Below are positions 1 to 40,468 of a stretch of DNA of 40,468 nt, one piece after another. Within the stretch, counting starts at the first letter, position 1. Each line of letters begins with the position of its first letter. This stretch comes from Flavobacteriaceae bacterium (lineage in GTDB: Bacteria; Bacteroidota; Bacteroidia; Flavobacteriales; Flavobacteriaceae): contig JAQWHT010000049.1 of assembly GCA_029249225.1 (NCBI GenBank), forward strand, positions 1-40,468, read 5' to 3'. The position numbers and the translations under genes were made by a program. Below the pieces are notes generated by a model. That model was not told the origin of the DNA. It saw only the letters and a list, made by a program, of their open reading frames with translations, and searched no databases.

Positions 1-824
1 AAACGATGTTGTTCATTTTGGTAATTGTAGTCAAGCGGATAGTTTTGAACAGTTCGGTCATTAAAAAGCGCTTCGGGGAGTCCATACCAATGTTCCATTG
101 AAGTCAATCCTGCTCTGGCCGAATGAAGTACATTCCATCGCGCAACACTCAGTTGTGCATGATGACAGGCAGATCGTAATCCAATTTTTTTGTTTTCATC
201 AAGAGCAGCTTTCATTATTTGGGGTTCAGCTCCAAAAAACTTTATTCCGTCAGCTCCGTTTTTTTGATTTTCTCGCACCCATTCTCGAGCTTGCTCTGGG
301 GTGCTTATAGGTTTTTCACTTCCTTGTCCAAAGCCAGTATAGGCAAGGATTCTAGGGGCAATTATTTCATTTTTAGCACTTTGTTTTTTGAGATTTACGG
401 CATAGTCAATTCCTCTTCCGCTGGGTTCTCTAACCGTAGTTACTCCATGGGCTAGCCATAGACGAAAAACATATTCCCAATCTGCCCCTTGGGCTACTCC
501 TCCAATATGCCCATGCATGTCTACAAAACCAGGAAGAATATATTGCCCATGAGCATCAATTTCTTTCCCCCCAGATTTTACCTTTGGCCTTTTTGATTGA
601 TTGATTTCAACTCCGGGATATCCTACCACTTTTATTTCTACAATTTTATTTTTTTCAACGGTAATGTCGACAGGTCCAATGGGTGGAGCACCGTTTCCAT
701 TGATTAACATTGCACCACGAATAATCAATTGTGAAAAGGGACCTTCTGCAACGTTATTGATGGTTTCTTGAGCGTTGCTTAACAAAAAGCAGTTGAATAT
801 GATGATGTAAAATAATTTTCGCAT
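1..824 (-). CDS. Amidohydrolase family protein, exported, 3' part cut by the window edge
   Basis: Reading from 824 towards 1 gives 274 codons with no stop, so the C-terminus lies outside the window. The N-terminus (MRKLFYIIIF, ending in SNAQ about residue 19) is a signal peptide, so the enzyme is probably periplasmic or surface-exposed. Around residues 98-108 it has LPGFVDMHGHIGG, the HxH metal-binding motif (H104, H106) of the amidohydrolase superfamily (imidazolonepropionase/prolidase-like group), followed by a segment with TTVREPSG. Such enzymes hydrolyse amide or cyclic amide bonds with one or two metals; the substrate cannot be told from sequence. The later metal ligands (second His pair and the Asp) are only partly covered here. 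The gene is separated from the ammonium operon upstream by a terminator, so it is probably transcribed on its own. Family call is firm, substrate unknown. Confidence 0.85.
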   Translation of the reverse strand, partial: MRKLFYIIIFNCFLLSNAQETINNVAEGPFSQLIIRGAMLINGNGAPPIGPVDITVEKNKIVEIKVVGYPGVEINQSKRPKVKSGGKEIDAHGQYILPGFVDMHGHIGGVAQGADWEYVFRLWLAHGVTTVREPSGRGIDYAVNLKKQSAKNEIIAPRILAYTGFGQGSEKPISTPEQAREWVRENQKNGADGIKFFGAEPQIMKAALDENKKIGLRSACHHAQLSVARWNVLHSARAGLTSMEHWYGLPEALFNDRTVQNYPLDYNYQNEQHR

Positions 825-851
825 GTGTAAAATTTTACCTAAATATAAAAA

Positions 852-878
852 AAACCCCCTGACTTGATCAGGAGGTTT
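852..878 (-). terminator. Rho-independent terminator after the second amt gene
   Basis: The inverted repeat AAACCCCCTGA / TCAGGAGGTTT (11 bp arms, one mismatch, 5-nt loop) is followed, in the minus-strand direction, by a run of eight T residues (A-run on the plus strand just below 855). It lies about 40 bp after the stop codon of the minus-strand ammonium transporter and ends that operon before the amidohydrolase gene. Confidence 0.85.
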
Positions 879-918
879 CGAAATTAATCTTCTTTGATTT
901 TATGTTTCACCATTACTA

Positions 919-2160
919 TTAATGCTGATTTAAGCGAAAATCAGAATAAGCATCCATCCTGTGCTCCATTAAATCTAATCCCTTAAGTTCCTCGTCAGCT
1001 TCAACTCGAAGTCCCATAGTCTTTTTTATGGCGAACAGAATAATAAAGGCTGTGATACATGAAAAAGCACCAACAATTCCAACACCAATTAATTGAATAA
1101 TGAATTGATTAAAGCTTGCCATAGCACCAAAAATTCCTACAGCAAGGGTTCCCCATATTCCACAGATAAGATGAACTGCAATTGCTCCAACAGGATCGTC
1201 CAGTTTAAGCTTATCGATGAGTGAAATACCTAAAACAATGATCACTCCTGCAATAATTCCAATAAAAATGGCGTCTGTTGGACTCATTTGATCTGCGCCA
1301 GCGGTGATTCCTACAAGTCCTCCTAAAACGCCATTCATAAACATAGTAAGGTCAAAATTTTTGTACAATAGATTAGAAAAGAGTGCTGCGGAAACACCTC
1401 CAGCAGCAGCAGCTAAACAAGTTGTAACTAGGGTAAGAGAAGTTAGTTCTGGGTCAGCAGAAAGCACTGATCCTCCGTTAAAACCGAACCATCCTAACCA
1501 CAGGATCAGCACCCCTGCTGCGGCTAGTGGGATATTGTGACCAGGAATTGCATTTGGTTTTCCGTCTTTCCCAAACTTTCCTATACGAGCACCAAGAAGA
1601 TAAACTGCAATAAGAGCAGCCCAGCCTCCGACTGAGTGAACCAGTGTAGAGCCAGCAAAGTCATAAAAACCCCATTGGTCTAAAAATCCACCACCCCATT
1701 TCCAAGAGCCGATAATGGGATAGACTAAACCTACGTAAATGATAGAAAAAATCATAAAACTATTTAATTTCACTCTTTCTGCCACAGCTCCAGACACTAT
1801 AGTGGCAGCAGTAGCAGCAAACATTCCTTGAAAAAGAAAATCTGTCCACCAAGTATATCCTCCACTTGCATATTCCGCAGTCATTCCACCTTCAGGGGCT
1901 GTGATGCCAAAGCCTGCAAACTTGAGAATACCCATAGCTCCTTCTTCAAACCCTGGATACATTAAGTTGAATCCTCCAATACAATAAAGTAAAAGTCCAG
2001 AGGTGATGACAAAAAAGTTTTTAAATAAAATATTGACAGCATTTTTCTGCCTTGTAAGTCCAATTTCAAGAAAAGAGAACCCTAAGTGCATAAAAAACAC
2101 CAGTGCTGTACAGATCATCATCCATACATTGTTTGCTGTAAATAAAGCAGTACTTTCCAT
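919..2160 (-). CDS. amt: Ammonium transporter (second amt of the operon)
   Basis: A 413-aa polytopic inner-membrane protein of the Amt/MEP/Rh family, which takes up ammonium. The signature stretch around residues 167-180 (DFAGSTLVHSVGG) and the later DDPVGAIAVHLICG carry the twin pore histidines, H175 and H330. The segment WLGWFGFNGGS is the usual family motif. The open frame extends upstream to 2262, but that extension is charged and overlaps the P-II gene. Starting at 2160 (MESTALFTANN) gives the usual periplasmic N-terminus and a 22-bp gap to the P-II stop, so I chose that start. It is the last gene of porin-amt-glnB-amt and has a terminator behind it. The C-terminal tail (about residues 380-413) is cytoplasmic and is where P-II/GlnK proteins regulate Amt channels. 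The family is certain; the roles of the two paralogues are not separable by sequence. Confidence 0.95.
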   Translation of the reverse strand: MESTALFTANNVWMMICTALVFFMHLGFSFLEIGLTRQKNAVNILFKNFFVITSGLLLYCIGGFNLMYPGFEEGAMGILKFAGFGITAPEGGMTAEYASGGYTWWTDFLFQGMFAATAATIVSGAVAERVKLNSFMIFSIIYVGLVYPIIGSWKWGGGFLDQWGFYDFAGSTLVHSVGGWAALIAVYLLGARIGKFGKDGKPNAIPGHNIPLAAAGVLILWLGWFGFNGGSVLSADPELTSLTLVTTCLAAAAGGVSAALFSNLLYKNFDLTMFMNGVLGGLVGITAGADQMSPTDAIFIGIIAGVIIVLGISLIDKLKLDDPVGAIAVHLICGIWGTLAVGIFGAMASFNQFIIQLIGVGIVGAFSCITAFIILFAIKKTMGLRVEADEELKGLDLMEHRMDAYSDFRLNQH

Positions 2161-2182
2161 AATTTTTGTTTTTAATTTAGTT

Positions 2183-2521
2183 TTAGTTAAGTGATTTTCC
2201 GCCTTTTTCTCCCGTTCGAATTCGGTAAGCTTCTTCGACAGGGAGGATAAATATTTTACCATCTCCCACTTTATCTGTAGCAGCAGATTTTACAATAGCA
2301 TCAACCGTGGTTTGAACAAAATCATCATTAACTACAATTGATAAGTAACGTCTTTGAATTTCAGTAGTACTATAGGAAATACCTCTGTATACATGTCCTT
2401 CCTTTTCATTTCCAACACCAGTTACATCCCAGTAACTGAAAAAATTCACCTCAACATTATGAAGTGCTTCTTTGACTAGTTCGAATTTTGATTTTCTAAT
2501 GATTGCTTCGATTTTTTTCAT
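2183..2521 (-). CDS. glnB: Nitrogen regulatory protein P-II (GlnB/GlnK type)
   Basis: A 112-aa P-II signal protein, the usual family length. It starts MKKIEAIIRKSKFE and ends with the family block VGDGKIFILPVEEAYRIRTGE. P-II trimers sense ATP/ADP and 2-oxoglutarate and, when encoded beside amt, normally block the Amt pore with their T-loop when ammonium is plentiful. The T-loop keeps YRG and the tyrosine that is uridylylated in proteobacteria (Y50, matching Tyr51 of E. coli GlnB). The stretch before it, GVGNEKEGHVYRG, differs from GFGRQKGHTELYRG: it is one residue shorter and has no glutamine at the position of Gln39, which helps bind Mg-ATP and 2-oxoglutarate. The gene lies between two amt genes, which supports a GlnK-like job. 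A hairpin separates it from the upstream amt. Confidence 0.93.
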   Translation of the reverse strand: MKKIEAIIRKSKFELVKEALHNVEVNFFSYWDVTGVGNEKEGHVYRGISYSTTEIQRRYLSIVVNDDFVQTTVDAIVKSAATDKVGDGKIFILPVEEAYRIRTGEKGGKSLN

Positions 2522-2569
2522 TCTGATTAATTTTAGTTTTTGTTTAAGTTTTATAGCCTGGATACTACA

Positions 2570-2593
2570 AAACCCTCACGCTAGCGAGGGTTT
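2570..2593 (-). terminator. Hairpin between first amt and glnB, probable terminator or attenuator
   Basis: Perfect 8-bp arms AAACCCTC / GAGGGTTT with an 8-nt loop. In the minus direction it is followed by TTTTGTAG, a short U-tract. It lies about 20 bp after the amt stop and 50 bp before the glnB start. Because the U-tract is short, partial readthrough is likely, which would set lower expression of glnB and the second amt than of the porin and first amt. Confidence 0.6.
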
Positions 2594-2612
2594 ATTGTAA
2601 TAACTATTTTTA

Positions 2613-3881
2613 TTATTCTCTGTCTCTCTTCCCAGGATAGGCTATAGATCCATGTTCTGAGATATCTAATCCTCTAATTTCTTCTTCTTCTGTAACTCGA
2701 AGACCGATGGTATATTTCAGTATTGAAAATACCACTAAGGAAAGTACGATTGCCCACACCATATAGGCCACTGCACCTGTAAGCTGTGCAACAAATTGAC
2801 TTGCTCCTCCACCGTTAAACAATCCTATACCAGTATCGCCATCAACACCCCATAGTCCAATCACAATTGTTCCCCAAAAACCGGCAACACCATGAACTGA
2901 TACAGCACCAATCGCATCGTCAATTTTAAGTTTTTTCTCAATAAACTCAATTGAAAATACAACGATAATACCTCCTATAAGTCCGGCCATTACAGCTCCA
3001 CCTGCAGTCATGTTTCCACATCCGGCGGTAATACTAACTAATCCGGCTAAGGCGCCATTTAATGACATTGATAAGTTTGATTTTTTCAGATAAAACCAAG
3101 AGGTTATTAGAGCCCCAAGAGCACCAGCAGCAGCAGCTAAGTTCGTAACAAGGACTACTGTAGAAGCCCCTACTGCATCATCCCCACCCCAAGCTAATTG
3201 TGATCCTCCGTTGAATCCAAACCACCCTAACCATAGAATAAAAACTCCAAGTGTTGCGATTATTTGGTTGTGACCTGGCATAGGAATAGTTTCACCATTC
3301 ACATATTTACCAATTCTAGGGCCTACCATGTAAGCGGCTACCAATGCAGCAAATCCTCCAACTCCATGTACAATTGAAGATCCTGCAAAATCGATGAAGC
3401 CTAAATTGGTTAACCATCCAGATCCTTGCCATTGCCAACCTCCAGCAATCGGGTAAATGACTGCTGTCATCACAAGGGTGAAAATAGCATAAGTTTCAAA
3501 TTTGGTTCTCCCAGCAATAGCTCCTGAAACTATAGTAGCTGCAGTTGCGGCAAACATTGTTTGGAAGAATAAATCAGCTCCTTCTCCTTGGAATAAACCG
3601 CCCCAGAAAAACCATCCGTTTGTAGTGTCTCCATACATTAGTGAATAACCTACTAACCAGTAGGTTAGAGATCCAACACAAATGTCCAAAAGATTTTTCA
3701 TTGCAATATTTACGGCATTCTTAGAACTCGTCATTCCTGATTCAACAAGGGTAAATCCAGCTTGCATGAAGAAGACTAATATTCCAGAAAGTAACATCCA
3801 AAGCATACCCATATCACCTTCAACGGCTGCAGTATCTTGGATTGTAAGTAAAGGGTTAATAAATAGAGTCTTTAAAAACAT
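2613..3881 (-). CDS. amt: Ammonium transporter (first amt of the operon)
   Basis: A 422-aa Amt/MEP/Rh family channel with about 11 membrane segments. The pore histidines are H172 in DFAGSSIVHGVGG and H330 in DDAIGAVSVHGVAG, and it has the WLGWFGFNGGS motif. The start at 3881 (MFLKTLFINPLL) precedes the first membrane helix by about 25 residues, normal for a mature periplasmic N-terminus. The C-terminal tail (RVTEEEEIRGLDISEHG) is the conserved cytoplasmic region involved in gating. It lies 17 bp after the porin stop and is surely co-transcribed with it. It is clearly a diverged paralogue of the other amt in this operon rather than a recent duplicate: the termini and loops differ throughout. 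Confidence 0.95.
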   Translation of the reverse strand: MFLKTLFINPLLTIQDTAAVEGDMGMLWMLLSGILVFFMQAGFTLVESGMTSSKNAVNIAMKNLLDICVGSLTYWLVGYSLMYGDTTNGWFFWGGLFQGEGADLFFQTMFAATAATIVSGAIAGRTKFETYAIFTLVMTAVIYPIAGGWQWQGSGWLTNLGFIDFAGSSIVHGVGGFAALVAAYMVGPRIGKYVNGETIPMPGHNQIIATLGVFILWLGWFGFNGGSQLAWGGDDAVGASTVVLVTNLAAAAGALGALITSWFYLKKSNLSMSLNGALAGLVSITAGCGNMTAGGAVMAGLIGGIIVVFSIEFIEKKLKIDDAIGAVSVHGVAGFWGTIVIGLWGVDGDTGIGLFNGGGASQFVAQLTGAVAYMVWAIVLSLVVFSILKYTIGLRVTEEEEIRGLDISEHGSIAYPGKRDRE

Positions 3882-3898
3882 ATTTTCTTGGTTTTAAA

Positions 3899-4921
3899 TT
3901 AAAACGAATAGATCATTGCCATAACAAATGATGCAAGGTTGTCAGATGTTTCTGTAGGAGAGATAGCAAATATTTCAGATGATGCGCTATCTATTCTAAA
4001 TTCAGGCTTGAACATGAAGTTTCCTGAGGTAAAACTTCCAGTTAATGTAAGAGAAAAATTATCTGCATCCCCATCAGACACTAACGCTCCGAAACCATCT
4101 GTTTCTGAAAAAAATTCTCCACGTAAACCAATAGCGAAACTGTCAGTAGCAGTTAGTTGTGGGTATAGAGCAACACCAGCAAAACCAGTTTCACCAGCCA
4201 AGGAAGCTGAAGTAGCATTGATTCCTAAGAAAAAGCTATCACTTAAATCAAATCCACCTGTAAAATCAATTTGAGTATAATCTTCACCTGCTAGAAGATT
4301 AATATATTGCCCGTAAAGTCCTAATTGAGCACCAAAAGCAGTATAGCGATCATAGTTTGCTTCTGTTTGATCTGTTTGGTTGAAAACACCCACCATGATA
4401 GATACATCATCAGATACTGAAAAATCTAATTTCATCCCTGTGTGTGAAAAAGGTCCATAAGAAAACATGTACGACGTAGAATAGTTGAAATTAGCAGCGG
4501 GTGAAATAACTTCGTATCCAAGAAATGTATTGAAGTTTCCAAGGGTTACAGTTACGCCATCTGCAATGTTGTAGTAAGCGTATAATTGGTTTACAAGCTC
4601 AGAAGAGTTTCCAACGGAACCAAATACAGCATCTGAACCCCTAGGTCCAAAAACAACATCAGCAACAAAACCAGACTTTTCTCCCTCATAAGAAACGATA
4701 AAATTAGCCATACCTAATGCAAAGCCATTGAGATTGGCAAAAGAAGTTCCTGGAGCTACTGGATCTTCAGTGAAGCTAGATCTGAAGTAGGTGTCTACTG
4801 TACCGCTCAAACTGAAAGTTGATTCAGGAGTGGTGTCTTCCTCTTCTTGTGCATTGATAACTGCTGGACTTAAAGCTAAGAATAAAGCTGAAAGCGCGAT
4901 GATAGAATTGATTTTTTTCAT
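3899..4921 (-). CDS. Outer-membrane beta-barrel porin, OmpL/BBP2-like
   Basis: A 340-aa protein with a clear signal peptide (MKKINSIIALSALFLALSPAVINAQ), an acidic linker, then alternating amphipathic strands typical of a beta-barrel, ending in an aromatic residue (AMIYSF) as outer-membrane proteins do. Stretches such as GTVDTYFRSSF, VNQLYAYYNIADGVTVTLGNF and TGMKLDFSVSDDVSIMVGVFNQ resemble the BBP2/OmpL-like putative porins of Bacteroidetes. Being first in an operon with two ammonium channels and P-II suggests that it admits ammonium or another small nitrogen compound through the outer membrane; this is inference from position. Barrel and location are well supported, the solute is unknown. 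Confidence 0.85.
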   Translation of the reverse strand: MKKINSIIALSALFLALSPAVINAQEEEDTTPESTFSLSGTVDTYFRSSFTEDPVAPGTSFANLNGFALGMANFIVSYEGEKSGFVADVVFGPRGSDAVFGSVGNSSELVNQLYAYYNIADGVTVTLGNFNTFLGYEVISPAANFNYSTSYMFSYGPFSHTGMKLDFSVSDDVSIMVGVFNQTDQTEANYDRYTAFGAQLGLYGQYINLLAGEDYTQIDFTGGFDLSDSFFLGINATSASLAGETGFAGVALYPQLTATDSFAIGLRGEFFSETDGFGALVSDGDADNFSLTLTGSFTSGNFMFKPEFRIDSASSEIFAISPTETSDNLASFVMAMIYSF

Positions 4922-4944
4922 TGTTATTTTATTTAGTTAAGCGA

Positions 4945-4952
4945 CAAAACTA
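4945..4952 (-). promoter_or_regulatory. Possible -7 element of the porin-amt-glnB-amt operon
   Basis: Minus-strand TAGTTTTG matches the Bacteroidetes -7 consensus TAnnTTTG and lies 23 bp before the porin start codon. No TTG is found at the usual 17-23 bp upstream spacing, so the -33 box is missing or an activator is needed. A second -7-like match, TATATTTG, lies at 5006-5013 on the same strand. Confidence 0.4.
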
Positions 4953-4993
4953 AAATAACGATAATGCAACCCATGAATTTAATGGGTATAGTT

Positions 4994-5009
4994 TTTGATT
5001 TTTATCAAA
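4994..5009. promoter_or_regulatory. CRP/FNR-type palindrome upstream of the porin-ammonium operon
   Basis: TTTGAT-TTTT-ATCAAA is a perfect inverted repeat and matches the FNR-type box TTGAT-N4-ATCAA in both half-sites. Its centre is about 53 bp upstream of the -7 candidate at 4945-4952 and it overlaps the alternative TATATTTG. It could be an activator or repressor site for a CRP/FNR-family regulator. AT-rich DNA produces such sites by chance now and then, so confidence is moderate. Confidence 0.4.
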
Positions 5010-5088
5010 TATAACATTTGACCCCCTAAAAATTAGGGTATAAAAAAAAATAATACTATAAATTGTGAAATAATCAAAAAAAAGAGGC

Positions 5089-5463
5089 TTAGGTTGAAAA
5101 TTTAAAGATCAAATGGCCTAATCCGATAAAAAGAAGTCCTCCTATAAGGCTTAATAAGGAATAAGTGATAAAATTATAATAATCACCAGATTTTAGAAAA
5201 AGCATATTTTCCATACTGAATGTTGAGAAAGTGGTCAGACCCCCACAAAAACCAACAGCAGCAAAAAGATAAAGATCAGAGCGTTCAGTCTGATTCTTCA
5301 AAACCCACCCGAGGAGAATCCCAATAAGTAGACATCCAAAAAAATTTGCAATAAGAGTAGACCAAGGAAAATTACCTTTCGAAGTTTCAAAAAAATTACT
5401 GATAAAAAAACGAAAAAGACTTCCAAGACCACCACCAACAAAAATAAAGAGTAAGCTTTTCAT
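5089..5463 (-). CDS. crcB: Fluoride channel CrcB/FluC
   Basis: A 124-aa, four-helix inner-membrane protein of normal length for the CrcB/Fluc family, which exports toxic fluoride as a dual-topology dimer. The motifs GGGLGSLFRF near the N-terminus, the NFFGCLLIG helix and GFCGGLTTFSTFSMEN (about residues 72-87), with the phenylalanine/threonine track and central Na+ site region, are diagnostic. Its start codon overlaps the stop of the upstream 62-aa membrane-protein gene by 4 bp (ATGA), so the two are translationally coupled. I see no fluoride riboswitch upstream. No clear terminator follows; the minus strand only has a T-run without a stem. Confidence 0.95.
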   Translation of the reverse strand: MKSLLFIFVGGGLGSLFRFFISNFFETSKGNFPWSTLIANFFGCLLIGILLGWVLKNQTERSDLYLFAAVGFCGGLTTFSTFSMENMLFLKSGDYYNFITYSLLSLIGGLLFIGLGHLIFKFST

Positions 5464-5648
5464 TTTTGAGTTAAATATTTGATCAGTACGAGGGCACTGA
5501 ATGCGATAAAGAATCCGATTAAAATTTTATAGCTCCCTTTGAAATATCCAGGTTGTTTTTTTTTATCAGACCTATAAGAAAAAATCACAATGAGTGTGAA
5601 GCCCACTACAAAACAAGCTGCAAAGATTAATTGACCAAAAGAAAACAT
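5460..5648 (-). CDS. Small two-helix membrane protein preceding crcB
   Basis: A 62-aa protein with two hydrophobic segments (about residues 5-24 and 40-58) joined by a short basic loop (SYRSDKKKQPGYFKGSYK), so both termini probably face the same side. I do not recognise a named family. The 4-bp overlap with crcB makes it a real gene and suggests a shared job or simply shared expression. The two helices and basic loop would suit a small accessory subunit, but nothing in the sequence proves that it works with the fluoride channel. Confidence 0.75.
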   Translation of the reverse strand: MFSFGQLIFAACFVVGFTLIVIFSYRSDKKKQPGYFKGSYKILIGFFIAFSALVLIKYLTQK

Positions 5649-5704
5649 CTTCTAATTTTTTGACTAATTTAGAAATAAATAACCCATAAACATTCAATAA
5701 GAAC

Positions 5705-6097
5705 ATGTTAAATAAACCAATTAATGCAGTGACTTCTTTTCATGAGGCATATGGCTTGGGAATAGAGCATAAACCAACAGTATCTGTTCCTGATCATATT
5801 TCAATGCTCAGATTTAATTTGATGAAAGAAGAGAATGAGGAATATCTTGAGGCAGTTAAAGAAGGAGATCTCATTGAAGTTGGTGACGCTTTAGGAGATA
5901 TGCTTTACATTCTCTGTGGCACCATCATAGCGCATGGTTTTCAAGAAAAAATTGAAGCTATTTTTGATGAAATACAAAAGAGTAATATGAGTAAACTCGA
6001 TGAAAATGGAAAACCAATCTACAGGGAGGACGGTAAGGTGATGAAAGGCCCCAATTATTTTAAACCGGATTTGAAAAAAATTCTGAAAACAGACTAA
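5705..6097 (+). CDS. MazG/PRA-PH-like all-alpha NTP pyrophosphohydrolase
   Basis: A 130-aa protein with the metal-binding pattern of all-alpha NTP pyrophosphatases: LMKEENEEYLEAV (ExxEE type) around residue 40, then IEVGDALGDMLYILCG (ExxD type) around residue 60. These coordinate Mg2+ to split nucleotide triphosphates, or phosphoribosyl-ATP in HisE, into monophosphate and pyrophosphate. It is not HisE itself: it lacks a HisI partner and the histidine genes are absent here. A housekeeping or nucleotide-cleaning role is likely. The C-terminal part (KPIYREDGKVMKGPNYFKPDL) is typical of the flavobacterial version. Its stop codon interlocks with that of ilvE on the other strand: the four bases CTAA at 6094-6097 contain both stops. 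Confidence 0.82.
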   Translation: MLNKPINAVTSFHEAYGLGIEHKPTVSVPDHISMLRFNLMKEENEEYLEAVKEGDLIEVGDALGDMLYILCGTIIAHGFQEKIEAIFDEIQKSNMSKLDENGKPIYREDGKVMKGPNYFKPDLKKILKTD

Positions 6098-7140
6098 ACA
6101 ATAGGTCTTCGCCAATTAAATGGATCATCAGATTTATTATACTGAATATCCATCAAAGATTTCTTAAGCGAGTGGGCAAAAGTCATTTCACTTGGAAGTT
6201 TGTATGTTTTACCTTGGTGAGAAAAGCTGTTAATTGGTAAAACCACAACAGCAGTACCTGTTCCAAAAACTTCTTTTAAAATCCCTTTTTGGTGAGCTGA
6301 TTTTATTTCCTCTACCTTTACAGGTCGTTCTTCTACCTTAATTCCTTGATATCTAGCTAAATCAATAATACTCTTTCTAGTGATTCCATCTAATATGCGG
6401 TCGTTTGTTGGTGCAGTGATCAGAGTGTTATTTACTTTAAAAAAAATATTCATTGTACCCGCTTCTTCCATGTATTGATGTGTATCGGCATCAGTCCATA
6501 TAATTTGCTGAAATCCATTCTTTAAAGCCTCAGAAGTAGGGTAGAATTGAGCTGCGTAATTACCCGCAGCTTTTGCAAATCCAACGCCACCACTGGCAGC
6601 TCTGCTGTACTCTTCTGCAATTAAAACGTTTATTTCGCCCCCACTATAATAAGATTTTACAGGTGAACAAATGATCATAAAAATATATTCATTTGCGGCT
6701 GAGGCTTGAACACTTGCTTGACTGGCAAAAACAAAAGGTCGGATGTAGAGCGAATTCCCTTCTCCTGACTTTATCCAATCCTTGTCTAAAAATAAAAGTT
6801 TATTGAGACCTTCAAAAAAATAGGATTCTGGAAATTCAGGGATCTGCAATCGTTTAGCTGAGCGGTTAAATCTTTTAAAGTTTTCATCAGGGCGGAATAA
6901 CCAGACCTGCTCTTGATCGTCTTTAAAAGCTTTCATGCCCTCGAATATAGCTTGCCCATAATGAAGAACACTAGCGGACGGGTGAAGTGTCAATGGTTTG
7001 TAAGGACTGATTTCGGGCGTTTGCCATTTTCCATTTCGAAAATGACAAATGAGCATATGATCAGTAAAAGTTTGTCCAAAAGTTAGGTTATCAAAATCAA
7101 TGTCGCTGATTTTTGAATTTTGGATTTCTTTAATATTCAT
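6094..7140 (-). CDS. ilvE: Branched-chain amino acid aminotransferase
   Basis: A 348-aa fold-type IV PLP aminotransferase, the last step of leucine, isoleucine and valine synthesis (glutamate to 2-oxo acid). The PLP lysine is K190 in GGVGFAKAAGNYAAQ. Further family motifs are LHYGQAIFEGMKAF (about 59-72), SLYIRPFVFAS and MNIFFKV. Length and pattern fit the larger BCAT group (eukaryote/Bacteroidetes type, about 350 aa). It stands alone here, 11 kb from the leu operon, and is transcribed divergently from mnmD across a 156-bp AT-rich gap in which I see no convincing -33/-7 pair for either gene. Confidence 0.95.
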   Translation of the reverse strand: MNIKEIQNSKISDIDFDNLTFGQTFTDHMLICHFRNGKWQTPEISPYKPLTLHPSASVLHYGQAIFEGMKAFKDDQEQVWLFRPDENFKRFNRSAKRLQIPEFPESYFFEGLNKLLFLDKDWIKSGEGNSLYIRPFVFASQASVQASAANEYIFMIICSPVKSYYSGGEINVLIAEEYSRAASGGVGFAKAAGNYAAQFYPTSEALKNGFQQIIWTDADTHQYMEEAGTMNIFFKVNNTLITAPTNDRILDGITRKSIIDLARYQGIKVEERPVKVEEIKSAHQKGILKEVFGTGTAVVVLPINSFSHQGKTYKLPSEMTFAHSLKKSLMDIQYNKSDDPFNWRRPIV

Positions 7141-7296
7141 TTCACATGTATTGGTAGAGTAAAATTAATTTTTTTTCTAAACTAAAACTTCAAACCCTTC
7201 TTTAATTATTTATTTTTTTACTTAATTGTGATCATACAGTTCAAAAAATGATAATTCTAATTTTTCTTTAACTTTTTAAAATATTAATTATTCAAT

Positions 7297-7974
7297 ATGA
7301 ATTTTACAAAAAGTTGGGTACTTACCAAAGATGGTTCATCTACCCTCAAGATTAATTCACTAAAAGAAACCTATCACTCCCTTCATGGGGCGGTTACAGA
7401 ATCAGAATTTGTCTATGTAACCAACGGACTTCATTTTTGGCATAATGCACATCCCAATTCTAATGCAGCTATTTTGGAAATGGGCTATGGTACAGGCTTA
7501 CTCTCCTATGTTAATTTTTTGGACCATCTTAAGACACAAATAAAAATTGATTATACCAGCATTGAAGCTTATCCTTTATCTTTAAAAGAATTAGGACGTT
7601 TAAATTACAATCGTTTTTTCGAGGAAAAAAAAAGCTTTTCTTTTACTGAGTTTTCAGAGCTAACATGGGAAGTCGCACATCAGCTTTCTCCCATATTTAC
7701 TCTTCAAAAACAAAAATCATTTTTTGAGGAATATAAATCTAAAAACTTATTTGACATTATATATTATGATGCATTTGGAGCCCATGCGCAACCTGATTTA
7801 TGGGAGATAGAATGGATGGAAAAATGTTTTGATTTACTTAACTATGGAGGAGTTTGGGTGAGTTTTTGTGCGAAAGGTTCGGTTAGAAGAGCCTTACAAG
7901 AAGTTGGCTTCAAAGTCGAGCGTCTCCCTGGTCCACCAGGAAAACGAGAAATGTTAAGAGCAGTCAAGCCATAA
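7297..7974 (+). CDS. mnmD: tRNA (mnm5s2U34)-methyltransferase, stand-alone MnmD
   Basis: A 225-aa SAM-dependent methyltransferase, equal to the N-terminal half of E. coli MnmC without the FAD-dependent half. Motifs in order: ETYHSLHGAVTESEFVY, the SAM-binding ILEMGYGTGLLS (usually GFGTGLN), and DIIYYDAFGAHAQPDLWE, where DAF.P is the active-site loop. It methylates nm5(s2)U at the wobble position of tRNAs in the cytoplasm. Gly-rich motif I reads MGYGTGLLS rather than the commoner GTGLN, a small variation. It is followed after 24 bp by the TIGR01777 epimerase, which has its own -7 element. The family is certain. Confidence 0.93.
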   Translation: MNFTKSWVLTKDGSSTLKINSLKETYHSLHGAVTESEFVYVTNGLHFWHNAHPNSNAAILEMGYGTGLLSYVNFLDHLKTQIKIDYTSIEAYPLSLKELGRLNYNRFFEEKKSFSFTEFSELTWEVAHQLSPIFTLQKQKSFFEEYKSKNLFDIIYYDAFGAHAQPDLWEIEWMEKCFDLLNYGGVWVSFCAKGSVRRALQEVGFKVERLPGPPGKREMLRAVKP

Positions 7975-7980
7975 ATTAGC

Positions 7981-7988
7981 TATTTTTG
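7981..7988 (+). promoter_or_regulatory. -7 element of the TIGR01777 epimerase gene
   Basis: TATTTTTG is an exact TAnnTTTG match 10 bp before the ATG at 7999, which would give a very short leader. A matching TTG at -33 is not visible, so the promoter is only half supported. Confidence 0.45.
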
Positions 7989-7998
7989 CAAAAAAAAG

Positions 7999-8910
7999 AT
8001 GAAGCTACTCATCACCGGTGCTACAGGGTTGATTGGAAAAAAAATAACAGAAAACTTACTTGAAACAGGTTTTCAAATCCACTATCTAACTACTGGAAAA
8101 TCAAAGACTAATATACTACAAGGAGCTACTGGTTTTTATTGGAATCCGGAACAAAATCAAATCGATCTGAAGTGTTTTTATGGGGTAGATACAATCATTC
8201 ACCTTGCAGGCTCTACAGTTTCTAAACGGTGGACAAAGTCCTACAAAGAAAAAATATATTCAAGCAGAATCAATTCTAGTAAATTATTACTTAAGGGTAT
8301 AGAAGATCTTAATGGGGAGCATCAAATAAAACATTTGGTTAGTGCCTCAGCAATTGGTGTATATCCTTCAGACTTTAATGATTATTTTGATGAAGAGGCG
8401 GAGGTAAGCCGAACTACGTTTATGGAAAGAGTAGTTATTGATTGGGAAAACGAGACTGACTCCTTTTCTTCAGAGGGGATAAGCATAGCAAAACTAAGGA
8501 TTGGTTTGGTGTTGTCTGAAAGTGGTGGGGTTTTGGGAACACTAAAACTCCCAACTTATTTTGGTCTAGGTGCAGCATTTGGTAGTGGTAAACAAGGCCA
8601 ATCGTGGATCCATATGAATGACTTAGTGGGGATTTTTTTGAAAGCCGTTGAAGATCAGTGGGAAGGTGTCTTTAATGCAGTAGCTCCAAATCCTGTAACC
8701 CAGTCAGAATTCATCGCTTCACTTTCGCGTGCTCTTAAAAGGCCCTATTTTCTTCCGCCCATTCCTGCTTTCCTCATCAGAATAGGTGCTGGAGAGATGA
8801 GTGATCTTGTGTTGGACAGCCATTGGATCAGCTCCCAGAAAGTGATTGATAAGGGCTATTCTTTTCAGTATACTGATATTCAGAAAGCGTTAGATGATTT
8901 AATTAAATGA
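7999..8910 (+). CDS. TIGR01777 family NAD(P)-dependent epimerase (YfcH-like)
   Basis: A 303-aa extended SDR. The N-terminus MKLLITGATGLIGKKI has the Rossmann TGxxGxxG motif, and the family signatures IIHLAGSTVSKRWTKSYK (about 69-86), SASAIGVYP (the SDR catalytic tyrosine region) and FGSGKQGQSWIHMNDLVGIF are present. The C-terminal domain (NAVAPNPVTQSEF..., then a DUF1731-like end) is also typical. Substrates of this widespread family are poorly known; related proteins have been linked to cell division or nucleotide sugars. It sits between mnmD and grpE without functional connection. The family is secure, the reaction unknown. Confidence 0.9.
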   Translation: MKLLITGATGLIGKKITENLLETGFQIHYLTTGKSKTNILQGATGFYWNPEQNQIDLKCFYGVDTIIHLAGSTVSKRWTKSYKEKIYSSRINSSKLLLKGIEDLNGEHQIKHLVSASAIGVYPSDFNDYFDEEAEVSRTTFMERVVIDWENETDSFSSEGISIAKLRIGLVLSESGGVLGTLKLPTYFGLGAAFGSGKQGQSWIHMNDLVGIFLKAVEDQWEGVFNAVAPNPVTQSEFIASLSRALKRPYFLPPIPAFLIRIGAGEMSDLVLDSHWISSQKVIDKGYSFQYTDIQKALDDLIK

Positions 8911-8911
8911 A

Positions 8912-8950
8912 TGACAATTTGACATTAATTGAGTCTGGCAGTACTTTTGC
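8912..8950 (+). promoter_or_regulatory. grpE-dnaJ promoter with paired TGNCA half-sites
   Basis: Two TGACA half-sites (8912-8916 and 8920-8924, 3 bp apart) are followed after 11 bp by TGGCAG-N5-TTGCA (8936-8951), with GG and GC separated by 10 bp as in sigma-54 -24/-12 promoters. The same bases also fit the primary sigma factor consensus: TTTG at 8918-8921, a 20-bp spacer and TACTTTTG at 8942-8949. Sequence alone cannot decide between them. The half-site layout recurs upstream of dnaK. Confidence 0.6.
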
Positions 8951-8972
8951 ATAACTAATAAAAAAAAATTTA

Positions 8973-9512
8973 ATGGCGACTAAAGGAGCAAAAACAACAA
9001 AGAAAAAAACCACTGATCCAAAGAAACAAGCAAAAAAAACGTCTAAAGGCTCAAACTTAGAAACTAAAATTGAAGAGCTCAACCATTCGTTAGAACAGGA
9101 GAAAGAGAAGTTTTTAAGACTATTTGCTGAATTTGAAAATTTCAAAAAGCGCACATCAAAAGAACGTTTGGAGTTATTTAAAACTGCCAACCAGGAAGTA
9201 ATAAGTTCCCTGATACCAGTTCTGGATGATTTTAATCGAGCAAATCAACAAATCGAAAAAGGAGCTGAAAGTATTGATGTTGATGGATTTAAACTAATCT
9301 ATAACAAATTTTTTGAAGTTTTAAAGTCCAGTGGATTGAATTCTACAACAGCTAAAATTGGAGATGCTTTTGACGCAGAATATCATGAAGCAATTACCCA
9401 AATACCGGCACCTACTGAGGCTGACAAAGGAAAAATAATAGACATAGTTGAAACCGGATACCAACTGGGAGACCGGATTATTCGTTATCCAAAAGTGGTC
9501 GTAGGCCAATAA
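8973..9512 (+). CDS. grpE: Nucleotide exchange factor GrpE
   Basis: A 179-aa GrpE. The N-terminal 40 residues are lysine- and threonine-rich and disordered, then comes the long coiled coil (KIEELNHSLEQEKEKFLRLFAEFENFKKRT) and the C-terminal beta domain with DAFDAEYHEAITQIPAP and DRIIRYPKVVVGQ, all standard for GrpE. The homodimer releases ADP from DnaK in the cytoplasm and can act as a thermosensor. It lies 3 bp before dnaJ, so the two are one operon, while dnaK is far away at 27.4 kb. The start at 8973 gives a 20-bp leader after the promoter region. Confidence 0.96.
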   Translation: MATKGAKTTKKKTTDPKKQAKKTSKGSNLETKIEELNHSLEQEKEKFLRLFAEFENFKKRTSKERLELFKTANQEVISSLIPVLDDFNRANQQIEKGAESIDVDGFKLIYNKFFEVLKSSGLNSTTAKIGDAFDAEYHEAITQIPAPTEADKGKIIDIVETGYQLGDRIIRYPKVVVGQ

Positions 9513-9515
9513 CTT

Positions 9516-10631
9516 ATGAAACAAGATTATTACGAAATTTTAGGTGTTTCTAAAAATGCCAGTGCTTCTGAGATAAAGAAAGCCTACCGAAAAAAAGCGA
9601 TCCAATTTCATCCTGACAAAAATCCTGATGATAAGAAGGCTGAAGCCAATTTTAAAAAGGCCGCTGAAGCCTATGAAATTTTGGGTAATGAGGAGAAGCG
9701 TTCCAAATACGATCAATATGGTCATGCTGCTTTTGAAGGTGGTCAAGGTTTTGGTGGCGGTAGTATGAATATGGACGATATTTTTAGCCAATTTGGTGAT
9801 ATTTTTGGCAGTGCATTTGGTGGCGGTGGATTTGGTTCCGGAGGTTTTGGCGGAGGTCAAAGACGATCTCAAGGGTCAAATATGCGAATTCGTGTAAAGC
9901 TGACACTTGAGGAAATAGCTAAAGGTGTCGAAAAAAAAATAAAAGTTCCACGTAAAGTTCAAGCTCCCGGAGTACAGTATGGAACATGTTCGGTATGTAA
10001 TGGTGCAGGACAAGTGATGAAAATCACCAATACGATTTTAGGAAGAATGCAAACCTCAGCTGTTTGTTCGAGTTGTAACGGTAGTGGTCAAAACTTGTTA
10101 AATAGACCTCCAGGTTCAGACGCTAACGGAATGATCAAAAGAGAGGAGACCGTTTCTATCAAAATTCCTGCTGGTGTTGAAGAGGGCATGCAATTAAAGG
10201 TAAGTGGTAAAGGAAATGAGGCTCCTGCCAACGGAATTTCAGGAGACCTTTTAGTGTTAATTGAGGAACTACCTCACGAGGTTTTTGTCCGAGAGTCAAA
10301 CCATTTACATTATGACTTGTATGTAAGTATTTCTGAAGCCTCACTCGGGGTTTCAAAAGAGCTGAACCTTCTAGATGGAAAGGCCAGAATCAAACTTGAA
10401 CCTGGAATACAATCTGGTAAAACACTCCGACTTAGGGGGAAGGGTTTGTCTACTGTTAACGGTTATGGGACAGGTGACTTATTAGTTCATGTGAATGTTT
10501 GGACACCTAAAAAGTTAAACAAAGAGCAATATCAATTTTTTGAAAAAATGCTTGAAGACCCTAATTTCATTCCAAAACCAGAAAAATCTGATAAATCTTT
10601 TTTTGAAAAAGTAAAGGATATGTTTGCATAA
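9516..10631 (+). CDS. dnaJ: Chaperone DnaJ with a reduced zinc domain
   Basis: A 371-aa J-protein: J domain (residues 1-70, HPD at 32-34), Gly/Phe region (about 75-117), then the client-binding domains. It hands unfolded proteins to DnaK and stimulates its ATPase. Standard DnaJ has four CxxCxGxG motifs forming two zinc centres. Here only two are present: CSVCNGAG (C158, C161) and CSSCNGSG (C184, C187), which correspond to motifs 2 and 3 (zinc centre II). Motif 1 is replaced by [13 protein letters not shown], and motif 4 by [15 protein letters not shown], so zinc centre I is gone without a frameshift. I recall a similar form in other flavobacterial DnaJ proteins, so it is probably a lineage trait. 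Two terminators follow the gene. Confidence 0.95.
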
Positions 10632-10664
10632 ACTCTGCGAAATAAAAAAAAAATAATATATTTG

Positions 10665-10696
10665 AAATAATGCTAACAGCTATGTTAGTATTATTT
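10665..10696 (+). terminator. First terminator after dnaJ
   Basis: A 14-bp stem (AAATAATGCTAACA paired with TGTTAGTATTATTT, one G-T wobble, 4-nt loop) followed by a T-rich stretch (TTCTTTTTC). It lies 34 bp after the dnaJ stop. Confidence 0.75.
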
Positions 10697-10718
10697 TTCT
10701 TTTTCATAGCAATTTTTT

Positions 10719-10752
10719 CCCATCCTTTCACGAGGATGGGTTTTGTTTTTTT
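10719..10752 (+). terminator. Second, strong terminator before mscS
   Basis: A 7-bp GC-rich perfect stem CCCATCC / GGATGGG with an 8-nt loop, followed by TTTTGTTTTTTT. It is a textbook intrinsic terminator and insulates the mscS run from the grpE-dnaJ operon. Confidence 0.85.
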
Positions 10753-10773
10753 GTCTTAACTTACCCCACAATT

Positions 10774-11613
10774 ATGAAGCTAATTAACAAATTTATAGAT
10801 CTTTTAAATTACAATTTTACTGTTGGGAGCGCCACTTTCACTCCCAAAACTGTATTGATCGTTATTCTTGTTTTTCTGCTGACTTCTTTTTTACTCAAAA
10901 TTTTAAGAAAAATCATCTTTAGGGCAATTGCTCAAGACACTAGGGTAAAATTTAAAAGTATATTTTCTTTTGTTAACTACTTTATTTATATCGTTGTAAT
11001 TTTAATAGTTCTTCAAAATATTGGTGTTGATGTAACTGCTATATTTGCTGCATCTGCAGCCTTATTAGTTGGTGTTGGTCTAGCCCTACAGACTTTTATT
11101 CAAGATATTATCTCAGGTATTTTTATACTTGTAGATAAGTCGGTATTGGTAGGTGATATTATAGAAGTTGACGGTCAAATTGGTCAGGTTGAAAATATTA
11201 AGCTTCGAACTACGAGAGCTGTTACTCGTGAAAACAAAGTGTTGATAATCCCCAATCATAAATTTTTAACGTCAATTCTCTTTAATTGGACAGAAAATGG
11301 CATTATTACCAAAGAGATTGTTGAAGTTGGTGTTGCTTATAAAAGTAATCCCAAGGAAATAGAATCATTGCTTTTAGAAATTGCTAATGGACACGATAAA
11401 GTTTTGACTAGCCCAGAACCCTTTGTTTTGTTTAATGATTTTGGGGACAGTGCCCTTCTGTTTCAACTCTATATTTCTGTGGACAGCAGTTTTGCTGCCA
11501 ATCTAGTAAAAAGTGATTTACGTTTCTCAATTTTCCAAGCATTTGAAAAAGCAGGAATTGAAATACCTTTTCCACAACGAACAGTTACCTTTACCAATTC
11601 ACCAACTTCTTAA
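10774..11613 (+). CDS. Small-conductance mechanosensitive channel, MscS family
   Basis: A 279-aa MscS-type channel, close in size to E. coli MscS (286 aa). It has an N-terminal periplasmic or amphipathic segment, three membrane helices (about 27-45, 62-82 and 85-110), and the pore helix AASAALLVGVGLALQTFIQDIISG with the small-residue Ala/Gly packing pattern, followed by the beta domain (VGDIIEVDGQIGQVENIKLRTT, IIPNHKFLTSILFNWT) and an alpha/beta C-terminus. It opens under membrane tension to release solutes on osmotic downshock. The stop is 1 bp before the start of the response regulator, so the two are co-transcribed, though no functional link is known. Confidence 0.92.
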   Translation: MKLINKFIDLLNYNFTVGSATFTPKTVLIVILVFLLTSFLLKILRKIIFRAIAQDTRVKFKSIFSFVNYFIYIVVILIVLQNIGVDVTAIFAASAALLVGVGLALQTFIQDIISGIFILVDKSVLVGDIIEVDGQIGQVENIKLRTTRAVTRENKVLIIPNHKFLTSILFNWTENGIITKEIVEVGVAYKSNPKEIESLLLEIANGHDKVLTSPEPFVLFNDFGDSALLFQLYISVDSSFAANLVKSDLRFSIFQAFEKAGIEIPFPQRTVTFTNSPTS

Positions 11614-11614
11614 A

Positions 11615-12778
11615 ATGACTCAAATTTTATTGATTGAAGACGAAGAGCCAATACGAAGAGTAATGGTTCGCATATTAACTGAAGAGAGTTCCTCTTATGA
11701 GATTACTGAAGCGATAGATGGAAAAGAAGGTTTGTCAAAACTTTCTAAATCATCTTTTGACCTCGTTTTATGTGACATTAAAATGCCAAAAATGGATGGT
11801 ATTGAAGTTTTACAAAAAACCAGAGACAAAGGAATTTTCGTTCCTTTTATAATGCTTACTGGCCACGGTAACGTGGAAACTGCTGTAGAAGCTATGAAAT
11901 TAGGTGCGTATGATTTTATTGCGAAACCCCCAGATTTGAATAGGCTCCTTACCGCTGTTCGTCATGCTATAGAAAATAAGACATTAAGAAAAGAAAATTT
12001 AAAATTAAAGCGTAAAGTAGCACAGAAGTATACTATCATAGGTGAAAGTGACCCCATAGTGAAAATGAAAGAAATGATTTCTAAGGTTGCTCCTACTGAA
12101 GCAAGAGTGCTAATCACTGGAGAAAATGGTACGGGTAAAGAGTTAGTTGCACATCAATTACATCAGCAGAGTGAGCGAAGTAAAGAGAATTTTATTGAGG
12201 TCAATTGTGCTGCAATTCCTTCAGAATTAATTGAAAGTGAACTTTTTGGACATGTTAAAGGGGCATTTACATCAGCGGTGAAAGATCGTTCTGGTAAATT
12301 TGAAGCAGCAAACAAAGGAACACTATTTTTAGATGAGATTGCTGATATGAGTTTGGCTGCCCAAGCTAAAGTTCTTAGAGCTTTACAAGAGAATAAAATC
12401 CAAAGGGTAGGTAATGAAAAAGACATCAAGGTTGATGTTAGAGTTATAGCAGCAACAAATAAGAACCTAAGTCAAGAGATTAAAGAAGGTCGTTTTAGAG
12501 AGGATCTATACCATCGACTCGCCGTCATCATGATTCACGTTCCTGCACTCGAAAATCGTAAAAAGGATATTCCACTTCTTGTTTCCCATTTTGTTGATGT
12601 ACTATCCAAAGAGCAAGGGTTAGAGAAGAAAACCTTTAGCGAAGGAGCTCAGGCAAGGTTAAGTAGCTATCCATGGACTGGAAATGTAAGAGAGCTTAGA
12701 AATGTGGTTGAGCGGTTATTGATTTTAGGTGAAAATCCTATCAGTTCTGATGATATCATTCAATTTGCACCAAAATAA
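11615..12778 (+). CDS. NtrC-type sigma-54 response regulator without DNA-binding domain
   Basis: A 387-aa protein: receiver domain (1-120, phosphoacceptor D54 in CDIKMPKMDG), linker helix, then AAA+ sigma-54 activator domain (about 138-375) with Walker A GENGTGKE (169-176), the L1 loop GAFTSA (216-221), Walker B TLFLDE (236-241) and sensor II WTGNVRELRN (354-363). NtrC-family proteins end with a Fis-type helix-turn-helix; this one stops about 15 residues after the AAA+ domain, so it cannot bind enhancer DNA in the usual way. The L1 loop also has Ser for Gly (GAFTGA is the norm). The first ATG of the frame is at 11513, inside mscS; 11615 is the start that gives an intact receiver (MTQILLIEDEEP). 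No histidine kinase is adjacent. FlgR of Helicobacter shows that such proteins can work from solution. Confidence 0.92.
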   Translation: MTQILLIEDEEPIRRVMVRILTEESSSYEITEAIDGKEGLSKLSKSSFDLVLCDIKMPKMDGIEVLQKTRDKGIFVPFIMLTGHGNVETAVEAMKLGAYDFIAKPPDLNRLLTAVRHAIENKTLRKENLKLKRKVAQKYTIIGESDPIVKMKEMISKVAPTEARVLITGENGTGKELVAHQLHQQSERSKENFIEVNCAAIPSELIESELFGHVKGAFTSAVKDRSGKFEAANKGTLFLDEIADMSLAAQAKVLRALQENKIQRVGNEKDIKVDVRVIAATNKNLSQEIKEGRFREDLYHRLAVIMIHVPALENRKKDIPLLVSHFVDVLSKEQGLEKKTFSEGAQARLSSYPWTGNVRELRNVVERLLILGENPISSDDIIQFAPK

Positions 12779-12785
12779 ACATAGC

Positions 12786-14177
12786 ATGAAAAAATTTATA
12801 GCTTTATTGATATTGTGTTTGACCAGTAATCTAAGGGCCCAATTGCCCTCTCACGAGCAGCAAATTGAAAAAATTTATAAAAATGCTTTAACAGCTGGTA
12901 AAGCATACGATTGGTTAGACCACCTTTCAAATAAAATTGGTGGAAGGTTGTCGGGTTCATTAAATGCTGAACGCGCTGTTAGTTGGGGGAAAACTGAGTT
13001 GGAATCACTTGATTTAGACCGCGTATATTTACAAAACGTCATGGTACCTAAATGGGTTAGGGGAACTTTTGAGTACGCTAGTATTATTTCGGGGCCAGGT
13101 ATGAGTATGAATGTTCCAATTTGTGCCCTAGGAGGTTCAATTTCAACCCCATCTTCAGGTCTTAGAGCAGGAGTGATTGAAGTAAAAACTTTTGAAGAAC
13201 TAGAAGCATTAGGCGAAGAAAAAGTTAGTGGTAAGTTCGTTTTTTTTAACAGACCGATGCCAGCAGAATACATCAATACCTTCGAAGCGTATTCCAAAAC
13301 TTCAAACCAAAGAACACAAGGAGCTGCAATAGCCGCAAAACTTGGAGCCGTAGGGGTGATCGTCCGTTCTTTAAACTTACGACTAGATGATTTCCCCCAC
13401 ACAGGGAGCATGCGTTATGGAGATCTTCCTAACAACAAACGAATACCTGCTGCTGCCATCAGTACCAATGGAGCTCAACTATTAAGTTCTATGTTATCAC
13501 TGAACAAAGACTTAAAATTCTATCTCAAACTAGATTGCAAGAATTTTCCTGATGTTCCTTCTCATAATGTTGTGGGGGAAATCAAAGGAAGTGAATACCC
13601 TGATGAAATTATTGTAGTAGGAGGGCATCTTGATTCTTGGGATCTTGGAGACGGCTCACATGACGATGGAGCAGGAATTGTTCAAGCTATGGAAGTTTTT
13701 CATCTTTTTGAAAAAATGGATTATAAACCGAAACGTACAATTAGAGTTGTGATGTATATGAATGAAGAAAACGGGCTACGCGGAGGGAAAGCTTATGCCA
13801 AATATGCTGAACAGAATAATGAAAATCACATTTTTGCTTTGGAGTCTGATGCTGGTGGATTTTCTCCAAGAGGTTTTTCCTTTGAAGCTACAAATTCACA
13901 GTTCAAACAGATTGAAAGCTGGAAAAAGTATTTTACACCCTACATGGCAGATCGTTTCGAATTGGGAGGAAGTGGTGCAGATATTGGACCACTCCGAAAT
14001 GACCAAATTGTCCTTTCGGGCTTACGTCCTGATTCTCAGCGTTATTTTGAGTATCACCATACTGCAAACGATACCTTTGATGCCATCAACAAGAGAGAAT
14101 TAGAATTAGGCGCAGCTGCAATGGCTAGTTTGATTTACTTGGTAGATCAATACGGGTTTAATCTAGAATTTAAATGA
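12786..14177 (+). CDS. Exported M28 family metallopeptidase (PGCP/carboxypeptidase Q-like)
   Basis: A 463-aa zinc peptidase with a signal peptide (MKKFIALLILCLTSNLRAQ), so periplasmic or secreted. The M28 catalytic core is complete: VVGGHLDSWDLGDGSHDDGAG (His, catalytic Asp, bridging Asp), MYMNEENGLRGG (general-base Glu and Glu ligand), ALESDAGG (Asp ligand) and YFEYHHTANDTFD (His ligand). A PA-like insertion (about residues 110-240) precedes the core, as in plasma glutamate carboxypeptidase. It probably trims dipeptides or N-terminal residues from imported or external peptides. The frame opens at 12729 within the regulator gene, but the signal peptide fixes the start at 12786, 7 bp after the regulator stop. 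The 3' end overlaps the MATE gene by 4 bp. Confidence 0.92.
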   Translation: MKKFIALLILCLTSNLRAQLPSHEQQIEKIYKNALTAGKAYDWLDHLSNKIGGRLSGSLNAERAVSWGKTELESLDLDRVYLQNVMVPKWVRGTFEYASIISGPGMSMNVPICALGGSISTPSSGLRAGVIEVKTFEELEALGEEKVSGKFVFFNRPMPAEYINTFEAYSKTSNQRTQGAAIAAKLGAVGVIVRSLNLRLDDFPHTGSMRYGDLPNNKRIPAAAISTNGAQLLSSMLSLNKDLKFYLKLDCKNFPDVPSHNVVGEIKGSEYPDEIIVVGGHLDSWDLGDGSHDDGAGIVQAMEVFHLFEKMDYKPKRTIRVVMYMNEENGLRGGKAYAKYAEQNNENHIFALESDAGGFSPRGFSFEATNSQFKQIESWKKYFTPYMADRFELGGSGADIGPLRNDQIVLSGLRPDSQRYFEYHHTANDTFDAINKRELELGAAAMASLIYLVDQYGFNLEFK

Positions 14178-15550
14178 TTTCTAGCCTTTTAAGATATACC
14201 AAAGAGTTTCGGTATAATCTTACGCTTGCTTACCCTGTAATAATTGGATTATTAGGTCATGCTTTTGTTCAACTTGTTGACAATATCATGGTAGGCCAGC
14301 TAGGAACTGCTGAGCTAGCAGCAGTATCACTAGGGAATAGTTTCTTCTTTGTTGCAATGTCGTTAGGTATTGGTTTTTCTACTGCGATTACTCCCTTAGT
14401 AGCAGAAACAGATGGAGCGAATGATGTGTCTTTAGGAAGAAAAGTATTTATACACGGCTTGATGCTCTGTGTTTTTTTAGGAATTTTATTAGGTCTCGCA
14501 GTTTTGATTAGTAAACCTCTGCTTTATCAGATGGGGCAACCAGAAGAGGTTGTAGAGCTTGCATTTCCGTATTTACAATGGATTGGGATCTCTTTAATTC
14601 CACTAATCTTTTTTCAGGGATTTAAGCAATTCTCTGAGGGATTGTCTTACACAAGACCTGCCATGTATGCAACTTTAATTGGAAATGTTGTAAATGTCAC
14701 ATTAAATTATTTTTTGATTTTTGGCATATGGATTTTTCCAAAAATGGGTGTAGAAGGTGCAGCTATTGGGAGTCTTATTGCCCGTTGTACCATGCTCTTT
14801 TTTATGGCGTTATATGTGCGTTTTAGTTCAAAATTCAGTGCCTACGTCAGAAATATTTCGTTTCAGAAACCTCAATGGAGTCTTTTCCGTAAAATATTTA
14901 AAATAGGCTTTCCTTCAGCGCTACAAATGTTTTTTGAAGTACTCTTTTTTACTGTAGCGATATGGCTTTCTGGGTTTTTAGGTAAAAATCCTCAGGCAGC
15001 TAATCAAATTGCATTTAATCTTTCTTCCATGACTTTTATGTTTGCTATGGGGCTTGGTGTTACTGCAATGATAAGGGTTGGGAATCAAAAAGGCAGAAAG
15101 GATATTCCTCGTTTACGCGAAGTTGCTCATTCAATCTTTTTGCTCATTTTTGTATTTGATGTAGTTTTTTGCTTGGTATTCCTTTCTTTAAATGAAGTTC
15201 TTCCATGGATTTATTTGGACTGGAATGACCCTTTAGAATTAACCAGTGTATACGAGGTAGTAAAAATTGCCTCTTCTTTAATTATTGTTTCTGGATTTTT
15301 TCAAATTTCAGATGGACTTCAGGCCGTAGTTTTAGGAGCTTTACGAGGATTGCAGGATGTAAATATTCCAGCCTGGATTACTTTTTTCTCCTATGGCATT
15401 TTTGGAATTCCAATATCTTATTATCTTGCAATTCATACAGAATTAGCAGCTACAGGAATATGGATAGGACTACTCTCAGGACTTACTTCTTCTGCACTTT
15501 TGCTATTTATTAGATTTAGATATCTTACTAACAAATTACTATCAGATTAA
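14174..15550 (+). CDS. MATE family multidrug/Na+ antiporter (NorM-like)
   Basis: A 458-aa inner-membrane protein with 12 predicted helices in two homologous bundles. The N-terminal half begins LAYPVIIGLLGHAFVQLVDNIMVGQLGTAELAAVSLGNS, the hallmark of MATE transporters (P and VDNIMVG motifs), and the second half repeats it at KIGFPSALQMFFEVLFFTVAIWL. It exports cationic drugs or metabolites against Na+ or H+. The start overlaps the peptidase stop (ATGA), so it is translationally coupled. No substrate can be deduced. Confidence 0.93.
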   Translation: MISSLLRYTKEFRYNLTLAYPVIIGLLGHAFVQLVDNIMVGQLGTAELAAVSLGNSFFFVAMSLGIGFSTAITPLVAETDGANDVSLGRKVFIHGLMLCVFLGILLGLAVLISKPLLYQMGQPEEVVELAFPYLQWIGISLIPLIFFQGFKQFSEGLSYTRPAMYATLIGNVVNVTLNYFLIFGIWIFPKMGVEGAAIGSLIARCTMLFFMALYVRFSSKFSAYVRNISFQKPQWSLFRKIFKIGFPSALQMFFEVLFFTVAIWLSGFLGKNPQAANQIAFNLSSMTFMFAMGLGVTAMIRVGNQKGRKDIPRLREVAHSIFLLIFVFDVVFCLVFLSLNEVLPWIYLDWNDPLELTSVYEVVKIASSLIIVSGFFQISDGLQAVVLGALRGLQDVNIPAWITFFSYGIFGIPISYYLAIHTELAATGIWIGLLSGLTSSALLLFIRFRYLTNKLLSD

Positions 15551-15553
15551 CAC

Positions 15554-15778
15554 ATGGAATTACCAAAATTTCTTATCGCCGACAACTCTGAATTAGAGGA
15601 TGCATTATTTGTAGTGCATACTGAATATCCACGTTTTATTTTAAATGTACTCAACGACGAGATCCATTGGTTCGAAGAATTTGACAAGGAGGATGAAGCT
15701 GCTTTAAAATCAGAATCTCATTTCCTTATGGAGGCTGCTTTTAATTTTTATGACAGCGAAATGGATAAAATCGAATAA
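15554..15778 (+). CDS. Small acidic conserved protein of unknown function
   Basis: A 74-aa soluble, strongly acidic protein (ELPKFLIADNSELEDALFV..., HWFEEFDKEDEAAL). It has no membrane segment or known motif that I can name. The 3-bp gap from the MATE gene and 1-bp gap to the PAP2 gene show that it is translated as part of the run. Its many Asp/Glu residues and paired aromatic positions suggest a small alpha/beta domain. I recall similar short proteins in other Bacteroidetes genomes but cannot assign a function. Confidence 0.75.
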   Translation: MELPKFLIADNSELEDALFVVHTEYPRFILNVLNDEIHWFEEFDKEDEAALKSESHFLMEAAFNFYDSEMDKIE

Positions 15779-15779
15779 A

Positions 15780-16352
15780 ATGGAAGTTCTGTTGGCTTGG
15801 GATAAAGCATTATTTCTTTGGCTGAATGGATTAGGCTCAGAAACCTATGATGGGTTTTGGATGTTGATGACCCACAGAGGTTCCAATGTTTTTCTCTACC
15901 TAGCACTCTGGTTTTTTTTTGGCGCTAAGTATTCTTGGAAAGTGGCAGTTTATCTTTTGTTCTTTACAGCTTTGTTGATTCTATGTACTGACCAATTGAC
16001 CAACTTATTTAAAGTTCAAGTTGGTAGATTGCGCCCCTGCTACGACCAAGAAATTAGAGCACTTGTTCGACTTGTAAAACCAACTTGCGGAGGACGCTTT
16101 AGTTTTTTCTCAGGACATGCATCTAATTCTTTTGCTCTAGCTGTATTTTTTGGTTCGATTTTAAAATCGACTCACCGATCGTTATTCCCAACGCTTCTTT
16201 TCATTGCTTTTCTAATCGCTTATAGCAGAGTTTATATCGGCGTTCATTTTCCATTGGACATTGTGATTGGAGCATTTGCAGGAAGCCTCATAGGAATTAT
16301 GTTTTATAGACTTTGGACTTTATTTACTATCCGATTCTTAAAAGAAAAGTAA
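15780..16352 (+). CDS. PAP2 family membrane phosphatase
   Basis: A 190-aa protein with about five helices and the three phosphatase motifs of the PAP2 superfamily: KVQVGRLRPC (KxxxxxxRP, about 75-85), FFSGHAS (PSGH equivalent with Phe for Pro) and SRVYIGVHFPLDIVIG (SRxxxxxHxxxD). It removes phosphate from a lipid substrate such as undecaprenyl pyrophosphate, phosphatidic acid or phosphatidylglycerophosphate on the outer face of the inner membrane. The frame extends upstream to 15750 inside the 74-aa gene; the ATG at 15780, 1 bp after that gene's stop, is the sensible start. It is the last gene of the mscS-to-PAP2 run and lies 4 bp from the msrA end on the other strand. Confidence 0.92.
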   Translation: MEVLLAWDKALFLWLNGLGSETYDGFWMLMTHRGSNVFLYLALWFFFGAKYSWKVAVYLLFFTALLILCTDQLTNLFKVQVGRLRPCYDQEIRALVRLVKPTCGGRFSFFSGHASNSFALAVFFGSILKSTHRSLFPTLLFIAFLIAYSRVYIGVHFPLDIVIGAFAGSLIGIMFYRLWTLFTIRFLKEK

Positions 16353-16356
16353 ATAC

Positions 16357-17010
16357 TTAATGCTCCTCTTTTAGTAATTCAGGGTAAAGATTTTGAAACT
16401 TTCTTAGTCTAGGAATTGAGACCTGCTTGACATACGGGTTGTTTGGATTGTTTTTTTCATAGTCTTGATGGTATTCTTCTGCATAATAGAATTTATCAAG
16501 AGGTTTAATTTCTGTAACTATTTCTTTAGAAAATATTTCTTTTTCTTGAAGTAAAGCTATATAGTTTTGAATAATCTCTCGCTCTTGATCTGAGTTGTAA
16601 AAAGCTATAGAACGGTATTGAGATCCATAATCAGGACCCTGACGATTAGGCGTTGTGGGATCATGAGAACCAAAAAATACTTGAACTAAAGTACTATAGC
16701 TAACCACTTTCGGATCATAAAGGACTTCAACAGCTTCAGCGTGCCCTGTGCGTCCAGTTCCAATTTGATTGTAATTTGGATTTTTTGTGAATCCGCCAGC
16801 ATAACCCGAATAAACCTCAGAGACACCACGTACACTTTCATAAATAGCTTCCACACACCAAAAACATCCGGATGCGAAATAAGCTTTTTTTAAGCCTTCT
16901 TGAAGAACTTCATTAGGCTCCCATATTGGGTTACTATTGTTGACTGGAGGAGTACTTGAGATACATGTTTGAAGACTGACAACAAAGACAAATGCAATAA
17001 GTGTTTTCAT
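16357..17010 (-). CDS. msrA: Exported peptide methionine sulfoxide reductase MsrA
   Basis: A 217-aa MsrA with an N-terminal export signal (MKTLIAFVFVVSLQTCISS) before the catalytic domain. The active site is YFASGCFWCVEAIYE (GCFWC, first Cys catalytic), followed by SGYAGG, GHAEAVEVLYDP and the conserved GSQYRSIAFY. It reduces methionine-S-sulfoxide in proteins. The C-terminal resolving cysteines of E. coli MsrA are absent, so the second Cys of GCFWC, or a thiol partner, would have to regenerate it. The cysteine at position 16 could be a lipoprotein site, but Gln-Thr before it makes a poor lipobox, so lipoprotein versus plain secreted form is open. An exported MsrA suggests repair of oxidised envelope proteins. 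Confidence 0.92.
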   Translation of the reverse strand: MKTLIAFVFVVSLQTCISSTPPVNNSNPIWEPNEVLQEGLKKAYFASGCFWCVEAIYESVRGVSEVYSGYAGGFTKNPNYNQIGTGRTGHAEAVEVLYDPKVVSYSTLVQVFFGSHDPTTPNRQGPDYGSQYRSIAFYNSDQEREIIQNYIALLQEKEIFSKEIVTEIKPLDKFYYAEEYHQDYEKNNPNNPYVKQVSIPRLRKFQNLYPELLKEEH

Positions 17011-17032
17011 AGGTTTTACGGTATAATTTAAT

Positions 17033-17040
17033 CAAATATA
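17033..17040 (-). promoter_or_regulatory. -7 element of msrA
   Basis: Minus-strand TATATTTG, an exact TAnnTTTG match, lies 22 bp upstream of the msrA start. No TTG is seen at a suitable distance upstream, so this is a partial promoter call. Confidence 0.45.
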
Positions 17041-17112
17041 AGATATTCAGATTGACTTTTCATAGATTGAGGATTGTCCCTTAAGGATTGAAATTATGAA
17101 CAAAAGAACGGA

Positions 17113-17757
17113 TTAAGTATATTTTTTTATCCAAAAAACAATTAAAGGGGTTAAAATAAAAGTAGGAAGTATCCAATACACAACCTCGGGGATTAATTCA
17201 GGAAATTTAGTTTGATTGACAACCAGAAATGCTGATAACGAAGCAATATAAGCTCCAACAATCCGAGCAATATGACCACGAAGCCAAAACTGTTTCTTTT
17301 TGGATTTGCCTAGATAATTCTTTAAATCTTTACGCACGCTCAAAAGACCAATTATTCCAAAAAGTAAAAGAGCCCATCCCATGCTATTTTTATTAACCAG
17401 TAACATAATTCCCCAACCGATAAAAACAATTCCTACGATACTCATTGCAATACTTAATAGCCAATCTATTTTTTTTGGTTTACCACCTCTGCTTAGGTTC
17501 TTTAAATGGAGATAACGTTGTCCCGTACCAACTAAATAAAGCGTGAAAATTCCAATAATTAATAGGAAAAAATTTGTTTTTAAAAAACAAAGTACTAAAG
17601 CAACTAGCGCAGTTTAAATCATACTTAACACAAATACACGACCAATTGTTTTGTGGATTACACTTCCTTTTTTTAGAATTAAGTTAAGACTTCTACTTAG
17701 CAGACCAAGACTTCCAGTAAATATATGAAGCAGTAGGGAAAAAGAATATAAGGTCAT
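17113..17757 (-). pseudogene. DUF2306-like membrane protein gene interrupted by one stop codon
   Basis: From ATG at 17757 the minus strand reads one continuous frame of 214 residues to the stop at 17113, broken only by a TAA at codon 48 (17616-17614). Before it: MTLYSFSLLLHIFTGSLGLL... VIHKTIGRVFVLSMI; after it: TALVALVLCFLK... LYLVGTGQRYLHLK, then WLLSIAMSIVGIVFIGWG. The two parts together form a multi-helix membrane protein resembling the DUF2306 group (LHI.TG..GL, HK..G..F). A downstream remnant starting at Met 17445 (110 aa) remains open but begins inside a membrane protein. Absence of frameshifts suggests recent inactivation, a real readthrough codon or a sequencing error. The family call is tentative; the interrupted frame is seen directly. 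Confidence 0.8.
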
Positions 17758-17899
17758 GGCGGGGAATTAATGTATAAACTTATTAAATTAAATTACTAAA
17801 TGAAGTGATGTTTTTAATAATTTCTAGAAATATTGAAAAACAACATATTGGATAGCTCTGTAAATTCAGACCTTTTAAAATAGAATTCAAAATTGTTAG

Positions 17900-18147
17900 A
17901 GTTTACTCCTCGTAAGTTTCTTAAGAGGTATTGATAGTGTTTTTAGCAATTTTACCCGTTTTAAGTCAACACATGATCTCATTTTAACTACTGATTATGA
18001 GGTGTTGATGGAGTCAATTCATCGGTATTTTCATGTTTGATTGTTACTCATAAAGCTGTGGATCGAACTCTTATTTTATTGAGATTTCATAAAAACATTC
18101 GCGTGAAAGGTGTCAACACAAAAGAACTACTAAAAGGAAAGGATTAG
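17900..18147 (+). pseudogene. Frameshifted coding remnant, family not recognised
   Basis: The 486 bp between the membrane pseudogene and leuB hold no intact gene. On the plus strand, one frame is open from 17900 to a TGA at 18038 without an ATG at its head and reads like protein (LRGIDSVFSNFTRFKS, LILTTDYEVLMESIHRYF). A second frame, shifted by one position, then continues (CLIVTHKAVDRTLILLRF, NIRVKGVNTKELLKGKD) to TAG at 18145-18147. The two pieces look like one decayed gene with a frameshift near 18035. I could not match it to a family. Chance open frames in AT-rich DNA are the alternative. Confidence 0.4.
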
Positions 18148-18243
18148 GTGTATGATTAGAGCACTTTGAAAAGACATCAAGTTTGTTTTACTAGCACAAC
18201 TCTTTGACTTAAAGTCAATTAGGCGAATATGTGCAGTAAATGA

Positions 18244-19311
18244 TCATTCTAAGATTTTAGATACTAGGTAATCTCCAACTTCAGAGGTAGAATTTCCTTT
18301 GTCTCCATTTTCTTTAAGGTCTTCAGTAACCACTCCATCTGCAAGAGATTGATCTACAACTTTTCGGATGATTGCACCTTCTTCTGTTAATCCAAAACTC
18401 ATTTCAAACATCATGGCAGCAGAAAGAACTGTAGCCAAGGGATTTGCAATTCCTAAACCTGTAGCCTGGGGGAATGAACCGTGTATAGGTTCGTAAAGAG
18501 CATTTTCTGTTCCAACTGAAGCTGAGGGCATTAAGCCCATAGAGCCCGAAATTACGGAAGCTTCGTCTGTCAAAATATCACCAAAAAGATTTTCAGTTAT
18601 CAAAACATCATAACTGTTAGGCCATTGAACCAGACGCATGGCTACAGCATCTACAAACTCATAACTAACTTTAACTTCAGGATATTCTTTTTCCATTGCT
18701 TGTACGGTCTCTCTCCATAAACGTGAGCTTTCTAATACATTTGCCTTATCCACACAACACAGTTTTTTGGAGCGGGTCATGGCAAGTTCAAATCCTTTTT
18801 TTGCAAGTCGTTGAATTTCATCACGAGTGTAAGTGCAAGTGTCGAAAGCAGTATGGCCCTCGTTTAAACGTCCCCTTTTTCCAAAATAAATTCCGCCAGT
18901 AAGTTCTCTTAAAAACACCAAATCAGTCCCTTCAATCCGTTCCTGCTTTAAGGGTGATTTATCCAGTAATGAAGGAAAGGTAAAAGTAGGCCGTACATTG
19001 GCAAATAATCCAAGTTTTTGACGCATTTTTAAAAGTCCTTGCTCTGGTCTTACTTTTGCTGAGGGATCATTATCAAAGCGTGGATGTCCTATAGCACCAA
19101 ACAATACTGCATCTGCATCTAAACAGGTCTGATGTGTTTCTTCTGGATAAGGATCACCAACAGCGTCAATCGCTGCAGCTCCTGTTAAAGCCGGAGTCCA
19201 TTCTATAGTGTGATTGAATTTTTTTGCAATTGCATCTGAAACTTTTACAGCTTGATCGATGACCTCAGGGCCTATTCCGTCTCCAGCTAAGAGGGCGATT
19301 TTTAAATCCAT
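18244..19311 (-). CDS. leuB: 3-isopropylmalate dehydrogenase
   Basis: A 355-aa NAD-dependent beta-decarboxylating dehydrogenase. It starts KIALLAGDGIGPEVIDQAV and carries GAIGHPRFD, the substrate arginines in LLKMRQKLGLFANVRP, catalytic KANVLESSRLWRE and the metal-binding aspartates in ENLFGDILTDEASVISGSMG. It oxidises and decarboxylates 3-isopropylmalate to the leucine precursor 2-oxoisocaproate; in organisms with citramalate synthase it also converts erythro-3-methylmalate to 2-oxobutanoate. It is the last gene of the leuA-leuC-leuD-cimA-leuB operon, 10 bp after cimA. No clear terminator is visible behind it. Confidence 0.96.
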   Translation of the reverse strand: MDLKIALLAGDGIGPEVIDQAVKVSDAIAKKFNHTIEWTPALTGAAAIDAVGDPYPEETHQTCLDADAVLFGAIGHPRFDNDPSAKVRPEQGLLKMRQKLGLFANVRPTFTFPSLLDKSPLKQERIEGTDLVFLRELTGGIYFGKRGRLNEGHTAFDTCTYTRDEIQRLAKKGFELAMTRSKKLCCVDKANVLESSRLWRETVQAMEKEYPEVKVSYEFVDAVAMRLVQWPNSYDVLITENLFGDILTDEASVISGSMGLMPSASVGTENALYEPIHGSFPQATGLGIANPLATVLSAAMMFEMSFGLTEEGAIIRKVVDQSLADGVVTEDLKENGDKGNSTSEVGDYLVSKILE

Positions 19312-19321
19312 TAATTTCTAT

Positions 19322-20833
19322 TTATATAATATTGAGCATTTTTTCTGTCGCTTTAATTGCTGAAACAGTTTGATCTGAGTCCAGTCCGCGTGTCTTAAAT
19401 TCTTTTTTCTTTGATTTCCAAGTTATTGTTGTTTCACAGAGGGCATCCGAATTACTCCCCGGGGGGATACGTACTGCGTAATCAATTAACTTGGGTAGAA
19501 TTCTATTTTGTTGATCATAAATCTTGTGTATTGCATTCAAAAAGGCATCGTATTGGCCATCACCAGAGGCATTCTCCTCAAAATTTTCATCTTCAATTTG
19601 AATGGATACACTGGTCGTGGGATTTAAACCTTTCGAATGTGTCAATACATAGGATTGAATTTTAACTTTATTTGGAATATTGTTTCCTAAAACATCAGAA
19701 ATGATAAAAGGTAGATCCTCTGCAGTTACTCGTTCTTTCTTGTCTCCCAATTCAATAATACGAGCAGTTACTTTTTTTATTTCGTCATCATTAAGAGTCA
19801 AACCTAACTGTTGAAGGTTTTTTTGAATATTAGCTTTCCCTGAAGTCTTTCCTAATGCGTATTTACGCTTGCGTCCAAAGCGTTCGGGTAATAATTGGTT
19901 AAAGTAGAGGTTTTTCTTGTGATCTCCGTCCGCATGGATACCAGCTGTTTGCGTAAAAACGTTATCTCCGACTACGGGTTTGTTTTCGGGAATTCTAAAA
20001 CCCGTAAACGTAGCAACAAGTTTACTTACTTGGTGCAATGCATTTTCATTAATGTTGATCTTAGTTTCTGGAAGAAAATCATTAATTACAGCAACTACAC
20101 TAGCAAGAGGAGCATTTCCAGCCCGTTCTCCCATACCATTTACAGTTAGATGTAATCCGCTAACTCCTGCTTTTACAGCTTCTAGTGCATTGGCAACACT
20201 TAGATCGTAGTCATTATGGCCATGAAAATCAAATCGTAAGTTTGGAAAGCGGGTTAAAACTTTGTTAAGGTACAAAGCAGTTCTCGTAGGTGTTAATATT
20301 CCAAGCGTATCAGGCAGTAAAATTCGTTCGACGGGTAGGGTAGCTAAAAAATCGAGATATTCTAACACATAATCTTCTGAATTTTTCATCCCATTACTCC
20401 AGTCTTCAAGATAAATATTAGTTTTAATTCCCGCTTTTTGAGCCTCTTCTACACTGGCCGCTATATTCTTGAAGTGTTCTTTTGGAGTTTGTTTCAATTG
20501 AAACTTTAAATGATTTAAAGAGCCCTTAGTCAATAAGTTTTGAACTTTAGCACCAGCCTCTTTCATCCATTCTAGGGAGACGCCGTTATCGACAAATGTA
20601 AGGATCTCTATTCCTTCAATCAAACCCTGTCCTGAGGCCCAACTAGTAATTTCTTTGACAGCTTTAAATTCTCCTTCAGAGACTCGGGCTGAGGCAACTT
20701 CAATACGATCCACTTTTAATTCTTGCAATAAGAGTTTTGCTAGTGTAAGTTTTTCAAGTGCAGTAAATGAAACTCCAGAGGTTTGTTCACCATCCCTGAG
20801 CGTGGTATCCATTATTTCAAGAGTAGTAGCCAT
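19322..20833 (-). CDS. cimA: (R)-citramalate synthase, Leptospira CimA type
   Basis: A 503-aa member of the HMGL/isopropylmalate synthase family: TIM barrel with [12 protein letters not shown] (R13, D14 metal/catalytic), metal histidines in RFDFHGHNDYDLS, linker subdomains and a C-terminal LeuA-type regulatory domain (from about 370). It resembles Leptospira interrogans citramalate synthase along its whole length (LLTKGSLNHLK, IYLEDWSNGMKNS, LPERFGRKRKYALGK). The three hydrophobic residues that shape the pyruvate pocket there (L81, L104, Y144) are present as L78, L101 and Y141. It should condense pyruvate with acetyl-CoA to citramalate for threonine-independent isoleucine synthesis, using the neighbouring LeuCDB. 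The alternative is a second isopropylmalate synthase, as this class is often annotated. Confidence 0.85.
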   Translation of the reverse strand: MATTLEIMDTTLRDGEQTSGVSFTALEKLTLAKLLLQELKVDRIEVASARVSEGEFKAVKEITSWASGQGLIEGIEILTFVDNGVSLEWMKEAGAKVQNLLTKGSLNHLKFQLKQTPKEHFKNIAASVEEAQKAGIKTNIYLEDWSNGMKNSEDYVLEYLDFLATLPVERILLPDTLGILTPTRTALYLNKVLTRFPNLRFDFHGHNDYDLSVANALEAVKAGVSGLHLTVNGMGERAGNAPLASVVAVINDFLPETKININENALHQVSKLVATFTGFRIPENKPVVGDNVFTQTAGIHADGDHKKNLYFNQLLPERFGRKRKYALGKTSGKANIQKNLQQLGLTLNDDEIKKVTARIIELGDKKERVTAEDLPFIISDVLGNNIPNKVKIQSYVLTHSKGLNPTTSVSIQIEDENFEENASGDGQYDAFLNAIHKIYDQQNRILPKLIDYAVRIPPGSNSDALCETTITWKSKKKEFKTRGLDSDQTVSAIKATEKMLNII

Positions 20834-20847
20834 TGGTTTTAGATTGG

Positions 20848-21444
20848 TTAAAGCGGGGTATTTCTTGCGAAATCTTGAATATCGGCCTTGATATTGTTTA
20901 AATAATCAATATCGTCGTAACCATTCAGCATATTGGCTTTCTTGTATTTATTTATTTCGAAACTTTCAGAAGCTTCTGCCGCACCTAAGGTGATTTTCTG
21001 ATTGTGTAAATCTACAGTCAGTGTTGTCTCTGGATCATGATTTATTGATTTAAAAATTTGGGCAAGGAACTCAGCAGATACCTGAACAGGAAGGACACCT
21101 ATGTTGAGACAATTATTTCTAAAAATATCCGCAAAAAAACTTGAAACTACGCAACGGAAACCATAATCATAAATTGCCCAAGCAGCATGTTCTCTAGAAG
21201 AACCTGATCCAAAATTGTGCCCACCTATTAAGATTTTTCCTGAATAGATAGTGTTGTTTAAAACAAATTCACTTTTAGGGGAATCATCCTGATTGTATCT
21301 CCAGTCCCGAAATAAGTTATCACCAAAACCTTTTCTTTCTGTCGCTTTCAAAAAACGCGCAGGTATTATCTGATCAGTATCAACGTTTTCAATAGGTAAA
21401 GGAACTGCAGTACTGGTTAGTATATTAAATGAATCGTATGCCAT
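20848..21444 (-). CDS. leuD: 3-isopropylmalate dehydratase small subunit
   Basis: A 198-aa LeuD of usual length. It has the N-terminal motif [20 protein letters not shown] and the swivel-domain active-site loop [21 protein letters not shown]. It forms the isomerase with LeuC that turns 2-isopropylmalate into 3-isopropylmalate through isopropylmaleate, and probably also acts on citramalate. The start lies 6 bp downstream of the leuC stop and the stop lies 14 bp before cimA. Confidence 0.96.
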
Positions 21445-21450
21445 TAGAGG

Positions 21451-22845
21451 TTAAATTAAGGTTCTTGGATCAGTTATCTTTCCTGTAATAGCTGCAGCAG
21501 CAGCCACAAGAGGACTAGCAAGTAAAGTTCTTGACCCGGGGCCTTGTCGTCCTTCAAAGTTTCTGTTAGAAGTACTTACAGCATATTTTCCCGCTGGAAT
21601 TTTATCGTCATTCATCGCCAAACATGCTGAACATCCTGGCTCACGAAGCTTGAACTCTGCTTCTTCGAAAATACTTAATAATCCTTCTTCTTTGATTGCG
21701 TTCAACACTTTATGAGATCCTGGTACAAGCCATGCTGTAACATTTTTAGCACGTTTGTGACCCTTGACAATACTCGCAAAGGCTCTAAAATCCTCTATTC
21801 TACCGTTGGTACAACTTCCTATAAATACATAATCGATTGGTTTTCCCACCATTTGTTCTCCTGCTTTAAAGCCCATATATTCTAGAGATTTTTTGTAAGT
21901 GGCTTTACCTCCCTCGATTTCTGAGGCATTGGGAATTGCTTTAGTAATGCTCATACCCATACCTGGATTCGTACCAAAAGTGATCATTGGATCAATTTCA
22001 GAACCTTCGTAGGAGAGTTCTTTGTCAAAAGATGCACCTTTGTCTGTATGAAGCGTTTTCCAGTATTTCATTGCGGTATCCCAATCAGTTCCTTTGGGTG
22101 TAAACTCTCTATTTTTGATGTATTCAAAAGTTTTCTTGTCAGGAGCTATCATTCCTCCACGAGCTCCCATTTCAATACTTAAGTTACAAACAGTCATACG
22201 ACCTTCCATGCTGAGTTCTTCAAAAACTTCTCCTGCGTATTCAACAAAATAACCTGTAGCTCCAGAGGTTGTTAATTTTGAAATGATAAATAGAGCAACA
22301 TCTTTTGGAGTTACCCCTTTGTTAAGAGAACCGTTGATTGTAATTCTCATTTTCTTTGGCTTGGGCTGCATGATACATTGGGTCGCTAACACCATTTCAA
22401 CCTCAGAGGTTCCTATTCCGAATGCAATTGCACCGAAGGCACCATGAGTTGATGTGTGTGAGTCTCCGCAAACTATTGTTGCCCCAGGTTGGGTAATACC
22501 GTATTCGGGTCCAACAACATGTACAATACCATTTTTTTCATGTCCTAATCCCCAGTAGGAAATGCCGTGTTCATTGGCATTTTCTTCCAAAGCTTCTAGC
22601 TGGTTTCTAGACAGTGGATCAGCCACCGGAAGATGTTGATTGAGAGTAGGAGTATTGTGATCTGCAGTTGCAAATGTACGTTCAGGATACAATACGGGGA
22701 GCTGCCTGTTCTTTAAGCCTAAAAACGCAACCGGACTGGTCACTTCATGAACCATATGGCGATCAATAAAGAGCACATCTGGTCCTTTGTCTATACTTTT
22801 TACAACATGGGAATCCCATACTTTATCGAATAGGGTCTGTTTCAT
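21451..22845 (-). CDS. leuC: 3-isopropylmalate dehydratase large subunit
   Basis: A 464-aa aconitase-family protein. Motifs: [17 protein letters not shown] near the N-terminus, [15 protein letters not shown], and the 4Fe-4S cysteines in [13 protein letters not shown] and [11 protein letters not shown]. It carries the iron-sulfur cluster and most of the active site; LeuD completes it. Length matches the bacterial LeuC group. It lies 15 bp after leuA. Confidence 0.96.
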
Positions 22846-22860
22846 GAAATAATATTCTTT

Positions 22861-24009
22861 TTATAAATTACTTGCTTCAATGATTTTGGGTAAATCCTCA
22901 TCATTAATTTCTTTTTTTTGATCGGCTACAATAAGGAACTGCTGATATACTTTGTCCAATTGTAATTTATCTAATTCAAATCCAATGTTTTTCGCACGAT
23001 AGGCTAGTGCTGCTCTACCACTTCTTGCGGTAAGCACAATGGAAGATTCTGTTACTCCAACGTCTTTAGGATCAATAATTTCATACGTTTCTCTTTTTTT
23101 AATCACACCATCCTGATGAATTCCAGAGGAGTGGGCAAATGCATTTGCCCCAACAATTGCCTTATTTGGCTGAACGGGCATTGCCATGCTTTCTGATACC
23201 AATTTGCTAATACCATTAAGCATTTCTGATTTGATTCGCGTATCCAAATTTAAATTTGGATGTTGGCGCAAAATCATAACAACTTCTTCAAGTGAAGTAT
23301 TTCCGGCACGTTCACCTATACCGTTAATGGTGCATTCAATCTGTCGTGCTCCGTTTTGAACTCCAGCGATGGAATTGGCTGTTGCTAATCCCAAATCGTT
23401 ATGACAGTGGCATGACAATCTTGCTTTATGAATTCCTTTGACATTTTCCATTAGATACTTCATCTTAGCTCCGTATTCTTCGGGTAAACAGTATCCTGTG
23501 GTGTCGGGGATATTTAGAACAGTTGCACCTGCTTTTATTACTGCCTCACAAACTCTAGCAAGAAACTCATTGTCTGTTCTTCCGGCATCTTCTGCGTAAA
23601 ATTCAACATCCTCAACATAGGATTTTGCATGTTTAACAGCGCTTATGGCTCGTTCTAATACCTCGTCAGGGGTAGCATTAAATTTATAACGCATGTGGCT
23701 TTGGGAAGTTCCAATACCGGTATGTATTCTTGAGCGTTTGGCATATTTGATGGCTTCTGCAGCAACCTCAATATCCTTTTTTACTGCTCTTGTGAGTCCA
23801 CAAACTCGTGTGTTTTTTACTAATTTTGAAATCTCTTCGACTGATTTAAAATCTCCAGGACTAGAAATTGGAAAACCGGCTTCCAAAACATCAACACCTA
23901 AGAAATCAAGTTGTTCAGCTATTACAAGTTTGGTTTTCGAATCTAGCTTGCATCCAGGAACTTGCTCACCGTCACGAAGGGTAGTATCAAAAATTTCTAC
24001 ATAATCCAT
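22861..24009 (-). CDS. leuA: 2-isopropylmalate synthase, short form without regulatory domain
   Basis: A 382-aa enzyme with the [13 protein letters not shown] motif, the [12 protein letters not shown] segment of true isopropylmalate synthases, [16 protein letters not shown] metal histidines and [14 protein letters not shown]. It condenses acetyl-CoA with 2-oxoisovalerate, the committed step to leucine. E. coli LeuA is about 520 aa, with a C-terminal leucine-binding domain; here the protein ends right after the linker (IIEASNL), so leucine feedback through that domain is not possible. It lacks the CimA-type pocket residues found in the synthase three genes downstream. It is the first gene of the operon. 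Confidence 0.93.
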
Positions 24010-24017
24010 AAGGCTAT

Positions 24018-24029
24018 TATAAACTGACT
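24018..24029. repeat. First copy of 12-bp direct repeat, next to leuA start
   Basis: TATAAACTGACT, repeated exactly at 24108-24119 in the same intergenic region. This copy lies 8 bp upstream of the leuA start codon (on the minus strand, AGTCAGTTTATA). It may be an operator half-site; the left arm of the palindrome seen in the other copy is missing. Confidence 0.55.
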
Positions 24030-24081
24030 AAGTTTAATTAACACGAATTTAAATTAAAGCTCAAAATTGAGATAAAATCAT

Positions 24082-24089
24082 TACTTTTG
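24082..24089 (+). promoter_or_regulatory. -7-like element of the 528-aa protein gene
   Basis: TACTTTTG matches TAnnTTTG exactly and would give a leader of about 70 nt containing the palindrome at 24103-24118. No well-spaced TTG lies upstream. Confidence 0.4.
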
Positions 24090-24102
24090 TATTACAACAT
24101 CC

Positions 24103-24119
24103 GTCAGTATAAACTGACT
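24103..24119. promoter_or_regulatory. Palindrome with second copy of the 12-bp repeat between leuA and 528-aa gene
   Basis: GTCAGT-ATAA-ACTGAC is a perfect inverted repeat (24103-24118), and its right part TATAAACTGACT (24108-24119) repeats the sequence next to the leuA start. It lies about 95 bp upstream of leuA and 45 bp upstream of the divergent gene, a suitable place for a shared regulator site. Confidence 0.45.
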
Positions 24120-24163
24120 CATAAAGGACTAATAATTAGTAAATTACAATTAAACCCATTACA

Positions 24164-25750
24164 ATGACAAGTGAACAGAAAGATAATTTGTTTGTACTTG
24201 TAAAATCCCTTACAAAGTCAGAAAAACGACAATTCAGATTGTATGTAGGAAGGATGGGTTCAAATGAAGATTCCAAATTTTTAAATCTTTTTCAGTTGTT
24301 AGATAAAATGAATCGTTATGACGAAAAAGTAATTTTAAAAAAAGGAATCGTTACGAAACAGCAGTTGTCAAATTTAAAAGCTCATTTGTACAAGCAAATT
24401 TTGATTAGTTTGCGTATGAATCCAGCTCATAAAAATATTCGGATACAGATAAGAGAACAGTTAGACTTTGCAACAATTTTGTATCAAAAGGGTTTGTACA
24501 AACAAAGTCTCAAAGTACTTGAAAAAGCGAAACTACTAGCTTTAAAAAATGAAGAGAAATATAGTGCTTACGACATTGTTGAACTTGAAAAAGTTATTGA
24601 ATCTCAGTATATCACACGAAGTTTAAGCAACCGAACTGAGACGTTGATTCAAGAAGCAGATCAATTACGAGTTCAGAATAATTTAGCAACTCAATTATCA
24701 AATTTATCATTACAGCTCTACGAACGTTTAATCAAGGCTGGTTACGCAAAAAGTGATGAGGAGTTTAGAGAAATCACACAATTTTTTTATGAAAACTTAC
24801 CCAAACTAGATTATGACGCACTGGGTTTTAGAGAAAAGTTATGGTACTACAAGGCACATGTTTGGTACAGTTTTTTAACGCAAGATTTTCTCTCCACTTA
24901 TCGATATGCATCAAAATGGATTGAAATGTTTGATGAATCTCCTAACATGATAGCAATCCACCCTGTTTTCTATTTAAAAGGGAACAATTATTTGATGGAA
25001 AGTCTTGCTCTGATTAAATATCCCTCAAAGTTTAAAGGAGTTCTTCAGCAGATGATGTTAAGAACATCGAGTGAAGAATTTCCAAAAAATGATAATCTTA
25101 AAGCATTGAACTTCCAATTTTACTTCAGCAATAAACTGAACCTTCATTTTTTGGAAGGGAGTTTTGAAGAAGGGGTCTTCATTGTTCCAGAGATAAAGGA
25201 TGGAATTGCTGAGTTCAGTAACCAAATTGATCCTCACCACATTATGATGTTTTATTACAAAATAGCATGCGTGTATTTCGGCGCAGACGATTATGAAAAT
25301 TGTATTGTGCATTTGGATAAAATCATTAGTAATAAAAGCTTAAAAATGAGAGAAGATCTGTTGTGTTTTTCTCGTGTTTTAAACATATTTGCCCATTACG
25401 AGGCAGGTTTTGATTACCATTTAGAGACCCATTTAAGAGAAACCTATAAGTTTTTGATCAAAATGAATGATCTTCACGAAGTGCAAAAAGCAATGATTCG
25501 CTTTGTAAAAGGCTTAGGAGATATTTATCCACATGATTTAAAAAGTGCTTTTGAAGATTTATATCAAGAGTTAAAACAGTACGAAAATGATCCCTATGAA
25601 AGACGCTCCTTTTTGTATTTAGATGTTCTATCATGGCTCGAAAGCAAGATCAATAACGTTTCAATTGCTGAGATAATAAAAAATAAAGCAGTGCATCTCA
25701 ATCGGAAAGAACGGCCTTCCATATCCCCACTCTCTGCGGATCTGCGGTAA
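24164..25750 (+). CDS. Large helical repeat protein of unknown function
   Basis: A 528-aa protein without signal peptide or membrane segment, so cytoplasmic. It is predicted almost wholly alpha-helical, with paired helices such as DFATILYQKGLYKQSLKVLEKAKLLALKNEEKYSAYDIVE that look like TPR-type repeats (about residues 100-330 and 370-420). The N-terminus (MTSEQKDNLFVLVKSLTKSEKRQFRLY) is also helical and basic. I recall proteins of this form in Bacteroidetes but no known function. It is divergent from the leu operon. The last 17 codons (after about NNVSIAEIIKNK) run over the 3' end of rluA on the opposite strand by 53 bp, which suggests that this version is extended compared with relatives. 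Confidence 0.8.
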   Translation: MTSEQKDNLFVLVKSLTKSEKRQFRLYVGRMGSNEDSKFLNLFQLLDKMNRYDEKVILKKGIVTKQQLSNLKAHLYKQILISLRMNPAHKNIRIQIREQLDFATILYQKGLYKQSLKVLEKAKLLALKNEEKYSAYDIVELEKVIESQYITRSLSNRTETLIQEADQLRVQNNLATQLSNLSLQLYERLIKAGYAKSDEEFREITQFFYENLPKLDYDALGFREKLWYYKAHVWYSFLTQDFLSTYRYASKWIEMFDESPNMIAIHPVFYLKGNNYLMESLALIKYPSKFKGVLQQMMLRTSSEEFPKNDNLKALNFQFYFSNKLNLHFLEGSFEEGVFIVPEIKDGIAEFSNQIDPHHIMMFYYKIACVYFGADDYENCIVHLDKIISNKSLKMREDLLCFSRVLNIFAHYEAGFDYHLETHLRETYKFLIKMNDLHEVQKAMIRFVKGLGDIYPHDLKSAFEDLYQELKQYENDPYERRSFLYLDVLSWLESKINNVSIAEIIKNKAVHLNRKERPSISPLSADLR

Positions 25751-26375
25751 AGACCATTGGATTTTTAGTGACTGGATGTTGTACTTCCAAATGACGTGCA
25801 TGCAGGCTGATACTTCCATCTTGATTACTTCTTTGAGCACCATATTTTAAATCTCCTTGAATAGGAAAATCAAGAATACTGAGCTGTGCCCTAATCTGAT
25901 GATGTCGACCTGTTTCTAAGTTTATTTCTAAAAGGCAATAATGATCAAAGGTTTTTACTCGCTTAAAATGGAGCTTAGCCAGTTTGCTATTTTGAACCTC
26001 TTTTGAATGGGCTTTGGATTTGTTCTGTTTAGTATTTCTGGTCATCCAGTGTGTTAAACTCCCTTTTTTTTTGTCAAACTTATTCGAGATAATTGCCCAA
26101 TAGGTTTTTTTAGGGATCCTATTTTTAAACTGATCGTTTAATCGAGATAATGCTTTAGAAGTTTTTGCAAAGAGAACAACTCCGCTGGTTGGTCTATCCA
26201 ATCTATGAACAACACCAAGGAAAACTGCGCCAGGTTTATTGTATTTTTTTTTTAAAAAGGATTTTACTAATTCTACTAGTGGTTGGTCTCCAGTGATGTC
26301 ACCCTGAACAAGTTCACCAGCTTTTTTGTTAATGACAATCAAATGATTGTCCTCAAAAAGGATACGCCCCTCCAA
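25698..26375 (-). CDS. RluA family RNA pseudouridine synthase
   Basis: A 225-aa pseudouridine synthase with catalytic Asp in VHRLDRPTSGVVLFAKT (about residues 56-72), the KTYWAII motif and the RHHQIRAQLSILDFPIQGDLKYGA block. It lacks an N-terminal S4 domain, like RluA/TruC-type enzymes of this size. It isomerises uridines in rRNA or tRNA; the target site cannot be assigned. It starts 8 bp after panB ends, so panB and this gene form one minus-strand unit. Its 3' end overlaps the convergent 528-aa gene by 53 bp. Confidence 0.92.
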   Translation of the reverse strand: MEGRILFEDNHLIVINKKAGELVQGDITGDQPLVELVKSFLKKKYNKPGAVFLGVVHRLDRPTSGVVLFAKTSKALSRLNDQFKNRIPKKTYWAIISNKFDKKKGSLTHWMTRNTKQNKSKAHSKEVQNSKLAKLHFKRVKTFDHYCLLEINLETGRHHQIRAQLSILDFPIQGDLKYGAQRSNQDGSISLHARHLEVQHPVTKNPMVFTADPQRVGIWKAVLSD

Positions 26376-26383
26376 ACTATAAA

Positions 26384-27202
26384 TTAATATTGTTCATTGT
26401 CATTCGGAAAGTTTAGTGACTTTACGTCGGTACTAAACTGGCCTATGGCTTGGTGTAAAATTTGGTCTAAATCCAGATATCTTCTTAAAAAACGAGGGCT
26501 GAATTCCTTGTTCATACCCAACATATCGTGAAGAACAAGTACCTGTCCATCAACCTTGTTTCCTGCACCAATGCCAATAATTGGAACTTTTATGGATTCA
26601 GAAGCTCGACCTGCTAATACCGCGGGAACTTTTTCTAAAACAATTCCAAAACAACCTATTTGTTCTAGCGTTTTAGTGTCTTTAAGTAATTGGGCAGCCT
26701 CTTCCTCCTCCTTTGCGCGTACTGTATAAGTTCCAAATTTATAAATAGACTGCGGGGTCAACCCTAAGTGACCCATTACTGGAATTCCTGCCTGAAGAAT
26801 TCGTTCAATTGATTCTTTAACTTGAAAACCACCTTCAAGTTTTACCCCGTGAGCACCCGATTCCTTCATGATTCGAATAGCAGAACGCAAAGCTTCTTTA
26901 GAGTCAGCCTGATAAGTTCCAAATGGAAGATCGACAATCACTAAGGCACGTTTCACTGCGCGAACGACACTACTTGCATGGTAGATCATTTGGTCTAAAG
27001 TGATGGGTAAGGTAGTCTCATGTCCAGCCATTACATTGGAAGCAGAGTCTCCTACCAAGATTACGTCTACTCCGGCTTGGTCTACGATCCCGCCCAGGGT
27101 GAAGTCATAAGCTGTAAGCATGGAGATTTTTTCACCATTTGACTTCATTTCTTGCAAGGTCTTCGTTGTTATTCTAGAATAACTCTTTTTTGCTGAGGAC
27201 AT
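26384..27202 (-). CDS. panB: 3-methyl-2-oxobutanoate hydroxymethyltransferase
   Basis: A 272-aa PanB of normal length. Motifs: KISMLTAYDFTLGGIVD, DVILVGDSASNVMAGHETTLP (Mg-binding Asp), GAHGVKLEGG (active-site Lys/Glu), MGHLGLTPQ and GIGAGNKVDGQVLVLHDMLG. It adds a hydroxymethyl group from methylene-tetrahydrofolate to 2-oxoisovalerate, the first step to pantothenate and CoA. The substrate is the same 2-oxo acid used by leuA. It has its own promoter at 27214-27245 and is followed by the rluA-type gene. Confidence 0.96.
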   Translation of the reverse strand: MSSAKKSYSRITTKTLQEMKSNGEKISMLTAYDFTLGGIVDQAGVDVILVGDSASNVMAGHETTLPITLDQMIYHASSVVRAVKRALVIVDLPFGTYQADSKEALRSAIRIMKESGAHGVKLEGGFQVKESIERILQAGIPVMGHLGLTPQSIYKFGTYTVRAKEEEEAAQLLKDTKTLEQIGCFGIVLEKVPAVLAGRASESIKVPIIGIGAGNKVDGQVLVLHDMLGMNKEFSPRFLRRYLDLDQILHQAIGQFSTDVKSLNFPNDNEQY

Positions 27203-27213
27203 ATTTTTTTTTT

Positions 27214-27245
27214 CAAAAATAGTATTTCTTTATTTAATCTTTCAA
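27214..27245 (-). promoter_or_regulatory. panB promoter (TTG-N21-TATTTTTG)
   Basis: On the minus strand the -33 TTG (27245-27243) and -7 TATTTTTG (27221-27214) are 21 bp apart, a good fit to the Bacteroidetes consensus. The start codon follows only 11 bp after the -7 element, so the leader would be less than about 10 nt. Confidence 0.6.
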
Positions 27246-27318
27246 TGTCTGATTTGTATACTCTTTCTAGTTGATTTGATGTAAGGTGTCAAAGGATTTA
27301 TCAATTTAGCCAAACTAT

Positions 27319-27360
27319 CTGCCAAGCTGTCAGTATATGCTTCATGGCACAATGCTTGAC
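27319..27360 (+). promoter_or_regulatory. dnaK promoter region with paired TGNCA half-sites and -24/-12-like element
   Basis: TGCCA and TGTCA (27320-27324, 27328-27332, 3 bp apart, within the imperfect palindrome CTGCCA-AGC-TGTCAG) are followed after 12 bp by TGGCAC-N5-TTGAC (27345-27360). GG and GA are 10 bp apart; a canonical sigma-54 promoter would have GC. No TAnnTTTG element is present in this stretch, unlike at grpE. The element ends 30 bp before the ATG. The half-site pair and spacing match the grpE upstream region. Confidence 0.55.
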
Positions 27361-27390
27361 TATTGTTTGAAAAAAATATTTGTAAACATC

Positions 27391-29298
27391 ATGAGTAAAA
27401 TAATTGGAATTGATTTAGGAACTACAAATTCATGTGTTTCCGTAATGGAAGGTAATGAACCTGTTGTAATCCCAAATGCTGAAGGTAAAAGAACAACACC
27501 TTCTGTTATTGCTTTTGTAGAAGGAGGAGAAATCAAGGTTGGTGACCCAGCTAAACGACAAGCTGTTACGAACCCCACTAAAACCATTGCTTCTGTCAAA
27601 AGATTTATGGGAAATAAATTCTCTGAGTCTTCAAAAGAAGTTAAAAATGTAGCCTATAAAGTTGTTAAAGGAGATAACGATACGCCGCGCGTTGATATTG
27701 ATGGTCGTTTATACACACCACAAGAATTGTCAGCGATGATTCTTCAAAAAATGAAAAAAACCGCAGAAGATTATTTGGGGCAGGACGTGAGTGAAGCAGT
27801 AATTACTGTTCCTGCTTACTTTAATGATTCTCAGCGTCAAGCTACCAAAGAGGCAGGAGAGATTTCAGGTTTAAAAGTACAACGTATTATTAACGAGCCA
27901 ACTGCTGCAGCATTAGCTTATGGTTTAGACAAAGGAGGTAAAGATCAAAAGATTGCAGTTTATGACCTTGGAGGAGGTACATTTGATATTTCCATACTAG
28001 AGTTAGGAGATGGTGTTTTTGAGGTGTTGTCTACAAATGGTGACACTCATTTAGGAGGAGATGACTTTGATCAAGTAATTATTGATTTTTTAGCGGATAA
28101 ATTTATTAAGGACGAAGGAATTGATCTTAGAAAAGACCCAATGGCCTTACAACGTCTGAAAGAAGCAGCTGAAAAAGCTAAAATTGAACTTTCATCTTCT
28201 ACACAAACTGAAATCAATCTTCCCTACATTACAGCAACTGAATCAGGCCCTAAACACTTGGTTACTCCACTTACTCGTGCAAATTTTGAGCAACTAGCAG
28301 ATGAATTGGTAAAACGCTCTATGGCACCTGTTAAAAAAGCTTTAGACGATGCAGGTTTGTCAAAATCAGATATAGATGAAGTGATTCTTGTCGGTGGTTC
28401 TACGCGTATCCCTGTGATTCAAGAAGAAGTAGAAAAATTCTTTGGTAAAAAACCATCTAAAGGGGTTAATCCTGACGAGGTGGTTGCTATCGGTGCCGCT
28501 ATCCAAGGAGGTGTATTAACTGGAGATGTGAAAGACGTCTTACTATTAGATGTTACACCGCTTTCATTGGGAATAGAAACAATGGGAGGCGTAATGACTA
28601 AGCTCATTGAATCTAACACCACTATACCAACTAAGAAATCGCAAACATTTTCAACTGCAGCAGACAATCAACCCTCAGTTGAAATTCACGTGCTTCAGGG
28701 CGAGCGTTCAATGGCAACAGACAACAAAACCATAGGACGTTTTCATTTAGATGGAATTCCACCGGCTCAGCGAGGAACACCTCAAATTGAAGTAACTTTT
28801 GATATTGATGCTAATGGAATCATTAAAGTAAGTGCCTTGGACAAAGCGACTAACAAGTCACAAAACATTCGCATTGAAGCTTCTTCAGGATTAACAGATG
28901 AAGAAATCGAAAAGATGAAGCAAGAAGCAGAAGCTAACGCAGATGCTGATCAGAAAGTAAAAGAACAAGTAGATAAACTCAACAGTGCCGATCAGATGAT
29001 TTTTCAAACTGAAAAGCAGTTGACTGAATTTGGAGAGAAACTATCTGATGACAAAAAAGCTCCTATAGAGGCTGCTCTTGCAGATTTGAAAAAAGCTCAC
29101 GAATCAAAAGATCTGGATGCTATTGACAAGGCGCTTGAGACAATCAATGAAGCTTGGAAAAATGCCTCTGAGGAAATGTATAAAGCTCAAGCAGAAGCGG
29201 GTGGTGCTGAACAAGCAGCACAACCTCAACCCGATGCTTCGGCAGACGCTTCAGGAGGTGATGATGTCCAAGATGTTGACTTTGAAGAAGTAAAATAA
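27391..29298 (+). CDS. dnaK: Molecular chaperone DnaK (Hsp70)
   Basis: A 635-aa Hsp70. The nucleotide-binding domain starts [16 protein letters not shown] and carries [35 protein letters not shown] and [15 protein letters not shown]; the substrate-binding domain follows the linker [19 protein letters not shown]; the lid ends in a low-complexity tail with the conserved terminus DVDFEEVK. It binds unfolded proteins under ATP control with DnaJ and GrpE. An in-frame ATG exists at 27337, but it would overlap the promoter element and add 18 unrelated residues; 27391 ([10 protein letters not shown]) is the standard start. The gene stands alone with a terminator behind it. Confidence 0.98.
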
Positions 29299-29324
29299 AC
29301 ATCAAAAAAATTGACCTTAAAAGG

Positions 29325-29358
29325 ACCTCCTGTAAGCCACAGGAGGTTTTCTTATTTT
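29325..29358 (+). terminator. Rho-independent terminator after dnaK
   Basis: A perfect 9-bp stem ACCTCCTGT / ACAGGAGGT with a 5-nt loop (29325-29347), followed by TTTCTTATTTT. It lies 27 bp after the dnaK stop and separates it from the men cluster. Confidence 0.9.
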
Positions 29359-29372
29359 AGCACTAAAAGAAT

Positions 29373-29789
29373 ATGGATAAAGAACAAGTACTGAAACTTA
29401 CCAATGCCATTTGTAAAAATACACTTATGGAAACATTGGATATTGAATTTACAGATGTAGGAGAGGATTTTTTAACGGCAAGGATGCCAATCACTGTAAA
29501 AGTTCATCAACCTGACGGAGTCCTTCATGGAGGAGCAACAGCAGCTTTAGCTGAAAGCGTTGGGAGTGCAGCAGTTTTTGTTTTAAATAAAAACCCCAAA
29601 GCTATTGTTCGTGGGATTGAAATTTCTGCTAATCATTTAAAAAGTGTGAGTTCAGGTTATGTTGTGGCTACAGCACGGCCAATTAATTTGGGTAAAACCA
29701 TCCAGTTATGGGAAATTAAAATTGAAGATGAGGACAAGCAATTAATTTCTCTGTGTAAATTAACTACATATACGCGTTATAAAGAATAA
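29373..29789 (+). CDS. menI: Hotdog-fold thioesterase, probable DHNA-CoA thioesterase
   Basis: A 138-aa PaaI/YdiI-type hotdog protein. The helix motif HQPDGVLHGGATAALAESVGSAA (about 47-69) has the HGG and catalytic Glu/Asp region of the 4HBT-II group. Members of this group cleave 1,4-dihydroxy-2-naphthoyl-CoA in menaquinone synthesis. Placement as the first gene of the men cluster, with the TAATG overlap of its stop with the start of menF, strongly favours this job. The symbol is inferred from context; a general acyl-CoA thioesterase is the alternative. Confidence 0.82.
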   Translation: MDKEQVLKLTNAICKNTLMETLDIEFTDVGEDFLTARMPITVKVHQPDGVLHGGATAALAESVGSAAVFVLNKNPKAIVRGIEISANHLKSVSSGYVVATARPINLGKTIQLWEIKIEDEDKQLISLCKLTTYTRYKE

Positions 29790-30829
29790 TGGAATCCCCA
29801 CTTTTTCAAAAACTTAAAAAGCTGTGGGACAGTAATAGTCCTTTTGTCTCATTTCGGATGCCATCCGCTACAGAAGCGACCGTATACTTCCAAAAGAATG
29901 AGCGATTACACCTCACGGAAGACTTAAATTGTAATGGCTTTTTAATGGCTCCTTTTGATACCAAAAGTCAGATTCCATTTATACCAAATGAATTTTCTGA
30001 ACGTTTTGAGTGGTCAATTACAAGTAGATCAGCTCAAATCCAACCAGAGTTAAATCTTGATTCTAAAAATAAAGACTCTTTTAAAGACTTAGTAAAAAAA
30101 GCAAAGCTAAGTATTGCCTTCGGAAAAATAAAAAAGGTAGTGCTTTCTCAAACTCAAGAATTGCCAAGTAGGAGGTGTGTAGTCTCAATTTTTGAAGATT
30201 TATTAAATAGATATCCTTTAGCAATGGTTTATTTATGGCACCATCCTTCTGTTGGAACATGGTTTGGTGCGAGTCCAGAACAGTTTATAAACAGTAAATT
30301 GAATTTTACTCAAACAATGGCTTTGGCGGGAACACAAGTTTTTGATGAAAGTACCACGCCTTTTTGGTCTGCTAAAGAAATTGAAGAACAAGAACTCGTA
30401 GCAATACAGGTTGAAAAAGATTTAAAAACACTCTTTACTACTGACCAAATTCAAAAGAGTCTTACAACTAATCACCTAGCAGGTAACTTAGTTCATTTAT
30501 GTACCTATTTCCAGTTTCCTAAGCTCAACAATAATATACTTAAAGTTGCAAATACCTTACATCCGACACCAGCTGTTGGTGGAGTTCCAAAGAGAACAGC
30601 TCAAGAATTTATTTTTGCCAATGAGCCTCATGACCGAAGTTTTTACACGGGCTTTTTAGGACCTACAAACGCCACAGACACTCAGTTATTTGTCAATTTA
30701 AGATGTGCTCGCTGGACCAAAAAAACAACTACGCTCTATATTGGAGCAGGAATAACTCAGGGGAGCGATCCAGAAAAAGAATGGGTGGAACTAGAGCGAA
30801 AGGCAAAAACATTAGCCAAAGTTCTTTAA
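29789..30829 (+). CDS. menF: Isochorismate synthase
   Basis: A 346-aa chorismate-binding enzyme (MenF/EntC/anthranilate synthase I fold). The C-terminal catalytic motifs are TLHPTPAVGGVPKRTAQEFI, EPHDRSFYTGFLGP and LYIGAGITQGSDPEKEWVELERKA, with the lysine of KKVVLSQ that activates water. It turns chorismate to isochorismate, the first committed step to menaquinone. Compared with E. coli MenF (431 aa) it is short at the N-terminus, as Bacteroidetes versions are. It starts within the stop codon of the thioesterase gene. Confidence 0.93.
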   Translation: MESPLFQKLKKLWDSNSPFVSFRMPSATEATVYFQKNERLHLTEDLNCNGFLMAPFDTKSQIPFIPNEFSERFEWSITSRSAQIQPELNLDSKNKDSFKDLVKKAKLSIAFGKIKKVVLSQTQELPSRRCVVSIFEDLLNRYPLAMVYLWHHPSVGTWFGASPEQFINSKLNFTQTMALAGTQVFDESTTPFWSAKEIEEQELVAIQVEKDLKTLFTTDQIQKSLTTNHLAGNLVHLCTYFQFPKLNNNILKVANTLHPTPAVGGVPKRTAQEFIFANEPHDRSFYTGFLGPTNATDTQLFVNLRCARWTKKTTTLYIGAGITQGSDPEKEWVELERKAKTLAKVL

Positions 30830-30844
30830 AGCATATTTATGCTA

Positions 30845-30873
30845 TTTGTTGTGCCTTGGGTTTTGTATTTTTG
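30845..30873 (+). promoter_or_regulatory. menD promoter (TTTG-N17-TATTTTTG)
   Basis: TTTG at 30845-30848 and TATTTTTG at 30866-30873, 17 bp apart, fit the Bacteroidetes promoter consensus. The menD start is 25 bp downstream, so menD can be transcribed apart from the menI-menF pair. Confidence 0.6.
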
Positions 30874-30898
30874 TGAAACATGATACAGATTAAAATGT

Positions 30899-32677
30899 AT
30901 GCCTAAATACCCAACAATACCTCTTGCTCAAACTATGGTTCGTTTATGCGAACATTTTGAAATCGATCGGATTGTAATCTGTGCGGGGTCAAGAAACGCT
31001 CCCTTGACAAATGGCTTTGTCTCCCAAGTTTTTTTTAAGACCTACAGTATTGTAGACGAACGCGCTGCAGGGTTTTTTGCGCTAGGGATGGCTCAGCAAT
31101 TAAAAAAACCGGTTGTATTGGTCTGCACTTCAGGTTCTGCTTTACTTAATTTTTATCCTGCCATAGCTGAGGCCTATTACAGTGATATTCCGTTGATCGT
31201 TATTTCTGCAGATCGGATGCCCCATCGAATTGATATTGGCGATGGACAAACGATTCGTCAAAGTGGAGTTTTTGAACCTCATTTAGAGGCAGCTGCCATT
31301 TTAAAACCTGATGTTATCCATGCTACAGAGACCTTGTTAGAAAATCCAATGCAAGAGTTGCTTCCTCAGAATGTAACTAAAAAAATATTAGAGGAAACTC
31401 AACAGCTGCATCAAGAACAAAACGAAAAAGAAATTACCCGAGTATTATATCAGGCAATTAATAATCAAGGGCCGGTACATTTGAATATTCCTATGGAAGA
31501 ACCTTTGTACGAGATGACAGAACAACTTCTTCCTCTTCAAAACTTATCAGTAATAAAGCCAGTACCAGCTGAAATACCCCAAAATTTTGATACGATTAAA
31601 AAAACATGGCATCAATCCCCAAAAAAATGGGTTATCATTGGTCAATTAGCTCCTGGAGAGTTACCTAAAGATTTGTTAAATCAGTTGAGTAATGATCCTT
31701 CTGTGGTGGTTTTTACTGAAACAACATCGAACAGTATTCATGAAAAACAGATAAACTCTATTGATACCCTAATGGCACCTTTAGAATTATCCAAAAGCCA
31801 TTATGACCAACAAATGGCTCCTGAAATTCTTTTAACTTTTGGTGGTATGGTGGTTTCAAAAAAAATCAAGTTTTTCCTCCGTAAATATAGGCCCCAACTT
31901 CACTGGCATACTGATGTGAAAAAAGCGTACAATACCTATTACTGTCTAAATCACCATTTTAAATTAACTCCTCATTTATTTCTCGAAGCGCTATACAATG
32001 GTGCTGATGTAAAAACTAATAATTTTCAAAGTCAAGTACTGGAGATTTACAATAATTTTAAAATTTCTGGATCGGAGTATTTGTTAAAAATCCCTTTTTC
32101 TGATCTTGCTGTATTTCAATTTATTTCTCAAAAGCTACCTTCAGGATGGCAAGTTCAACTTGCAAATAGTTCGTCTATCCGTTATGCTCAGTTATTTGAT
32201 TGGCCTAAAGACACCACCTTTTATTGTAACCGAGGGACAAGTGGGATTGATGGGAGTACCGCAACTGCAATAGGTGCTGCTCAGGTAAATTGTCAACCTA
32301 CCGTGCTTATTACTGGTGATTTAAGTTTTTTCTATGACATTAATGGGCTTTGGAATGAATCCATTCCAAAGAACTTCAAAATTATACTAATTAACAATCA
32401 AGGAGGCGGGATCTTCCGTATTTTACCGGGTGAAAAAGATACCCCAAAGTATGACCGCTATTTTGAAACTATCCATGAGCGCAATGCAAAACATATAGCT
32501 AAAGCATTCGAAATAAGATACACTCAAGTAAGTTCTTTATGGGGTTTAAAACAGAAATTTTCTCGTTTTATGAATTCAAATGGCAAACCTCATATTTTAG
32601 AAATCCAGACTCCTCGCAAGCTAAACGATGGAGTTTTATTGGATTATTTTAAATGGATGGCGGTTAAGACAAGGTGA
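30899..32677 (+). CDS. menD: SEPHCHC synthase MenD
   Basis: A 592-aa thiamine-diphosphate enzyme. The PYR domain starts with CAGSRNAPLTNGF and VDERAAGFFALGMAQ (the catalytic Glu that activates ThDP); the PP domain has CNRGTSGIDGSTATAIGAA and the cofactor motif GDLSFFYDINGLWN... NNQGGGIFRILPG. It joins 2-oxoglutarate (as succinic semialdehyde carbanion) to isochorismate. It is a little longer than E. coli MenD (556 aa), mainly in the central domain (about 190-400). It has its own promoter 69 bp after menF. Confidence 0.95.
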   Translation: MPKYPTIPLAQTMVRLCEHFEIDRIVICAGSRNAPLTNGFVSQVFFKTYSIVDERAAGFFALGMAQQLKKPVVLVCTSGSALLNFYPAIAEAYYSDIPLIVISADRMPHRIDIGDGQTIRQSGVFEPHLEAAAILKPDVIHATETLLENPMQELLPQNVTKKILEETQQLHQEQNEKEITRVLYQAINNQGPVHLNIPMEEPLYEMTEQLLPLQNLSVIKPVPAEIPQNFDTIKKTWHQSPKKWVIIGQLAPGELPKDLLNQLSNDPSVVVFTETTSNSIHEKQINSIDTLMAPLELSKSHYDQQMAPEILLTFGGMVVSKKIKFFLRKYRPQLHWHTDVKKAYNTYYCLNHHFKLTPHLFLEALYNGADVKTNNFQSQVLEIYNNFKISGSEYLLKIPFSDLAVFQFISQKLPSGWQVQLANSSSIRYAQLFDWPKDTTFYCNRGTSGIDGSTATAIGAAQVNCQPTVLITGDLSFFYDINGLWNESIPKNFKIILINNQGGGIFRILPGEKDTPKYDRYFETIHERNAKHIAKAFEIRYTQVSSLWGLKQKFSRFMNSNGKPHILEIQTPRKLNDGVLLDYFKWMAVKTR

Positions 32678-32757
32678 TTAATAAAAAGTATTGTAATCTA
32701 ATTGATCTAACATCATTTTGAGCTATTTAAATTAATAGGGAATCAATTGACTGAATT

Positions 32758-32928
32758 TTATTTTTTAATTTTATTTACGAGAGTAATTAAATCGATTACA
32801 AAGAGTGTTAAGCCGTATATAATATAAGGACTGTTATATGAAATTGAATCACTAAATTTCATTATCACTCCAATTCCAAGAAAAAAGAGTCCAGAGACCA
32901 ATATCAAAATTTTGACGATTTTCTTCAT
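32758..32928 (-). CDS. Small two-helix membrane protein in the menD-menB gap
   Basis: A 56-aa frame on the minus strand: MKKIVKILILVSGLFFLGIG, then a short polar loop (MKFSDSISYNSP) and a second hydrophobic segment (YIIYGLTLFVIDLITLV) with a basic end (NKIKK). The positive N- and C-termini and two helices are typical of real small membrane proteins of this lineage. It accounts for most of the 403 bp between menD and menB, in which I see nothing else except the -7 element before menB. No family recognised. It could be a chance frame in AT-rich DNA, but codon pattern and topology argue for a gene. Confidence 0.6.
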   Translation of the reverse strand: MKKIVKILILVSGLFFLGIGVIMKFSDSISYNSPYIIYGLTLFVIDLITLVNKIKK

Positions 32929-33056
32929 GGTATTCTGGGTGATGATTTTATAAATTTAGTTAATTCTTTTTTAAAAATTCTTTAAAACACCTTTAACTGA
33001 TGCTTCAAGTCCTTTCAATTAACCAAAATCGATTCTTTTCCTCATGAATAAATCTG

Positions 33057-33064
33057 TATTTTTG
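33057..33064 (+). promoter_or_regulatory. -7 element of menB
   Basis: TATTTTTG, an exact TAnnTTTG match, 16 bp before the menB start. It suggests that menB-menA-menC onward form a separate transcript. No TTG at a standard distance upstream. Confidence 0.45.
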
Positions 33065-33080
33065 CAAAAAACAATTGTAG

Positions 33081-33896
33081 ATGAGAACATGGGAATCCAT
33101 AAAAACGTACAGTGACATTCTTTTTGAATTTTGTAATGGCGTAGCAAAAATAACCATAAACAGACCTGAAGTTTATAATGCTTTTAGACCTGAAACCAAT
33201 GTCCAAATGTTGGAAGCGATGGATGTGTGTCGGGAGCGTAATGACATTGATGTGGTAGTACTGACGGGTATTGGAGACAAAGCTTTTTGTAGTGGAGGAG
33301 ATCAGAATGTAAAAGGAGTTGGGGGATATGTTGGAGAAGATGGTGTCCCTAGACTTAATGTATTGGATTTGCATAAACGTATTCGCGAATTACCTAAACC
33401 TGTTGTAGCTATGGTCAATGGATATGCCATTGGTGGAGGTCATGTTTTACATGTTGTTTGTGATTTGACCATCGCTAGCGAAAACGCTATTTTTGGGCAG
33501 ACAGGTCCAAAGGTTGGAAGTTTTGACGGAGGTTTTGGTTCGTCTTATTTAGCACGACATGTGGGACAGAAAAAAGCTAGAGAAATCTGGTTTTTATGTC
33601 AGAAATATTCTGCTAAAGAAGCCTTAGATATGGGGATGGTTAATAAAGTAGTGCCTTTAGAAAATCTAGAGAACACAGTAATGGATTGGTGTCAAATTAT
33701 GCAGCAGCGCAGTCCACTAGCGCTCAGAATGATCAAACGGAGTCTGAATGCTGAATTGGATGGTCAGCATGGGTTGATGCAGTTGGCCGGAGATGCAACT
33801 TTAATGTATTACCTCATGGAGGAAGCCCAAGAAGGGAAGCAAGCCTTTTTAGAAAAGCGTGCACCAAACTTTAAAAAATACCCCAAATTCCCTTAA
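33081..33896 (+). CDS. menB: 1,4-dihydroxy-2-naphthoyl-CoA synthase
   Basis: A 271-aa crotonase-fold enzyme. Motifs: [19 protein letters not shown] (oxyanion hole and MenB-specific loop), [22 protein letters not shown] and [21 protein letters not shown], which distinguish MenB from other enoyl-CoA hydratases. It closes the second ring from o-succinylbenzoyl-CoA. Its stop overlaps the menA start by one base (TAATG). Confidence 0.96.
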
Positions 33897-34804
33897 TGCC
33901 ATTTAAAAAAACAAAGGTTTGGATACGTGCGGCGCGCTTGCGTACCCTCCCACTTTCTATCTCAGGTATAGTAGTAGGAAACGGGCTATGCGTTCAAGAT
34001 GCAAATTTTTCATGGATGCTTTTTAGCTTGATGTTGCTTACAGCTATAGCCTTTCAAATAGTTTCGAATCTGGCAAATGACTTCGGAGATGGTGTCAAAG
34101 GAACAGATAATGTTCATCGGGTAGGGCCTAAAAGAGTGTTACAAGCAGGCTTGCTAAGTCCTAGTGTACTCAAGAAAGGAATAGTTTGGGTGACTGTGGT
34201 GGCATTGATCTTGGCAATATGCCTAATTACTACAGCCTTTGGTAGCGAATCATGGATTTATTTCTTGATCTTTTTAGGATTAGCTTTTTGTAGTATTTGG
34301 GCTGCTATTTTCTACACAGTAGGTGAAAATGCTTATGGATATCGAGGACTTGGTGATTTGTTTGTCTTTATTTTTTTTGGATTAGTAAGTGTACTGGGAT
34401 CGTATTTTCTTCAGTTGAAAGTATTTTCAACAGCGGCTATTTCAATGGCTTTGGTTTTAGGATTCCTATCAGTAGCGGTTTTAAATCTAAACAACATGCG
34501 AGATCGTGAGAGCGATGCCAATGTCGGTAAACGAACACTGGCTGTTATATTGGGTGCTTTAGGTGCAAAATATTATCATTATGTTTTGATTGTAAGTGCA
34601 GGAGGAATATTGTTTGTTTTTTTTATACAACAATCTCTTTCATTTTACTGGCTTGCTTTACTAGGACTCATTCCTCTTGGTATCCACCTTAGAACGGTGA
34701 TAATGAATGAAGATCCTAAATCTTTGGACCCTGAGTTAAAAAAAGTTGCACTAACAACTTTCTTTTTGTCGATTTTAATTTTTATTAGTTTTTCATTGGG
34801 TTGA
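33896..34804 (+). CDS. menA: 1,4-dihydroxy-2-naphthoate polyprenyltransferase
   Basis: A 302-aa UbiA-family membrane enzyme with about nine helices. The two Asp-rich motifs are NDFGDGVKGTDN (about 62-73) and NNMRDRESDANVGKRT (about 200-215), both for Mg-pyrophosphate binding. It attaches the polyprenyl tail to DHNA in the inner membrane, giving demethylmenaquinone. It lies between menB and menC with 1-bp overlaps on both sides. Confidence 0.95.
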   Translation: MPFKKTKVWIRAARLRTLPLSISGIVVGNGLCVQDANFSWMLFSLMLLTAIAFQIVSNLANDFGDGVKGTDNVHRVGPKRVLQAGLLSPSVLKKGIVWVTVVALILAICLITTAFGSESWIYFLIFLGLAFCSIWAAIFYTVGENAYGYRGLGDLFVFIFFGLVSVLGSYFLQLKVFSTAAISMALVLGFLSVAVLNLNNMRDRESDANVGKRTLAVILGALGAKYYHYVLIVSAGGILFVFFIQQSLSFYWLALLGLIPLGIHLRTVIMNEDPKSLDPELKKVALTTFFLSILIFISFSLG

Positions 34805-35829
34805 TGCGAGCAAAATTCAAACAACATCGATTAGAATTTAAAAGGCCAAGTGGAACCTCTCGTGGGGTTTTGACAACTAAAGACAGTTGGTTTTTGATTT
34901 TAAAAGAAAAAGATAAGATAGGTGTTGGTGAATGCAGTGTTTTGGAGGGATTAAGTCTTGATGATCCCAAACGGATAGAATCTCTATTACATGATCTTTG
35001 TAATGCTTTAGAGAGTGGTGCGACATTACCTGATCTGTCTGATTGGCCAGCAGTACAGATGGGTCTTGAATTAGCTTTACTTTCGCTTCAATCCAAAAAG
35101 ACCTTTTCAATTTTTCCCTCAAACTTCAGCAGAGGTGAAAAGAAGATTCCAATTAACGGATTAGTTTGGATGGGTGATTTTGAGTTTATGAATGTTCAAA
35201 TCAAACATCTATTGGACTCTGGTTTTAATTGTATCAAATTAAAAATAGGAGCGATAGATTTTCAAGCTGAACTCAAACTATTGAGTCAAGTCAGGGAGAG
35301 ATATAACGAAAATGAAATTACTATAAGAGTGGACGCAAACGGTGCTTTTAAACCTGATGAGGCACTCGAAAAGCTCAAACGACTCAGTGACTACCATGTA
35401 CATTCTATTGAACAGCCAATAGGGGCGGGTCAACTAGAGTCCATGGTAGATTTGTGCCAAAGAAGCCCTGTACCTATTGCTTTAGATGAGGAATTAATCG
35501 GATCGTTTAACATGGCAGAAAAACAACGTCTTATAGACCAAATAAACCCACAATTTATAATCTTAAAGCCTAGTTTATTAGGTGGATTTTCAAAAGCTGA
35601 AGAATGGATCAAAATTGCAACAAATGCTTCTATAGGTTGGTGGGTGACTAGTGCGTTAGAAAGTAATGTGGGTTTAAATGCTATCGCCCAATGGACCTAT
35701 CAGTTAGGAGTTTCGATGCCACAAGGATTAGGAACAGGTTCTCTGTTTGTAAATAATATAACAAGCCCTTTGTTTATTGAAAGCGGTTGTCTAGGGATAG
35801 ATAATTCTATACCTTGGGATATAATTTGA
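34804..35829 (+). CDS. menC: o-Succinylbenzoate synthase
   Basis: A 341-aa enolase-superfamily enzyme. Active-site pattern: CIKLKIGAI (KxK, base lysine), RVDANGAF (Asp ligand), SIEQPIGAG (Glu ligand), ALDEEL (Asp ligand) and ILKPSLLGG (second lysine). It dehydrates SHCHC to o-succinylbenzoate. The open frame starts with a TTG at 34801; the ATG at 34804, which shares a base with the menA stop (TGATG), is the better start. The N-terminal cap domain is complete. Confidence 0.93.
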   Translation: MRAKFKQHRLEFKRPSGTSRGVLTTKDSWFLILKEKDKIGVGECSVLEGLSLDDPKRIESLLHDLCNALESGATLPDLSDWPAVQMGLELALLSLQSKKTFSIFPSNFSRGEKKIPINGLVWMGDFEFMNVQIKHLLDSGFNCIKLKIGAIDFQAELKLLSQVRERYNENEITIRVDANGAFKPDEALEKLKRLSDYHVHSIEQPIGAGQLESMVDLCQRSPVPIALDEELIGSFNMAEKQRLIDQINPQFIILKPSLLGGFSKAEEWIKIATNASIGWWVTSALESNVGLNAIAQWTYQLGVSMPQGLGTGSLFVNNITSPLFIESGCLGIDNSIPWDII

Positions 35830-35834
35830 AATTT

Positions 35835-36737
35835 ATGTTTTTAAACCAGTCATTAAAATATAATAACCCCTTTTGGATGTACCTGTTAGGTTCATTTGTC
35901 GTTATTATTTTCAACTTTCTTGGGCAACTTCCACTGACTTTTGCTATTATGCAAGAAGGGGTAGCTAGTCCTGGTATTGACCCCATGGAAATGATTCGTA
36001 GTTTAGACAAGAATCTCCAGCTTTTTTTACTTTTAATTCCCTTCGCTATTGGATTTTTAGGGCTTTGGCTAGTGGTTAGAAAATTGCATGAACGCAGCCT
36101 ACTGAGTATCTCTACTGCAAGGAAAAAAGTAGACTGGAACAGAAGTCTCTATGCTTTCTTAATCTGGGGAGGGGTAACCTTACTATTAGTTGTTGGCGAT
36201 TATTTAATTAGCCCAGAATCATATGAGTTGAATTTTAATTTGCAGAGATTTACTTTACTTTTTGTGATTGCTATACTCTTGATTCCTATTCAAACCAGTT
36301 TAGAAGAATACATTTTTAGAGGGTATCTAATGCAGGGTTTTGCAGGAATATTCAAAAATGCTTGGGCTCCACTATTAATGACATCAATTATTTTTGGTTC
36401 GTTACACTTATTTAATCCAGAAGTTGAAAAACTGGGTTATGGTATATTAGGTTACTACATCGGTACGGGTCTATTTTTAGGAATTATGACACTCATGGAT
36501 GAAGGAATTGAATTGGCACTTGGATTTCATGCTGCAAATAACTTAATTACAGCCTTGTTAGTTACCTCTAATTGGACAGCTTTTCAAACCGAATCCGTTT
36601 TAATAGATGTTTCAGAACCCTCTTTAGGAGCTGAATTATTCATTTCTTTATTTCTACTTTATCCATTATTTTTAGTGCTAATGTCCAGAAAATATGGGTG
36701 GAAAAACTGGAAATCAAAATTCACCTCGATAACATAA
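35835..36737 (+). CDS. CPBP/CAAX-type intramembrane metalloprotease
   Basis: A 300-aa protein with about eight helices. It has the three Abi/CPBP motifs: SLEEYIFRGYLMQGF (EExxxR), IIFGSLHLFNPE (FxxxH) and GFHAANNLITA (HxxxN type). These form the metal site of Rce1-like glutamyl proteases inside the membrane. Functions in bacteria include bacteriocin immunity, sorting or regulation; the target here is unknown. A TTG start at 35814 is possible but would overlap menC by 16 bp; ATG at 35835 leaves a 5-bp gap. It sits between menC and menE, so it is made with the menaquinone enzymes, without evident mechanistic reason. Confidence 0.88.
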   Translation: MFLNQSLKYNNPFWMYLLGSFVVIIFNFLGQLPLTFAIMQEGVASPGIDPMEMIRSLDKNLQLFLLLIPFAIGFLGLWLVVRKLHERSLLSISTARKKVDWNRSLYAFLIWGGVTLLLVVGDYLISPESYELNFNLQRFTLLFVIAILLIPIQTSLEEYIFRGYLMQGFAGIFKNAWAPLLMTSIIFGSLHLFNPEVEKLGYGILGYYIGTGLFLGIMTLMDEGIELALGFHAANNLITALLVTSNWTAFQTESVLIDVSEPSLGAELFISLFLLYPLFLVLMSRKYGWKNWKSKFTSIT

Positions 36738-36738
36738 C

Positions 36739-37830
36739 ATGCAGATACCACATTTTACACGAATCCATAATCGTTTTTTACTTAACGGCTTTTCCTATGA
36801 TAAGAAAGGATTAAAATTGGTTGCGTGCAGTTTTATCAAAGAAGGGGACAAGTACGAACAGTATATGGGAGATTTTCTAATGGACTGGTTAGATGCTTCG
36901 GACACCATAGATCTTGTAACCTCTGGAACTACTGCTAGGCCAAAAAGAATTCGTTTTCAAAAACAAGCCTTGGTCAATAGTGCGGTCGCTACAGGAGAGT
37001 TTTTTAATGTAAGCGTAGGTGATCGTGCACTTCACTGTCTTCCGTCAAATTTTATTGCAGGGAAGATGATGCTTATCCGTGCTATGATTTTAGGACTTTC
37101 ACTTGATTTGGTTTCTCCTTCAAGAAACCCTTTTCATAAAAACACTGAAAACTATGATTTTGTTGCAATGACACCCATGCAAGCATTTCATTCTTTAGCA
37201 AATATGAATCAGGTGAAAACACTTATTGTTGGAGGGGCTTTTGTTTCAAAATCACTTCAAGAAGCATTGCTTGAAACAAATGTTATGGCTTTTGAGACCT
37301 ATGGGATGACAGAAACCCTTTCCCATATAGCTGTAAGAACTATGGAAGATCCTCCTTCTGTGTTTCAGTGTTTACCTTATGTTGAGGTAACTCAGGACGA
37401 CCGAGGTTGTTTGGAGGTGTCTTCAGATTTATTGCAAGTTGATCATTTCGTAACGAATGACGCTATTGAACTTATGGAAAATAGACAGTTTCGTTTGATT
37501 GGTCGCATAGATGAAGTTATCAATTCGGGAGGAATTAAGATTCATCCGCAACAAATTGAACGTAAATTATCTCAAGTTCTTTCAATACATTACTTTATCG
37601 GAGGAGTGGCTGATGAAAGCTTGGGTGAAAAGGTGATTTTAGCGGTTAAACATTCTTCAAGCCTGCAGTTAGACAAGATATTAGAGAAGGTAAAAAATTG
37701 TAAAACCTTAGCGAATTACGAAGTTCCTAAATCCATTATAGTTTTTCCTGACTTTGTGGAAACAGAAAGTGGAAAAATTAGGAGAAAACAAACATTATTA
37801 CTTGACTTTGTTTCAGTATTAGACTTGTAA
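36739..37830 (+). CDS. menE: o-Succinylbenzoate-CoA ligase, short form
   Basis: A 363-aa AMP-binding enzyme. It has the P-loop LVTSGTTARPKRI (about 59-71, Ala for the usual Gly), the adenylate motif AFETYGMTETLSHIA, the hinge region LIGRIDEVINSGGIKIHPQQIE, and the C-terminal catalytic lysine in ESGKIRRKQ. It activates o-succinylbenzoate with CoA. E. coli MenE is 451 aa with the P-loop near residue 150; here about 90 residues before the P-loop are missing. The context (menC and menA upstream) supports the assignment strongly. The stop overlaps the convergent carboxylase gene by 12 bp. Confidence 0.9.
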   Translation: MQIPHFTRIHNRFLLNGFSYDKKGLKLVACSFIKEGDKYEQYMGDFLMDWLDASDTIDLVTSGTTARPKRIRFQKQALVNSAVATGEFFNVSVGDRALHCLPSNFIAGKMMLIRAMILGLSLDLVSPSRNPFHKNTENYDFVAMTPMQAFHSLANMNQVKTLIVGGAFVSKSLQEALLETNVMAFETYGMTETLSHIAVRTMEDPPSVFQCLPYVEVTQDDRGCLEVSSDLLQVDHFVTNDAIELMENRQFRLIGRIDEVINSGGIKIHPQQIERKLSQVLSIHYFIGGVADESLGEKVILAVKHSSSLQLDKILEKVKNCKTLANYEVPKSIIVFPDFVETESGKIRRKQTLLLDFVSVLDL

Positions 37831-39447
37831 AATTCCCATATTGAATTTTTCCTGAGCAGGCGATTCATTCGCTGCTTCAATACCCAAGCTAATCCATTTT
37901 CTTGTATCTATTGGATCTATTACAGCATCCACCCAGAGTTGAGAAGCAGCATGTAATATTTCGGTTTTTTCTTCGTACCGAGTCTTAATTTTTTTCTTCA
38001 AATCTTCTTCTTTTTGATCTTGTACTTTTTTGGTTTCTTTTTTTGAAGAAGCTTTTTCAATTTGCAGTAAAACATCAGAAGCTTGAGCACCACCCATAAC
38101 AGCTATATTAGCTGTGGGCCAGGCAATCATAAAACGAGGGTCAAATGAGCGCCCACACATGGCGTAATTCCCAGCTCCAAAAGAATTTCCTATTACTATT
38201 GTAAATTTAGGAACAACTGAATTAGACACCGCATTTACCATTTTTGCTCCATCTTTTATTATCCCTCCATGTTCAGCCTTACTTCCAACCATAAAACCCG
38301 TAACATCTTGAAGAAAAACCAGCGGGATATTTCGTTGATTACAGTTGGCGATAAATCGGGTTGCTTTGTCAGCCGCATCACCGTATATTACTCCTCCAAA
38401 TTGCATTTCACCAGTTTTACTTTTTACTACTTTTCGTTGATTGGCAACAATCCCTACAGACCAACCGTCAATCTTCGCATAAGTAGTTATAAGTGTTTGC
38501 CCATATTCTTTTTTATATTCATCCATAGAGTTAGTGTCTACCAAATGGTCTAAAAGAGTGTAGGTATCATAGGGTTGTGTTCTAACTTTAGGTAAGCAAC
38601 CGTAAATCTCTTCAATTGGTGAACATGTTGAAGCAGCTTTTGACCTCGCAAAACCGGCTTTGGGTCGGTGCCCCATTTTTTCTACCAAACTGCGAATTTT
38701 TTCTAAGGCTTGTTGATCATCTTTTACCTTATGATCAGTAACACCACTAATTCCGCTGTGGGTGTTTGCACCTCCTAAAGTTTCATTGTCGATATTTTCA
38801 CCTATAGCTGCTTTTACTAAATAACTACCTGCTAAAAATATACTTCCTGTTTTTTCAACGATGATAGACTCATCTGACATAATAGGTAAATAAGCACCTC
38901 CAGCAACACAACTACCCATAATAGCTGCAATTTGGACAATACCCATACTGCTCATACGAGCATTGTTTCTAAATATACGTCCAAAGTCATTTTTATCAGC
39001 AAAGATTTGATCCTGCAAGGGTTGAAAAATCCCAGCACTATCTACCAGATAGATAATTGGAATTCTATTTTCCATGGCAATTTCTTGAGCCCTTAAATTT
39101 TTTTTAGCTGTCATGGGGAACCAAGCACCTGCTTTTACTGTAGCATCATTTGCCACTATGACACAAGTTCTTCCTGCAATTTTACCAATTACAACCACGA
39201 CGCCAGCCGAAGGACAACCACCGTATTCTTCGTACATATTTTCAGCTGCAAGGGCACCTATTTCCAAAACTTCATTGGGATCGTCAACCAATTGATTGAT
39301 TCGTTTTCGTGCACTTAATTTTCCTTTTTCTTCTAATTTTTTTAAACGCTCTTTTCCACCCCCTAATTTATTTTTTCGAACTTTTGATTCAAGTGTCGCC
39401 CAAGCCATCTTTATGGCATCTTTATTTTTCTCTTGTTCTAATTCCAT
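37819..39447 (-). CDS. Acyl-CoA carboxylase beta (carboxyltransferase) subunit
   Basis: A 542-aa biotin-dependent carboxyltransferase with the two crotonase-like domains. N-terminal domain: VVVVIGKIAGRTCVIVANDATVKAG and MGSCVAGGAYLPIMSDE (oxyanion loop); C-terminal domain: IPLVFLQDVTGFMVGSKAEHGGIIKDGAKMV and IGNSFGAGNYAMCGRSFDPRFMIAWPTANIAVMGG. The C-terminal half resembles methylcrotonyl-CoA carboxylase beta more than propionyl-CoA carboxylase, suggesting leucine breakdown, but propionyl- or geranyl-CoA cannot be excluded. A lysine/glutamate-rich insert (EKASSKKETKKVQ and on) is lineage-specific. The biotin carboxylase subunit is not in the window. It is divergent from the 59-aa protein gene. 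Confidence 0.9.
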   Translation of the reverse strand: MELEQEKNKDAIKMAWATLESKVRKNKLGGGKERLKKLEEKGKLSARKRINQLVDDPNEVLEIGALAAENMYEEYGGCPSAGVVVVIGKIAGRTCVIVANDATVKAGAWFPMTAKKNLRAQEIAMENRIPIIYLVDSAGIFQPLQDQIFADKNDFGRIFRNNARMSSMGIVQIAAIMGSCVAGGAYLPIMSDESIIVEKTGSIFLAGSYLVKAAIGENIDNETLGGANTHSGISGVTDHKVKDDQQALEKIRSLVEKMGHRPKAGFARSKAASTCSPIEEIYGCLPKVRTQPYDTYTLLDHLVDTNSMDEYKKEYGQTLITTYAKIDGWSVGIVANQRKVVKSKTGEMQFGGVIYGDAADKATRFIANCNQRNIPLVFLQDVTGFMVGSKAEHGGIIKDGAKMVNAVSNSVVPKFTIVIGNSFGAGNYAMCGRSFDPRFMIAWPTANIAVMGGAQASDVLLQIEKASSKKETKKVQDQKEEDLKKKIKTRYEEKTEILHAASQLWVDAVIDPIDTRKWISLGIEAANESPAQEKFNMGILQV

Positions 39448-39535
39448 GTGAATACATTCTACTCTACGAAAGTACTAATTTCTATAGGGAGGGTTTTAAA
39501 TAAAAGTTCGATATTTGTGTTTTCCAACATAAACC

Positions 39536-39715
39536 ATGAGTTTAAACAAAAATAAAATCTTTGGCTATACTGCCTTAGTTATGGCACTACTAGGGACAGC
39601 CTTAATCTTAATAGGGCTTCTTAAATATCCTGAATATGCCATTGGATTTTCCATCGCTGGAATAGGCTTTTACGCCATTGCGTGGGCATTTAATGCATTA
39701 AAAGGTAGGATTTAA
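39536..39715 (+). CDS. CAL67264-family small membrane protein
   Basis: A 59-aa protein: [10 protein letters not shown], a first helix ([19 protein letters not shown]), short loop, second helix ([18 protein letters not shown]) and the terminal NALKGRI, which I recognise as the hallmark of the flavobacterial CAL67264 family. Function unknown. It ends one base before the ettA start, so the two are translated together; I recall the same order in other Flavobacteriia. Confidence 0.8.
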
Positions 39716-39716
39716 A

Positions 39717-40468
39717 ATGACAGATGATAAAAAAGTAATTTTTTCAATGAATGGGGTTAGTAAGACTTACCCCAGCGCAAACCAACCTGTTTTAAAAAAT
39801 ATTTATTTAAGCTTTTTTTATGGAGCTAAAATTGGAATTTTAGGACTTAATGGTTCAGGGAAATCCACGTTGTTGAAGATAATAGCCGGTCTTGATACCA
39901 ACTTTCAAGGAGACGTGGTGTTTTCTAAAGAATATAGCGTAGGTTATCTTGAACAGGAACCCCTTTTGGATGATGAAAAAACAGTATTGGATGTTGTTAA
40001 AGAAGGTGCAGCTGCAACTGTAGCCATTCTAGACGAATACAATAAGATCAATGATCAGTTTGGATTAGCTGAGGTCTATGAAAATGCAGATAAAATGCAG
40101 CAATTGATGGACAGACAAGCTCAGTTGCAAGACGAAATAGATGCTGCTAATGCTTGGGAATTGGACACCCAATTAGAAATTGCAATGGATGCTTTACGAA
40201 CTCCGCCTGGAGACCAGAAAATTGGGGTCTTATCTGGTGGAGAACGAAGACGAGTGGCTTTATGTCGTTTATTGCTTCAAAAACCTGACGTGTTACTTTT
40301 AGATGAGCCTACCAATCACCTGGATGCAGAATCAGTTCATTGGTTAGAGCATCATTTAGCTCAGTATCAAGGAACAGTAATTGCGGTTACACATGATCGT
40401 TATTTTTTAGATAATGTAGCAGGCTGGATTTTAGAACTAGATCGGGGAGAGGGAATACCCTGGAAAGG
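39717..40468 (+). CDS. ettA: Energy-dependent translational throttle protein EttA (ABC-F), 5' part
   Basis: About 250 residues of an ABC-F ATPase; the rest lies beyond the window end. The first ATP-binding domain is complete: Walker [11 protein letters not shown], the EttA-specific arm between the halves ([21 protein letters not shown]), signature [15 protein letters not shown], Walker [13 protein letters not shown] and the switch His in [13 protein letters not shown]. EttA binds the ribosomal E site and slows initiation when ADP is high. The arm and the [10 protein letters not shown] motif separate it from Uup and YbiT. It follows the small membrane gene by a single base. Confidence 0.93.

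Follow-up and report, generated by a model that had tools for sequence, protein, structure and literature searches.

Why do grpE-dnaJ and dnaK of a Flavobacteriaceae bacterium carry nearly the same upstream layout, two TGNCA half-sites followed by a -24/-12-like box, and what protein and sigma factor would read it? The two transcription units lie 18 kb apart in the window, which is the whole stretch of DNA analyzed here: 40,468 nucleotides that make up all of contig C61 in the draft genome G000 (2.09 Mb, 90% complete). A first-pass annotation had proposed that one regulator serves the whole DnaK machine, in a genome region that it described as free of CIRCE elements. On direct reading, all of the letters and spacings that it gave for the half-sites and boxes of both genes were correct, apart from the end of the grpE box, which falls at 8951 instead of 8950. 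The dnaK start reported by the ORF finder, 27337, falls within the dnaK promoter. The features of the window are listed in Table 1. Below, the pair is the palindromic half-site arrangement TGNCANNNTGNCA, and the strict box is TGGCA-N6-TTG.

Table 1. Chaperone genes, candidate regulatory sites, and a nearby activator-like gene in the window.
Feature	Position	Strand	Basis and remarks
TGACA-N3-TGACA pair, candidate activator site (TGNCANNNTGNCA) of grpE	8912..8924	+	Sequence: TGACA 8912-8916, N3, TGACA 8920-8924, then 11 bp to the box; center ~-44 from predicted transcription start
grpE-dnaJ -24/-12-like sigma-54 promoter TGGCAG-N5-TTGCA	8936..8951	+	Sequence: TGGCAG 8936-8941, N5, TTGCA 8947-8951; predicted start ~8962
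grpE	8973..9512	+	PF01025 match, E 7.9e-39
dnaJ, second gene of the unit after grpE	9516..10631	+	PF00226 and PF01556
EBP A (enhancer-binding protein, EBP), receiver and sigma-54-activator AAA+ domain	11615..12778	+	Pfam; GAFTSA motif read in L128
TGCCA-N3-TGTCA pair, candidate activator site (TGNCANNNTGNCA) of dnaK	27320..27332	+	Sequence: TGCCA 27320-27324, N3, TGTCA 27328-27332, then 12 bp to the box; center ~-45
dnaK -24/-12-like sigma-54 promoter TGGCAC-N5-TTGAC	27345..27360	+	Sequence: TGGCAC 27345-27350, N5, TTGAC 27356-27360; predicted start ~27371
dnaK	27391..29298	+	TIGR02350 match, E 2.0e-295; start MSKIIGID set by conservation

Shared control predicts that the pair is conserved in related genomes, the point on which the first-pass annotation had staked its reading, and this is what we found. 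We searched 60 genomes: G000, 36 congeners, and 23 further members of its order. At dnaK (50 loci, 49 read by script), the pair was present in 35, the box in 44, and both close together in 31; these were all 31 of the script-read loci from the genus and none of the others. Both elements are also present at L120, a same-genus locus read by hand. At grpE (50 loci), the corresponding counts were 37, 44, and 32, and within the genus 29 of 30 loci had pair and box, the thirtieth (L020) starting at a contig edge. The flanks of the same-genus dnaK and grpE promoters drift while pair and box stay. The common layout at grpE-dnaJ and dnaK, conserved in this way throughout the genus, supports the idea of one regulator for the DnaK machine.

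The layout extends to other chaperone genes, among them those that had been named for checking. The pair was found at 24 of 30 groES loci (21 of 21 in the genus) and at 20 of the 26 htpG loci that were read out of 30 (17 of 17 in the genus, where the htpG box is TGGTA-N6-TTG). For clpB, 22 of 30 loci were read and a single one had the exact pair; all 16 genus members read have TGGAA-N6-TTG together with the consensus TGNCA-N3-AGTCA, a one-base variant of the pair, at the same distance. The hsp20 gene of the source genome has the layout as well. Across 67 genus loci (12 dnaK, 17 grpE, 21 groES, and 17 htpG; left out were L020 and L283, which lie at contig edges, L282, which lacks a gene start, and the loci fetched separately from the genomes), every one had a pair within 130 bp upstream, and seven more pairs occurred in the remaining 239 kb. 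Outside the genus, the exact pair was present at 4 of 18 dnaK, 8 of 20 grpE, 3 of 9 groES, and 3 of 9 htpG loci; it is often degenerate there, and the box is kept more often than the exact pair.

By eye, the groES pair of seven loci (L158, L161, L164, L165, L167, L170, and L202) sits inside a terminator-like hairpin, TGCCAGC ... GCTGGC, followed by a T-rich stretch; six of the seven keep a single TGNCA half-site 12-13 bp before the box. Because the pair overlaps this hairpin, its conservation at groES in several named Flavobacteriaceae may have another cause.

Which sigma factor reads the box? The first-pass annotation had described it as sigma-54-like while leaving the sigma factor uncertain; the conserved -24 TGG and the distribution of RpoN are in keeping with sigma-54. 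RpoN (PF04552) was found in 59 of the 60 genomes, including G000, and was absent from one that is 57% complete. HrcA was detected in none of the 60, by a search that was positive in 7 of 14 control genomes. TGG occupies a fixed place in 31 of 31 dnaK, 28 of 30 grpE, 21 of 21 groES, 17 of 17 htpG, and 16 of 16 clpB rows from the genus, a count in which the anchor pattern itself demands TGG. Anchoring of both the TGG and the TG column succeeded for 113 of 115 genus promoters; all 31 dnaK and 28 of 30 grpE promoters were anchored on the strict box. The -12 element has GC at grpE and GA at dnaK of this genome; genus-wide, the promoters of dnaK, grpE, and htpG keep TTG and vary in the base after it, so the element differs from the textbook GC. 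TGGCATGTTTTTGGCT (GG-N10-GC) occurs in nine groES promoters from genomes of 0.5-0.6 Mb, which are described below. The groES promoters of the genus have CTG or ATG at -12 instead of TTG, with TGGCA kept in 21 of 21.

Mapped transcription starts in Flavobacterium psychrophilum carry a sigma-54 motif, SM4, at groESL, lon, dnaK, grpE-dnaJ, htpG, skp, and clpB, the first five of these falling into one expression cluster (PMC9723704). In the same article, hsp20 does not appear in the table of sigma-54-motif starts, SM4 also serves gliding and other genes, and the text consulted names blood agar and some other conditions as inducing SM4 promoters, without mention of heat. Predictions by promoter matrices likewise place enriched sigma-54 promoters at GroEL, GroES, GrpE, DnaJ, and DnaK across the class Flavobacteriia (PMC12316311, which cites its reference 80 for sigma-54-dependent GrpE/GroES).

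The first-pass annotation had also noted that the same bases at grpE form a good primary-sigma promoter. This holds for the source genome, where grpE reads TACTTTTG in register, but not for the genus: TAnnTTTG is in register in only 10 of 28 grpE promoters and in none of 85 dnaK, groES, htpG, and clpB promoters. We therefore rejected the primary-sigma reading of the grpE box. Its broader form would have the primary sigma factor read all of these promoters through TAnnTTTG, a classical activator or repressor occupy the pair, and the -24/-12 likeness be fortuitous. This form was already disfavored by these counts, and with sigma-54-type starts at the same genes in F. psychrophilum (PMC9723704), we consider it very improbable.

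We then asked how specific the pair is to heat-shock genes. The window holds three pairs against 0.68 expected, a number reached by 3 of 100 shuffles, and the 2.09-Mb genome holds 20 against 10 for a reversed control pattern. At this genome density, a pair occurs in a given 200-bp upstream region with a probability of ~0.0018. Both groES and htpG, which had been named for checking beforehand, have an upstream pair, for which 0.0018 squared gives ~3e-6. A scripted test of groES, htpG, and hsp20 (with the pair) and lon (without) gave 3 of 4 and P ~2e-8, a value that is optimistic because hsp20 and lon were noticed via their pairs. The exact pair of lon lies 3' of its box within the coding sequence, and for that reason lon was scored as lacking an upstream pair.

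Six of the 20 pairs belong to heat-shock genes, five of them upstream (grpE, dnaK, groES, hsp20, and htpG) and one within the beginning of lon; the remaining 14 lie within reading frames or beside genes of other kinds. Adding the box sharpens this division. A relaxed box, TGG-N8-YTG, follows 8-45 bp downstream of the pair (on either strand) at exactly five of the 20, all of them heat-shock genes, with gaps of 11 bp at grpE, 12 at dnaK, 11 at hsp20, 12 at htpG, and 33 at groES; the strict box is found near the pair at grpE and dnaK only. A sequence-only profile of the whole promoter rose above noise at dnaK and grpE alone, both of which were training rows. It ranked groES, htpG, and hsp20 among the next matches at E 0.15-0.27, where they were inseparable from others, so the membership of these three genes rests on the exact pair pattern. 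The htpG gene of this genome is split over contigs, with its start on C67 and the rest on C52; the 82-residue start has no Pfam match and was assigned by 54-95% identity to the htpG of relatives. The clpB promoter of this genome is unreadable because the clpB match spans profile positions 215-852 only.

At lon (L069, contig C48 of G000), a TGGCATAACTATTG box lies ~100 bp 5' of the ATG, and pair-like sites follow downstream, one of them inside the coding sequence. These sites are a possible candidate for a downstream enhancer; a few EBP sites have been placed 40-70 bp downstream of sigma-54 promoters (PMC4641369).

The distance between pair and box carries a second signal. Across 134 sites, the gaps fall at 11-13, 22-23, 32-35, 42-46, 53, 64-65, and 73-76 bp; 85 of 88 dnaK, grpE, and htpG sites have the shortest of these, and 42 of 45 groES sites have gaps of 22-46 bp. 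Of the 48 gaps above 16 bp, all but one (L327, gap 46) deviate by at most 2 bp from 12+10.5k, a tolerance that takes in somewhat under half of all positions. The vector length R was 0.864 at a period of 10.5, 0.845 at 10, and 0.808 at 11. These counts use the relaxed box pattern and include related genomes, which are not independent; the six far clusters count as separate placements. We read the stepping by about one helical turn as the mark of an activator held on a single helix face. The earlier description of half-sites directly adjoining the box thus applies to grpE, dnaK, htpG, and hsp20 of this genome, but not to groES, where the pair is two turns further up (gap 33).

By these gaps, the pairs at dnaK, grpE, htpG, and groES as a rule lie closer than the usual location of an upstream activating site, 80-150 bp upstream. 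A palindromic, conserved, and sigma-54-linked site is nevertheless what we find, both within the genus and at groES of the 0.5-0.6-Mb genomes; judged from these alignments, the pair would act like an upstream activating site at an unusual place. The placement invites the alternative that the promoters are indeed sigma-54 promoters, but that an unrelated protein, a repressor or accessory activator, occupies the pair and the EBP works from another site or from solution. Centered near -44, the pair abuts the polymerase, whereas the usual EBP site is described as lying at least 100 bp upstream of the promoter (PMC4641369). The same source also reports that, for the largest share of sigma-54 promoters, the closest EBP site is no more than 100 nt away, and phasing over several turns suits an activator that touches the polymerase better than it suits a repressor.

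If an activator binds the pair, which one is it? A search with EBP B (E<=1e-20) detected two EBPs in this genome, EBP A in the window and EBP B outside it (G000:C56:1829-3106). EBP A would be the dedicated activator by position: its gene lies ~1 kb downstream of dnaJ and is near grpE in relatives too. A Pfam search found no HTH or other DNA-binding domain in it, and GAFTSA stands in place of GAFTGA in the six A-type loci readable by script (10 EBP loci were fetched, of which three gave no pattern match and one was of another type). No second EBP was detected in genomes of 0.5-0.6 Mb. On these three grounds, EBP A was rejected as the site-binding regulator, and that it is the dedicated activator strikes us as improbable in the extreme. 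Its existence does set a precedent here for an EBP without a recognizable DNA-binding domain, as the alternative of an unrelated protein on the pair would have it.

EBP B has the domains expected of a site-binding activator of the NtrC/PspF family: an AAA+ domain (PF00158, E 1.3e-65), a linker of ~119 residues, and a C-terminal Fis-type HTH (PF02954, residues 392-428, E 8.5e-12), with no receiver. EBP B, its G051 counterpart, and all 30 aligned relatives have GAFTGA. The EBP B gene is flanked by a MiaB-like gene and lptE and precedes groES by ~1.7 kb. Of the 55 genomes with groES, 45 have a strong PF00158 match no more than 4 kb from it (coordinates compared by hand). Among the best 54 of 80 named EBP B loci, 20 have groES inside the fetched stretch, 18 of them flavobacterial and two from Saprospiraceae; the best-matching named relatives of EBP B are flavobacterial and up to 73% identical. 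F. psychrophilum shows a similar neighborhood, with a "probable sigma-54-dependent transcriptional regulator" and LptE at tags 0733/0732 and GroES at 0729, although the activator of its SM4 promoters was left open among three PF00158 proteins (PMC9723704).

Reduced genomes connect EBP B and the pair by co-occurrence. Across the order, EBP B has a match at E<=1e-20, in a few cases a weak one, in 290 of 296 genomes; the other six comprise two drafts of 1.5-1.6 Mb and four genomes of 0.2-0.3 Mb. Each of 49 genomes of 0.5-0.6 Mb, which belong to one genus and by size and order look like Blattabacterium-like insect symbionts, has exactly one EBP B match, at E 1e-138 or better. In nine of the ten whose groES promoter we read, an exact pair precedes the box by 42-46 bp, and no other exact pair occurs in 80 kb; the tenth has a pair with one mismatch. 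Because EBP B is the sole EBP detected in these 49 genomes, and nine of the ten read keep the groES pair, we infer that it is the activator of these promoters. G051 (345 kb), whose one EBP is B-type, keeps the pair at grpE and groES; no exact pair was found at its dnaK or clpB, and no strict box at its grpE. In families f8 and f11, where EBP B is again the only EBP detected, none of the four groES promoters read has the exact pair, and three of the four have a one-mismatch pair. In family f16, with genomes of 0.2-0.3 Mb, G246 gave a weak EBP B match and G258, G294, G310, and G330 gave none.

These observations also bear on the alternative in which an unrelated protein binds the pair. The B-only families f8 and f11 fit it, and the retention of both EBP B and the groES pair in single-EBP genomes of 0.5-0.6 Mb speaks against it; weighing this together with the placement and phasing of the sites, we regard the alternative as unlikely. 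From sequence comparison, it seems to us quite probable that EBP B binds the pair and that the pair serves as the upstream activating site for a chaperone regulon under sigma-54.

The mechanism that we propose for EBP B is as follows. RNA polymerase carrying RpoN would occupy the TGGCA-N6-TTG box in a closed complex, and EBP B would bind the palindromic pair always from the same helix face, in many cases directly next to the polymerase. By spending ATP, EBP B would then open the complex at grpE-dnaJ, dnaK, groES-groEL, htpG, and hsp20, and probably at clpB and lon too. Heat or unfolded protein may activate EBP B, and a helix in its linker, highly conserved among the 30 aligned relatives, may take part in the sensing. 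In the predicted structure of a relative of EBP B, L158 (mean pLDDT 79), the AAA+ domain and HTH are well predicted, the linker helix spans residues 279-309, and residues 328-373 fall below pLDDT 50; no sensor mechanism is evident from this prediction, in which the helix is a candidate for regulation and nothing more.

The proposed regulon can be compared with other systems. HrcA/CIRCE and RpoH control heat shock at the same target genes, but the HrcA regulon differs from this one in that its regulator was found in 0 of the 60 genomes. PspF-type EBPs consist of an AAA+ domain and a Fis-type HTH without a receiver and act on the sigma-54 promoters of a stress system. EBP B has the same domain set, but differs from them in the long linker with its conserved helix and in its proposed sites, which are beside the promoter in one-turn steps. 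If confirmed, promoter-adjacent sites that shift in full turns of the helix would represent a compact way for an EBP to act.

Chaperone genes of flavobacteria were already known to have sigma-54 promoters; to this the present analysis adds a candidate activator and its candidate site. The SM4 promoters of F. psychrophilum resemble those described here in sigma type and in largely the same genes, but in the text consulted that work neither describes a site for an activator nor says which protein the activator is (PMC9723704). The predicted Flavobacteriia-wide sigma-54 chaperone cluster involves chaperone genes found here too, with no upstream site or activator given for them in the text consulted (PMC12316311). 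Our literature search, which covered titles and abstract openings, with subscription journals mostly outside its scope, returned no activator or site assigned to these promoters. Now that an activator candidate and a 13-bp site can be named, chaperone control in a large bacterial group becomes directly testable.

We also put forward a wider proposal, tentatively, as one that we judge about as apt to fail as to hold, and perhaps slightly more so. RpoN and one dedicated activator, the EBP encoded in the miaB-lptE-groESL neighborhood, would take the place of RpoH or HrcA as master heat-shock system in flavobacteria, and possibly in Bacteroidota as a whole; the activator would work from the helix face next to the polymerase, and its conserved inter-domain helix may let it sense folding stress. 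RpoN retention is reported to be unusual in insect endosymbionts, and in Walczuchella it was linked to nitrogen (PMC3971599). Chaperone control, rather than nitrogen, would explain RpoN in the reduced insect symbionts of this order and offers a concrete reason for its retention in the Blattabacterium-like genomes. Beyond Bacteroidota, five relatives of EBP B come from Gemmatimonadota (L206-L210) and are 33-38% identical to it over nearly the full length.
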